Below, in pieces: positions 1 to 64,000 of a stretch of 64,000 nucleotides of DNA (position 1 is the first letter of the stretch; every line of letters starts with the position of its first letter). The DNA comes from Tetmemena sp. SeJ-2015 (taxonomy: Eukaryota > Ciliophora > Spirotrichea > Sporadotrichida > Oxytrichidae): positions 19,725 through 83,724 of the forward strand of contig JAJKFJ010021742.1 of the NCBI GenBank assembly GCA_027382625.1. The letters are read 5' to 3'. The translations under genes and the position numbers were made by a program. The notes under the pieces were generated by a model. The model ran no database searches, was not told the DNA's origin, and was given only the letters and a program-made list of their open reading frames with translations.

Positions 1-2149
1 GAGTAATGGTCTGGGTTGTTTATCATTAACTACTATGGAGTATTTTTAGAAAAACTTGCAGGCATCTAGATCTATAACCCAATCTAACTTTAAAATTATA
101 GGAGGATCTTTCAAATAATATACGATATCATCAATTGGGAGGGGTGAAATTTCAGCATCATTACATTAAGTAGTGTAGCTGATTTTATATTAGAGTGTTG
201 TATAGGAAGATCCCCCAAATGATGCCTTTATTAATTACATTTTTTTATCACCAAATCTTAATTCAAGAAATTGCTATCTGAAAGAAGGAGGCCCTACAAA
301 TCTCCATCGTCGCTGATACTAAATGCTATTCCCTATTATGATAGCTTAGGAGTAATTTTTAAATTAATTAACTTATGATTTTATAATTGAGATTATTTCA
401 AATTAAGGCAAGCAATCTTTAATTAATTTATTTACCTGAAGGAATATCAATATACTCAGTAAGAGAAAGAATAGTTTGCTGATTTTGATAATTTTCAATA
501 ACAAGGGGTGGATCCACAATCCAAGGAAATAACAGAATTTTAGATTATGAGATTGTAACAGGACTTGAAGAACAGCCAGTGAATGCATTGATTTTAATGT
601 GCAATGTAAAATAAATGTTTCTGAGGAAGAATCAAGCACTCCAGTAAGACTTATTAGATAAAAATATAATATCTTTTAAAGATAAGTTTGGGAAGGATCT
701 GAATTACCACTTTCAATTACAAGCTTGTTTGCATATATTTAATTAAAAATATTGGAGAAGAATTCAATTTTTTAAGATTTAAGAAAGTTCATTTTTAGTG
801 TCAAAATTAAAGATATTATTAAAAAACAAAATTATTAAAGTCCTTAAAATGTTTATTTTTTATTTTAAAATCTATGATGATATATTTATTATTTTAATTT
901 CTTAAATAAATTTTGCCTGATTTAATTAATTTATAAAATTAGTTTTCTTCCCAGAACAATTAATTATTCAATGTGAATTAATTTGAGCAATCTATGTAAA
1001 TTTATAATTTTGAATTTGTTTTTAATCTTTCTGAATATGTAAAGTATAAAACAAGCATCAAAAATAGTAATTTAATATTTTTCAGTAATTTTTTCATAAA
1101 TTTAATAAAAAATTTGTAGAATGTAATTAAATATTAATTATGAACTTGAGTATTTATTCTTTTAAAATGAAAATAACTGATCAATAAATCTTCTATAATC
1201 CATAATTTTAAAATTTGCAAATGTAATTAAAGTATTCCCCATGAACACTGAGTCATCTTCATTCTTTTAAAAAAATTATACTTGCACTGATAGGTGATAA
1301 ACTTTTATAAATATTTTAATTGATGAATATAAATTTAATTTATTTTAACTGAAGGGCAATACTATTGCTCATAAAGAGTTTTGAAATAGTCCTCAAAGAC
1401 TATTTCTTAGGAAGGACTGCCCAAGAGATAATTATTGCAAGTAAATATAGATTAAAGTAATTAGAATAAAGACATTAATTAAATAATTAAATAATAATCT
1501 CAATGGAATCTTAGAGGGGAATAAGCAAAATCTTATTCTAAAGACAGTCAGGCAAGAGAGTGACCGTAAAACTGTTATAGGGAGCAGTAATATTCATACC
1601 CCAGAAGGTGTAGTAGCCAATTATAGTTAATTATTTTGTTTCAAGAACTTAACTGAACTTAAAATAAGCTAATTTATTAAGACTTATTCATATTTATCAG
1701 AAGGTTTCCTTCTAATACTTTTGTAAGTATAAATGGGGAATTCAAAGTTAGAGTTGAATTGTTCTCGTAGGTTTAATTAAGTAAAAATATATCTGTAGGT
1801 GTATTCGTATTTGATTCATTTTAAAGAGTTTATTTATTCAAAATTAAAGTTATTAAAATTATTTTGGAGATAATTGGTTGCTATATTTTAGAGTTTAAAG
1901 AAATAATTCTTTTAAATTAATCATAATATTATAATTTACATCAATTTAAGTAATTTTTAAATTATTTTAGTTAAAATTAAAAATAAAACGACAAATTTTT
2001 AGAATTATAAGTTTCTATTTTTTATTTGAGAGGGGGACATTCTATATCAACATTAAAGTTACTATTTTAATAATTTTTATATTTATTAAATTTTAATTAA
2101 TTTTCATATAAATTGATTAAAGAAAATTAAATATATTTAAGAGGATTAA
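1..2149. other. AT-rich stretch, no supported gene
   Basis: Mostly low-complexity A/T sequence. Around 400-720 both strands stay open. The minus strand gives a hydrophobic reading (403-639) and the plus strand a short Cys/acidic reading resembling the beta-repeat family. With no paralogous copy to compare, the strand cannot be chosen, so no CDS is claimed. A slightly less AT-rich patch at about 270-330 is unexplained. Confidence 0.4.
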
Positions 2150-3290
2150 TTCAGCTGATATTTTGGAAAAGAAACTTGAGCGACTCCAGGGTTACCAGAT
2201 GTAGAAACGCTTTAATAGTAAAAATAAATTCTTATTGAAAATTGCAGATCTTTAATTTCATCCTTGCTGATTGATAATTGTGCCTATGCACATGGATGAA
2301 TGAAATTGAAATTCACAAATGTCTCAGCAGCTGGCTTTAATGAACTATAGCTTATTCTAATTTTAGTCTGACCTGCAAAAGTCAAGTCACTAACTTGTAC
2401 ACTCAACAGCTGTGAATCTTCATCATAGGTAATTTAGTCTCCTTTAAAACTAATTAGAGAATTAAATTTGTATGCAATACTTGATTAGTTGAGAAATATT
2501 TAGTACACAATTTTCCCACAATATACTGAATCATAAGAAATTTGAAGAGGGATTTGTTGAATATTTGTCGTCTACCCTATGATTTATGTGAAACTTTGTG
2601 CTTATGAGTAATCAGGATAAACTATAGTTTTCGCTTTTTGGCAAGATTGAGCATCCGTTAAGTATATCTAAAGCGTTTACTGTACTAAAAATTCAGAGTA
2701 GTCGTAGCCTGGAGCAGTAAATTTAATTACCACTATATAGAAACCTTTGGTTAATTGAAGCTTATTTGAGATTACTAGGAAATTATCAGAATTCACATTA
2801 AAAACGGGTGTTGATCCTTATTTTAAGTATGAAAGACCATTTTCATCTATAAAAAGAGTAATTTTATGAATAATTTTTAATCAAGTAGAGCACTCTCTAT
2901 AATGAGCTGACAAGAAGAATCTGCGAATACTATGTCTAAATTTTTGATAGTAGTTCCATCAGCTAATGTTTCAAGAGGTATACTAAAGAGTGTTACCGTA
3001 TTTTTAAACTATGTTTGCTGAAGGTTTGTGCTTCAATTAATTATTTATTTGCAAGAATCTTGAACAATGATTTAGAGATCATAAGCTGCGTTTTGGAGTG
3101 TACTTTAACTTTAATTATTTTTCTATTAACTTTCAACTGTCGCAGTCACAGTGACTAGATATGCACCAAAATAAGACTTATCAAAGCTTGCCTTGAATTT
3201 TAAAGAATAAGGTGCCAAGCTGAAATAAGCAGTTGCAATTTCTAACAGTTTTGGGTCATTCGATGTAAGAGAATAAAATATTCTCATTAT
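2150..3290 (-). CDS. Unit 0 minus-strand surface-protein gene, beta-sandwich repeat region (partial)
   Basis: Read on the minus strand with TAA/TAG as Gln, this gives long frames with the repeat pattern shared by the other units. Phrases include SNDPKLLEIATAYFSL and FGAYLVTVTATVES, then a short Cys-containing linker (IIVQDSC) and TLADGTTIKNLDIVFADSSC. The alternation of hydrophobic strands with D/N-G turns resembles dystroglycan-type cadherin-like (CADG) or Ig-like repeats of ciliate surface proteins; that family assignment is inference. An in-frame TGA near 3035 disappears if a 21-bp insert flanked by TGC repeats is removed, and at least one further frameshift lies near 2830. Neither start nor stop is visible. 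It matches the minus-strand halves of units 1-3 in orientation and style. Confidence 0.55.
3032..3052 (-). other. Candidate 21-bp mini-IES (pointer TGC/GCA)
   Basis: A 21-bp tract, almost all A/T, sits between two TGC trinucleotides (3029-3031 and 3050-3052). It carries the only TGA in this part of the minus-strand frame. Removing it with one repeat keeps frame and gives a smooth Asp-Ser-Cys-Thr-Asn-Leu join. The 3-bp repeat is short, so coincidence is possible. Confidence 0.4.
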
Positions 3291-6200
3291 AAAATAGGAA
3301 ATTCACAAAAGTTTTGTAAATAAATACTTTGAAATGATAAAATACGAAGGTTATAGAATAATACCCCCACTTATAAAGATCCTTACTTTTGTAACAATAG
3401 TTATATTTATAAATAAAGTTAAAATTATAATTAAATTGCTTCTAAATTATAATATCTTATTTCTCTTTTATTTATAATTAAGCATTCCATTATGAATGGA
3501 TTACTTTAACCTCATCATATTTTAATAAGGGAGCTAGACACAATTAGGGAATTTAAAAGCCCTTTACAGATAAGAGATTTAAAAAAAATATATATTTAAA
3601 TTCTTTGTAAAATGTTGATATAAAAGTATCCATTTCGAGTCTCTTCTTTTTAACTAATCAACATTTCTTTATTAAACAAGGAAAATTAATTTGTTTTAAA
3701 ATGTATCTTTTATAGAATCATATTTATACTAAATATTTTAAAAGTATGATTAATAGAATTTAAAAATAGTGGTATCTAATACTGTAAGGGGAGAATTGTG
3801 CTTCTAAGAAACTAGCTTTCCTTTGATTATTGGTAAAAATGAATTCATTTTTAATAGTCAGCATAAGTGGAACCAACTTACTTCGGCATGAGCATGTCGG
3901 ATGATGGCGTGAGATATGTTATATTTATGGAATTAATTAAGCAGCGTAATTATTTAAGATTAAATTTAACCATCTTAATAATATATTTTAAATTACCACC
4001 TCACTATTTAGTATTTTATATATGTTAAATACTTATTTGACATTAGAATTTTATGATGTTATTGCAGGCAAAACAAATGATTAACAATTTTTGGGAGAAG
4101 TTCTTCCAGATTAAGAGAGTCATCTTTTTGTTTCGCTTATAAAAGTCTAAATTCAAATTTTAATAATCTGCAATTCTTAAAATTCTTTCCAAAAAATTAT
4201 AAGGTAATAATTAGTATCAATTTATAAATTAAAAAGGAATGATGGGTTAACCGTTATTCTTTAATAAATAATAAAATTTCTCTGAGGAATTTCTTTTAAG
4301 TTAAAATGCTAATTAATATTCTTTCTTTATTTTAAAAACTTATAATAATGATAAATCTTATAAAAATTTTTTTTGGATTTATTAAAAATCATGATTCAAA
4401 AGAGCTTAATTTATAAATTAAAATGAATATTATATAATTTTATTTAGAGAAAATTTTTGAAATATTTTTTGAAAGTCCAAGTACTATGGACTAGATACTT
4501 TTTAGAAACAAGTCTGAATGTGTATGGACTCGACATTCAAGATTAAGATGGCTCACTTTCCCCTCAAATTTAAAGCATAATTTGGATTTATTTAAAATTA
4601 AAGTACTATTTTTAAACAATTCAAAGTTTAAACATAATAATTCAATTTTATGATAAGTTTACACTTCATAGGACCATTTCTACATTATAAATTTGAAACT
4701 TGCCAGCAAGGATTAATACCATTCATTATCTTATTTTGTCACTTATTTCATAAGATAACTAATATTTAATTTGTAAATTTAATAAGTTTATCAATAAATT
4801 ATTAATTATTTTTATATAAAAAATAATTCAAATATAATGAATTAAATTGTACTTGGAGTTTAGAAAGATGGGGCACCTTCAGTTGTTAGGATTTCATAAT
4901 AATTTAAAGAATAGTTTAATATTTTTAGTATGCTTTTGAAATTTAATTATAATATTTTATAATTGATTTACTTGATTTCTTCTACAGGTGATATTACTTA
5001 TTCTAAATTAATTTTAAATTTCAAAAAAAAAGTATCCAGGTCTCATAAAATAACTTATTTTTATTCGCATCGTATTTAAAATTTATTTTTAATGTATCAT
5101 CATTTAAATTTTTAATAAATTGTATTTTCTTTTTCTACAGCCATAAGTTTTGGAGACCAAAGTTTACAATAGAATGCTGTAAAAATGTAAAATTATAAAA
5201 TGATATTTTGATATTTTTCTTACAAAGTCTAAAATAAATTATGAATAAAATTTAGATTGTATTACTCTTTAAACATTAAAATTTTTTTCCTCAGTTTATT
5301 TTGAGTTTTATTATTATAATCAGAAAATTCGTTTTTTTTGCAATTTATGCTTACTTTAAATTCGGTGAGGGGCTGACATTGTTTGGAGCATTTATTTTCG
5401 ACACTGATATTTCATTTTTATATACACTATTATTTCTATTTTAGTGAAATATTGTTATTTGCCTATTAAATCGAATTTAAACAAGGGGATATAAATTTAT
5501 CTCGAGGTAAATTAGTGTATTTTATAAAAGCTCTCAAAAATATTTAAGAATTAATCTAAAAATATGGCATTTAAAATTTTTGATATCACTCATCCTTAAT
5601 TTGAAATACTGAAGTTCTCAACTTAAGATCCCAAACATATAGTGTGCTCAAATTTGTAATCTTATTATTTTTTAATATAAAAGGAGATTTTTTGCTCAAA
5701 TAGACAATTATTCACAGATCTTGAGTATCTTATTTTATGAAAATTTAAAAATTTAAATAATAAATTAGGTCTAGAATATATTAATCGAAATAAATTATAA
5801 TTTATAAAAGATTATGTACTAATTAGAAATGACTATTAATATAAATATATTTTATTAGGTTTCCATTTTTAATATTTAATAAATTTAAGTTCATTAATCT
5901 AGCTCTGCTAAGTTTAAAAATTAAAGATATTAAAATAGAAATATTTTTCTTGCCTGTAGGATTAATATATAACACATGTAAAATTATAAAGCTATTAATT
6001 AGGCCAAGTGCCAACCAATAATGTCACAAGCAGTGTCGTGCCTACTATCTCCTTTGGAAAAAGGAAGGTAGAATTTAAAAGATAATAATAAAAAATAAAA
6101 ACAACACCCATTTCTACAACTTCTCTGAGATCTCCTTATTTTTTGTTAGTGAAGAATGGTAAATAAATTACTTTAATTTTAAATGCTATCGATTGTTTAA

Positions 6201-9200
6201 ATATGTAGAGACAGAGGCTCCCTCCAGATAAATAGATTTTAAAGAGGTAAATTTCTCATAAAAGCGACAAAATACTGAAAGAGAAAAAACTGCAAATTAC
6301 CTGAACTATTATCTCAAAAAAAATTTCATCTCAAAAATTGTAGATCCATATTATATCTCTGCCAGCAGCCTAAAGTTTTCTTCGAAATATTAAATCACGC
6401 TCGATCTGAAGAAAAGGGATCAACCATAAGGATACATAGAGAGCTTCTTATACTCACAAGGCCATTAAACATTTCTTCTTCTTCTTTCTAAGAAACAGTC
6501 TACCAATAAAAATACTATTACACCCTCATTTTTTAGCTTAATTCAAGACTAAATTTCCAATTTTAGACTCAAGGATCCTCATATTTTATTTTTTACTTAA
6601 GATTATGTAATGATTCTTAAATCATAATAATCCAACTTTAAATAAAATATCTTTTTATATGGAATTGAAAATATAAAATATATATTTATTCTTTGGTTAA
6701 TTAAAATAATCCTATAATTGATAGTTAAAATTTGAATCGCTGTTTCCTTTTTTATTAAAGTTTTATAACTTCTAATTAATAAAATGTTGAAAAATATAAT
6801 TGGTTGGTTGATAGATAATTGTTATTAAATATGTTTATTTTTTAAGTATCATAGTTCTGACTCAAATGAGCAAGGCAGTGCATATATGGTGGGAATGAGT
6901 GACAAAGTGGAAACAACTAAATATTTTATACTTCATATCAGTATTCGATAATTAAGCAGCTCTTGTTAAAACTTACGGTAAGATTCAATATCTTAATAAA
7001 TACAGCTTTACCAAGTCAATACTCATTGTTTATCAATTACTTTTAATCATATTCTAGATAAGTATTTATTGATTAATAAAATAAATTTTCAATTAGATAA
7101 ATTCAAGTATTCAAAAAACTAATAAGCTTGCAAATTTAGAATAAGAGCGTTTAATTTAAAGTTATATTAGCTTAAGAATGGATGAATCCGCTTGTTTAAC
7201 ATCAGTTTATATAATTTTTAAAAGACATTTTAATTGAATCTATATTATAAATCAACGAGAAATCCTGCCATAGTTATTCCAAAGAAATTAAATTTATTTA
7301 ATTTTTATTTTTTGAATAATTTATAGAATTAAGCTTAGAAGCCTTTGATCTTTTCGATTTTTTCCCCTTTTTTATAATGGGATTTTGCTTAATCGGAGGT
7401 AATAGATATTCGAAATAAATAAAGTAGTAGAATTTTATTTGAGACCTAATGTTAAGAACATTTACGCCTAGATGAGCAATTTTTTAAACCAAGGTTCAAA
7501 TCCTACAAACTTTTTTTTAGAATAAATTCCTATACAATATTTATAGCAGTAGTAGCATAATAATAATGCAATAGCAGCAGCACAAATTGTAAAAATAGCT
7601 AAAGAGTTATTTCAGATGAAAAAACAAAATTAATTAACGTAAGGATAGTTTGGAAAGAGGAAAAGTTGGAAAATAAATAAAAGGTCATTCAAAATAATGA
7701 AAATCAAACATGGAACTGTTAAGCGCAAACACGCAATTAAAAATATGGACAATTATTTAACTTGAAATGGTTTTCATTTATTCCTAATGCTTCAACTTTA
7801 AAATCTCTTTTTTAATTTTCTCGTTATCAATTAATATTCTACTATCTACTATTGATTTTTAATTTTTGTAGTAAAGTTTTTTCCAATTTCAAAATCCCTC
7901 TTTGAAGTTATTTGATTTATAAATAAAAGGAAATGTCTAAATAAATACAAACACAATATTAATAATATAATTATAATTTTGATTGTAAGATGAAGAAGTT
8001 AGAGCTCACTTTTATAAATTTCCTAACAGCCAATAAGTAAATTAGATTTTATGCTGAACTCTTGTTTCAGATTTAAGATTTTTTGTTCATACAATAACGA
8101 AGAAAATATTGCCATTTGGACTTTGAAATTAGCTAATTTTAAAAATGAATAATTTTTTTATAAGCTATTAATATCTTGATTTTTCAAATGAATTTTTAAT
8201 ACAGAGAAGAATTTACTGGGAAATAGAAAGTATTAAGAATGGAAATCAGTAGGAGATAAAACAGTGGCAGCTAATTTGTTTGACTTTAAATCTCTATGAA
8301 TAATACCTTTAAAGTAATTAAATTAGATATTGCAATTAATAAAAATTATCTCTAACCTAGCCTATAGTGACTAAAATTAAAAATATGTTACAAAATAATA
8401 TATACAATTATTCTTTCCTGATTTAAACTAAAAAATCTCTTTAATTCTTTTAATTTCTAATGAAATAAATAGAGACCGCATAAAGTTTTCAATAATTCTT
8501 TGAACTATTTCAAACTTTCTTTTAAAATTTTAATTGATGCAAATTGATTATAATTAAAATTATGCTTACAACATAATGACTATTGACAAAGCTATGTAAT
8601 TTTTTTCATTTATATAACAAACCTAGATCAATTCCTAAAACGCCCTCAAGTCTTATCGAATGCAAATATTTCAACAAATAAATTAAAAAAGCTTTAAATA
8701 AAATAAGCATATCACAATGTATCTAAATTTGGTCATAGTATTTCAAATCAAATTTTAATCTTTACTTTATAAATTTAGACAAAACTTTATTCTACATTAA
8801 ATCAGCAAAATATCAATTAAAGAAAATAGATAATTAATTAAAATAATAAATTAATCGGCTGCTGAAATGTTCGTTCTGTATATTATAATTTTTTATGTTT
8901 TTAAATAATTAAATTAAAATATAAAATGCTTGGGCATCTCTTCTGACGATTATTTTTATTCCTTTCAATACGTTTAAAATTATAATTTATATTTTATTTT
9001 TTCTATTTTTATTTGCATTTTAAAATTTACAAAAGAAATTTAATTTAAATAAGTTTTTGATAAAACATCCTAATTCGTAAAGCAAAAAATTACATTTATT
9101 TTATGCAATTTAACATAATTCAAAAAATTGAATGTTCCTTATTATATTTAACATCAATTTTATTAAAAATATAAAATTTGGAACGTCCTGGTGCAATAAA

Positions 9201-9290
9201 TATAAAATATAATATTTTAAAAGCCTAAGGTTAAATTTATTTAACGAAAAGAATGAAATATTTTTTTAGAGAACAATTATAACTTTTTTA
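3291..9290. other. Long AT-rich region without a supported gene
   Basis: Six kilobases dominated by A/T with no frame I can defend. Short patches are less biased. 3780-3905 is open on the minus strand and ends in a GC-richer run. 7540-7600 has CAG/TAG/AGC-type triplets that could be polyGln or polySer coding, and a similar triplet run occurs at 27735-27755 in the plus half of unit 1. By position it should hold the missing 5' blocks of both unit 0 genes plus IES sequence, but no paralogous match was recognised by eye. Confidence 0.4.
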
Positions 9291-9294
9291 CAAT

Positions 9295-10700
9295 CGCAAA
9301 TAGTTTAATCCTATTAATTTATTTGTGGCGGATTATGATAACAGTAGAATAATCTATGGCTATGAGTAAGGTGGTGCACTCAAACATAAAGCATTTAATA
9401 TGATTTGCTCTAACTATATGGCTTTGATCAAGCCCTACAAGGGGAATTTCTATAATTATTAAATATACTTTCTATTTCTTGGCTGTAGTGCTGATGAGCT
9501 GTGATCTAAAGTTATTTTTATCCTAGTTTGAAGATGAGTAGTCGTGACTCTGCAGTTGATTCTTATCTTGAGCAGTGGGAGGTGGCTGCAAATAAGTGAA
9601 TAGTTTTGGCAAATTGAATCCTTTAAAATGAAAATTTAATTACAGATCAATTCTATGCAATTTAATGGATTAGATTATGAGATAGCTATCAGGATAAAAT
9701 TTAAATTATGCTGATTAAATTTTCACCCGACGTTACCATTTTTTATTCTTCAGAGATCACTTTATAACTTGCTGAAATATTTAATTTTTAAGAAGATACT
9801 CAATTCATTGCTACTAATCTAATTATTTAAATATCCTGATAATATAGAACCTCAATCTGTGAATTAATTTCCTGATCTAGCACTATAAACTTCTTTAATA
9901 CCCCAAGTTTAATACTTTTTGATCGGCAATATCTCTTACCCAATAGATCTCAATATAATTTTATTTATTTCACTCTTTATATTACTTATCAAATTTGATA
10001 AAAATCTCAAAAGCAAAGTGATTTATACTTTAACAAATCCTGCAACCTCAATATCATTAGATGGAATAACAATGCAAAGTTGCGATGACTTCTAACCTTC
10101 ACTTGAGTTAGCTGCTACAAATCCAAGTGCACGAGTTCCCTCGTTTTTAAAATTAGTAAAGGACTAATTCGGAGGGATGACTTTTCAAGCTGGAGAATGT
10201 ATTTATTTTTGCTTATTTGAGGTTCTGATGCAGTTAAAGGCGATTACTCTGTCATTTTAAAGGTCACTTTAAATGATGGCTCCTAGTATGCTTACACTAT
10301 GTAGAATTTTAATAAAAAGAGAAATTCAAATTTAGAGTATTAAATTAAGAATGGAACATCAAGTACAGTTGAAGTGTGTCAGATTTAAATTAATAATTAA
10401 CACCATTCGATTCAGCATAAAATTATTAGGACTTTTTAATCCTTGCAACTTTGTGTGGGAGTGGACTCCATCAGAGAGTATAAGCCGACATAGTTAGATG
10501 AAAGATGAAGCATGATGATGAATGTATGAAGATGTGCGCATCATATCTCGCTCCCCTCGCGAAAGAGCTATGAAGGTGACTCAAGAAGAAACTCATATTA
10601 ATTTTGTAATAAACTATTGAACAAGCGATGATAGGGCGAATCTTTGATTTTAACTGACACGAAGTTGCAACTCTCCATTCTAATTAATTATAACCAGATC
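9295..10700 (+). CDS. Unit 0 plus-strand repeat-protein coding blocks
   Basis: Several plus-strand blocks read with TAA/TAG as Gln. About 9315-9460 gives DYDNSRIIYGYEQGGALKH and ends in ALIKPYKG, homologous to the block at 26990-27100 in unit 1 (GLIKYYP). About 10040-10180 gives PATSISLDGITMQSC. About 10225-10400 gives DYSVILKVTLNDGSQYAYT, which matches the NDGSQYSF block at 29090-29150 and 46330. About 10400-10700 continues into a module (HHSIQHKII, CVGVDSIREYK, KLLNKR) also found at 61.1 and 62.3 kb. Frame breaks at T runs (about 10415-10450) mean it is either decayed or carries sequence errors. Function unknown; the repeats suggest an extracellular adhesin-like protein. Confidence 0.5.
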
Positions 10701-11152
10701 ACCGATTTTAATTACAAATGTCCTACCTATATTGAATGTCAGGTGTAAGACGAGGAGGAGGACTGAGATAGTAGTAATGGCGGAAGTTGGAGTCGCGCCT
10801 CTCCGCTTCAGGAGGAACTTTTACACATATTGACTAGGAAAGATGGTTAGTTAACGCAACAAGTTAATAACAAGAGTACTCTCGAGTCTTCTTTACAGTT
10901 TGGCTGATTGCAAAGTCACTTATTCTCTTATATATAAAAATGAGAAGAATATAAGTTTTAGATGAGTAGTTAAGATATTTAATCAACAAATATATGAATT
11001 TCATTTATCTCGAATCATTTTTGTAGTGTGATTAACTCACTTTCCTTTTATCAAGCAAAGTAGTTATTCGATTTTATTTGTTCCTTCATGACATCCTCAA
11101 AAAATATTTAAATTCAAATTTGGCTAATGAAGAAGTCATTAGGAATTTACCA
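10701..11152. other. Spacer between unit 0 plus blocks and the unit 1 3' end
   Basis: The first part (10740-10810) is unusually G-rich for the window, with GGAGGAGGACTGAGA and GGCGGAAGTTGG-type runs. I see no convincing frame in it. Beyond 10900 the sequence is ordinary AT-rich DNA. The stretch 11030-11150 is conserved with 30010-30090 in unit 2, so it may still be coding or 3' untranslated sequence of the minus-strand gene. Confidence 0.35.
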
Positions 11153-14100
11153 TCACTTTATACAGTTGAGATTTTAGGAGTCTAAGACTCTTCTTGTGTT
11201 TTAGATTCCTATTGATTATGAATCTAAGTTCTGTTTTTCTAAGATTTAAATCTTCGTTTTCGTGTTTGGTTCTGATTGGTCTAAAATTATACAGGATATA
11301 ATATGAAAACTAAGCTTTTCTTTTTTTCTTCTGCTTTTAAGGTTTTTCAGAGTCATTTTTGTCTTCAAAATAGTAATTTATGTTCTATCTTTCCATGACA
11401 ACTGCACAAGTAGATACATTATCATCACTTTCCTAAACAGATTATCTTTTCTAATATGTTTCCATTAGATCTTTATTTTTCAAAAAAAATGAATGTAAAG
11501 AAATAATTAATTTTTACAGCAAATTCCAAATTATACTAAGATTGTAAATTAGTTGAATGAAGGAAGAAAATAATAAAAGGTTTATAAATTTATGGCAGTT
11601 GATAGCGAAATTTGTCTCCTCTTGTAAGATTATTAAGAGATATTAAAAAATTATTTATTAAATCTCAGCAAATTTCTCTTGAGCTTTTTATGATGCGTAA
11701 ACTAGTTATAATCGTCTTTCTATCGATTATTTTATTTTTTTCACTCCATAATTTGCTCACAGACAATTAATAATTTCTAATTAAACAAAAGAAAATCGAT
11801 TTAAATGATGAATCGTTAACTTTATTTGTCGAAGATAACCTTATTTAATGTGGGATATTAGTTTTATTGAATTCTCAATTTATTTAAAATTTTCAAATAT
11901 ATTCTAGATTAACAAAATTTTGAAGTGTTTTTTTTATGAAAATATTTTTTATTTTAGGTCGAATTAAACAGCATTTATAGATTTTTTTATTTGGATAAAT
12001 TACTATTATAGCAATCTTCTTCTACAGTTTTCTTCATCTATTTTAATCTTTATTTAAAATTAAGGTAATGTTTATAGCATTATGCACAAATGGCTTAGAA
12101 GCTCGTTTAAAGATTAAAAATGTGAATGATGATTGAGTTGCTTCTGTCTATCTAAATGCAAGAGTACAATTGTTGGTTCCATGTTATAACTCATTTTTTT
12201 CAAATTTAGCAACCTATCTTGACATTAATGGTGCATTAAGGAGTTGGAAAAAAAGGTTAAAAACTTTAAGTGAAGAGTTGACTAGATGTAAAACTACTTT
12301 AGTACTGACTAACTTAGCTTATGCCTAGTAAGAAGAAGTATAGCAATGATTATTACCCTGCTTCTCCTTTGAAGAGCAGCAGGGAGGCTAGTCTGTAAAT
12401 CGATGAGTCCAAAATTTTTAGTTTTACAGCTATGCCTTTGTTTATACCCCAAGGGAATCTTAAGCCTTTTCTAATTCTAAATTTATTTTTAATCTTATCT
12501 TTTTCAGGAAATTCTTATAGAATATTATTTTCAATTATTTCATTATCATCCTCGTTTGTCTCGCAAAAATTGGAGATTTTTAAATCTTTTACGTTTTTCT
12601 GAAATTTACAATGTTTTTTGTATGGGTAACAATTTTCTAAGATTAAACAAGAGGATTGAATATGAAACCTTCACTTAAAATTATAAATTCATCAATTAAT
12701 AAAACTTGTGTATATTTGAGTAGGAGTATCTACAAAATTAGCTAACTTATTGTCTTATTGAGTAATTTGCTCTTAATATATTTTCTTTTAATTAGGATTA
12801 GCAATTCCTACTCTCATAAAGATAAAAGTATAATAATTTTTATCTCTTCTAAAATGCCATACTAAGTAATTTAATTCGAGCTTTAATATTTCTAAAATAC
12901 TATTTGAATTTTAATAGCACATCTTTCAAAATAAAACTCATATTAGTCACTACATTTATAAGAGTTAGGCCATCAAAAACCAACCTGTGTTGTAAGAAAT
13001 AAATTAATCATAAAATATTTTAATATCTGGATCAGATTAGAATTCAGAGAAAATTATCAATAAAAAGCAAGAGATAAATATGCACAACTCATTGAAAATT
13101 TCAAGATAGTTCTTCCTTTTTTCTTCAAAAGGCTTTATATTTACTTTACGAGGATCAAGTAAATTAGGATGAGAATGCTTTGTAGAATCATCGTCTGTAG
13201 TTAGAAAATATTTTATTATAAACTGGTGAATTTGCCATGAAAATAGCCATAATTGCAAACCATAGTCTCCTAAAAATGTAAATGTACTAGAAAATAATAT
13301 TTTTTTATCAGAAAAACAAACTCAAGAAATTAGATCCTCTACCGATTTTCAAGCCTTCATAGAGAGATCCTATCTGCTTATTGGTGTTTTAATTATTAAG
13401 GTTCAATTTTCCAGATATCAGAAAAGCAATGAAAAGCAAAGGAAGTGCTATAGAGCTAATGAAGATAAAATAAGAAAGAGCAAGGGAAAAATATTCTGAA
13501 GCATTTCTCTTTTATGGATTATATTTTTAATCATCAATATTTAGCAAGGTATCTATTGATAATTCAAAATAACTTTCAAGATAAAAAGTCATTATTGGGT
13601 TAAAAAAGAGGACCTTAGATACAAAGAATTAAGAGTTTCAAAAAATACTAACTTCGGGCATTTTTTTAAAATAAATTAATATCTAGCCACAATCCAAGGC
13701 TCGGACAAAAATTAAAAATGCCCTCATTATTTATTTTCCAAAATAAGATGGTAATAAAATATTTGAATACATTAATTCCCTCTAAACTAATATTTAATGG
13801 AGAAGTTTTATGAGCTCTCAATCTATAGTTTTAAAATGAAAAGATGTCTACCTTCATTTCTGCTCTCTAGACATATTATACAATTATTCTACAACTTTAT
13901 CTATGAGAGTTTTAACCTCTTAGTAGTCCAAAATAACATAAAGATTTAAGAGATAAAGCAAATGGCATTTACAGGTTTTATTTAAACTTTGAATAAATTA
14001 CCTTAAATATCTAATTATATATCATATACTATGAAGGAGGGCCAATTCTTTATGTTTTAATTTGATATTCTAAAAACTTAGATAATTTGTCAAGCATCTA

Positions 14101-17100
14101 ATGTATACTACTCGAAATTAAGAAACAATAAGATCTTACAACACTATAGGCTTAGAAAGATATTTCAAAGCAACAGTTGACAAAGACACTATCGACAAAA
14201 GCATAAAGTAAATGAAGATACATTTTTTATTACTTCCCAGATTCTAAATAAGGTTCTTACTTGTGTACCTTAGAAATATAGGATATTTTGCTTATAAGTC
14301 ATCATCTCTTTTAAAAGATATCCATTAACTGAAAATTATCTGAAGCTTCTGTATCTTCGAAGTACAAGAATGAGTAAAAAATAAAGTCCTCTATCATTGA
14401 TAATTTAAAACATTAATCATATTTAGAGAAAGAGAAGCATAAATTTTAATTGCTGAAATTTATTTAAATTCCAACAAGCATAATATAATGCAAAACCGTA
14501 TGAAATATTTTGATAAAAATATTGTTTTATTTTTTTCCTCATTATATTGAGGAAGGAATTAAATCAAATTGCGAGATGTCGATTAAAGCTGAATAAAAAT
14601 AGATAGTGTTTGCGGGAAAGTTCTGCGTCAAAAGTGGTAAATGGACTAATACTTGCACGACATTTATCATTCCCCAAAGATACTGCAAAGATGCAGACAA
14701 GAAAATGTTTGAAAACATTGACCCATAAACTACTGCATTCAGGCTGGCTATGATTCCACCCTAAATGCTTTTCATAGTTTCTGATATGCCTATTAAAATT
14801 AATTCCTAACTAAAATACCATCATTTCTCAATTAAGCAGGAACAGCTTTAAAAATTCGATACATCTTCTTAAGGTACTTCTTTCTTTCCAAATTTGTTAT
14901 TATTCCCTCCTTGATGAAAGTAACAGAAAGCAAATCCCCTTTCTAAAAATTTTATAAAAAGCATACCTTACAGTTCTTGACACCTAATCTGGGTCTTAGA
15001 ATTAAATTTGCAAGCTTAGTATTCTCTAAGATATGCTCGTTACTTTCCAGTTAAATTTTAAAGATTAAGATTTTAGCGTTCGAGAATTAAGTATATCAAT
15101 CTTTAGCACTTGTTCGTTAAATTTGTCTATACTTAAATTTGTATTTAAGTCTGGTTCAATATAACTAACTATAGCTTCACTAAAAAGTATTTGAACTTAT
15201 CCTTGAACAGATATGCTCTTGATTTTCGCAGTTATGAAGTCTTGATCTATCTAAGTATCATTTTAGACTGGCTCTGTTGGAATGTTACTGTTACCATTAT
15301 CAGGAGGTATATTAGTTATTCCTATAACTGTGACTTATTGGTAGTATTTGGAGAATCTAGGATTTGGATTTAATTAAATTAAAATTGTCATCAATAAGAA
15401 CTATTTTGATATTCCAAGTTAGAGAAGGAAAATTTTATATTTTTAATTTACTGGCGGCGAAAAAGTTAAGACTGGAAATGTACCTTCTATGAAGTATTTA
15501 CCTAGTCCGTAGTCTATTTAATATAGTGAAACTGAATCACCATCTTCATCCATAGTTGAGAGAAAGTTAAGCTCGACTTAATTTTTTTATAAATCACCTG
15601 CCTTAACAATTATTTGTTCTAGAGGAGAGACAAAAATAGGAGCAGCAAGATTTTAGCATTTGAAATTAACTCTTACTGGAAGCGAATCTGAAGTTACTCC
15701 AGTATTTTATGAGCCTTAAGTTCCTCCTGTTTTTGTAATTATAAAATAATATGAATGTCAATGTTGTAGCTTATATTTAGAGATCTTGTACTCCAGCTAG
15801 ACAATATATATTTTAAATCTTGCTTGGAATTCGATTGTATTTTCAAAGCTAATCCATTCTTTGTATTTACGATTTCAAATCTTTAAAGCAAGCATTTTTC
15901 GCAGTATATTTAATAATCTATCTTGAAGGATAATGTACACTTATTTTTCCTCCTAAAAACTAGAGAAATATTCTCGCATTTCTCCTGTATTTATGTAATA
16001 AACTATTTCTTGATTAAACTTCTGGAGATCTTCATTGGTAGGCACTAAATTAATGCTTTCGCAAGAAGGAACTATCGAAACTTAAAATTACTTATAGTCA
16101 ACTGTTTAAGTTTAGGCAATAACTATGACAAAAATTTAAATCTTCTACCCTATGTTGCTATTCTAGGCATTAAATGAAATCTTATATCCTTAAATCTAAA
16201 AATTGTGTAATTTTTTGCACTCTATGATAGCGTTGTTTATTGAGCAAGCTGCTTAATAAGTAATAGGCCCACAAGCTCCAAAAGATTTCTCTAAATCAGC
16301 GTAATTAACTTCACAAATTATTTAATTGTAGATAAGTTATAAATTGCAGGAGCTTTGCATTATAAATTCAACTATAAATCTAGATCACTTATATAGGAGG
16401 TAATTTAATCGCATGGGAGTGAAACTATTAGATAAATAGTTTGATTCTTGTTGTAAAATTCATTAATACCAACCCATTGATCGCCATTTAGTACGTAGGT
16501 GTATTTCCCAACATCTAAAATTTAATTATATAAATCTTTTTGAAGTAATTTTATAGAGAAGTAGAGAGAAAGAATTTAGTAGAAGATAATTGTTATCACT
16601 CTAAATTTAATTTTTGCATTGAAATTATATTTTTTATGATAATTTAATATAAATCTCATTTTATAGAGTTTCAAAATACTTAAAATAATTGTCAAATGGT
16701 TTGGATTATATCAAAATTTAAAAAGGTCTATTTTCAGACTTATGAAATAAATTAATTTTTAATTCAATGAAATAAATTTTTTAAAATAATTTCCTTTTTT
16801 AAATGATCTGGTATCTCGTGAAATAAGGATTAAAAATATAAAGATTAATAAAATATTAAGAAGCAGTAAATATGTTTTATTAGCTAGAACATAAAAGTTA
16901 AAAATAAATACAGGGTAGTGCAATCAAATATTATAATTTGCCTTCAAAGTATGGAAATAAGGATATTCTATAAAAAATCTTAATGGCTAATGCAAATTGT
17001 GCTGAGGATGGATGTACAACTCTTTTGAAAAACAGACTTGATAAAAGAAAATGAATTCGAAAATAGGAATAAAATTGAACTTGTTGTGTCACAGGACTAA

Positions 17101-20100
17101 GAGGTGCTGGACCAGAAAATTTAATCTTTAATTCGTGAGAAGATTTTAAGTATATATTAAATAATATACATTATCCCAGTTCCGAGGTTCTTAGCTACGA
17201 TAACCTCTATCTCCAGATATTGACAAGTGAAAAATGAGTCATTCTTATCTCTAACATTTTACATGAAATACTTATCTGTAAGGATTATATGTATTTAATA
17301 TTTGAAAAGTATAAATCGTTATGCTCAAAATATTGCTACACTCTTTTACTTTATTTAATAAAAATTTAATTAAATATACAACTTTAATTATTTAAAGCAT
17401 ATGTAAATAAAAATAAGCACATTTGGGATTTGAGTATTGCCAATCTATAGCTTAATAAATTGCTTAAGTACTGATAATGAACATAATGACTCTTTCATTT
17501 TCGAATTAAATAAGGTCGTTGCCGCATTCAGAGTCAATATTAACCTAAATGGTGAATTAGGTTAAAGAAGCTGATTATAAAATATAAAGATTATTATGCC
17601 TTAATATCCAAAATATATATTTAGGGTACTAAATACTCATCTGAAACTGCAGCTTGTAAAACACTAGTTCCTGACTGCAAATTAAAATTTCTTGGAATTT
17701 CACTAGAGCCATTGACAAAGATCAAAATAATTTATAAAGATCAATTCGAAGGTGACTGCGCATATTTTAGTTTAGAGGTAATCCATTAAGTCGATTGCAT
17801 TTGTAAGAACAGGATAATCTTCTGCCAAAAGATCTAATTAATAATCATAAGGTTGGTCAATTGCTCCTTCTGCTTTATATAAGGGATAAGAGTTGCAATC
17901 AGCCTGGATTGTGAGGGCAATAATAACGTAATCAAAAATAAATCAGAGGATTCGTCTCCCAGAGAGGCTAAAATTAAAAAAATAAAATGTATTCTATTTA
18001 CTTCGAAAATATTTTTAAAATGAATATATGTTATTATTTTAAATAAGTTAGAATTGCAACATTATTTTTAATGAGTATTATGTTTTCAGCTTTGTTTTTC
18101 AAAATTTTAAACTGATGGAGTGACTGTTGACCTACGTTAACGGAGAGCAGGCTGAGTTTCCTGATGGAGCGTTCCTGATATAGTGGCCGTTTTTTTAAAA
18201 GTTCTATATTCTCGCCGAAATTTAATTGAAAAACCGAATTTTAATAAAATAATTAAGAACATCTCTAAACTTTTAAATTTACCGGATTCGTTTATTCGTT
18301 TAAATTAAGGCGTACCCATCTCTACGACCGCACCTGAATTCCCACTAATCCACCATTCCACCGCAACTAAACTTAGAGATCAGGTCCACCAGGGTGCCAC
18401 CGCGGTCCAACATGTACGATCTCGCCTCTAAGCGCTAACAGTATCAGGAAGCCGGAGTGTGATCCATGGCCAGTGCGGAGTGCCCCCAGGGGCGAGGGTT
18501 CGAACCCTGCTGGTGACCAGAGACGGTTTTGCCTGTGTGAGACGGTGTTTACAGTGAGGACTTGGTAAGGATGAGTAGAGCGGCAGGAGAAGTGAGGGAC
18601 GGTTCTAAGAATCACCGGCAGGGTTCGAACCCTCGCCCCCTGGGGGCACTCCGCACTGGCCATGGATCACACTCCGGCTTCCTGATACTGTTAGCGCTTA
18701 GAGGCGAGATCGTACATGTTGGACCGCGGTGGCACCCTGGTGGACCTGATCTCTAAGTTTAGTTGCGGTGGAATGGTGGATTAGTGGGAATTCAGGTGCG
18801 GTCGTAGAGATGGGTACGCCTTAATTTAAACGAATAAACGAATCCGGTAAATTTAAAAGTTTAGAGATGTTCTTAATTATTTTATTAAAATTCGGTTTTT
18901 CAATTAAATTTCGGCGAGAATATAGAACTTTTAAAAAAACGGCCACTATATCAGGAACGCTCCATCAGGAAACTCAGCCTGCTCTCCGTTAACGTAGGTC
19001 AACAGTCACTCCATCAGTTTAAAATTTTGAAAAACAAAGCTGAAAACATAATATTGAGTGGCTGTTAATATATTATTTGTTACTTAGATCATAAATTAAA
19101 ATAAATCTAGTATGAAGGTAAAACATCATAATTCGTATAGTCCGCCTATATGTAAAGCAAGCCTCCAATTAATTAGGCAGGTGGGAAAGGCAGAGCCTAA
19201 CTTGGATTTTAAACTAAAAAGGCATCGTAAATATTTTATATTGCAAGCTAAAAATTAATAGAAGATTTATTTAGTCCCAAATTAATATTTATTTATTTCC
19301 TTTATTTGAAAAGTATAAGTTTTATTGTTATGATAAACTTAGGTTTTCTTCTGTAATTTTTAATTTCAAATATTTTAAGAAGATTTTCATTAAGTAAAAA
19401 TAATTTTTTAAAATTCATTAAGATTAATTCTTCATTTAATATCTATCAATATCTAATAAAAACTCTTCAATTAATGTATCTATCTATATCAGTCAATTAA
19501 ATTTCATATTCCTTAATTAAATTAGCTATAGAATATATGTACTAATATACGTTCAGCCCCGATTTTTCAAAAATTTTCAGTCTCCTTCTGCAAAGCCTGG
19601 ACAGCGAGGGCGAAGCTCTTGTCAATCTTTGTTAAAACTTGATACTGTAAGTGCTCTTTTTCGGCCAAGTATTGCTAGAGAATTTTTTTTTTTTAAAAAA
19701 AGAGGCAATTTTACCTTATTAAATCCCACAACTATAGGGAAATTTATGGATTTGAACATGCCAATCATGGATGTATTTGAAGCCACTTCTCTAAAGATCA
19801 GTAAAAATACTTTTAAAAATGGCCAATTACTGGAAAAGCTGGATTCCTAGCCATAAGTGAAAAATCGTGGCTGAACATATAATATTTTATTATATACTGA
19901 TAAATATTACTTTTTAAATTAGCAAATTATTTTAAATCGTAAGAGATAAACTTAAATTAAGTTTAAATATTTCTATTCATAATTGAAATTAATACCATAA
20001 AATATTAATGGCATCTTTATATTTTATGACTAGAGTTGTATAATGATTAATTTGTAAATTAATATATCAACCTCGGTTTTTTAAACCGATTTTTCTAACT

Positions 20101-23100
20101 ACAAAATAATGCTTTGTTTCACAATTACGTCAAGAAGGAATTTAGTAAATGCTTGGCATAAATTAAGAGAAAATTAGAAACAATCCTTTTTTATCTTGAT
20201 TTTTTAATTTACAGTTTTATTTAAACTGTTAATATTATTTGTTCCTTTGTTAATTTTTTTAATTGAAGTTAGTTTATTATTGTCATCCCGGAATTAAAGT
20301 AAAGTAAAGTAAAGTAAAGTAAAATATTAGGAATGTAATTAATAATCAATTTAAAAACCAGCACTTATTCAGTACTAGTTTGAAAATCGTACTATTATCC
20401 TATGTAACCCGGAATTAAAAAACACAACTGCCACATTTTTCGGGAGTGGAGACTTAGAAGTTGGTTTCCGGGAGTTCGAAAGAAGAGAGGTAGCTGGGCC
20501 AAGATTCAAGTTTTAGTAGCCTGGATTCCTCTTTTACAACATTTCAGAAAAGAAATGAGAAGGCAGTTAAATGAGGAATATATCAAATTCCATTTCTAAT
20601 TCAAATTAATTAAAAGACGTTAAATATTAAAATTCCATGTTGGTAATATTATAATTTTTGAGTTTAGTTTGCGGGCATAGTTCTAGATCGTAAGTTGTTG
20701 CAAAGTAGGCAGCAATATTTATCGAAGTTGTACCTGACTGTAAAGTATAAGTATTACAAAACATAAAACTAATTAATAAAATTAATAAAATATTATCTAC
20801 TATCAATAAAAGGTTTTATTACTGGAAGATTTATAACAAATATCTTATTTGTTGTGCAATCTGGAATCATCAATAATTTTAGGGAGCTCATTACTGATAT
20901 ATTCTTCCCCAAAAATGTGTAATAAGAATAGATTAATAGCTCATTTTTATCACCAAGGCCTTACTATTTAAAAACATAGATCTATATTAATCTTTTTGCC
21001 ATAAATTAAGATTATATTAAATATAAATTCCTCAAAATTAGGTATAATTATTATTTATAGATTGAAAACAGTTACAAGATATAATTATTGAGATTTTAAT
21101 TAATCACAATATGTAAGTTTAGGGTCATTTTCGTTACAATTTAAGCTAAATTTTGAATACCTTCTCCAAAAATGCCTCTTTTTAATAAAATAAGCTTTTA
21201 TATTTATGTAGTTAAGGAAACTATTTAAACTCTACAACTACAATGAAAGTTTGGCATAAAAATAGAAATGTTAAAATTCTCTGTTGTCTTTTATTTTTCT
21301 CACTGAGATCTTAAAAAAAGAGTTTTCTGAGTAATTTCCTAAAAGAAATCTTAAACTGAATAACTCGCTTAATGAATCATAAATGATTGTTTAAATCCTC
21401 TACATTTTAAAATGATATTTTATTTAATAACTATTTGGATACATCAATCTGTATTTTATCGGATAATATATTGAAGGGGGAATTTAACATATCGAGCGTT
21501 TAGTTATATTAGTCCAGAAATTCATATTGCAAATTAATCTTTATTTTTTAAATATTTTTTGAGAAGTTAATATATTATGTTACAATTGCCCACAGTCAGA
21601 AGTAGTGTTTAATTGGACAGTTGGAAATTAAACGTAAATAAATCCACCTGCATTTTATAAAACTCTCACAGGATCTGGAGTAGATATCACTGTGAGAGAA
21701 GCGTAGTAGCAAGGATTTATGATATTTACTTGGATAGGGAAAAATTATATTTAGTAGTTTTAGATTGTTGAAACCTCTAAATAAATAGTAGTTAATCCTA
21801 AGTAATCCAAAACGTTCGTATAGATCTAAAGATATATTTTATTTTATAAATTAAAATTACTTAAAATGTTTAGAGAAGTATTTCAGATCTTTGAGAATTG
21901 CTCTTTTTAATAATTTAAATTGCCTATATTTATCTTTTAAGATACTCATTCTTTCTATAATTTTAGAGAAAAAGTGTACTATAGTATAGAAAATATTTTT
22001 CTTTCTGCAATTTTAAACTAGATATTTTGAATTTTATCTTAATTTGTCAGAGTAATTTACTGAGAGAAATAAAATCTAAATTTCAGTGTTTTTTACTTTA
22101 ATTACTCATTATTATTTGTATTATCTTAAAATTTAGAAATTAAAGAGCTCCATCTTCCATACTGTAAGAAAATGGACTGCCAATAAAAATAATATCAGAA
22201 GATTCTACATCAGCGGTAGTGCTATTGAGACGTACTTAAACTGAAAGGGGCATACAATCTTGAACTATAACACTGAATTTAATACTGAAACTGAAAGTTT
22301 AACCGAGTAGATATTCTAAGGGCAAACTGCTTTAATCATAATTAGCAGTAATCTGGCACGGATTATATATATTGATGGCTATAGCTCTTTATGTAGTGTT
22401 TATTATCGAATTCGGACCTGGTATGTTCGATTAAACAGAAATTTGATAGGAGTATTCCACAAGTTTATCAAGACTTTTAATAAAGAGAAATCCATCTTTT
22501 TAATTCACATCGAAGTTAGCTACTTCGCTGTTATTTTAAAATAAAAATTAAGTTATCTGTAGAATTCCAAAGCTCATAAATTACATAAGGATTGCAAAGA
22601 TAATCATCGAAGCTTAAGCCAACATCAAGGATTTCATAATCTTATTAAACTTGTAAGATAGAAAGATTTATCGAGGCTTGAGAATTCTTAAATTCATATC
22701 CATAGTTAACGCAAATAAAGATTTATAGAAATATTTATTAGCAATAATCTTGTAGAATGAAAGTAAAAGAATAAGTAAAAGAAGAGATTGAGCCTTTATT
22801 TATTTTAAAATCTACTTGCCTGAGACTGAAGCCGTTATTTCTATGGTGTAAGATCCTACTAAATCATCGGTGAAATCATTAGGACCTGTAAAAGCAGGTG
22901 CTTAAGTATTGGTGAAAGGAACTACAATAGTATCAAAGTGGCTACTGTCAGACTGAGATGAATAGAATTATAAATTAATTCGAAGAAGATTCGATAAAAT
23001 GTTTTATAAATTCTATATATTATTCTAAAAAAATATCTTATAATGGGGTAATAATAATTTATATGCTGTTTATCCAGATGGACGCTTAAAAATTGGACGG

Positions 23101-23400
23101 CTATCTTCCTTATTCTAAAATTATTTAATTCTACTTTAATGCTTAACTTGGGTATTTTGTTCAGTATGCTTTGACTAAACTTATTTTCCATTGATAATTG
23201 GAGGAGATAATTAAATTAGATACTACCAGTTAAGTTGCACCCCTTCAGCTTGATTTTGCGATATACAACAGCTAACATTACTATGCTTGATATATTTTTA
23301 TTTTAATGCCTTTGTAGGAATGTCATAAGATAAGCTACTTTTGGATAGTTCTCTCACATAAAATGTCATCTTCTTGTCCTTGATAAAAATAATTATTTTA
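11153..23400 (-). CDS. Unit 1 large multipass surface protein, germline copy interrupted by IESs and insertions
   Basis: A minus-strand gene in blocks: about 22150-23400, 21590-21832, 21437-21530, 20650-20969, 19054-19260, 17430-18000, 13036-16600, 12470-12690 and 11153-11330. N-terminal blocks are beta-sandwich repeats with phrases such as LSPPIINGKQVQSK, DYEILDVGLSFDDYLC and GSPFSYSMEDGAL. The 13.0-16.6 kb block ends in hydrophobic segments including LSASLQYLWGMINVVQVLVH, followed by a charged tail (FNPLVQSQK). The membrane region resembles the C-terminus of many large ciliate surface proteins, recalled rather than searched. Blocks align one to one with unit 2. Splitting by pointer-flanked inserts implies that excision is needed before expression. 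No conserved ATG is visible at the 5' edge. A frameshift near 11125 and others in homopolymers leave open whether it is functional. Function unknown; location presumably plasma membrane. Confidence 0.6.
12880..16600 (-). CDS. Unit 1 C-terminal block: repeats plus multipass membrane domain
   Basis: The longest nearly uninterrupted coding block of unit 1. In protein order it reads IVSLPCD-type repeats and VGKYTYVLNGDQW near 16500, then SEAIVSYIEPDLNTNL near 15150, then KFNWKVTSISQRIL near 15040. Next comes a basic stretch with NLERKKYLKKMY near 14880, and then the hydrophobic core with GGIIASLNAVVYGSMFSNIF and QYLWGMINVVQVLVHLPLL near 14700. It ends in another membrane segment after a basic EEKRKNYLEIFNE motif near 13110. 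Equivalent blocks lie at 31330-34600 (unit 2) and 47680-51500 (unit 3), and the three agree best in the LWGMINVVQ helix. This block contains no long insert in any unit, unlike the upstream part. Confidence 0.6.
18076..19053. mobile_element. Foldback element with ~440-bp inverted arms
   Basis: Left arm 18076-18515 is nearly identical to the reverse complement of 18612-19053, with a ~96-bp centre. GC content is far above the surroundings. It lies in unit 1 exactly where unit 2 (about 35890-35935) has no insertion: the flank starting GAGTGGCTGTTAAT at about 19057 continues the homology. A short GAG-containing repeat at both edges (18072-18075 and 19054-19059) may be a target duplication, but the register is uncertain. 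The apparent ORFs in it (18373-18663 minus, 18562-18756 plus) are the same reading seen twice because of the symmetry and are not credible proteins. Likely a non-autonomous transposon confined to the germline. Confidence 0.75.
18464..18514 (+). promoter_or_regulatory. tRNA-like internal promoter boxes inside the foldback arms
   Basis: TGGCCAGTGCGG (from about 18467) resembles a Pol III A box and GGTTCGAACCC (from about 18497) matches a B box. Both recur inverted in the right arm (about 18620-18665). Their starts are only about 30 bp apart, shorter than in a normal tRNA gene, and no acceptor stem or anticodon arm is evident. This is therefore a tRNA-derived, SINE-like relic rather than a tRNA gene. 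Confidence 0.35.
19551..19876 (+). mobile_element. Short TIR element carrying a receiver-domain-like fragment, copy A
   Basis: A 326-bp element bounded by GTTCAGCCCCGATTTTTC and its near-perfect inverse ending in GTGGCTGAAC. It is related along its length to 54153-54468. The plus strand at about 19746-19800 encodes MDLNMPIMDVFEATSLKI, which closely resembles the phospho-acceptor segment of response-regulator receiver domains (consensus MDxxMPxMDG). Only this segment is recognisable and a T-rich run interrupts the upstream frame, so it is a captured gene fragment and not a working regulator. The element lies in a gap between coding blocks of unit 1 and is absent from the same gap of unit 2. 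Confidence 0.6.
20287..20419. repeat. 12-bp direct repeats flanking a 109-bp insert
   Basis: CCCGGAATTAAA occurs at 20287-20298 and again at 20408-20419. The enclosed DNA begins with the microsatellite at 20295-20324. Such an exact direct repeat suits a long IES pointer or a target-site duplication. The following ~170 bp (20420-20590) is GC-richer than its surroundings and has no counterpart in unit 2. Confidence 0.4.
20295..20324 (+). repeat. TAAAG microsatellite
   Basis: About five and a half tandem copies of the pentamer TAAAG in non-coding DNA between two coding blocks of unit 1. Confidence 0.85.
20970..21436 (-). other. IES in unit 1, pointer AAATAGT
   Basis: A 467-bp AT-rich insert, including one pointer copy, between two copies of AAATAGT on the coding strand (ACTATTT at 20963-20969 and 21430-21436). 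Removing it joins IDVSK to QQGLGDKNEL in a single frame. The same join is obtained at 37415-37848 in unit 2 with the shorter repeat AAATA. The two inserts do not resemble each other beyond base composition. No GT...AG splice boundaries fit in both copies. Confidence 0.75.
21531..21589 (-). other. IES in unit 1, pointer GCAAT
   Basis: A 59-bp insert between two GCAAT repeats (ATTGC at 21526-21530 and 21585-21589 on the plus strand). Excision joins TTSDCG to QYEFLDQYN in frame. The matching unit 2 insert is 58 bp at 37941-37998 with pointer AAT. Confidence 0.7.
21833..22146 (-). other. IES in unit 1, pointer TCTTTA
   Basis: A 314-bp insert between TCTTTA repeats on the coding strand (TAAAGA at 21827-21832 and 22141-22146). 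Excision joins SMEDGALQ to IYTNVLDYLG in frame. The unit 2 equivalent at 38256-38587 has pointer TCTTTAAA and gives the homologous join QALQINTYDEQYM. Confidence 0.75.
22796..22821 (-). other. 26-bp mini-IES in unit 1, pointer AGGC
   Basis: A 26-bp insert between GCCT repeats on the plus strand (22792-22795 and 22818-22821). Its length is not a multiple of three, and removal restores the frame from TASVSG into SISSFTYSFTFILQDYC. Unit 2 has a 29-bp insert at the same codon with the same AGGC repeat (39251-39279). A GC-AG intron is the alternative, but the unit 2 insert would then start with the poor donor GCTTAG. Confidence 0.65.
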
Positions 23401-23758
23401 TTGTCAATTATTTAGACCTAAGTTTCATTAAATTTATATTTCATTTAGAAGAAAACATAATTTAATATAGAACATTTTTCAATTAAAATAAATCAATAAG
23501 TCATATTTTATTGTAAGCATCTTCGCTTGTTTTATTGCATAAATTTTATTATACTAAAAAGAATTCGTCTTTTTAAGTATCTTAATAATACTAAATTATT
23601 TTTAATAGGCATCTTTTTATTTTGTGGGAATATGATACTTCATTTATTAAGGGTGACAAAAATATAAAAAGAATGGGTAGCATAATCTCTTTCGCTCAAT
23701 AAAATAGTTTAAATGATTGCATTAATTCGTTATCAATCACTAATTATACTCTTTAAAA
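23401..23758. other. Divergent spacer of unit 1
   Basis: About 360 bp of AT-rich DNA between the 5' edge of the minus-strand blocks and the first plus-strand ATG. The corresponding spacer in unit 2 is 39881-40317. It could hold a bidirectional promoter, or a recombination junction if both halves belong to one gene. No motif stands out. Confidence 0.3.
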
Positions 23759-26700
23759 ATGATAAATGTTGAATTAGTTTGGGCTAAATATTTCAGCATG
23801 GATATAACTGATTGCACAGCACTTGATATCTATTTAAATATAAATATCCAAGAGGACTTATTGGAACCCAAAATTATAATTAAAATTGCGTTGGCAGTCA
23901 ATCAAATATCTGGATCATTAATAATTTAAAACTTAAATCTATAATTGTATCCTTTCTAATGGATTAATGTAAAATAATTCAGGTTTATTTATGTTGTAAA
24001 TTCAAATTCTGCCAAGAAGGAGCATTCATGAAATTTCCCCTTTATAAAAAAAGATTGAGGGAAAAGACAAATTTTTTAATGGCTTTCAGAATAATTTTAT
24101 AGAGTTCCACCTAAAAGAGTATCTTGTTAATTTTCTTAAAGATATGAGCCTATATTTATTTTAAATTAGAAAAGACATTTTACTTCTTGTAAATATAATT
24201 CATTGACAATAAAATTAGTTCGTTCAGCTGTATACGACTATATTCATTATTTTTAAATGACTCTATTAAAAATAATATAGTAATTATCATTTGTGTATAT
24301 TATATAATTAGTTAAATTTGGACCCTATTCATTGAATCAGTTAATAAGCGTATGTTCAATGGATGGGACATGCACTTCTTTAAATTAAATTAAAAATCTC
24401 TTCTTATCAAATAGAGTTTGCTACTCCCTCCACGATTAAATTAAAAAATTATTATGTTTATAACATTCTTATGGTTATAACATTCATTATAAACATGAAA
24501 TATATAATAAGTACTCATGATACTCCCAAAATATAAAGATATTCAACTTTCATTTTTGCTATAATCCAATCATCTTTCCAACTAATTCTCTCCTTATTTT
24601 AATAACTGAACTTACTGAATATCTAACTTAAATATATAGTAAGGATCATATTCATTCTAAAATATAAAAATGTCACTTACCCACCCATTACAACACTCTA
24701 AAATAATTCTAATCATAGAAGACCCCTTTATTTATCTAGAATAATAAAATGGAGGGTTAAACAAAGTAAATTTTTTTAAAAGTTTAGATTCGTTATAATT
24801 CACTCCAACAATTATATTTTAGTTAAATTCATCACCTAAACTATACTTGAAAACTAGCAGAAGGGCCTCACTTCTCTTAAAGCAAAATATAATCAGTAAT
24901 CTGTATTAAATGTCAACTTTTCAAGGGCTCTATTTTATATTCTTTAAAGAAAAAATAAATAAGTAGAAAGTAATAAAATTTTATTAAAGAAAGTTCTATT
25001 TGTTTAAAAATATATTTTTAATCATTTATAATGAGAAAATTTATTTTATATATTAAAAGTTTTTATATAGATTAAATACATGAAATTCTCTAGAGACAGA
25101 AATTTATATTTCGCAACTGCTTAAGACCATAAATAAATATTTGGAAATTAAATTTAACAAAAAAGCGTTATACATTAAAATTATTTGATTTTAGAGAGTA
25201 TCGATTGCTTTCTTATTAAGATTCTAGCCGAAGTTTTATATTTTCCTATAATTAAAAATAATACTGTGAAACTATAATTGAGATTTAGTCTGGTCTTATT
25301 TTAGAATTTCATCTTTAAAAAAACTCAGATTTTATCTTCTTCATTAATACTTTCACAATTATGATATTTATTTAGCTTTAAAAATTTAAGCAATTTTATT
25401 TATTCTCATCATTAATTTATGTCTAAATTTAAAATATAAATCTTTATTCCCTCTTTTGTTTAAAATTAATGTAATTATTAAAAAAAATCTGAATAAAAAT
25501 ATTGAGTTATTTGATGCTATTATAAATTTAACCCTTATAACAAATTCTTGAGATTTTCTACTGATACACCAATGCAAGTTAAGTAAATAAAATCATCACA
25601 TTTTTAAGTTCTCTCTTTTATTAAAGCCGGCTCACTTCAGATAGAAATATAAAATATTGTTATAGCTTAACTGGAATGGATTTGGCATATGATAGTTCAT
25701 TCTTTGTTGCTAGTTTTTAAGCACATAGATTCCACTAACTACATTTTAAAATAAAATCATTTCCCTATTTTATCCCTCTCCACCTTTTACCATCAAGACT
25801 TTTTGTAAGCACTATATTTATTACATTTTATTTTAGATATCCAATATACAACACCCTAAATCAAACTATGATGATTATCATATATATTATATTTAAATAA
25901 AATGGGAAATCAATATCTTTAATTAGGGAAATTCTTTTATTTTAGAGAATCTTTATAAAATATAAATGTTAATTAAATTAAAAATCGAAATTAGAAAAGT
26001 TTCTTCATTCTAAAGATTAGTCGTTATTGATTTGGGGTTTACTGATATCTTGACCTTGTAGAGAAAAAAATAATCTTTTTAAAAAATATATGTTATCATT
26101 TAGAACTTTATTGATAAACTTATTTAAATAATTTTATTGTGATTTGTAGTAACTGAATCTCTCATTGATGCGACCAGATAGTAGCTTGTAAGGATTATTT
26201 TTATTTTCTGAATTAATTTTAGTTATCTTACAAGTTGTTTGAGAGACTCTTCTATGAACTTTGTAGTGATTCAGATGATAATATATGCCAATATGACTAT
26301 AGAAAACACATTGATAGTGTAATTAATCTTGACAATTTTCTATAATTACTTTTTAATTGCAGCCGTTATTTAAGCTAAGCTACCTTAATCGAATTTTTCC
26401 ATTCTATTATAGCCAAATTATAGCATAATCTTCATTTTTTTAGAAAATACTTATAAATTGGAGAGTCGGATCCTGATCTTAGATATAACCTAAAATATTT
26501 TATAAATTTATATTTTGTTTGTATGTTCTTTTTGAAATCAAAATCCAAAATGTTTTCTCTATTGTATTAGTCCCTTAAAATTACATTTACTATATTTTGA
26601 ATTTAATTTTGATTTGATGCCTTGGAGTATCTAATGATAATAAATAATAAATTATTAGATCCCCAACTAAATTTAAAAATTAACTCAAGTTCTTCTTGGC

Positions 26701-29345
26701 TACTCTTTATAAATTATTTAATATTTTAAAATGCCTCAATTTATTTATTTATTGCTCTTAATCATAGAGAAACATTCTTTATAGTATGAAAATCTTTATA
26801 ATTGGAAGATGATTATTTAAAGATCATATTAATGTTCTATTAAATAAAATATATAAAATAATAGAAGGAGAACATATAATTTATTATGCTTTTCTTAATT
26901 ATTTCTATTCTTTTTTTTTGCAATTAGGTGTTATTTTTCGGGGAAATTAAAAATAAACATTTTTTGTAATGTTATAAATATATTGGCCGATTCTGGAGTT
27001 ATTATGTATTTTAAGCAGAAATAAATGCAAGGAATTTTTGTACGTAAAGTTTTGCCTTCTTCATGGACTTTAAATTATGGTCTGATCAAATATTACCCTA
27101 TCATTGATTAAAATTAATTTAGATTCTACTGCTATTGCTTAATTTAAAAATTTATAATATCACACTAAATCGTAATAGCTTAAGAATTTTAAAGAAATTA
27201 CTATATTTAACTTTCTTGCTAATATTGCACTAGTGTTTGGCATTGTCTCGAATCCTTTAAATTATCAATAAATCTCATTTATAAATCTATAAAAATATAT
27301 GGTTCTATAAAAATGAAAATAAATCAGAATTCAAAAATAGAACTAAAACAATTTTTAGAGATATTTAAAGAGTTTTAATTTTTTAAAAAATCAATTATAG
27401 AATTTAATTACAACAAATTGATTTTCGATAAAGCTGTAGTTGAAATATTTTGAAGTCCCCTTTATCTATGCTATAAGAAACCATCAATAACAAATTCTTA
27501 TTTATAATATCTAAAAGAAAGATTAGGTGCAAACACAATTAACTTCCACAAACAGTTTATTTATTTAAAGAATCGCTCGCAATTAATATAGTAGGAATAT
27601 TGTTTTAACAAAATTTAATGCGCATGACTAATTTATTTTTTTAAAGATATTCTAATTCTCCTCTGAATTGATTTAAATAATTTAATTTATTAGCTGTTAT
27701 ATTACCAAATAAATTTGAAATAAATAATCCAAGTAGCAGCAGTAGTAGCACTTATGGATTATAGCTTACTACTGGCAAATCTATGATAATAGGCCTCCAA
27801 GATAATTTAATATTATACTGGCAGCCATGATTTTTAGTTGCTTGCTAGAAACTTATCTTTTACTATAAGAAACTCTATTAATATTTAAATCATATGTTTT
27901 GTCTTATTTATATCTAATTTAAATTTGAATACAAATGTAACCTATAATTGCAGAATAAACAATTAAATATTTTTTTAATTTAAAAAAATTACTTTTTGCA
28001 ATAAATTTTCGAGAAGAGTTTTCAGTACCTGCTCGGTACTCAAAAGTTAACTATTCGCCCTAATTTTTGGTTTTATTAAGATTGAAACTATAAATTTTTT
28101 AGAAATCGAGACTGAACTATAAATATTATTTATTTCGAGAAAGGTACGGCGCTTCCCTCATTTCAACCAATTTCTTTTATAATGTTTAGTTATATAAACT
28201 ATTTTAATTACTTCTTTGGTTATTGAGACTAGCTCTTTTTCTCTTTCAATTATTGACTCGGAAAGTATTATAATTATTTTTGCGATTTTATCTTATAACT
28301 TAAAATAAAATACTACGAATCAATTCATCTAAAATATATTCTTATAAATAATTTAATCACTCTCTCTCCACAAAATATTACAAATTAGGCTTTAAAAATG
28401 AGCATTAATGTTAAAAATAAATCTATAATTAACTTTATATCATCTCTAATAAATTAAGTATTACTTAGACATATTTCTCATTTTAGAACTGAATCTCAAT
28501 TTCAACAGTAGAAGTTATTGTTAGCGCTGGCACTGGCTAGCTAATGCCCTAAGTCTAAAAGTATTCTGCCTCGTAATTTACTCTTCCAGATTTTTTATAA
28601 TGACAATTTTAAATTACATGAGTATTTTCTCTAGGATGCAATAGAATTTAAAGCGGGAGACGATCCGCTTTAATTAAACTTATTAGGAATAACTCTAGAC
28701 AATTGCAATGACTTGCAGCTTTCTTTTCAACTTATTTCATCTTCAAAGAATATAGATTTTTCAAATATCATTAGCATAACTAATGGATTCTTGGTAGTTA
28801 AGGAATAAATAAAATATATTATTCTTGTTACCTAAAAATTATAAATAAAATAATCAAAAAGAGGAGTTTATATAGCAAAAGGTGTATTGTCTTCTTAAAT
28901 AAATGTTTATTTTATTAAAATTTTGATATAAATAGCAATTAAATGCTATTATGTAAGATAACTACAGCATATTATTAGTTATTTGTATCTATTTTAATTT
29001 TTCTTAAGTTCTTATTTCCATTTTAAACGTGATTATGAATAATTTTTAAGGGTGCTACCGAATCAGATGTGGCTGACTATAATTTAAATTTGGTAGTGGA
29101 AATCAACGATGGGTCATAGTACTCTTTCCCAATCTTAGTTAAGTTTAATTTTATTTTTTAAAGATTTAACCTCATTGCTATGGAGGCTAGTTTAGTATGA
29201 GTGAACCTCAACCTACTATAGTCCATTAAAAGGAAAAAGGTTTAATTTCCTACAATCTCTAAACTGTTTCTTATAGCATAAGTGGTTGTACCATTTTCTA
29301 TTCTTCAATAAAATAATTTTAATATTAAAGACACTAAATTTCTAA
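23759..29345 (+). CDS. Unit 1 plus-strand repeat-protein coding blocks
   Basis: Begins at an ATG shared by position with unit 2: MINVELVWAKYFSMDITDC and DCTALDI, followed by ALAVNQISGS. Differences from unit 2 fall mostly at third codon positions, which fixes the plus strand. Further blocks are at about 24330-24460 (ESVNKRMFNGWDMHFF), 25665-25790 (SLTGMDLAYDSSFFVASF), 26600-26690 (FDALEYL), 26990-27100 (ILADSGVIMYFKQ, LNYGLIKYY), 27745-27830 (LTTGKSMIIGLQDN), 28490-28610 (VEVIVSAGTGQLMPQVQKY) and 29045-29345 (VVEINDGSQYSF, SISGCTIFYSS). The gaps are AT-rich, 200-1200 bp, and not conserved with unit 2, as expected for IESs. Homology ends at TTCTTCAATA without a conserved TGA, so the C-terminus lies elsewhere or is missing. 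Likely an extracellular beta-repeat protein, or the inverted N-terminal half of the neighbouring minus-strand gene. Confidence 0.55.
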
Positions 29346-30089
29346 TTCTTTTTAATTAGGATACAAAATATTGCAATTATAGAAGATACATAAATATTAA
29401 TGGGCAAGATTTTATCCAGCATTAAAGGAGAGCTTTGAGTATATGGTAATAACAAGTATGTGAGAATTTTTATTTTTTTTACTTCATTTGACTAGCATAA
29501 TTTCTAAATAAGTTTAAAGTGAATATTAAATTTTAATATTCAATCAAAAGTAATAATTATTTTATTAACTTATTTAATTTTGCATTTATGACTTTAATTT
29601 TGTTTTTAAATTGAGAGGAAAAGCTTCTAAAATCCTCAAATTAATAGATTATTTTTTAACAAAGATAGTAAATTGTTATTTATTTCACTTTATTCCCTTC
29701 ATAACCTTCTATAAATTATTTTGAATGATGGTAACTAGTGAATTTTAAATTTGTACTATTAATAAAGGGTGTAAGTAAGCAAAGGAAAAAAACTTTTTAA
29801 AAAAGTGGAAGCATCAATGGGGAAACAGTGGAGTAATTTATGAATGAAACGTATTAATTTGCTCAGTAACTTTATCTCATTAGATTTGGAAAAATTATGT
29901 CTTCTATTCTCCTAAGAATGAGATAGAATATAAGCTAAATTAAATATAGAATTAAATCTTAATGTATAAAATATTCTCTTGGCAATTAAATCATTTTTGT
30001 AGTCTGATTTTAATAATTTACTATATTTTCAAGCAACGAAGTTATTCTATTAATTTTAGTTCTTCATGACATCCTCAAAAAATTTAAAT
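29346..30089. other. Inter-unit spacer, units 1 and 2
   Basis: AT-rich sequence where homology between units stops. It contains 29380-29460, which stays open but is not conserved. No promoter, terminator or gene could be recognised. Confidence 0.3.
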
Positions 30090-33000
30090 TCAAATTTTGC
30101 CAATGAAGAGGACATAATGAATTAACTATTATTTTTCATAATTGAGTTTACCCGAGTCTAAGACTCTTCCTCTTATATTTTATATTCTTAATGCTTAGAT
30201 AACTAGGTTCTGTTTTTCTCTGATTTAAATCTCCGTTTTTTTGTTTAATTATGATTGTTAGTCTAATAAAAAATATCAATAAATTTAGAGAGCTAAGCTT
30301 TTCTTTTTTTCTTTAGTGATGGTATTTTCCTAAGGTCAACTATGTTTAATAAAATAGTAATTATATTCTAATTCTGCATTACCACTGCATAAGTAGAATT
30401 ATTATCTTCATTCTTTTAATAGTTTTCTAAAATTTATTATTTCGAAGTCTGTTCTCTAGGATCTCAAAAATAAAATCTATTAAAAAAATATTATAAAGGT
30501 ATAAATATATTTAAAAAGGATCTATATGATATGAAATTTATAGTTTAGGGTATGATCTATATCTAAGATTGGCTAAAATAAGAATGAATAGATTTAATAT
30601 CAATTCTCTTTCGAAAGTTCAATCTTCAACTGTCATTCTTTAATAAGTTTTAATTTGACTTTTAAATTCTTTCATCCAATACATAATTTAAACTATATTT
30701 TCAGACTAGCCATTTTATTGAAATTTATAGCTTTTCAAACAGAGCAGTGAATAGATTTTTAATATATATTTTAATAATAAGGTCCTTGAATTAATACTTT
30801 TTAAATAAAAATTATTTTAGATCAAATTTAAACAGCATTTCAAGGGTTTTTTACTCAGTAAATTGATATTGCCTTTTTATTTTTCTTAAGATTGACTTTT
30901 CTACCTTACTCTTTACATTTTCAGGTGCTTATGTTTCTTATAGAAAATTATTTTCAAGATCAAGTATTTCAGCTTCCTCGATTGGCATTTCTTCCATCTC
31001 TAAAATTGGGGATTTTTTAACCTTTTCTGTTTTTGTGAATTTTTTAACTTGTTTCGCGCGATGTACTCTCTTCTTTGGTAACACCAGAGGATTGAATATA
31101 ATACTCTAGCTTTAAAATATATTTAGAAAAAAGAAAAAATAGTTATATTTGAGTTGGAGAGTCATGTTAATTAGCTAATTTATTAGAATTCTGAAAAGAA
31201 AACAGTTTCTATTTAAAGGAATTGAAGAAACCTAGTCTCAAAAATAATAAAATTATGAATTAAATTATCTCTTTAAGATGGAGGCTATCTTCAAAGATTT
31301 AATTCGTTCTCTGTAGCTTTTAAATTACTATATGTAATTTAATATTACATCTTTCAAAATAACACTCATGTTAACCCCAATATTAAAGAGAGTAAGGCCA
31401 ATCAAAAACCAACCTATGTTATAAGAAATATCATTTGTTTACATATATAAAGAAATATCTGGGTCAGATAATAACTCAGAGAAACCGATCAATAAAAAGC
31501 AAGATATAAATATGCAGAACTCATTGAAAATTTCAAGAATGTTCCTCCTTTTTTCTTCAAAAGGCTTTAAATTTAAAATACTTTATGATGATCAAGTAAA
31601 TAAGGATGAAAACACTTTGTAGGATCATCATCTACAGCTAAAAAACATTTATTTATGAACAGGTGAATCAGCCATATATATCACCATAATTGCAAACCAT
31701 AATCTCCTTAAAATGTAGATGAACTAGAAAATTTTATTTTTGCAGAAAATCAAGCTCAAGAAATTAGTTCCTTCTCCTATTTTTAATCCTTCATATAGAG
31801 AACCTATCTACTGGTTGGTATTTTCACTCTTTAAGTTCAATTTTCCTGTTATCAAAAAAGCTAAAAACAGAGAAGGGAATATCAAAGAACTGATGAAGAG
31901 AAAATAAGCAAGAGCAAGTGAAAAATTTTCTGTGTCATTTCTATTCTGTGGATTATATTTTTAATCATCAATATTTAGTAGGGTACCTATCGACAATTCA
32001 AAATAGCTTTCAAGAAAGAAGGTCATTATTGGATTAAAGAAAAGTACTTAAGATAATAATTTAATTATATTTTCAAGATAATTTGACGAATATCTTTTGT
32101 ATACTACTCTCTAAGTAAAGAAATACAAAGATCTTACATAACGACAGGCTTAGAAAGAAATTTCAAAATAGCGGCTGATATAGAAACTGCTGACAAAAGC
32201 ATAAAGTAAATGAACATACATTTTTTATACTTCCCATATTCTCTATGAGGTTAGTACTGTCGTATCTTAAGAATATAGGAGATTTCTCATTAAATTCGCT
32301 TAATTAAAAAGATATCCATTAACTCAAAGTTATCAGTTACTTCTGTATCTTCGAATTCTAAGAAAGAGTAAAAATAAAAGTCCTCAATTATTGAAGGATT
32401 GAAATCAATGAATAATATGTTATGAATGAGTGAGTAATGTGAAGGCTCAATTTTTAATAATCTTTCTTATATTATTAATTGGCCAAAGAAATAATGAATC
32501 AGATTTCTTATAAATTTAAGATAATTTTGTTTATAATATTGACGAAGGAATTATATCAAATTATGCAAGATCAATTAAAGCCGAATAGAAATAGATTGTG
32601 TTTGCTGGAAAGTTCTGCGTCAAAAGCGGTAAATGGACTAATATTTGTACGACATTTATCATTCCCCATAGATACTGCAAAGAAGCAGTCAAGAAAACAT
32701 TTGAAATCATCGATCCATAAACTAATACATTAAGGGTAATCATCATTCCTCCCTAAAGGCTTTTGATAGTTTCTGATACACCTATTAAGTTTAAATTTTA
32801 GCAAAATTACCATCGTCTCTCAGTTAAGAAGGAATAATTTTTAGGATTCGATACATTTTCTTCAGACTTTTCTTTCTTTCCAAGTTATAAATTATTCCTT
32901 CTTTGATAAAAGTTACAGTCAAAAAATCAGCTACCTAAAATAAAAATTTATAAAAACATATGATGCTTACATTTCTTGAAACCTGATCAGGGTCCTAGAA

Positions 33001-36000
33001 TTAAATTTGCAAGTTCATTTGTCTATTACTTATGCTTGTAACTTTCCAATCAAACTTTAAAGATTATTTTTTCAACGTTTTAGAATTAAGAATTTCAATT
33101 TTTAGTAATTGATCGTCGAATTTGTCTTAATTTAAATTTAATGTCTGGGTCGATATAACTAACTATAGCTTCACTGAATAAAATATGTACTTATCCTTAA
33201 ACTGATATGCTCTTAATTTTGGCAGTCAAATAATTTGAATTTTATTAAGTTTCATCTGGATCTGTTGGAGTATTACCATTATCATTGGGCACATTAGTTA
33301 TTCCTACTACAGTTATTTACTGTTTATATCTTGAGAATCTAGGATTGATATTTAATTAATTTAAATTTTCATCCTTCAGAACTATTTTGATTTTCCAAGT
33401 GAGAGAAGGAAAATTATATTTTTTAATTTACTGGTATTGATATATTGAAATCTGGAAATGTCCCTTCTAAAAATTCCTGACCAGGCCCAAAGTCAATTTT
33501 TGATACTGTAACTTAATCTTCATCTAAGTCCATCATAGAGGGAAAGTTAAGCTCTACTTAATTATTTTATTAACCGCCTGCCATAACTTTTATGGGTTCG
33601 AGAGGAGAGACAAAAATTGGAGCGGCAAGATTTTAGCATTTAAATTTAACTCTAATTGTAAGAGTATCTGAAGTAACTTTAGTATTTTAAGTTTATGTAG
33701 TGGTTTTCGTTTTAATTATAAATATTATATGAATGTCGAGACAAAAGCTTAGATATAAAGTTCTTGCACTCCTACTAAGCAATATTTTATATTTTTAATC
33801 ATCCTTCTGATTTGATTGTACTTTAAAAGCTAATAATCCATTCTTTGTTTTTACCATTTATAATCTGTTATTCAAGAATGAATCACAATAATACTTATAT
33901 CTTATATCAAGATCTAGAGAACATGGATTATCACTTTAGAAGTTTGAGAAATATATTAACATATCCCCTGAATTGATGAAATAAACTACTTCTTGACTAT
34001 ATGTCTATAAGTCAACAGAGCTAGGGACTAAATGCATGATGCTTGAGCAAGATGAAACTATCTACACTAAAAAGGTAGCAGTATCCATGTAAAAATATTA
34101 TTAGTCACTTGCTATAATTAGAATTTCAATTTTCTGCCCTATATTACTCTACTAGCCATAAAATGATAATTTATTTCCTTTCATCGAAAATCTCTACAAC
34201 AAAGAGCATTCTACCGCAGCGTCATTTATTGAACAAATTGGTTCTAAAGTTATACCCCCGCAAGCTCCATAGGAACTATCTTTAATATCGAGATATTACA
34301 CTTCGCAAATTTTTAATTTATAGATAAATTAAAATTTCAGAAGCTTTGCATTCGTAACTTGGCTATAAATTCAGATCACTTATTTAATAGAAAATTTCAT
34401 CACAAGGAAGTGAAACTATAAGATAAATAGTTTGCTCCAAGATGGGAAATTCCGATGCCCCAATTTTTGAATATCCTTATAGCACATATCAGTACTTTCC
34501 AACATCTAAAATAATTCATTATAAATCCTTATAGTTGAGATCTTATTTAACATAGAGAGTGGAAGTATCTAATAGAAGGAAATTGTTATCTTCCTAAATT
34601 AGTTTATATATCTTAAAATTTGAAATTATTTCCTTATCAAATTTATATAAATTGAAATAATTCAAACAAAACTAATCAAAACTTATTTATTATGTTGTAA
34701 ATTTATTTTAAAGTAATAAAATATAACAACTATTATACAATTTTTTTTAATTTAATCAATTGTGAAATAAATAAGTTTCAAGAAAATTTAAATAAACTAA
34801 ATGATCTTGAAGCTTGTGAAATAAGTATCAATAATTAAAGATAATTTATATAATTCAAATATTTATTATAAATTTTAAAATAAAGAATGGTTATTAAATT
34901 TAGTTAAGATTTAATCACTCAATTTGCTTTGCTCTTAAAAATAGAATTAGAGTTAATTTTATATATAATAATAATATAGGTATGAAAATCCAACATATCA
35001 TAGATAACCCTACCTAGAAGATATTTAGGCCAATTAAATCTAATTCTCAAAAATAATTAATAAAAATTATATATTTATGAGGTTAAACTTTAACGAAAAC
35101 CTTTTTCTAATATTGACAAAATGTTAATAAAATATATGGTTAATTTGAAGTTTATTATTGTATAATTTATAGAAGTAAAGTTTAACCCTGATCTTAATTT
35201 TATTTATCATACAAATTTTACTTATTTATTAAAAAACATTGATGTGTTAAAATTTTAATTTAAAATAAGCGCATTTAGAGTCTTAGTATTGCCAATCTAT
35301 TGTCTATAAAAGTTTGGTGGGACCGACAAATTAAACTAACACTCTTTCTTTATTGAATGAGATCTTGTCATTACTGCATTCTGTTATAAAATTTACCTAA
35401 ATCAGAATATCTATTGACCCTGCTTATAAAATATAAGTATGAAGTTCCCAATATATGCACCAACAAGCTTTAGGGCATGGTAATATCATCTGATAGCGCA
35501 ACCTGTAAAATACTAGATCCTGACGCGATTTAAAAATTGCTTGGAGCTTAAATGCCATTAATATCTGAGATAGAAGCAATTTTTTAATAAATAATTATGT
35601 TTAAAGAGAGTTGGAAGGTTACAGGGCAAATCTGTGTTCTCAGCTTTTTCTTTAAGTCAACTACATTTGTTAGAATAGTATAATCCTCTGCCAAGAGATC
35701 AAACTTAAAATCATAATCTTCTCCTATAGCTCCATCAGCCAGTTATAAGGGATAAACTGCGCAATCTGCCTTGATATTAAGGTCAATAATTACGTTATCA
35801 AAAATAAATCAGAGGAAATGCCTCCAAGAGTGGACAAAATAAATAAAATCAAAATGAATATTATCAGAAAGTGTATGAATATTAAAAATGTTATTATTGT
35901 AAAGAAGCTATAATTCTACAATTTTAAAGTGCATAGAGTGGCTGTTAATATATTTTTGTTACTTAGATCATAAATTAAAATAAATCTAGTATTTAGGATT

Positions 36001-39000
36001 GACATCATAATCTGTATGTCTCCTTTAATGTAAAGCAGGCCTCCGACTAATTCGGCTGGTGGGTTAGTCAAAGGCAAATTTGGATTTAAAAATGAAGCAT
36101 CGTAATTAACATTATATAAATACAATTAATTTTACTGCGATAATTTTGATTTTAATATTTTTACTTAGATAATTTTTTATTTTCTTCACTTTTTCTTATC
36201 TTCATTTAAAAAATTGTATGATTTTTGAAAATAATTTTAGTTAGTTCTTTAGAAATCGTAAGTTAGTTAATTCTCAATAATTATTTTAATTCAAAAATTA
36301 ATATATATTGGCTGGACTACAAAAGAGAAATTTCTTAAAATAATTATTTTTTTCTCATTATAGAATAAAGATACAAGTGATATTTTGAAAAATATTATTG
36401 AAACTACTTTAAGTCTTAGAAATCAAGTTAAATATAAAATTATTTTAATTTAAAATTATATAATTTAGGACTACAAAAATTTTTAAATTTTAATTTTAAG
36501 ATTTTGATTAAATATAGCTTTATAAATATCGAATATAGAACTAACATGATTTGCAAATTGGCTAATTTTATCTCGAATATTTTATAAATAAAATATTTTA
36601 AAGATAATTATATAAAACTCTTATTAATTTCTAGAAAAATTACTAAGAATATTTTCATTAATCCCAATATTTGTTTCTCAATTTCATATGTTTGAAATTA
36701 TAAATTGTTTTATTTATCAAACAAAATTATATTTTTATTATTTTATATTCGTAAGTGATAAACTTAAATATAATTTAAGACTAATCATGGCTTTAATTAT
36801 GAATTATAATTTTATAAGAATTTCATTATTTTGATCGAAATGTTATATAACAAAACTTTTTTAAAAATCTCCCATTAAATAATTCTTCCGCATCTTTGTC
36901 TTTTTTTAGGAATATATGTTCTAAAAAAGAATGAATTATTTCCATTATGAATTTATACTTTAAAAAATATTGAGAAAAAAAATAAATTAGAATAAAAATG
37001 AAAAAAGTTTCTCATTTGTCAATTTTATTTTTATTTTTAGCTCTATGTGGTTTTAAATTGGAATTTAATTTAAATTAACTATTTATTTGGTGTAAATAGT
37101 TTAGTCTATGGGCAAAACTCTTGATCGTATTTAGTTGTAAAGAAAGAAGCAATAGGTATTGAAGTGCTTCCTGCCTCTAAAGTCCAAATATTACTAAATA
37201 AAGACATAAAAATGAAAAAACAAACCAATTTATTCTCTAAAGTTTTATCAATATAAGGATTGTTTACTTAATCAGACTGAGCATAAATCTCATTCTGTTC
37301 ACAATCTGGAACAAGCAATAATTTAAGGGAACTCATTACAGAAATATCCTTTCCTAAGAATCTATAATACGAATAGATACGCACCTCGTTTTTATTCCCA
37401 AGAATCTACTATTTAAAATAATATATTTATATTAATTTTTGTAGTTGTTAAAAAATTAAGCTAATATAAAACAAATTTTCTTTTAAAAAATGAATCATCA
37501 ATATTTTTACTATAGCAATAACAATATTAAATTATAAGAGTTCTTTTGATTAAAAATTAATTCAGTTGTGGGATAAAATTTTGAATCTCATGTTTTCTTT
37601 TTTATAACTTAACTGGCAAGTTCTCTATAAAGCTGCTCTTATTTTAGATATATGAAATTTTGATTTTTAATTGATTTATCAAAAGGATTTACTCTCTTTA
37701 AATTTTTCTCTCTCTTTATATTACACAAAAAATAAAATTTAAATGAATTTCGAATGAATAATTAATTTCTAGATAGAAATCATTAACTTATTAATGTTAA
37801 CTTGATTTGTAAAAAAATAAATATAAATTATATTTTTAGCAAATATTTGGATACATCAATCTAAATTTGATTATTACTGATGCTAAATGGTGAGGTAATA
37901 GGATCAAGCGTTTTGTTATCTTTGTCTAAAACTTTATATTGCTGATAAATTTATCTCTTTAAATAATTTATATTGAGTATATATGCAATGCTACAATTCT
38001 CCACAATAATCAGTGGTGTTTAGCTATACAGTAGGAAATTAACGGTAGAGAATACTAACTTTGTTCAAATTTTAACTTTACAAAACTCTCACAGCTTCTG
38101 GTGAAGTTAAGACTGTCAAAGAGGCATAGTAGCAAGAATTTACTATCAAAACTTCGATGGGGAAAAGTTAAGTTTAGTAATTTTAGATCGTTGAAACCTC
38201 AAAGTAAATATTCCCAGTCCCCATGTACTACTCATCATACGTATTTATTTAAAGATTATTAAATAGTAAATTAAAAGGTATTAAGTTATAATGATTCTTC
38301 TATAAATTGAAATATGAAATAATCTATGCTCTTGGATTAAAGGGTTTCTCTTAAAATTATATAGATTTGAAATTTATAAATTAAAAAATTAATTTTTAAG
38401 CCTTTTTCAGATTTATAATTAAATAATTATCTGCTAATTATTTCAGTCTTTTCTAATTATTTTTCTAAAAATAATTTTACCTCTGGTAGGGTGATTAGGT
38501 GTGATATTTTTCTTTTAATTCTTTTTAACTTATTTTAAAAAATAAAAATATGCATAATAAATCATCTTCTATTTTAATTTTTAAAGAGCTTGGTCAACCA
38601 TATTGTATAAAAATGGACTGCCAATAAAAATAATATTTTTAGGTTCTACTGCAGCTGTAGAGCTGTTGAGTCGAATTTAAACTGAAAAGGGTTTGCATCT
38701 ATCTTCATCAATACTGAATTTAATACTGAAAGAGAAAGTTTAACCAAGGAGGTATATGGGCAAATTGGTTCAGTCATAATATGGGATAATTGATTCTGTC
38801 TTGCATGGATTAACGATGTTAATTTCTAATTATCTTACATCATTCACCAAACTTATTGAATTATATCCAGGTATGGACCATTTAATTTCAAAATAGTACT
38901 TTTATTCCACAATTTTGTCAATGCTTTTAAAAAAGAGCGTCCTTAATCTCTGATTTATATCGAAACTGGTATATTCTAAGGTATTTAAATAAATAAAACT

Positions 39001-39880
39001 TTGAGTTGCTATTTGTTGTGTAGTTCCAAAGCTCATAAATTACTACAGGATGACAGTCTTTATCATTGAAATTCAAGCCAACATCAAACATTTCGAATTT
39101 TACTTCTACGTCAAAGGTAAAAACATCTTCAGAGGTACGATCATCTCGTGAATCGTATCCGTATTTGTCACTTAAAAATTAATGATGCTTGTTGTGCAAG
39201 TATCTTGCAGAATGAAAGTAAAAGAGTAAGTATAAACTGTGCTAGAGCCTTATTTAATGTAAAATAATAATCTAAGCCTGAGACCGAAGCTGTAATAGTT
39301 ATAGTGTAAGAATCTACTGAATCATCGCCAAATGAATTAGGCGCTACAAAAGCTGGTGTCTAAATATTTGTAAAAAGTTGCACAACTTATGAAAACCGAG
39401 TGTCAGATGCAGAAGAAGAATAGAATTTTAATTTAATACAAAAATTAAAGTAAATTGTTAAGTAAAATCTATTTACATTTCGGAAAAAATATCTTATAAT
39501 TGAACGACAATAAATTCTATACGGTTTATCCCGATGGAAAATCAAAACTACTACCTTTGTTCTCCTGATTCTAAAAAATTATATAAATTCTACTAGAATG
39601 ACTTTCTTGGGTGCTTCCTTCTGTTTGCTTTAAGGATACAAACTTTCCATTGATAATTGGAGGAGATGAAAATAAAAATGCTACCAGCTAAGTTACCCCA
39701 CTTCAGCTTGATTTTGCTATTTATAACAGCGAACTTTATTATGCTAGGTATATTTTAATTTTATGCATTTGTTGGGAAATCGAAAGACTTGTTACTTTTA
39801 GATAAATCCCTCACTTCAGATGTTCTCTTTTTGTCGTTGATTAATAAATCATTTAAAAAGACTTAATTAAAAATCATTTA
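30090..39880 (-). CDS. Unit 2 large multipass surface protein, germline copy interrupted by IESs
   Basis: Tandem paralogue of the unit 1 minus-strand gene with the same block order: 38588-39880, 37999-38255, 37849-37940, 37080-37414, 35930-36130, 35270-35840, 31330-34600 and 30820-31130, ending at about 30090. The membrane block contains MITLNVLVYGSMISNVFL and QYLWGMINVVQILVHLPLL (near 32600-32740), then EEKRRNILEIFNEFCIF near 31540. The tail is clear: FNPLVLPKKRVHRAKQVKKF and an acidic EMEEMPIEEAEILDLENN stretch, a basic then acidic cytoplasmic end. In-frame TGA codons near 34490-34520 have no counterpart in unit 1 and suggest partial decay or further tiny inserts. Unit 2 lacks the foldback and receiver-fragment insertions seen in unit 1. 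Function unknown; probably a plasma-membrane surface protein. Confidence 0.6.
37415..37848 (-). other. IES in unit 2, pointer AAATA
   Basis: A 434-bp insert between AAATA repeats on the coding strand (TATTT at 37410-37414 and 37844-37848). Excision gives IDVSKQQILGNKNEV, homologous to the unit 1 join. Confidence 0.75.
37941..37998 (-). other. IES in unit 2, pointer AAT
   Basis: A 58-bp insert (plus-strand ATT at 37938-37940 and 37996-37998). Excision joins TTDYCG to EYKVLDKDNK in frame, at the same codon as the 59-bp unit 1 insert. Confidence 0.65.
38256..38587 (-). other. IES in unit 2, pointer TCTTTAAA
   Basis: A 332-bp insert between TTTAAAGA repeats on the plus strand (38248-38255 and 38580-38587). 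Excision joins VDQALQ to INTYDEQYMGTGN in frame. The pointer is longer than but nested with the TCTTTA of unit 1. Confidence 0.75.
39251..39279 (-). other. 29-bp mini-IES in unit 2, pointer AGGC
   Basis: Plus-strand GCCT at 39247-39250 and 39276-39279. Removal restores the frame from SVSG into SSSTVYTYSFTFILQDTC, matching unit 1. The insert differs in length and sequence from the unit 1 insert but has the same pointer. Confidence 0.65.
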
Positions 39881-40317
39881 TCCAAATCTACTCTAATGAA
39901 ATTAAATTTTTTATAATTAAAAATAAGTTTAAATAATAAGTCCCATTTTAAGATTATTATTTATATTTCAGATTTCTTCTGGTTTTTAATTACTAATTAA
40001 AAAATGCTTTTAAAAAAGGAAGAAATTCTCTTTTCAATAGCTTCAAAGAAATATTTTACTCTCAATTTGAATCTTAGCGTTTGTTTCGTAATTATCTATT
40101 TTATTAAAAATATAATTTTCATACACCTTTATTATTCAAGATAAATATTTATTTTTTAAAAACACTGAGCATAGCTTCATAGTTATATGCTTTCACTCCC
40201 TATTTTAAATAGTGAGAGCGTTTTTATTAACTTTATACTCTTATTCATTTAAGGATGAGTTAATTTTATGAAACAACCAAGGAAAGATTCATCATTTTAT
40301 CTTTTGTGAAATAAATA

Positions 40318-43300
40318 ATGATCTAAGTTCAAGTAGTTTGGGCAAAGTACTTCAGTTCAGATATCTAGGACTGCACAGCACTTGATATAAAATATAAATA
40401 TCCAAGAGACCTCACTAGATCCCAAATAATTTAAAAAAATGGCTCTTGCAGTTAATCAAGTATCTGGATCATAAATTAATAAACTTAAAAGTATAAAACC
40501 TAAATTCTCTCTATCTAAAGATATGAAAATATAGCAGCAGCGCTTAATTTAGCTTTTAATTTATATTCATTTTGACAAAAGCAAAATACTGGAATCTTCT
40601 CTTAGATTGCGCCACTATATTTATTTTATTCGATAAAGGATGCTAAAACTATTCCACAAATTCTTAATAGCAAGATTGAAGAAAAATAGCAATTTCTAAA
40701 TTCAAAATAGGTTTTTGGAAATTATAATTCAGTGATAATGAATTAAGTATCTTTAAGCTTTCTCATAAATCTCAGCTGCAATTATATATCCTATTATTAA
40801 AATCCAATTTATATCTTTTTTTAAAAATATGCAAAATGATAATTAATTTAGTTACCCCAGCTGCTAAATTAACTTATATTTAGTACAGCATTTCCTTTTT
40901 TAGAATCTATCCTCTTTTTCTATTTTTGAATTTAATTGACTTTATGTATGATACAGTCGAGGTAGCAAAGCAATTATTTTAAGGTAATTAATCTGGATCC
41001 TAACAGATTTTTAATTTTATAGATTCAGTTAATAATCGTTTGCACAATGACTGGTATTTGCACTTCATTATAAAAAATATAAATAGTCTCTTCTTATCAA
41101 ATACAATTTGCAACTCAGTCTACGATTCAATTTAAAATAGAGAAATTACTAATTATAAAGGAATTAAAAACATATAATGCTCATATATTCAAATGATTGT
41201 AATAATAAAAAGTCAAAACATTTAAGCTGATTATTTCTTCTATTTCTGATCTTCTTACATCCAACTACTCCAGAATTGAAATTAAGCTGTTTAAAGCTTT
41301 CCTAAAAATTATTCATCAACTTAAAAAACTTTCTAAAACCTACTTTTAACACCTTCTTAATTAGGAAGATGGAAATTTTCAATATAACTCTCTCCATTCT
41401 TAATTATTATAGCACAATCATGTGGACCCTCAATAGAGGGTGCTAATCTATTAAAAATTATATTGTCAAATTTTAGAATCCAAAATATTTTTATAGATAA
41501 AATAAGATAGTCATCTTCAAGAAATCCAATAAAGCTTTCTAAATAAAATAGTGAAGAATATAATCAGTGTCCCTTTATATATTGATTGCTTTTTAGCATT
41601 TGGCAAACCAACTTTGCTTTTTTCACCATTCATTTATCAAAATTTAAGACTCTTTTTTATTAGGATCTCCCCATATCTAAGATCAAAGAATAAATTGGGT
41701 CTTTTTGATTCTTAGCATGGAATTTATTAAAAATTCAAAGAAATTGTACTTTAACTTAAAAAAGTCAAATAAGAAGAAAATTAAAATTTTATTTAATTAT
41801 TTTTAAGCTTTCTGAAAAAAAACTTTATGAGGAATTATAATTAATTTATGCGTGAATTTTATATTGATTAGATATCTGAAATTCTCAGCTCAAGGGTTTT
41901 TGTATATTGCTACTTCCGCTGACAATAATTAAATATAATAAATTAAATTAGAAGTTAGCATTATCTAAATCATTTTAATCAAAATGAAATGCTATACCTA
42001 TTCATTTAAATATAGGTAGTATTACTTTAGGTGGATAAATTTATATTTTATGGCAAAACTTATTCTAGTGATTCTACACGTGGTAGGTAGACATTCTAAT
42101 TTTAGATTCTCGCTGTGGATCTACACCAAAATTGCTCATAGCAATTAAATTATCTAGTCTTCTAATAACATTTATATTAAATTGATTAATCTTCTATATT
42201 AATAGATTAGTCTATTAGTGCAATTTATTTTTGTTTACATTAAAACTAAAATCTTCAATCTTTTAATATTATTTCTTATCATACATTTATATCTTTATTT
42301 TAGCTTAATTCCCCTTATTATTGCTTAAAATATTTGTATAAGATTAAATTCTAAAGAATAGATTAACATTTTTATTGAAATAATTATTTTTTTAATTTGA
42401 CCCTTCTAACAAAATCTTAAGTTTTTCTATTCGATAGTCAGGACAAAGTTAAATTAATCTTATTATTGAAATTTTAAGTATACTCTTTTATTAAAGCCTA
42501 CTTGGATCTGATAGATTAAAAGTAAACAAATGATAGCTTAACTGGATTCGATTTGAACAATGAAGAATCATTCTTTTTTGTGAGTTTTTAGAATAAAGAT
42601 TCAAGCAACTACATTTTAAAATTTTTATTTCGCTATTTAGTACCTCTTCATCTTTTTTCATCAAAACGTTCTGTAATATTCTGAATTTACCTCATTTATT
42701 ATTTTAGAAATCCAATATATAACACCCTAAAACAAACCAATGTCTAAATTTTAATCAATATTTAATTAAGAAAAAATAAAAGCCAAGAAATAATTAGAAT
42801 TAAGAGACATACAAAATGGTTTAATATAAAAATGAAGGAAAACAAATTTTAAATTTACATGAGAGAAATTAATCTTTCTTGATATTTTAATTTATATTTA
42901 TGAATGGATTTTTGAATTGGGGATTACTGATTTCTTGACTTTGTTTAAAAATAATACTTTAAAAAGAATATATCAGAAATGAAATATTAATTTTATTTTT
43001 TAAATATATAATTTGTAGCAACTAACTCTCTCATTGCAGAATGTAAATAACATCTAGTAAGGATTATTTTTATTTGTTGAATGAATTTAGTTATATGTGT
43101 TTTTGTCTGTTAGATCAATCTGGGAATATTTTTGTTCCTCAGATTAGAATAGATTAAAATATGGTAGTCTAAATCACATAGATAGCGTAATTAATCAGAA
43201 ACTTCATTTTTATTTACAAATTTAGAAAGATTTAATTACTACACTCTTCAACAGCTACAAAATTATAATTCGAATACTTAATATGAAACCCCTTCTTTAC

Positions 43301-46300
43301 TTATGCTTATAAAAGGGGGGAAAAACTTCTTTTTAAAGCACTTTCTTAGCTTACATATTTAAATTATATTATTAAATTAGAGCAACTCATTTTTAAACAT
43401 TTTCATCATTAATATTTTTAGGAAATACACATATACTGGATCTTAAAGTGATGTTAGATATATCCAAAATTGTATAAGTTAAAATTTGATATATTTTTAT
43501 ATTCACATTAAAGCAATGATATAACATAAATATCTTAAATTTTAGCTTGAATTATTGAAATTACGCTGTTTTAAATTAAATTTGGATTTGATGCCTTGGA
43601 GTATCAAGTGATAAATAAATAATTCCTTAGATCCCTAGCTTAATTTAAAAATAACTGCAGATTCTCTTGGCTATAAACTATTAAATATTTATAATTTAAG
43701 ATATCTTAATTTTAAATTTAAGTTATTTAGTCCCAAAGTAAAGAAGAATAATAACGAATAAACTTAAAATTCTCTTCAATAAATATTTTTTAAGATCAGT
43801 ATAATTATGACTTCGCACTATTTAAAGATCTAAATATAAAAGAGCACCATTATCAAATGCTTATTTTTGATTTCATAAATAAATATTTTCATAGCGAAAT
43901 TTATTCTCATTAGTTTTATCAAAGATTCTTTTTTTAATTAAAGCAATAATTGGGTATTCTTTATAAAACATATTGGCTGACTCTGGGAATATAATTTATT
44001 TGAAGCAAGATTCCTAAGGGTAATTTTTCCGCAGAATTATGTCTTCTCATGGGACTTAAATTATGGTCTGATCAAGTACTACCCTCTCTAAGATTAAAAT
44101 TAAATACCTTAGTAGATTCTTGATCTATTACCAAAATATTAAAATAGATAAGCTAAAAATATAAAAAAAAGCATTTATATTTTCTTTACTCTAAATAATT
44201 TATTAATTCATTAGAAGTTAAAAGCCATTTAATTTTCTTCTTCTTTTTTATAAATAATATTGCTCTAGTATTTGGCATAGTCTCAAATCCTTTAAATTAT
44301 AATTAAAGTTATATCTATATAAGATTTTATAAGATAATTTTGAACAATATTTCATAGGTTTGATGTTTTAAATATAAAGTAGTATTCTTTTAAATCTGAG
44401 AAATCTTTTATAAAAAATTGATAAGGTTTGAAAGATAAGAGAATTTATGTAGAATAGTTGTGGTTCAAATCTTTAGAGGGATACGTAATGAATTTTACTC
44501 TAAAAGAAACTAACTATTAAAATGAGTTTTAATTTAATAAAAAGTATGGGGGGCCTTTCCTCGACAGTAAAATTTTATAATGAAAAAAGGCTTTAAAAAT
44601 ATATGTTTATAGGGTAATTTTCGCTCCTAAATCTGATTCTTCCAGTTATTGAGGCTTGTTCGAACATCTAAGGCTTCAAATTTTAATCCTAATTTAGTCT
44701 CATAGAGGCCAGCTGCACCTAAATAAAATCTATATTTTATGCTAATTTTTCGCTATTGTAAAATAAACTTAAAGTGCAATTTTTAAAGAGCGCAACATTT
44801 ATTGAATATATAGCATGCTTCAGTTATAAGCCCAAAGAAGTATAGCTGAAAAATTGCAGCATTAGCCGCTTAATTATGAATTAAATGTTTGGTTCTATAA
44901 AAATGTTGCGCTCTTTAAAAATTGCACTTTAAGTTTATTTTACAATAGCGAAAAATTAGCATAAAATATAGATTTTATTTAGGTGCAGCTGGCCTCTATG
45001 AGACTAAATTAGGATTAAGATTTGAAGCCTTAGATGCTCGAAAAAGCCTCAATAACTGGAAGAATCAGATTTAGGAGCGAAAATTACCCTATAAACATAT
45101 ATTTTTAAAGCCTTTTTTCATTATAAAATTTTACTGTCGAGGAAAGGCCCCCCCAAAAGTATTTTAGAGTTATATTTCGAAAACACACAGTATTCAAAAT
45201 TGCTTAATTTCTATATTTAATAAGAGTTTTTTTATTGCTCCCTCGATAAATTTAAAGGGTTATAAAGTCCTTCATATTTAATTAAATTCTTATCGGCCTC
45301 ACTGATTTGGTCTCATGAATAATTTGTTAAAAACATTGCATTATATAATCCATAAAGTGGAAGTTAGACTTTTAAAACACAGTTGACGACAGGTAAATCT
45401 ATGATAATTGCCCTCTAAAATGCTTTAAAATAATAATATTTCCAGAGAGTTTCTCTAAATCAATTCGAATCTATTTCTTTTTATAATTTAAAATCAAAGC
45501 TATTTAATTGAATTTAAAATTTCTTTGGATGTCTAGTTCTAATCTTTCTCTCCTGAATTAATTGATATGGGAACTAAAATTAAATTATTTAAAAAGAAAT
45601 CTTATATTTAAATTATTTAGGGAAATCTATTTTTGAAAAAAAAGTCTTAAGGTAGTTTTAGGTTTTCTTTTCTTTATCGTTAATTTTTTATTTTCAATTT
45701 AATTAATCAATAATTAACTATTTTAAAATAAAATAAGCACTTCTACGTATTTCTCAGTTTAAAGCGCAATATCCTTTTCAGCTATATAAATTACTGCAAG
45801 CATGGGTTCTGGATAGCTTATGCCATAAGTCTAATAGTATACTCCTGATAAATTCTCTCTTCCAGCTTTTCAAATTTTAATTAGCAATATTATAATTATA
45901 TATTATTTATAAATTTAATTAAAAAAATGAGGAAAATATTTTCTTAAGAAAACTATAGAATATAAAGTCGGAGATAGCACTCTTTCCTAGACTTTATCAG
46001 AAGTAACTTTAGATTCATGCGATGATTTATAAACTTAATTTCAACTTCAATCAACTACATAAATGAAGTAGTTCCAAGTTTCGTACAAATTTAAGGTGGA
46101 AATTTAATCATTCAGGATATATAAATATATGGAAATTATTTATCTCAGCGTTTTTTTTTAATTATGCGATTTTGAACAAGAAAAATATAGGAATTTGATA
46201 GTAACTATATTTTTATTAACATAAAAAATTAAATCTTAATGGTTTGATGAGAAAATATTTAAATTACAAATAGAATAATATTAAGGGATGCTACATAATC

Positions 46301-46545
46301 AGATGTGGGAGACCTATAATTTAAATTTGGTGGTGGAAATAAATGATGGGTCTTAATACTCATTCTCAATCATGGTTAAATTAATATTTTACAGTGTTAA
46401 GATTTTACCTCTTTGCTAAGGAGGCAAATATAGTATGAATGGACCTCAACTACTATAGTCCATTAATAGCAATATGGTTAATAAACTTACAATCTCTAAA
46501 CTGTTACTTATAGCATAAGTGGTTGTACAGTTCTCTATTCTTCAA
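40318..46545 (+). CDS. Unit 2 plus-strand repeat-protein coding blocks
   Basis: Paralogue of the unit 1 plus-strand blocks, starting MIQVQVVWAKYFSSDIQDC. Blocks lie at about 40318-40480, 41020-41150 (SVNNRLHNDWYLHF), 42534-42640 (SLTGFDLNNEESFFFVSF), 43595-43690 (FDALEYQ), 43965-44110 (ILADSGNIIYLKQDS, LNYGLIKYYP), 45380-45430 (QLTTGKSMIIALQNALK), 45765-45880 (GQLMPQVQQYTPDKFSLPAF) and 46290-46545 (NLVVEINDGSQYSFSIMV). Relative to unit 1 there is an extra C near 46311 and a missing C near 46450, so the frame shifts unless these are errors. Homology to unit 1 stops at TTCTTCAATA. A palindromic element (44548-45154) sits in one of the gaps. Confidence 0.55.
44540..44547. repeat. Left target-site duplication AAAAGTAT
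   Basis: Perfect 8-bp direct repeat of 45155-45162, immediately outside the inverted arms of the palindromic element. Confidence 0.8.
44548..45154. mobile_element. Palindromic (foldback) non-autonomous transposon with 8-bp TSD
   Basis: Arms 44548-44800 and 44901-45154 are near-perfect inverted repeats starting with six or seven G and then CCTTTCCTCGAC; the centre is 100 bp. It is flanked by AAAAGTAT on both sides. An 8-bp duplication is typical of hAT and some P-like elements. The ends match neither that I can recall, and no transposase is inside, so it must move in trans. It lies in an IES-type gap of the unit 2 plus gene and is missing from unit 1. Confidence 0.8.
45155..45162. repeat. Right target-site duplication AAAAGTAT
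   Basis: Second copy of the 8-bp duplication bounding the palindromic element. Confidence 0.8.
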
Positions 46546-46676
46546 TATATAAAAATTGGAATTGGATTTCACACCAATAAAATTATTACTAAAGTTGAGA
46601 AAAATTTATTAGATCTGAAAAATGATATATTCTATAAGAAGAAAGTAGGGAAATTTTTGGTCAAATTACATTTTTA

Positions 46677-49600
46677 TCAATGATCTGGGAAGAACTAATT
46701 CACTTAGACGTTATTACAAAAATTAAAAAGTAATTATGAAAAATATTATGTGAAATTAATAAAATTATTAAATAACAATAAAATTAAAACATTTAAATTG
46801 AAAAATAATTCTAAATCCCCAATATGCGATATCATAAAAGCTTGAGTTAAATTTTTTCCTTTAGTTACTTTCTAATTTTACTATACTTATTATATGTCTT
46901 TATTTTGCAAGGATCTAAATTTATTGGTCACTTAAGAAAACTCTGATCTTAGTTTTAACGGCGCCAAATCAAGATTAGGGTTGAATATATTCTCACTTTA
47001 TAAATAAATAATTTCAAAAGTATTTCTAGCTACTTAATCCTGTTGCAGATAAGTATCTAATGCTTACTTGGTTTTATTATTCTCACTTTAAGTCGTCAAA
47101 TCTTTGTTACCTATTATATTTACAACTTCTATCTCCTTTTTTCTTGGAGATAATTCCTTTTTATTTTTCTTAGATCTTCTGTTAAGCTTTGACTTAATCT
47201 CCTCCTTAACTTTCAAACCTTGATTAGAGAGTTAAGCAGTATTTTGTGTTCCTTCTAATTTATGGATGGAGGATTTTAATTTTTTCTTTCTCTATTTATC
47301 TTTGAGCCTCTTTGTTATTTATGGTGAATATGCGCTTGTTATATTTAAATCCATTGTAGAATTAATACTTTAACTTGCTATACTGCAGTGAAGGGAGCTT
47401 AGAAAAATTAAAAATAATCTTGATAAGTTATATGAAATTATATTGCAATATTTGGTTTATAATAAAATAGCTATTACGTTTGATTTATTCAGTAGCCGAT
47501 AAATCCTCTCTAGAAATACTTTCTAAATCCTCCATTTAACTTTTTTAATCCTTTTCTTTTAGAACTCCCTCATTTTGTGAATAGATCTATGTTTTACTCG
47601 TTTCCTTATTGCATAGTTTTTTCAGTTTCAGTTTTAAAGTAGAAACTTTAGCTGGGAGTATGGCGAATGTCTTCTTCAGCATAATCACAACATTTAAAAT
47701 TTTAAAAGTCATTTGTGCCCATATTTAAGAGAGTCAGTCCTATCAAAAGCCAGCCAATTAAATATACTTTTTAGGAAATGTAAATTTGATATTGAAGGTC
47801 CGGATTTTCCAAAAAATCAGTAAACAAGAAAAGACTATAGGAGACGGCAAGAATACTCAGCTCATTGAATACTTCCATTTTATTAAGAGTAGGGGATTCA
47901 AAGGGCTAAACATACAGCAGATACATGCAAATGAGATGTGATTAAAGAATCTTTATTTATAAATCAAGGCTTAAATTTAGAAATTTGGATAATCCTGTAA
48001 AAGCACTGCGAAAATATTGAAGCTAAGTCTTCGCATCAAGTATATCACTTAAAAGAAAACTGCTTTGATATTTAATTTACTTTAAAGCTCTTGGTTCAAG
48101 TTTAATTTCTGAGTAAAGAGCTCCCATTTTTTCTTTGACTTTAACATTATCGAGCTAGCTCATTGAATGCCAAAGAAGCCACCAAACTACGAAAGGATAC
48201 ATCACAGACGCTATGAAAAGGCTAATTGCACTTAGTGAGGCTATCACCTCACTTTTTGAGTCGAACCGTAAATTTTTTAATCAAAGACGTTTAGCAGAGA
48301 GTTGAGACTAAATTCTAAATAGCATTCAAGAAATACTCTCAATATCAAATTGAAGAAGAGCCGTCGCTAAATCCAATTGTATAATTTAAGGAACCTAAAA
48401 TACTCCTCAGTAAAATTTAAGCTTACTTTTTAGATTTCTTGCCTAATAATCTAAAGAGTTGACTTATTAAACAAGCAGAAATTATCCCGACCAGATAAAA
48501 ATACATGCTACCCAAGTTTATGACAGTATTTGTGGTTTCATATCGTAAATGATAGGAAGAGTTTTTAAGTAAGTAGAAGCAATTATAGAAAAGATATCAA
48601 GTAGTTAAAAAGTTTTGTGAAGTAGAATCGTCTTCAAATGAGAAAAGCTCGCTCTCAATATTAATTATATAAATGTAAGAAGTTGGAAGAACATCGAATT
48701 ATGACATATCAAGTAACAGTGAATAAAAGAAGACGGCATTTATGGGAAAATCTAAGTTTAGTAAAGGCATGTGAACAATCAACTGTACGACATTTATCAT
48801 GCCCCAAAGAAATTGAAGAGAAGCTGACATCGCTATATTGGCCGCCATAGTTCCATACATCATAGAACTTAAACTAACTGCTGCCCCTCCTCCCATACTT
48901 TCCAAGGCATCAGTGAATGCTAAAACTTTAAAATTCTAAGAATCTTACAATCTTTTCTAAGTTGTCTTGGTATTTACCTTTAAGTTTAATAATCTTTCTT
49001 AATAGAATACCCATCCTAATTTTTAAACTAGTTCACATCCTTGAAAGTGACAAGAAGAAAATCTGGATTCTAAAAGTATGAGCCTAAGCAAGATGAAATT
49101 TACATATTTTGAAATAGAAGAAGGATCTGAGAAAGATATCTTTATTTCCATACTCCTTAACGAATTTATTTTTAGAAAAGCTTTGAACTTTCCAAGTAAA
49201 TTCAATATCATCTCTGGCTGAATATTTGTTGCTAAGAGTAGTTAAAGTTAGGGCCTTCGAGTCAAACTCTAAATAATTTTTAGGAATTATCATATTCTAG
49301 TTAAAAGTAATCTTAACTAAGCAATATAATGGCCTACATAATTTAAAGCCTTTCATAGATATTGAAATTATTTTGGCATTCAAGTCTTAACTATCTCCCT
49401 TTGATAATAAAATGATTAGTTTAAATTTCCTGTGTTATTTATGTAGTCTGTATTATTCTCATTTGCTGTTGGGTCTTAAATTACGATTTTAAACTTATAA
49501 ACTGCAGAGAGCGAGTTAGGATTATCGTCTGAGACTTTTATTTTACAGTTGTAATTTGCAAACGGTTAAATATAAGTTAATCAGGACTTGTCTCTATTTT

Positions 49601-52190
49601 AAAGTTGGGAAAATTTCCATTTATAAAGTCTGAGGCTTATCCAAAGTCAATTTCCTCTATTTATATTCCATCGTTATCCATGTCAAAAAGCTCTGGAAAC
49701 ACAACCTCTGTTGAATTTCCAGGGTAAGTTTTGACATCTTGAAGTGGCTATGCAAACTTTGGAGCAGCATTGTTGATCGATTTGAAATGTATTTATATGT
49801 CAAGGTATGAAGTGATCCTATGAACAGATGTAATTAATGCATATACTCATAGCCTCTGTATATCAAGGTTAAAATGTATAATTAAATAACCATCCTACTT
49901 GTTATTTGATTGGATTGTAATGATTCTTTACTAGATCTGAGAATGATCTATTCTATTTCCTAGATAGTCTCTGTCGTATTCAATTGTATAAGTAATCGGA
50001 AAATCGCATGCTTCTTATTAAACAAATTCAGAAAAAGTTATTTCCTAAACTCCAGAGCCGATTCGATAAGTAATAGGATAGCTAAAGCTGCGTGTGTCAA
50101 TTCTCGTAGGTTGAAGAGAAGTTACAACACAGTAATTTAAATTGTTTTTGTAAAGAACCGTATAAACAGAGAAAGTCATAGATGCTTTTTATGATCCGAG
50201 AGTCGCTATTAACTCAAGGGTGAAGTAAGTATTGTTTAATGTAAGGTCAGTAGTATGAACGGAAAATTTTTAGAAGTTAAAATTGAGAGTAAAAATCTGA
50301 ACAGCTGAAGAGGTTGAAGGAAAATATCTTCCATTAATTGCCCATGTGTAGGTAGGATCACCACACCGACCTTCAGTGTTGTCAATGAATTTTTCAAAAT
50401 CAAAATATTTTTATACTAAGTAGGAGAACCTAACTTTAAATTAATTTTTTGTTGCTAACAAATAAGTAAAAGATTTCCCGTCTAGAGAATGAGATGTGGG
50501 CTAAGAAAAGCTCATCATAGAGCATCCTACTCGAATTTGTAACACTAAATCTTTATCTAAACTGTTTGAGAGTAGTGTTGCTTTATAAGTAAAGTAAAAA
50601 TAAAATTATAAGTCAACATGTAAGTCCCCACATCATTTAAATTATTTATCTATGCTATCTGCTTTTATCGATAAAGTGAACGAACTATTATCATATATTG
50701 GCGCTTAACTTAATACTAAACCAGGAGGGAAAACAACTTCAGTGATGAGTATTTAAATTTAAATTGCTTTGCAAGAATCAGGAGTGACAGCAAATTATGG
50801 TAAACTGTAGCTATTCATATTTGGTCCAGTATCATGAATTATATCTTAGATTGAAGTATCAAAAATTAATATTAATCCAATGATATAACTGCACTTTCAC
50901 ACTCATTTGTAATCGAAATTCCGATCTACTTCTCTAAACAGTTTTACTCATGGACACATTAATTTATTTTCATCCTTTTAGCGTGTACATGTAGAATTTT
51001 GCTATGGTAGCTTAATTCATGATGAGCTGTATCTAATTGGAAAATATTTGAATGACGAATTCATCCTTTTGGTTGTATAAATTTAATCAATAAGTAAATC
51101 AGTATAAAGATAGTTCAAACAAAACGGGGCAATCCATCCTATCGCTCAACCAATTATCAATAACAGGGGTTGTCAGTATCATACCATAGTCAGATGAATT
51201 GCTTGCTTCAAATTCCCCTAAGTAAAAAAATGATATAAATAAAAAAGTCATAATCACCAGAAACTGTCATGACCGCACACCTGCAATCGCACAGGAGATT
51301 AATTGATATGGAATAGGAAGAAGAAATTACTCCAAAATAATAATAAATAGTTTGTGTATATCCCAAAGATATCTTAATATTATAATTAATAATCTACTGG
51401 AACAAAAGAATCGGCTTTATTTTAATTTTAGTAGCTTTAGAAGTATCATCTCAATTAATTTAATTATCTTCGTAGATGGCTAGCATTCCAGTAGAACTGT
51501 TACATTTCAAGGGATCTGAATAATCGTTCCCGTCTTAATCCAAACAATTAAAGTTAATTTATTTCAGAGCAATAGTCTTAAAACATTCGAGTAAAGTTAG
51601 AAATCTTAAAAGAGATATCTGTACTTTTAATGTAATATTCGATCCTGTATTTTGGAGGATCAGCTATTACTGCATCGTATTTACAGTCTAATTTGAAATT
51701 AATAAGACTAAATATATTTTCATCATGAAGGATACCCCAATGCATTTATTTTTGCTACCATTCATTATTCATATTTTAATAGACCGAGTACATTAACACA
51801 TCATCATTTTTAGAAAAGTAATCTACAGTTAAAACAGCATCTAAATTGCCAGTGAGAAAGGAGTATTCCATGCTACCACTACAATCTGGGTCATTTATTA
51901 TAAAGGAAGCATAGTCACTCCAAGATTAAGTTACTGTATTTAAAATTTGCCATTTCTGTTTGTTAAACAAGTAGAGCATCTGAGCAATCTATGGTAAATG
52001 AATATAAATAGAGGTGCTAATTATGTTCAATGTAATTGGAGTGCTGTAACTCACTGATGACCCAATAATTGTATATTAGCAATATAAATTAAAGTTAATC
52101 TATTGTTTGATTGAACACTAAAGTGTAGGTTCCTCTTTTGCTCGTGTTTTATGTGTATATAGAAATTGATCCAGCCGTAGAATTAAAAAT
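46677..52190 (-). CDS. Unit 3 large multipass surface protein
   Basis: The most continuous family member, on the minus strand with TAA/TAG as Gln. The N-terminal part (about 51550-52190) reads QQINFNLYCQYTIIGSSV, then SWSDYASFIINDPDCSGSME and DCKYDAVIADPPKYRIEYYI. About 51235-51500 gives IKIKPILLFQQIINYNI and a Cys-rich LLCDCRCAVMTVSGDYDF. 48900-49300 gives DDIEFTWKVQSFSKN, then LGWVFYQERLLNLKV. 48699-48905 is the conserved hydrophobic core with SASLQFLWGMINVVQLIVHM. The last membrane span is VYLIGWLLIGLTLLNMG (about 47720). The tail (46850-47680) is long, basic and Gln/Ser-rich (KVKEEIKSKLNRRSKKNKK). Frameshifts occur at A runs (about 49165, 47575). The first TGA in the tail frame is at 46677, though the last ~150 bp are too AT-rich to trust. 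The start is not found. No long inserts, unlike units 1 and 2. Confidence 0.6.
51452..51469 (-). other. Candidate 18-bp mini-IES, pointer AGAT
   Basis: Between ATCT repeats on the plus strand (51448-51451 and 51466-51469) lies an almost pure A/T tract containing the only TGA of this block. Removing 18 bp keeps frame and joins MLAIYED to DTSKATKIK. It resembles the tract at 3032-3052. Confidence 0.5.
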
Positions 52191-52215
52191 AACTATGTTG
52201 CTTAGTGAAATTGGA

Positions 52216-52644
52216 ATGTCAAGTGTGTATAAAATAAATTCATTGCAAGAGTTCTGGGAAGAGTTTAAAGATGAAGAAATTAATAAATAGGAGATGCAAG
52301 AGGGTCTTCAACCGGACAACATAGAACAAATGAACTAGTAAGAGGACATTTAAATTTTCTAAAATGCCTCTAATTGCGAGGACAGCCGAAGGGAAGATGA
52401 TAGTTATGATGTGAACAATTCAAAACTTAGAATTAGCATGCTTAAATCCCCTGAAGGAAGAAGAAGGATTTCAAAGCTGGACTAATCACTTCAAAAGATT
52501 GAGTACATTAGGAACTCGTTCGTGCCTAAATTATAATTATTTGATAGATTCTTTATCGATTTCGTTCTTGTAAAGCTGTTGAAACAATTACTCGATTTAT
52601 TTAATGGGATTTACATAACTAGAAGCATTAAATTTGGCCTTTGA
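52216..52644 (+). CDS. Orphan 142-residue protein
   Basis: A single open frame from ATG at 52216 to TGA at 52642-52644, with nine TAA/TAG codons read as Gln. The N-terminal half is acidic and Gln/Asn-rich (SLQEFWEEFKDEEINKQEM, EDSRREDDSYD). The middle is basic (KSPEGRRRISKLDQSLQK). The C-terminus is an amphipathic or hydrophobic helix (FDRFFIDFVLVKLLKQLLDL), possibly membrane-associated. Codon composition and balanced amino acids argue for a real gene. It is divergent from the unit 3 gene, whose 5' edge is within about 100 bp or overlapping, so a shared promoter is possible. I recognise no domain and suggest no function. Confidence 0.6.
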
Positions 52645-53011
52645 TAGTTTTTATTTCTCGTCAATCCTCTTTTTCGCTATTGTCTTTGCTTAAACATGAT
52701 ATTCAAATCAATTTTTTAAATAATTTAAACTCCATTAGCATTTTTATCAAACTACAGCATAGATTTGCAATTGTTTATCAAGTATAACTAAAATTACATA
52801 ATTTTTAAGTATGTATAGTAATAAAAATTAATTAAATTTTAATACTCTAGAATCTGAGTATCTGGAACTTAATGTGGTATATTGTTTATTTAGGGATCCT
52901 ATTTAGCAAGTCGAATAGCTTTAGATTTGATTATATCACTAAGCTTAGAGAGTTCAAAGCACTCATAAAATAGATTTAAATAGATAAGAACTAGATTTTT
53001 ATTATATTTAA
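52645..53011. other. Spacer
   Basis: About 370 bp of AT-rich DNA downstream of the orphan CDS, ending in the TAA that flanks the next foldback element. Nothing is recognised in it. Confidence 0.3.
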
Positions 53012-53663
53012 GAATTTAATGCAAAATCGTAGGTTGTTAGATCAAGGATAGTGAAGGTGTTTTACCAAGAGATGGTGAATTATATTGCTTTTCCAGTGAA
53101 TAAATATATTTAAAACTTAGCGCCCCACAAATAATATAATGGCAGCTGGAGCTTCTTGTCATCTTTATCGATGACTTGAATATGCCTATAATAGATAAGT
53201 ATACCAGAGTCTCAAACTCCACCACTTCAAAGCAAGTACTCTCTCCTCTACTTTTGGCTACTTTTTTCAAAACTAAGCAACAAAAACGTGAGACAGATTA
53301 GTTTTACCCTAATGATGTAATGATGTTTTAATTTTAGAATTTTAGAGCTAGAAGAGGAATTAAATAAAGAGACATTTTATCATTACTTTTTGAAGAATGA
53401 TTTTAAGCAACTGTCTGCTAAAAGTAGAGGAGAGAGTACTTGCTTTGAAGTGGTGGAGTTTGAGACTCTGGTATACTTATCTATTATAGGCATGTTCAAG
53501 TCATCGATAAAGATCACAAGAAGCTCCAGCTGCCATTATATTCTTTGTGGGGGGCTAAGTTTTAAATATATTTATTCACTGGAAAAGTAATATAATTTAC
53601 CATCTCTTGGTAAAACACCTTCACTATCCTTGATCTAACAACCTACGATTTTGCATTAAATTC
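53012..53663. mobile_element. Foldback element with 247-bp arms
   Basis: Arms 53012-53258 and 53417-53663 are inverted copies starting GAATTTAATGCAAAATCG; the centre is 158 bp. TAA stands on both sides (53009-53011 and 53664-53666), compatible with a 3-bp target duplication of the PIF/Harbinger type, though TAA is very common here. The ORFs at 53037-53270 (minus) and 53390-53590 (plus) are the same sequence mirrored. It may derive from a gene fragment, but there is no further evidence. Confidence 0.7.
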
Positions 53664-53738
53664 TAAGGTATTTTTACTATCCAGCCTTATTTCTCTTAAA
53701 GAGTATCTGAAGTGCTTTTAAATCTCTAAAGGCCACAC

Positions 53739-54031
53739 ATGTTGGCACTATTTATTGGAAAACCTTTTGGTTCAAATTTAATCCTTCATCTATTAAGAAA
53801 TGTAGCACATCGATTCAATATTAACTACTTTATTTGTATAATCGTATTGCTTGTCTGCTACCACTTCAGAAAGGAAAGTCCAGGGATGCTAAGACTTATC
53901 CTTCTAGCAATTTTCAATCATTAGTGTTCGAATGCTTGTTACATAGGGTCCATATTATTCTTACTCTTTCTAGTCCATTTCATTTGTTTGCTCAAATACT
54001 ATAATATTCAAAAAGAAATAAAATATGTATA
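53739..54031 (+). CDS. Small membrane-protein coding block (partial)
   Basis: The plus-strand frame stays open from about 53690 with TAG as Gln. It contains two hydrophobic spans (INYFICIIVLLVCYHF and GSILFLLFLVHFICLL) separated by a basic loop (FRKESPGMLRL). The first possible ATG is at 53739. No TGA occurs before the receiver-fragment element at 54153, where the frame stops by chance at 54207. The true C-terminus is therefore unknown and may be cut off by the insertion or by an IES. Family not recognised. Confidence 0.4.
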
Positions 54032-54152
54032 ATTGGTTATATTAACAAATGCAAAATCGCAACTAAAATGCAGTTACATTAATAATTCACTAGCCAAAAA
54101 AATTCTTATTGTAATTAAAATTAAAAATCATTTTCTAGCTTTATTAAAATAC

Positions 54153-54468
54153 GTCCAGCCCGATTTTTCAAAAATTTTTCGTTTCCTTCTGTAAAGCCTG
54201 AACAAATGAGGATGAAGCTCTTGTCATCTCTTTAAAATCTTGGTACTGTAAGTGTTCCATGTCGGCCGAGTACTCATAGAAAAATTAAAAAAAAAGTTAA
54301 TGTTATTGATTATCAAATCTCAAAATTATATGGAAAGTTTTTGGCCAAGATGCCAATTATAGATGGTTTTGAAGCTGCTTCTCTAAAGTTCAGTGAAAGG
54401 ACTAAAATCAGTGATTTCTTACAGTAAAACCTGGCCTTATAGCCAGTAGTGAAAAATCGGGGCTGAAT
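54153..54468 (+). mobile_element. Short TIR element carrying a receiver-domain-like fragment, copy B
   Basis: A 316-bp relative of 19551-19876 with ends GTCCAGCCCGATTTTTC and inverse GAAAAATCGGGGCTGAA. The plus strand at about 54338-54400 encodes FLAKMPIIDGFEAASLKF. Compared with copy A the phospho-acceptor Asp is lost but the Gly of the MDG turn is kept, so the copies decayed differently from a common captured fragment. Confidence 0.6.
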
Positions 54469-54479
54469 GGATAATATTT

Positions 54480-54960
54480 TTCTCTGTTTCCAAAATATAA
54501 ATTTAATATCAGTAAAATGAATTATTTTAATTTTCTATAATGGTTGAGTGAACTTAATTTCTGATCTAATTAATTCAAACTTATTTATTAGCTTGATTTA
54601 TAATAATTTCTCAGCTATATTTCTATATTAAATTTTATGATAAATTGCTCTATTTCTTCTAAATGAGGAAGCATTTTAATGAAATCTGGAATGAGGAGCT
54701 ATAGCTGTTTAAGCAGGAAAATAATTGTTTCCTCGCTAAGACCAACAGCAGGTGAAAAGATTAAGTTTATAAAATTCTCTTTGGTTTTGACATGAGATGA
54801 CAAGAGATATGATAACGCAGGGACTGAATTATCCTGATTTATTAAGATGTAAAAGTTTAGAATTCAAAGATAGAAATTAAAATTAAGTTCAAATGCTTTC
54901 AAAAAGTTAGAAGGGAAAAGGATCAAAAGATTAGGCAGCCATTTTATTCTTAAGTTAGCT
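54480..54960 (-). CDS. Helical-protein coding block (partial)
   Basis: The minus strand reads KAFELNFNFYL, then (after one in-frame TGA near 54857) LINQDNSVPALSYLLSS, FINLIFSPAVGLSEETI and LLKQLQLLIPDFIKMLPHL. The regular leucine-rich helices look like an alpha-helical repeat or scaffold segment, but no family is certain. The TGA may mark an IES, an intron or decay. It is on the same strand as the beta-helix and ankyrin blocks upstream. Confidence 0.4.
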
Positions 54961-55116
54961 GAGTAAATATTTCTTCTATATATTTTTCAGAGATATCTCG
55001 CGTTGATTATAAATAAGGCAAAATTAAATTATAAGTTTAATTTATCAAATGAATTTGAATCTTTAAAATTATTTTATTAATTTTTAGAAATGTCAAGCTA
55101 TTTTTTCTTTCAGTCT

Positions 55117-55480
55117 CCGATATCCTCAGTCTTAAGATGATTTTCTAAAATTTATTTCCTCTTCCTAGTAAGATTCCTTTAAACATTTTCAAAAACCTCT
55201 ATTTTACTATAATTGCCATTAAACAAATTTTAAATGTAATTTAAAGAGAATATATAGGGGATAATTTATATCACTTTATCATAAGATATTTAAAGATAAT
55301 TACTTACTAAGTTAACAGGAAAGTTTTAATAAATCTATCTAAGTTATTGGTGAGTACAAACTTATTAGAAGAGAGTAGGTTAGGCTTTTCATCACTCCAG
55401 TATATAGCACCTCCTGATGAGTTTGCGTAATTGTTCTTGAAGGTGTTAGTTGAAGAAAAGTTGAAGGTGCACCTTGTGAT
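55117..55480 (-). CDS. Parallel beta-helix (GGAI-type) repeat block
   Basis: About 55310-55480 reads CSSITRCTFNFSSTNTFKNN, then YANSSGGAIYWSDEKPNLLS and NKFVLTNNLDRFI. The N-x-F-x-N-N-x-A-x-x-x-G-G-A-I pattern is characteristic of pectin-lyase-like or Pmp-like beta-helix rungs, abundant in giant ciliate extracellular proteins. A charged stretch (TRKRKQILENHLKTEDIGD) before TGA at about 55117 may be the C-terminal tail. The upstream edge breaks at about 55480, where another frame starts, so a block junction is likely there. Confidence 0.45.
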
Positions 55481-55850
55481 TGAACTGCAAGCCAGGTAAA
55501 GACCTCAGAGTTGCAATCTTCATTTTCGCTATCACTGTCATTATTTTCTGCTTCAGTCTAAAATTTATTATACTCTTTATAAGAAAGACTCTAAGCAAGG
55601 GCATGAAGAATAGATTCTCCACGCGAATTAGTATATGCTGCCACCTTCTATTTATTAAACTAAGGAAGAAGCTAAATTAAAAATTAATATCATCCTAATG
55701 AAAAAAGAAAGTGAGTATTCTCAAGATAATTATAAAACGTGGCACTCTAAATCATATTTCAGATTTCTCCAGTAAAGAATTCTATCTCCTGTCTCTCTCA
55801 TTTACTTCTTTGTTTTAGGTATAAATTTCCGAGAACAATATTTTAGAAGA
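55481..55850. other. Overlapping open frames, strand unresolved
   Basis: The plus strand (55480-55713) encodes a strongly hydrophobic span (VAIFIFAITVIIFCFSLKFI) followed by a basic segment. The minus strand is also open for about 100 codons here (RRWQHILIRVENLFFMPLL). Both cannot be real and nothing decides between them. Confidence 0.3.
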
Positions 55851-56280
55851 GCAAATTTTTTAATAACAATCCTCCCGCTTGCCCTATTTCTCTAAGTATA
55901 TTACTTTGCATTGCCTTATAATCAGTTAACTATGGCTTCATTTAGACTTTCACCAATTCTAATCTCTTCATTCAGTGCCTCACTTTAAAAATTTAAGATT
56001 AGTACATCCCAGTTATTATCTTTCGTAAATAAGATAGTTTTGCGTACACATAATCATCTCGTATTTTCTCAGTCACATAATACTAAAGACTGTGCAATGG
56101 TGCCTAGTTCGGCTATTGAGTCTTCGAGAAACTAAAGTTAAGATAGAGACAGAGTAGTAATTATAAGATATTTTGGAGTGGTCATAATATGCCTTTTTCT
56201 TAGGCACGTAAACTAAAGACTGAATTTAAATTGAGCCTTCTTGTAAGAAAAATAATGCATTCTCATTCTGTCCTCTAATA
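55850..56280 (-). CDS. Fragmented coding patch
   Basis: Short minus-strand runs in changing frames: FTKDNNWDVLILNFQSEALN with EEIRIGESLNEAI, then LTDYKAMQSNILREIGQAGG. The amino-acid mix is protein-like. Frame changes occur at the junctions, as expected for coding blocks separated by tiny inserts or indels. No family recognised. It could be the C-terminal part of the ankyrin gene upstream. Confidence 0.35.
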
Positions 56281-56719
56281 TTGATTAAATCTAGGCGAAA
56301 CCAAATATTTATTCAAAATTTAGTTGTACACATTTTAATATTGAGGCAGTTTTAATATAGCAAAGGAGTACTGAATATTCTTGAATATGTTATTTGCGTT
56401 TTGTTTTGTATTTTATAAATGATCTTCTTGTCTTTTTTTTCTAAATTTATAGCATGAAAGGACTAGAAGGAGATAATAGTTTTTCGTAGAATAAAAATTC
56501 GGTATTTATGCTGATGGAATTGAAATTTTCTGTCCCTCAATAGATATTTTGATGTAAATCATAGCAAATCTGCTCTATTAATATTAGTTCTCACGCTCAA
56601 GGCAATGACCAATTCAACCTTTCTTATATGCTTGAGCTTCTAATACCATTCTATAAAATAAGTCTTAATAGAGTTATTGAAATACAATCACTTACTGAAA
56701 AGAGCTCTTTTTCTCTCAA

Positions 56720-58165
56720 AATTCATTTATTTATTTATTAATTGATTGACTTTTATGATAATAGCTACTGATAGAGGGTTTAGGCCTAAATAGTTGAATT
56801 AATTCTTCTTATTTAAATCCATTGACTAGCAAATGAACGACAATGTAAGTGGGATAAATTTTTATAAAATAGATTATCCAGTCAGGTTTATAAATTGAGT
56901 TTATTCCTAAGTTTTGCAGCGACATGGAGAAGGTTATTTTATTTGTTATTTATAAGATTTTAACTTTGCGGGCAATAAGAATAGAAATATATTAAATTTG
57001 GTGGTGTATTAAATTTGTAATCAAATTTGAGTCAAAGCTTTATAGTATTTTAAATAACTGAATTTCATCAAATCTACGACTTGATCAATAGTCTCTTAAA
57101 AATAATAGGATTTGATTTATTAATTATCTCTAAAGCATACTACACTTCAGTAGCAAGATTCATTGGTTACAAAACTCGTTGAATTCAAGTCTTTTCATTA
57201 ATTCTTTTTACTAAGTCTCCCACAATTAATTTCTAGGGATATAAAGATAAATCAATATAAATATAGTAAACTAGACAACTCTATTTTATAATAAATTGCC
57301 AGCTATACTTAAAGAGCAAACGCATTAGATTTATTGGATCATTATTTCTTTGACTTCCAGTTTTGAGAGCATATTCATGGACACTTCGCCCCTTTTCTGA
57401 AGTCAATGAAACGAGAAAAGGTAAATTCTATACAAGAAATTCCTCCAACTCAGGCAATTCCATTTAATTAGCATTAGACATTCTATAATTTCAAGAATGA
57501 AAATATATTTTAGTTAAAAGTATAATTTGATGATTACTGCAAGATTGAGTGGCGAGAACTTCTTTGAAATATTTTGCAATTACTGGCCAGGGCCTTCAAA
57601 CTTATGAATCTTGAGAATTAATTTGATGAGAGGAAAGGCTCTGTAATAAGTTGCGTAGTGAAGAAGCGTATTCTAGTTTTAGTCCGTGGTATAGAGTTAT
57701 TTAGCTGTGATGCTTTTCAAGATCTTTTCTAGAATAGATTAATCTCTCACTCTGTAAAGCAAATGCAGGTGAAGACTTTCCCCTTCCTTAAAGACTTTTC
57801 CTGTTGAGCTTAATAAATCTTTAGGAGAGATGGCCGTAATAAAAAGAGAGAAAAGTCTCTCAATTGGGAATGTACGTTATATATTCTTAATGATTAATAT
57901 TTTAAATTAATGAAAGTATGAGTGGGCTTAATCCTTATTAATCTTTTAGAATAATGAGATCTCTAAATTGGCTGATATTTATTTGTTCTAAATAGTCTAT
58001 AAAGCTGTTTAGCTATTTCTTTTATGTTGAAAAAAGTAGGATCTTGACAAGCATGTGTAACCATGAGGAGCCTGAGAAAGAATTTGTTTTGAAGAGTTTC
58101 AAAATCCTATGATCAATAAGTCCTGTTTTCTTGAACAGATCAGAATTATTTGCAGTCTTAAATAC
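56720..58165 (-). CDS. Ankyrin-repeat protein gene, 5' end next to a transposon
   Basis: In protein order: 58165-57900 gives KTNSFSGSSWLHMLVKIL and DLIILKDQQGLSPLILSLI. 57850-57540 gives GKVFKEGESLHLHLLYRVRD, then the clear ankyrin rung TTDQNQNTLLHYATYY with SPLNLAVI. 57480-57200 gives NQMELPELEEFLVQNLPFLV and EYALKTGSQRNNDPINL. 56940-56720 gives a last block ending at TGA near 56720. Breaks between blocks are 50-150 bp and could be IESs or introns; one break (about 57485-57540) begins GTAATC and ends ATAG, but simple splicing leaves the frame off by one. Coding is visible up to 58165 and the helicase element starts at 58195, so the 5' end may be displaced by the insertion. Confidence 0.5.
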
Positions 58166-58194
58166 GTACAGTAATATTTATAAATATTCATTAT

Positions 58195-58592
58195 AATATT
58201 CTAACAATCAAGGGGGTAGTCAAAAGTTAAATACACGTTTGAAAAGTGAATCTGAGCGAGTTGATAGCGTGTATTGGAATTTGATTCAGTTGGAGAAAAC
58301 CTTTATTCTAGTAGGAATTTATTTGAAATGTGGAATTTAATTAAATCACAAATATTAAAGTTTAAATCTCAATTAAATTAATTGACACATTTTAAGTTTG
58401 GAACATTGGAACATTGGAACTTTGGAACATTTTGGAGTATTAGGGCGTGATCTCATCTTTTTTTTTAAAATTAGCCGACCAAAGATAGAGCGCATACTAA
58501 TCAAGGCGTAGGAATTGTTCCAATGTTCCAAAGTTCTAATCCTGCGACAGATGGAGTTTAAATATATAAGAGCGTTGGAATATATAATTATT
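58195..58592 (+). repeat. Left terminal inverted repeat, 398 bp
   Basis: Near-perfect reverse complement of 60074-60471. It includes four tandem-like copies of TTGGAACA (58398-58434), whose regular spacing could bind the element's own protein, and an inner end at the AT-rich 58582-58592. Confidence 0.85.
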
Positions 58593-58686
58593 ACAAAACT
58601 AATTAATCATTGCATAGTGCTGAGTTGTTCACTGCTAATCACTTAGTTCTCATCGAAAATGATGAGGTCCTATTTCAGTCAGATCC

Positions 58687-60009
58687 TCAATGTTCGTTTC
58701 TGCCATTCCATCTCCATCTTGTCCAACCCTTATGCTGAATTAGTCCATCTCTGATCATCCTCTCTTCAAAGTATACGGCTAACTGATCTGCTACCATTGG
58801 AAAGGCTTGCTTCACATAATTCTTGCCTCTCAGCATCTCTACAAATTTCACTCTCGCCTCAAACGCCTCTCGGTCAAGGCTGCTCATGTACTTGAGTGGG
58901 GTGTCGTTAGATGTTATAAACACTGAGCATCCTTGGTACCTTTTCTCTGCTGCCATATGCTTTACGTTATGCGCGAACCCTTTGCCTTCAAAGAAGCGCT
59001 TCATCTTTGCAATTCCACTTTTTTTGAAAAGCAATGGGCTGTTCACTTCATCTAAGATGATGAGGGTTGCCGACTACCCCTCCTTTTGCTAATCCAGGAC
59101 AAAGGTATCAGTCACCTCTTCAAGCTGCTCGGAGTGAAATATCTATTCAAGCAAGCCTGCTAGAGAGCTCTTTCCTGTGCCGGGCATCCCATGTAGCCAT
59201 ACTCCTCTCATCTTCTGATCACTCTGTTTCACAATGATCTCATAGATGGCCTCCACTGCCTCCTGCAGATTGTACGACTCAAGAATGTGATCAGTGATTA
59301 TGGGCGCTTCTTCCCTACTGTGTGGGCCAATTCTCATGTCCTCTAAGTATGAAAGCAGCTGATCTCGGTGCGAGAGCTCAAGCTTTGGTATGGCCCCGGC
59401 CTTTCTGTGGAGTTTAAAGAGAGCCTCTATTTTAGATTATTTATCTGAGAGCTTCTCACATACCTTAGGATTAGCCATATTCTTGTTAAAGAGATCCTGG
59501 AAACTCTGGGCTCGACCCTCTCTCATCTGCTGGATGGCATACTGGATAATTGGATCAGATTCCTTGCCCTCCTCTATTGCTTGAGATAGTCTCTCTCTGC
59601 TCACACGTTCTGATTGAACTTCCAGAGCACGGAGCAATTCAGATAGACTTCCAGTGAATACTTTGGCTGGGCCTTGCAATTTGATGGCTTGGGAAAGATT
59701 TCCTCTGTTGATGCTCTTGCACTCTATTTCCTGCTACTCCAAGAATTGCTTTCCTCTGTAATTGTTTGAGTGGAAGTAGTATTTGCTGAGGCCTGGAGAA
59801 ATGCTCTTTAACAGGATGACCAAGTATAGCTCTCTGTCCTTAGAGGTTTCAAAGATCACAACCGACTAAATATCTTTAACGAAGTCAAGCAGGGCTGCTT
59901 CCGTCTGTTTGATCATCTCTCGGGAAAAACTTCTGTCAAGATGTAGGAAAAACGCAAGTTTCTTATGGTAGGATGGAGGATCCTTGCTGGTGTTGGAGGG
60001 CTGATTCAT
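58687..60009 (-). CDS. SF3 helicase, Rep-like, of a TIR element
   Basis: 440 residues from ATG (60009) to TGA (58687), continuous only with TAA/TAG as Gln (six such codons). The C-terminal half carries a superfamily-3 ATPase: Walker A GMPGTGKSS (about residue 280), Walker B TLIILDEVNS, and motif C SVFITSND followed by an Arg (ARVKF) suited to an arginine finger. The ITSN motif is typical of helicase domains in CRESS-DNA virus and parvovirus-type Rep proteins. The N-terminal ~230 residues are helical and charged; I do not see the HUH (HxH) and tyrosine motifs of a rolling-circle nuclease. It ends in a Trp/Arg-rich tail (KGWTRWRWNGRN). Codon use is much less AT-biased than in neighbouring genes, which suggests foreign origin. 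The frame is intact, so the element could be recently active. Confidence is high for SF3 ATPase and moderate for Rep kinship. Confidence 0.75.
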
Positions 60010-60073
60010 TTTACCAAATTGTATCAATAAGGTGGAGAGGCTTCCATTTAAAGTGGAGCTGAATATTTAAATA

Positions 60074-60471
60074 AATAATTATATATTCCAACGCTCTTAT
60101 ATATTTAAACTCCATCTGTCGCAGGATTAGAACTTTGGAACATTGGAACAATTCCTACGCCTTGATTAGTATGCGCTCTATCTTTGGTCGGCTAATTTTA
60201 AAAAAAAAGATGAGATCACGCCCTAATACTCCAAAATGTTCCAAAGTTCCAATGTTCCAATGTTCCAAACTTAAAATGTGTCAATTAATTTAATTGAGAT
60301 TTAAACTTTAATATTTGTGATTTAATTAAATTCCACATTTCAAATAAATTCCTACTAGAATAAAGGTTTTCTCCAACTGAATCAAATTCCAATACACGCT
60401 ATCAACTCGCTCAGATTCACTTTTCAAACGTGTATTTAACTTTTGACTACCCCCTTGATTGTTAGAATATT
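60074..60471 (-). repeat. Right terminal inverted repeat, 398 bp
   Basis: Mirror image of 58195-58592. It begins about 65 bp upstream of the helicase ATG, so the helicase promoter probably lies in or next to this repeat. Confidence 0.85.
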
Positions 60472-61070
60472 TATCAAATTAACCACTTTTATGGTTAATA
60501 AAGCCTCTAAAAAAATCATTAAAACTTTATCAACAGAATTTTTTTATTAAGTTAAGTTTCAGCCATATTCCCTAAATTTAATTAATTATAATATAAAATA
60601 TAATTTAATTATTTGTAAGTATTTATTGGAAGATTAGATCATCATAGAAACTTAATTTTAATATACATAATCAGTGATAATTGAGGTAGTTAACCCAATT
60701 GAAATAATAATTTTTATGCTTTAAAAATTAAGATATTAAAATTCTCATATTTTCTATCAATTTATTCTCTTTTATAACAATAAGAATTTTGTAGGAATAG
60801 ATGAATAGTATTATGAATGGTGAAAACATGCCTGTCTGGCATCTTAGTTGGTAAAGAAATTTTTATACCGCGAATCAAGCATTTTAACTTCCACCTTTGT
60901 GTTAAATAATTATCAGCTTTATTTTTCAATAAGCTATTTAAGATTAATTCTCCACTATAATTAATATACGTCATCTTAATCGATGACTTTTTTATATTAG
61001 TCAATATAGCTGAGAATTTAATAAAAAAGAGAATTAAATTAATAAATAAATTAAGAAATTTAAAATCCTA
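60472..61070. other. AT-rich spacer with a weak minus-strand ORF
   Basis: Only 60762-61004 (minus) is open, 80 codons without any TAA/TAG, and protein-like in its centre (KADNYLTQRWKLKCLIRGIK). With no homologue in the window it is not called as a gene. Confidence 0.25.
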
Positions 61071-61074
61071 GGCA

Positions 61075-61420
61075 GTTGAAGTGTGAAATTTTGGGTTAAA
61101 ATTATTACCATTCGATTAAGCATGAAATTATAAGCTACTTTGATCCTTGCAACTTCTTCGTAGGAGGCCTGTGTAATGAGTTACCTTAGTCACAAGTTTT
61201 TTATCTTGGTTAATTTCTTGGTTCGGAGTCAAAGACATCAATATCTCTTCACTGGTACCTCCTATCGTAAGGGTGGAAGAACAAACTCATCTTATAATTT
61301 GAAGAGCTATCGAACAAGCCCCATATTGGACTACCTTCTTTACAATTTAACGGCCAACATTTTACAACTCCTCATTTATTATTTTAATTTAATTCCGATT
61401 TTCATTTAAATTTTAACTAT
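61075..61420 (+). CDS. PCNF-module coding block, plus-strand copy
   Basis: The plus-strand frame reads YHSIKHEIISYFDPCNFFVG, then GLCNELPQSQVFYLGQFLG and LQFEELSNKPHIGLPSLQFN. It is homologous to 62100-62340 on the minus strand and to the 3' part of unit 0 (10400-10700). Silent third-base changes in the LSNK motif support coding. The module follows the beta-repeat blocks in unit 0, so this is probably a displaced piece or paralogue of that gene. Function unknown. Confidence 0.4.
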
Positions 61421-62094
61421 AATCAAAAAGTATAATAAAAATGAAATTACATAATGAAAGTTCTTATCCTTTGACCAATATCCTTCTCATAAAATTAGAA
61501 CTCTAAATTCATTTAAAAAATAAATTATAAATCAAAATGGATTTTAGAATTATAAGTTAAAGTTTCCTCCTTAAAAAGAGGTCTTGATATGAATTTAAAA
61601 TAATATCATAGAATTTTGATTATTAAAGAAAAGGCTGCAAATCATGAGTGGTGTGTCATTTTAATGCCAAAAAATTACAATCACCCCTCTTTATTATTTT
61701 TACAAATCACCAATTTAATTTAATTCTTAAATCTGTATTTAAATAATTTTTTTTCTTCATAATTCCGGAAAGAACTCTGACTAAAATGAATTTAACAAAA
61801 AAATAAAAAAAAGAATATTATTTGTCAATAATGAAATAAAATTAAATATAATTAAAAAGAAATTTTTTGGGGAATAGAAGTGAACACCCCTCTACTTTCA
61901 TGATAAAATTAAAAATTTCTTCCATTTAGGCCAAAATCACTAAAATAAATTCAAAAAAAAATGTAGCTTTTAAAATTTCTGAGAGGGTCAAAATTTATTA
62001 TTTAAGAATTTATGGAATGTCTTTTAAATTAATTCTTATCTTTATTTTACATTTGATTCCATCGCCTTTTGAAAATATAATTGAGAATTAAATT
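61421..62094. other. AT-rich spacer between convergent blocks
   Basis: No coding or repeat signal, only A/T runs. Two short sequences ending in CACCCCTCT (61684-61692 and 61886-61894) are the only notable resemblance. Confidence 0.3.
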
Positions 62095-62385
62095 AATTAA
62101 AATAATAAAATTACTTTGTGGCTGTTGAAACAAAGATACGCCGCCCATGATATACTGCTTATTTGATAACTTGTCAAAAGAAAACATGAATATTTGTTCT
62201 GGAATCATCACCTCAGCACCTCCCAGTAGCACGATTTGATGCGCACGGAACTTGTGTCAACCTTATAACTCTGTACTGAATGCTCCCACACAAAAGTTGC
62301 AAGGATAAAAATTTCTTAATTTACAAGCTGAATCATATAGTATGTAGATTATTCAATTTTGACACACTTCAGCAGCCACGATTTA
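62095..62385 (-). CDS. PCNF-module coding block, minus-strand copy
   Basis: On the minus strand: AAEVCQ, then FYPCNFCVGAFSTELQG, then (after a frame break near 62262) HQIVLLGGAEVMIPEQIFMF and SFDKLSNKQYIMGGVSLFQQ. The GGAEVMIPEQIFMFSFD phrase faintly recalls a kelch blade, but one motif is not enough. It is convergent with and homologous to 61075-61420. Confidence 0.4.
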
Positions 62386-63149
62386 TTCCATTTTTATTTA
62401 ATATCTAATTTAATTCTCTTTTTTTAATCAAATTCTCGTCTTTGTTTGAGTTGTTTTATTTATTATGATCATCCTTGAGTTTTATAAATGTGTCTTAATT
62501 TTTCCCCAAATGTTTTTTATTCGAACATTATTTTTAGATGTATCTGACAATTTAAGTTATAAGATAATTTTACCTAAAATAGCGTATAATCTATTACGAG
62601 AGCTCTCTGGTAAACTCTTTGACATATATTTTTAAAATATTGCAAGAATATTTACTATTTTAAATATAACCATTAAATTCTCTCTAGATCTCAAATTATT
62701 AAACTGTTATGGTATTTAAGAATATAATATAGAGCGGACATTACTTTATGTAGTGTGATATAGATTAGAGCAAATGAGACTAAGTTATTATCGAAAGAAA
62801 AGCAAAAGTAACCTGAATTAGACAGTACCATAATAAATAATTAACAAAATAAATCTGTCATCAAACTGAGAACAAAATAATAAGACCCTTTTAAAAACTT
62901 TAAAATCTAAATAAAATAATTTTTTGCATTTTAAGCTGAATTTCGGCCTATATGTTCAATATTTATTTATTTTTATCATATATGAGAGGGGTGTGCACTT
63001 TCATCCACCCAAAATTTTTTTAAATAAAACAATTATTTGAAAATGTTAGAATATTTAATAGTTTTCATATTTTACTAAGTCATCATCTACAAATGCTTCC
63101 TTATTAATATTATAGAGCATATTAATATTTAAAATTTTTCGAGGAATAA
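62386..63149. other. AT-rich spacer
   Basis: No supportable frame, repeat or RNA structure. Near-homopolymer A/T throughout. Confidence 0.3.
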
Positions 63150-63795
63150 TATCAAACTCTAAGAGTAGCATCTACCTATAATCATCGCATCCATTAGCAT
63201 GGATGCGATGAAGGAAACGTAGAGGATCAATGCATCATCACTATAGAAGTAATAGTAAATGCGCTCCTTCGTCTCTCGCTGATTAATGCAGCATTGCATC
63301 TTGAGAGCGCATCTAAACTTCTTTTGCGATAGAGAGTTTAGAGCTAGCAAGCTTGTACTCATTAGAAGCTTTGTATTCACTCTATGTCGCTCACTTATCT
63401 TTATACGCTGATGATTTCATATTTGAAATGATGAGTGATGAAGAGTGCAAATGAATTTTCAATTTGATAGCGTAACTTTCGTAGGAGAATTCGATGCGCA
63501 ATAGATGCGCTATGAAACGCTCTCTCGAATTATGCTAATTGCGCATTTTCTGCATATCTGAAAGGTAGAGAGAAGATGCTAGCACTGAAATGTGCGATAA
63601 TAATTTTCACTTCACCATATTTAAGTTTGAACTTGTATCTCAATAAACACTCACGGCAGTGCGCACACTAGTGATTCATGTCTGCACATGATTTATGAAT
63701 GAATCTAGCATTCATGAGCACCTAAATGCTTAGCACAAGCAGAGTTTGTAGTAAAAGAGTGCGCTCTGAGTGAAGGTGCGATAGAGTTCCACATT
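63150..63795 (-). CDS. Cys/His-rich protein coding region
   Basis: The minus strand reads EMWNSIAPSLRAHSFTTNSA, then CAKHLGAHECQIHSQIMCRH, then (one frame change near 63655) CAHCRECLLRYKFKLKYGEV and IIIAHFSASIFSLPFRYAEN. A helical part to about 63410 follows, then either SEYKASNEYKLASSKLSIAK with MRSQDAMLHQSARDEG, or the alternative frame at 63159-63380. The clustered Cys and His (CxxxH, HxC, CxH, CxHCxxC) suggest a zinc-binding fold of unknown class. GC content and codon use differ clearly from the surrounding DNA, which is why I favour a gene. Start and stop are unresolved. Confidence 0.45.
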
Positions 63796-64000
63796 TCATT
63801 AATAAAAATATATTAAGAATCTAATCAATTATAAGTATTACGATATTAGAATTGAATATTAAAATTTTTCCAGAAACAAATTAAATTCCTAATCATTAAT
63901 CAATCAATAATTAAATCAATCACTTATTAAATCATCCTATCCTTTAATCCCAACTTTAGTTAAATCGACCACTAGTACCTTCTATTATACCTAAGAAAAT
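63796..64000. other. AT-rich end of window
   Basis: Low-complexity sequence with TAAATCAATCA-type runs. No feature is supported. Confidence 0.3.

Follow-up and report, generated by a model that had tools for sequence, protein, structure and literature searches.

The window, a 64,000-nucleotide stretch of a Tetmemena contig, contains two inverted repeats of 398 nt (58195-58592 and 60074-60471) that are 100% complementary and enclose a single 440-codon gene with the three motifs of an SF3 helicase, as the initial annotation had described. The limits of the element proper, set by an empty copy of the site, lie at 58199-60467 (2,269 bp). Its arms are thus perfect but measure 394 nt (left, 58199-58592, plus strand; right, 60074-60467, minus strand), and the outermost 4 nt of each repeat fall outside it; the insertion sits within an AATATT palindrome, between TA duplicates at 58197-58198 and 60468-60469. 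Each arm begins with an outer tip module of ~ 100 nt, type A (58199-58298, plus strand; 60368-60467, minus strand), recognised from tip-swap comparisons of L025 with L027 and L023 with L024, and the inner limit of both modules is approximate, being borrowed from other elements. Further inward, a period-8 scan of 36 arms places four direct 8-bp iterons, TTGGAAC(A/T), at 58398-58429 on the plus strand (starts 58398, 58406, 58414 and 58422) and two inverted copies at 58516-58531 on the minus strand (starts 58516 and 58524). The right arm carries two inverted iterons at 60135-60150 (plus strand) and four direct ones at 60237-60268 (minus strand). Iterons, exchangeable tips and TA duplication are all additions to the initial annotation.

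The gene (58687-60009, minus strand) fills nearly all of the interior between the arms, and the list of open reading frames contains no other frame of more than 140 codons wholly inside the element. It has a GC content of 45%, ends in TGA and reads six TAA or TAG codons as glutamine (code 6), which agrees with the ciliate code originally assigned to it. To call it intact was slightly too strong: all 440 codons are open, but the final 13 residues (58687-58728) have no counterpart in the other 14 members of alignment A1, whose C-terminal tails are different. The product resembles replication initiators and has three parts, all encoded on the minus strand: an N-terminal domain (residues ~ 12-128; 59626-59976), delimited by a structure model and an alignment of 32 members; a helical domain (residues ~ 151-232; 59314-59559), placed by VIA-align against the helical region that adjoins the helicase in AAV Rep and papillomavirus E1; and the SF3 helicase domain (residues ~ 265-423; 58741-59217), with Walker A (GMPGTGKSS) at residue 274, Walker B (LIILDEVNS) at 316 and motif C (VFITSND) at 363. 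Papillomavirus E1, polyomavirus large T and parvovirus Rep/NS1 likewise combine an N-terminal domain, a helical domain and an SF3 core.

Profile and structure searches agree on the SF3 assignment. Pfam DUF5906 is matched in all 15 scanned members (9.2e-7 for the window protein), and no transposase family is among the Pfam matches of these 15. Over residues about 151-425, the helical and helicase domains find their best solved-structure matches in AAV Rep and papillomavirus E1, not CRESS-DNA Rep, with parvovirus NS1 also among the nearest structures and sequence identities of 9-15% in those alignments. The layout of these two domains is that of Rep/NS1-type and E1-type proteins. D5/P4-type primase-helicases (NrS-1, SaPI5) give a weaker structural match, and no primase domain was found in the protein. 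Neither the window protein nor alignment A1 retrieved a homologue from 5.8 billion proteins, a set of uncertain ciliate coverage, with ~ 8,000 candidates scored for each query. An Rfam search of the window returned no match.

The N-terminal domain (residues ~ 12-128) is modelled as a beta-alpha-beta-beta-alpha-beta fold (pLDDT 84.6, pTM 0.78) that resembles ferredoxin-like folds, and Foldseek and VIA searches with this model gave no match that stood out. A DDE transposase hidden in this half of the protein, the possibility that had been held to speak against a Rep-like element, was found neither by profiles nor by fold. Alignment A3 covers 32 of the 39 listed N-domains and omits L017, L018, L029, L031, L032, L033 and L034 as near-duplicates, partial or frame-disturbed; L032, which is frame-disturbed, does not keep the YF. 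Among the 32, there is neither a conserved histidine nor a conserved acidic triad, and the lack of the histidine means that the domain is not an HUH nuclease. CRESS-DNA Rep membership was rejected on this ground: the SF3 motif set that had suggested it stands, but the HUH histidines are absent, both the helical domain and the match as a whole point to E1 and parvovirus Rep, and in the assembly the gene belongs to a TIR element, whereas CRESS-DNA genomes are circular. The third strand reads YLVILL, YMVILL, YMALTV and similar, and YF...Y.G is invariant across the 32 domains (Y71 and Y77 of A3), with Y77 directly preceding the helix after this strand. Rep proteins carry YxxK at the position before the equivalent helix.

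The pattern in the window is not due to chance, because many other copies exist in the genome (146 Mb assembled in 5,213 contigs). As a DNA query, the TIR gives 42 genome matches, many of them facing pairs, and protein queries give at least 104 matches for the window protein and at least 100 for a distant member. The terminal 17-mer of type A ends (TATTCTAACAATCAGGG, up to 2 mismatches) occurs 795 times, compared with 25 for its reversed control, and a second end type, B, occurs 75 times, compared with 1. Of the 30 best protein loci, 26 have the gene flanked by inverted arms in self-comparison; the exceptions are L015, L030 and two loci that run up to a contig end, L029 and L033. Another 39 loci (L039-L077, with some places represented twice) include four for which no arms were found, L045, L052, L056 and L060. 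Further copies with the same build, the check proposed at the outset, are therefore plentiful. Family elements are mostly 2.2-2.4 kb long with TIRs of ~ 400 bp and one SF3 helicase gene, the arms of one element are often 99-100% identical, and protein clades are ~ 30% identical to each other in A1. A distant group (L040, L041, L066-L068, L071, L073 and L075-L077) spans 1.85-1.95 kb between detected arms of 86-128 nt that are just 71-84% similar; mutual similarity of the flanks suggests that the true ends are ~ 175 nt further out.

Empty sites were sought by comparing the joined flanks of six elements with the genome. The site in the window is empty on contig C505, which is 98% identical over the whole joined stretch and, at a junction with a single TA, identical over 92 of 92 compared bases; we infer that it is the other allele of this locus. 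The empty counterpart of L034 has a single TA and three mismatches in 92 bases, none near the junction, and that of L022 also has a single TA and matches without error over 24 bases to one side and almost 45 to the other. At L017, the empty site lies within a diverged repeat and one TA scores best. Three of the four empty sites are thus exact at the junction and one is diverged, and because the occupied and empty forms of all four agree on one TA, the insertion duplicates only TA, and does so whether the ends are type B (L017) or type A (the other three). A longer target-site duplication was rejected, as the base flanking the ends is variable and one TA scores best; A or T is preferred immediately outside the ends in 20 rows, one of which (L025) was mis-parsed and wrongly tallied. 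The genome search found no empty site for L047, only a second contig carrying the left flank for L011, and only diverged paralogues for L036 (L082-L084, 77-79% identity) that give no clear junction, zero TA scoring slightly better than one TA in L083 and L084. The empty counterpart of L022 (L081; C2898:106090-106418) apparently holds a different insertion of ~ 328 bp, ~ 24 bp upstream. An empty counterpart on another contig, together with perfect arms, suggests a recent insertion in the window. TA duplication is a hallmark of Tc1/mariner-type DDE enzymes and is found in Tec elements. It points to a Tc1/mariner-like insertion step, not to the Rep-type mobilisation first envisaged.

The outermost ~ 45 nt of the 30 elements compared fall mainly into the two unrelated types, A and B, with other tips in two of them (L054 and L037). 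Clades 2, 3 and 4 contain both types, and clade 1 is type A except for L054; of the 435 element pairs, 140 join members of different clades with the same tip type and 41 join members of one clade with different tips. Thus L032 and L043 are 98% identical in the first 45 nt with proteins that are ~ 31% identical. The reverse also occurs: the interiors of L025 and L027 are 99% identical and those of L023 and L024 96%, yet the outer ~ 100 nt of each pair are unrelated at both ends, and the A/B pair L012/L016 shows the same outer drop relative to an interior of 79%. Among same-tip pairs, L025/L031 and L012/L013 are ≥ 90% identical in nearly all outer windows and L009/L011 has no outer drop, while the diverged pair L022/L023, at 64% in its interior, matches closely over no more than the outermost 25 nt. 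Because the tips can differ at both ends on a hardly changed body, the helicase protein is unlikely, from these sequence comparisons, to be what recognises the tip. As both tips differ at once on nearly the same body, the arms must become alike soon after a change.

In most arms, 8-bp units are repeated in a row that lies ~ 200-235 nt inward of the tip, and inverted copies frequently follow near 300 nt; the window has four TTGGAAC(A/T) units plus two inverted copies per arm. In the 36-arm scan, only period 8 and its double stand out. Best-window identity reaches 0.85 in 22 arms, lies at 0.70-0.80 in eight and is ≤ 0.65 in six (L032, L037, L057, L061, L062 and L074), whereas none of the 36 reaches 0.85 in shuffles or at periods 4-7 and 9-15. 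At a stricter threshold, all 52 arrays, a count that is not de-duplicated, lie in TIRs, with zero in 57 kb of interiors and zero in 66 kb of flanks. The scan and the tip and clade comparison (30 elements) dropped arms shorter than 340 nt, below 85% identity or duplicated, and the 697-nt arms of L057, included among the 36, are probably a different inverted repeat. The 36 arms are related by descent and not independent, and the telling point is that the period stays constant while the unit changes. The unit largely tracks the protein clade: TTGGTACA, TTCGTACA or ACTAATGC in clade 1, TTGGAACA in clade 2, AATGGAAT or AATGGACT in clade 3 and mainly TTGGAATA in clade 4, with one element, L022, mixing TTGGAACA and TTGGAATA. 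A binding site that evolves together with its initiator would be expected to behave in this way, and the rows of iterons look like a replication origin. The origins served by E1, large T and Rep/NS1 carry repeated binding motifs.

The helicase gene is under purifying selection and retained for its function, subject to one caveat: the 18 genes compared were picked for being open. Among the 18 of 153 pairs that are listed (dS < 2), 12 with dS of 0.76-1.29 have dN/dS of 0.12-0.19 and six younger pairs have 0.23-0.50; the sequence used for L016 starts at a later Met.

We consider it about 60% probable that these elements are transposon-replicons, in which the protein starts replication at the TIR iterons and a TA-specific transposase acts in trans on the tips. 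The protein would bind the iterons through its N-terminal domain, assemble as an SF3 ring, melt the inner TIR and recruit host replication; given the missing HUH residues, its mode would be like that of E1 or large T antigen and not that of a nicking Rep. Replication of the element, either in place or once excised, would raise its copy number. The tips would be cut, and joined at TA, by a transposase encoded outside the element; the abundant Tc1/mariner (DDE_3) enzymes are the likeliest candidates. Two tip types may correspond to two such enzymes, and a tip swap to a change of partner. Copying of one arm from the other during replication could explain both the joint change of the two tips and the near identity of the arms. 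DDE_3 genes are very abundant in the genome, with 921 candidates, of which 150 were scored and the listed ones are all above the cut-off; none of the 150 scored matches lies within 51 facing pairs of family ends. It is conceivable, at rather less than even odds, that insertion and replication are separate, exchangeable modules throughout: tips that serve foreign transposases and an iteron origin that serves the element's own E1-like, nuclease-free initiator.

The 51 end pairs (31 type A, drawn from 100 listed places of the 795, and 20 type B; paired by hand) also bear on two other explanations. A helicase match is among those listed for 33 of them, 15 span 0.6-1.7 kb and are too short for a whole element, three of 2.0-2.5 kb contain no listed helicase match, and none exceeds 2.67 kb; contigs C1787 and C3586, and likewise C2025 and C3150, are apparently duplicates. 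Since the helicase is the only gene of the element and no pair of larger span is among those listed, the protein might itself cut the ends, at Y71/Y77 or another site, and insert at TA as a self-sufficient Rep-type transposon, and the invariant YF...Y.G, with Y77 placed like the tyrosine of YxxK in Rep, would suit this. We regard it as unlikely, given an N-domain with neither conserved histidine nor acidic triad, the nearly identical proteins of L025 and L027 (dN 0.009) that have unrelated tips and so seem not to set tip specificity, and a TA duplication typical of DDE enzymes that abound here. The TA duplication, the abundance of DDE_3 genes and the 15 short end pairs would equally suit a plain non-autonomous Tc1/mariner-type element, in which a viral helicase is a passenger that does nothing for mobility or acts solely for the host. 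This too is improbable: purifying selection persists in a family whose clades are ~ 30% identical, the iterons go with the protein clade, and 33 of the 51 pairs contain a listed helicase match. Moreover, two short elements without the helicase gene (L085 and L086; 615 and 836 bp) still carry two-unit period-8 repeats, of another unit, GTCAGA. Both have type A ends and interiors unrelated to the helicase elements compared, in which a stretch resembles, by eye, a tRNA-like box B (GGTTCGAA). A reading of L085 as a tip-only MITE was dropped, as it and L086 both have their own 8-bp repeats.

The transposon-replicon reading can be set beside known systems. Among the matches listed from a search of titles and abstract openings in the open-licence literature, no ciliate or TIR element of such build appears, and the nearest published kind found are virus-like elements with an initiator within terminal repeats (Liu et al. 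2011, PMC3198968). The available text of that article describes transposable elements of animals and of a truffle that resemble parvoviruses or geminiviruses, and its authors name the animal virus-like repeats transposable elements. A Saccoglossus repeat, DENSOV_HM of Hydra and PIVE/PEVE of a planarian likewise combine terminal repeats or hairpins with an NS1- or E1-like SF3 gene; in contrast to the ciliate family, the repeat from Saccoglossus carries a coat gene as well, and TA duplication, iterons and exchangeable tips do not feature in that text for any of the animal repeats, which are compared here by description only (PMC3198968). The geminivirus-like transposon of Tuber melanosporum shares a Rep-like gene within TIRs but differs in its 37-bp TIRs, two transposase ORFs and lack of an obvious target-site duplication (PMC3198968). 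Although the closest structures (AAV Rep, parvovirus NS1 and E1), the TIR architecture and the animal repeats with terminal repeats (PMC3198968) would fit an endogenised linear virus or plasmid, with the insertions as by-products of an extrachromosomal parvovirus/papillomavirus-like replicon, we think this very unlikely in view of transposase-like TA duplications at four sites, no second frame of more than 140 codons and hence no room for the usual capsid gene, and hundreds of ends of the same sequence.

The family shares the helical domain and SF3 core of Parvoviridae Rep/NS1 but has neither an HUH domain nor, judged by ORF size, a capsid gene, and relative to E1, large T and Rep as a whole it is a TA-inserting transposon at 9-15% protein identity. 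From Tc1/mariner elements, with which it shares the TA duplication, it differs in encoding no DDE/D transposase. TBE of Oxytricha and Tec of Euplotes are likewise TIR elements of spirotrich germlines, but belong to Tc1/mariner and have three ORFs including a DDE transposase, compared with one ORF and no transposase here, and the word helicase is absent from the main texts of the two articles as available (PMC9797194, PMC10901763).

The genomic setting looks like that of a ciliate, as first proposed. In the genes of the family, TAA and TAG encode glutamine and TGA is the stop, and nine contigs open directly with C4A4 repeats (the control, the same repeat in another phase, is uninformative). C4A4 telomeres are a spirotrich trait, and Euplotes uses another genetic code. 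The uL3 gene (L078 1-420, contig C3043) has an AT-rich interruption of ~ 53 bases that cannot be read as a GT-AG intron and ends, by eye, in inverted TCAACA...TGTTGA; it is a probable germline internal eliminated sequence. Tetrahymena was rejected as the host, as this uL3 scores higher against 8azw, from a plant (420 bits), and against other uL3 proteins than against 4v8p of T. thermophila (390 bits). Code, contig ends and interruption together suggest that the assembly contains spirotrich germline DNA. Elsewhere in the window lie three near-perfect, foldback-like long palindromes (18076-19053, 44548-45153 and 52991-53684) with arms of 417, 253 and 268 nt, respectively, that are 94-100% complementary around spacers of 100-158 nt; the type A end motif is absent from all three.

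Polinton-like viruses and virophages have TIRs and an SF3/D5-like helicase gene among many genes. Their genomes are 14-40 kb long (PMC12220804, in the available text), compared with 2.3 kb and one gene here. There is a fair chance that the modular design of tip plus origin is a class of its own. Transposons usually carry their own end-cutting enzyme, and this family instead carries an apparent replication starter and matching iterons. It bears on the interconversion of virus replication proteins and transposons. Should the proposed mechanism be true, copy gain by a DNA transposon that fires its own origin becomes testable, and the elements would be replicons that borrow and change transposon ends, a DNA analogue of modular plasmids. 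For ciliates, in which transposons are tied to genome rearrangement, the family would then add a further germline-element system besides TBE and Tec.
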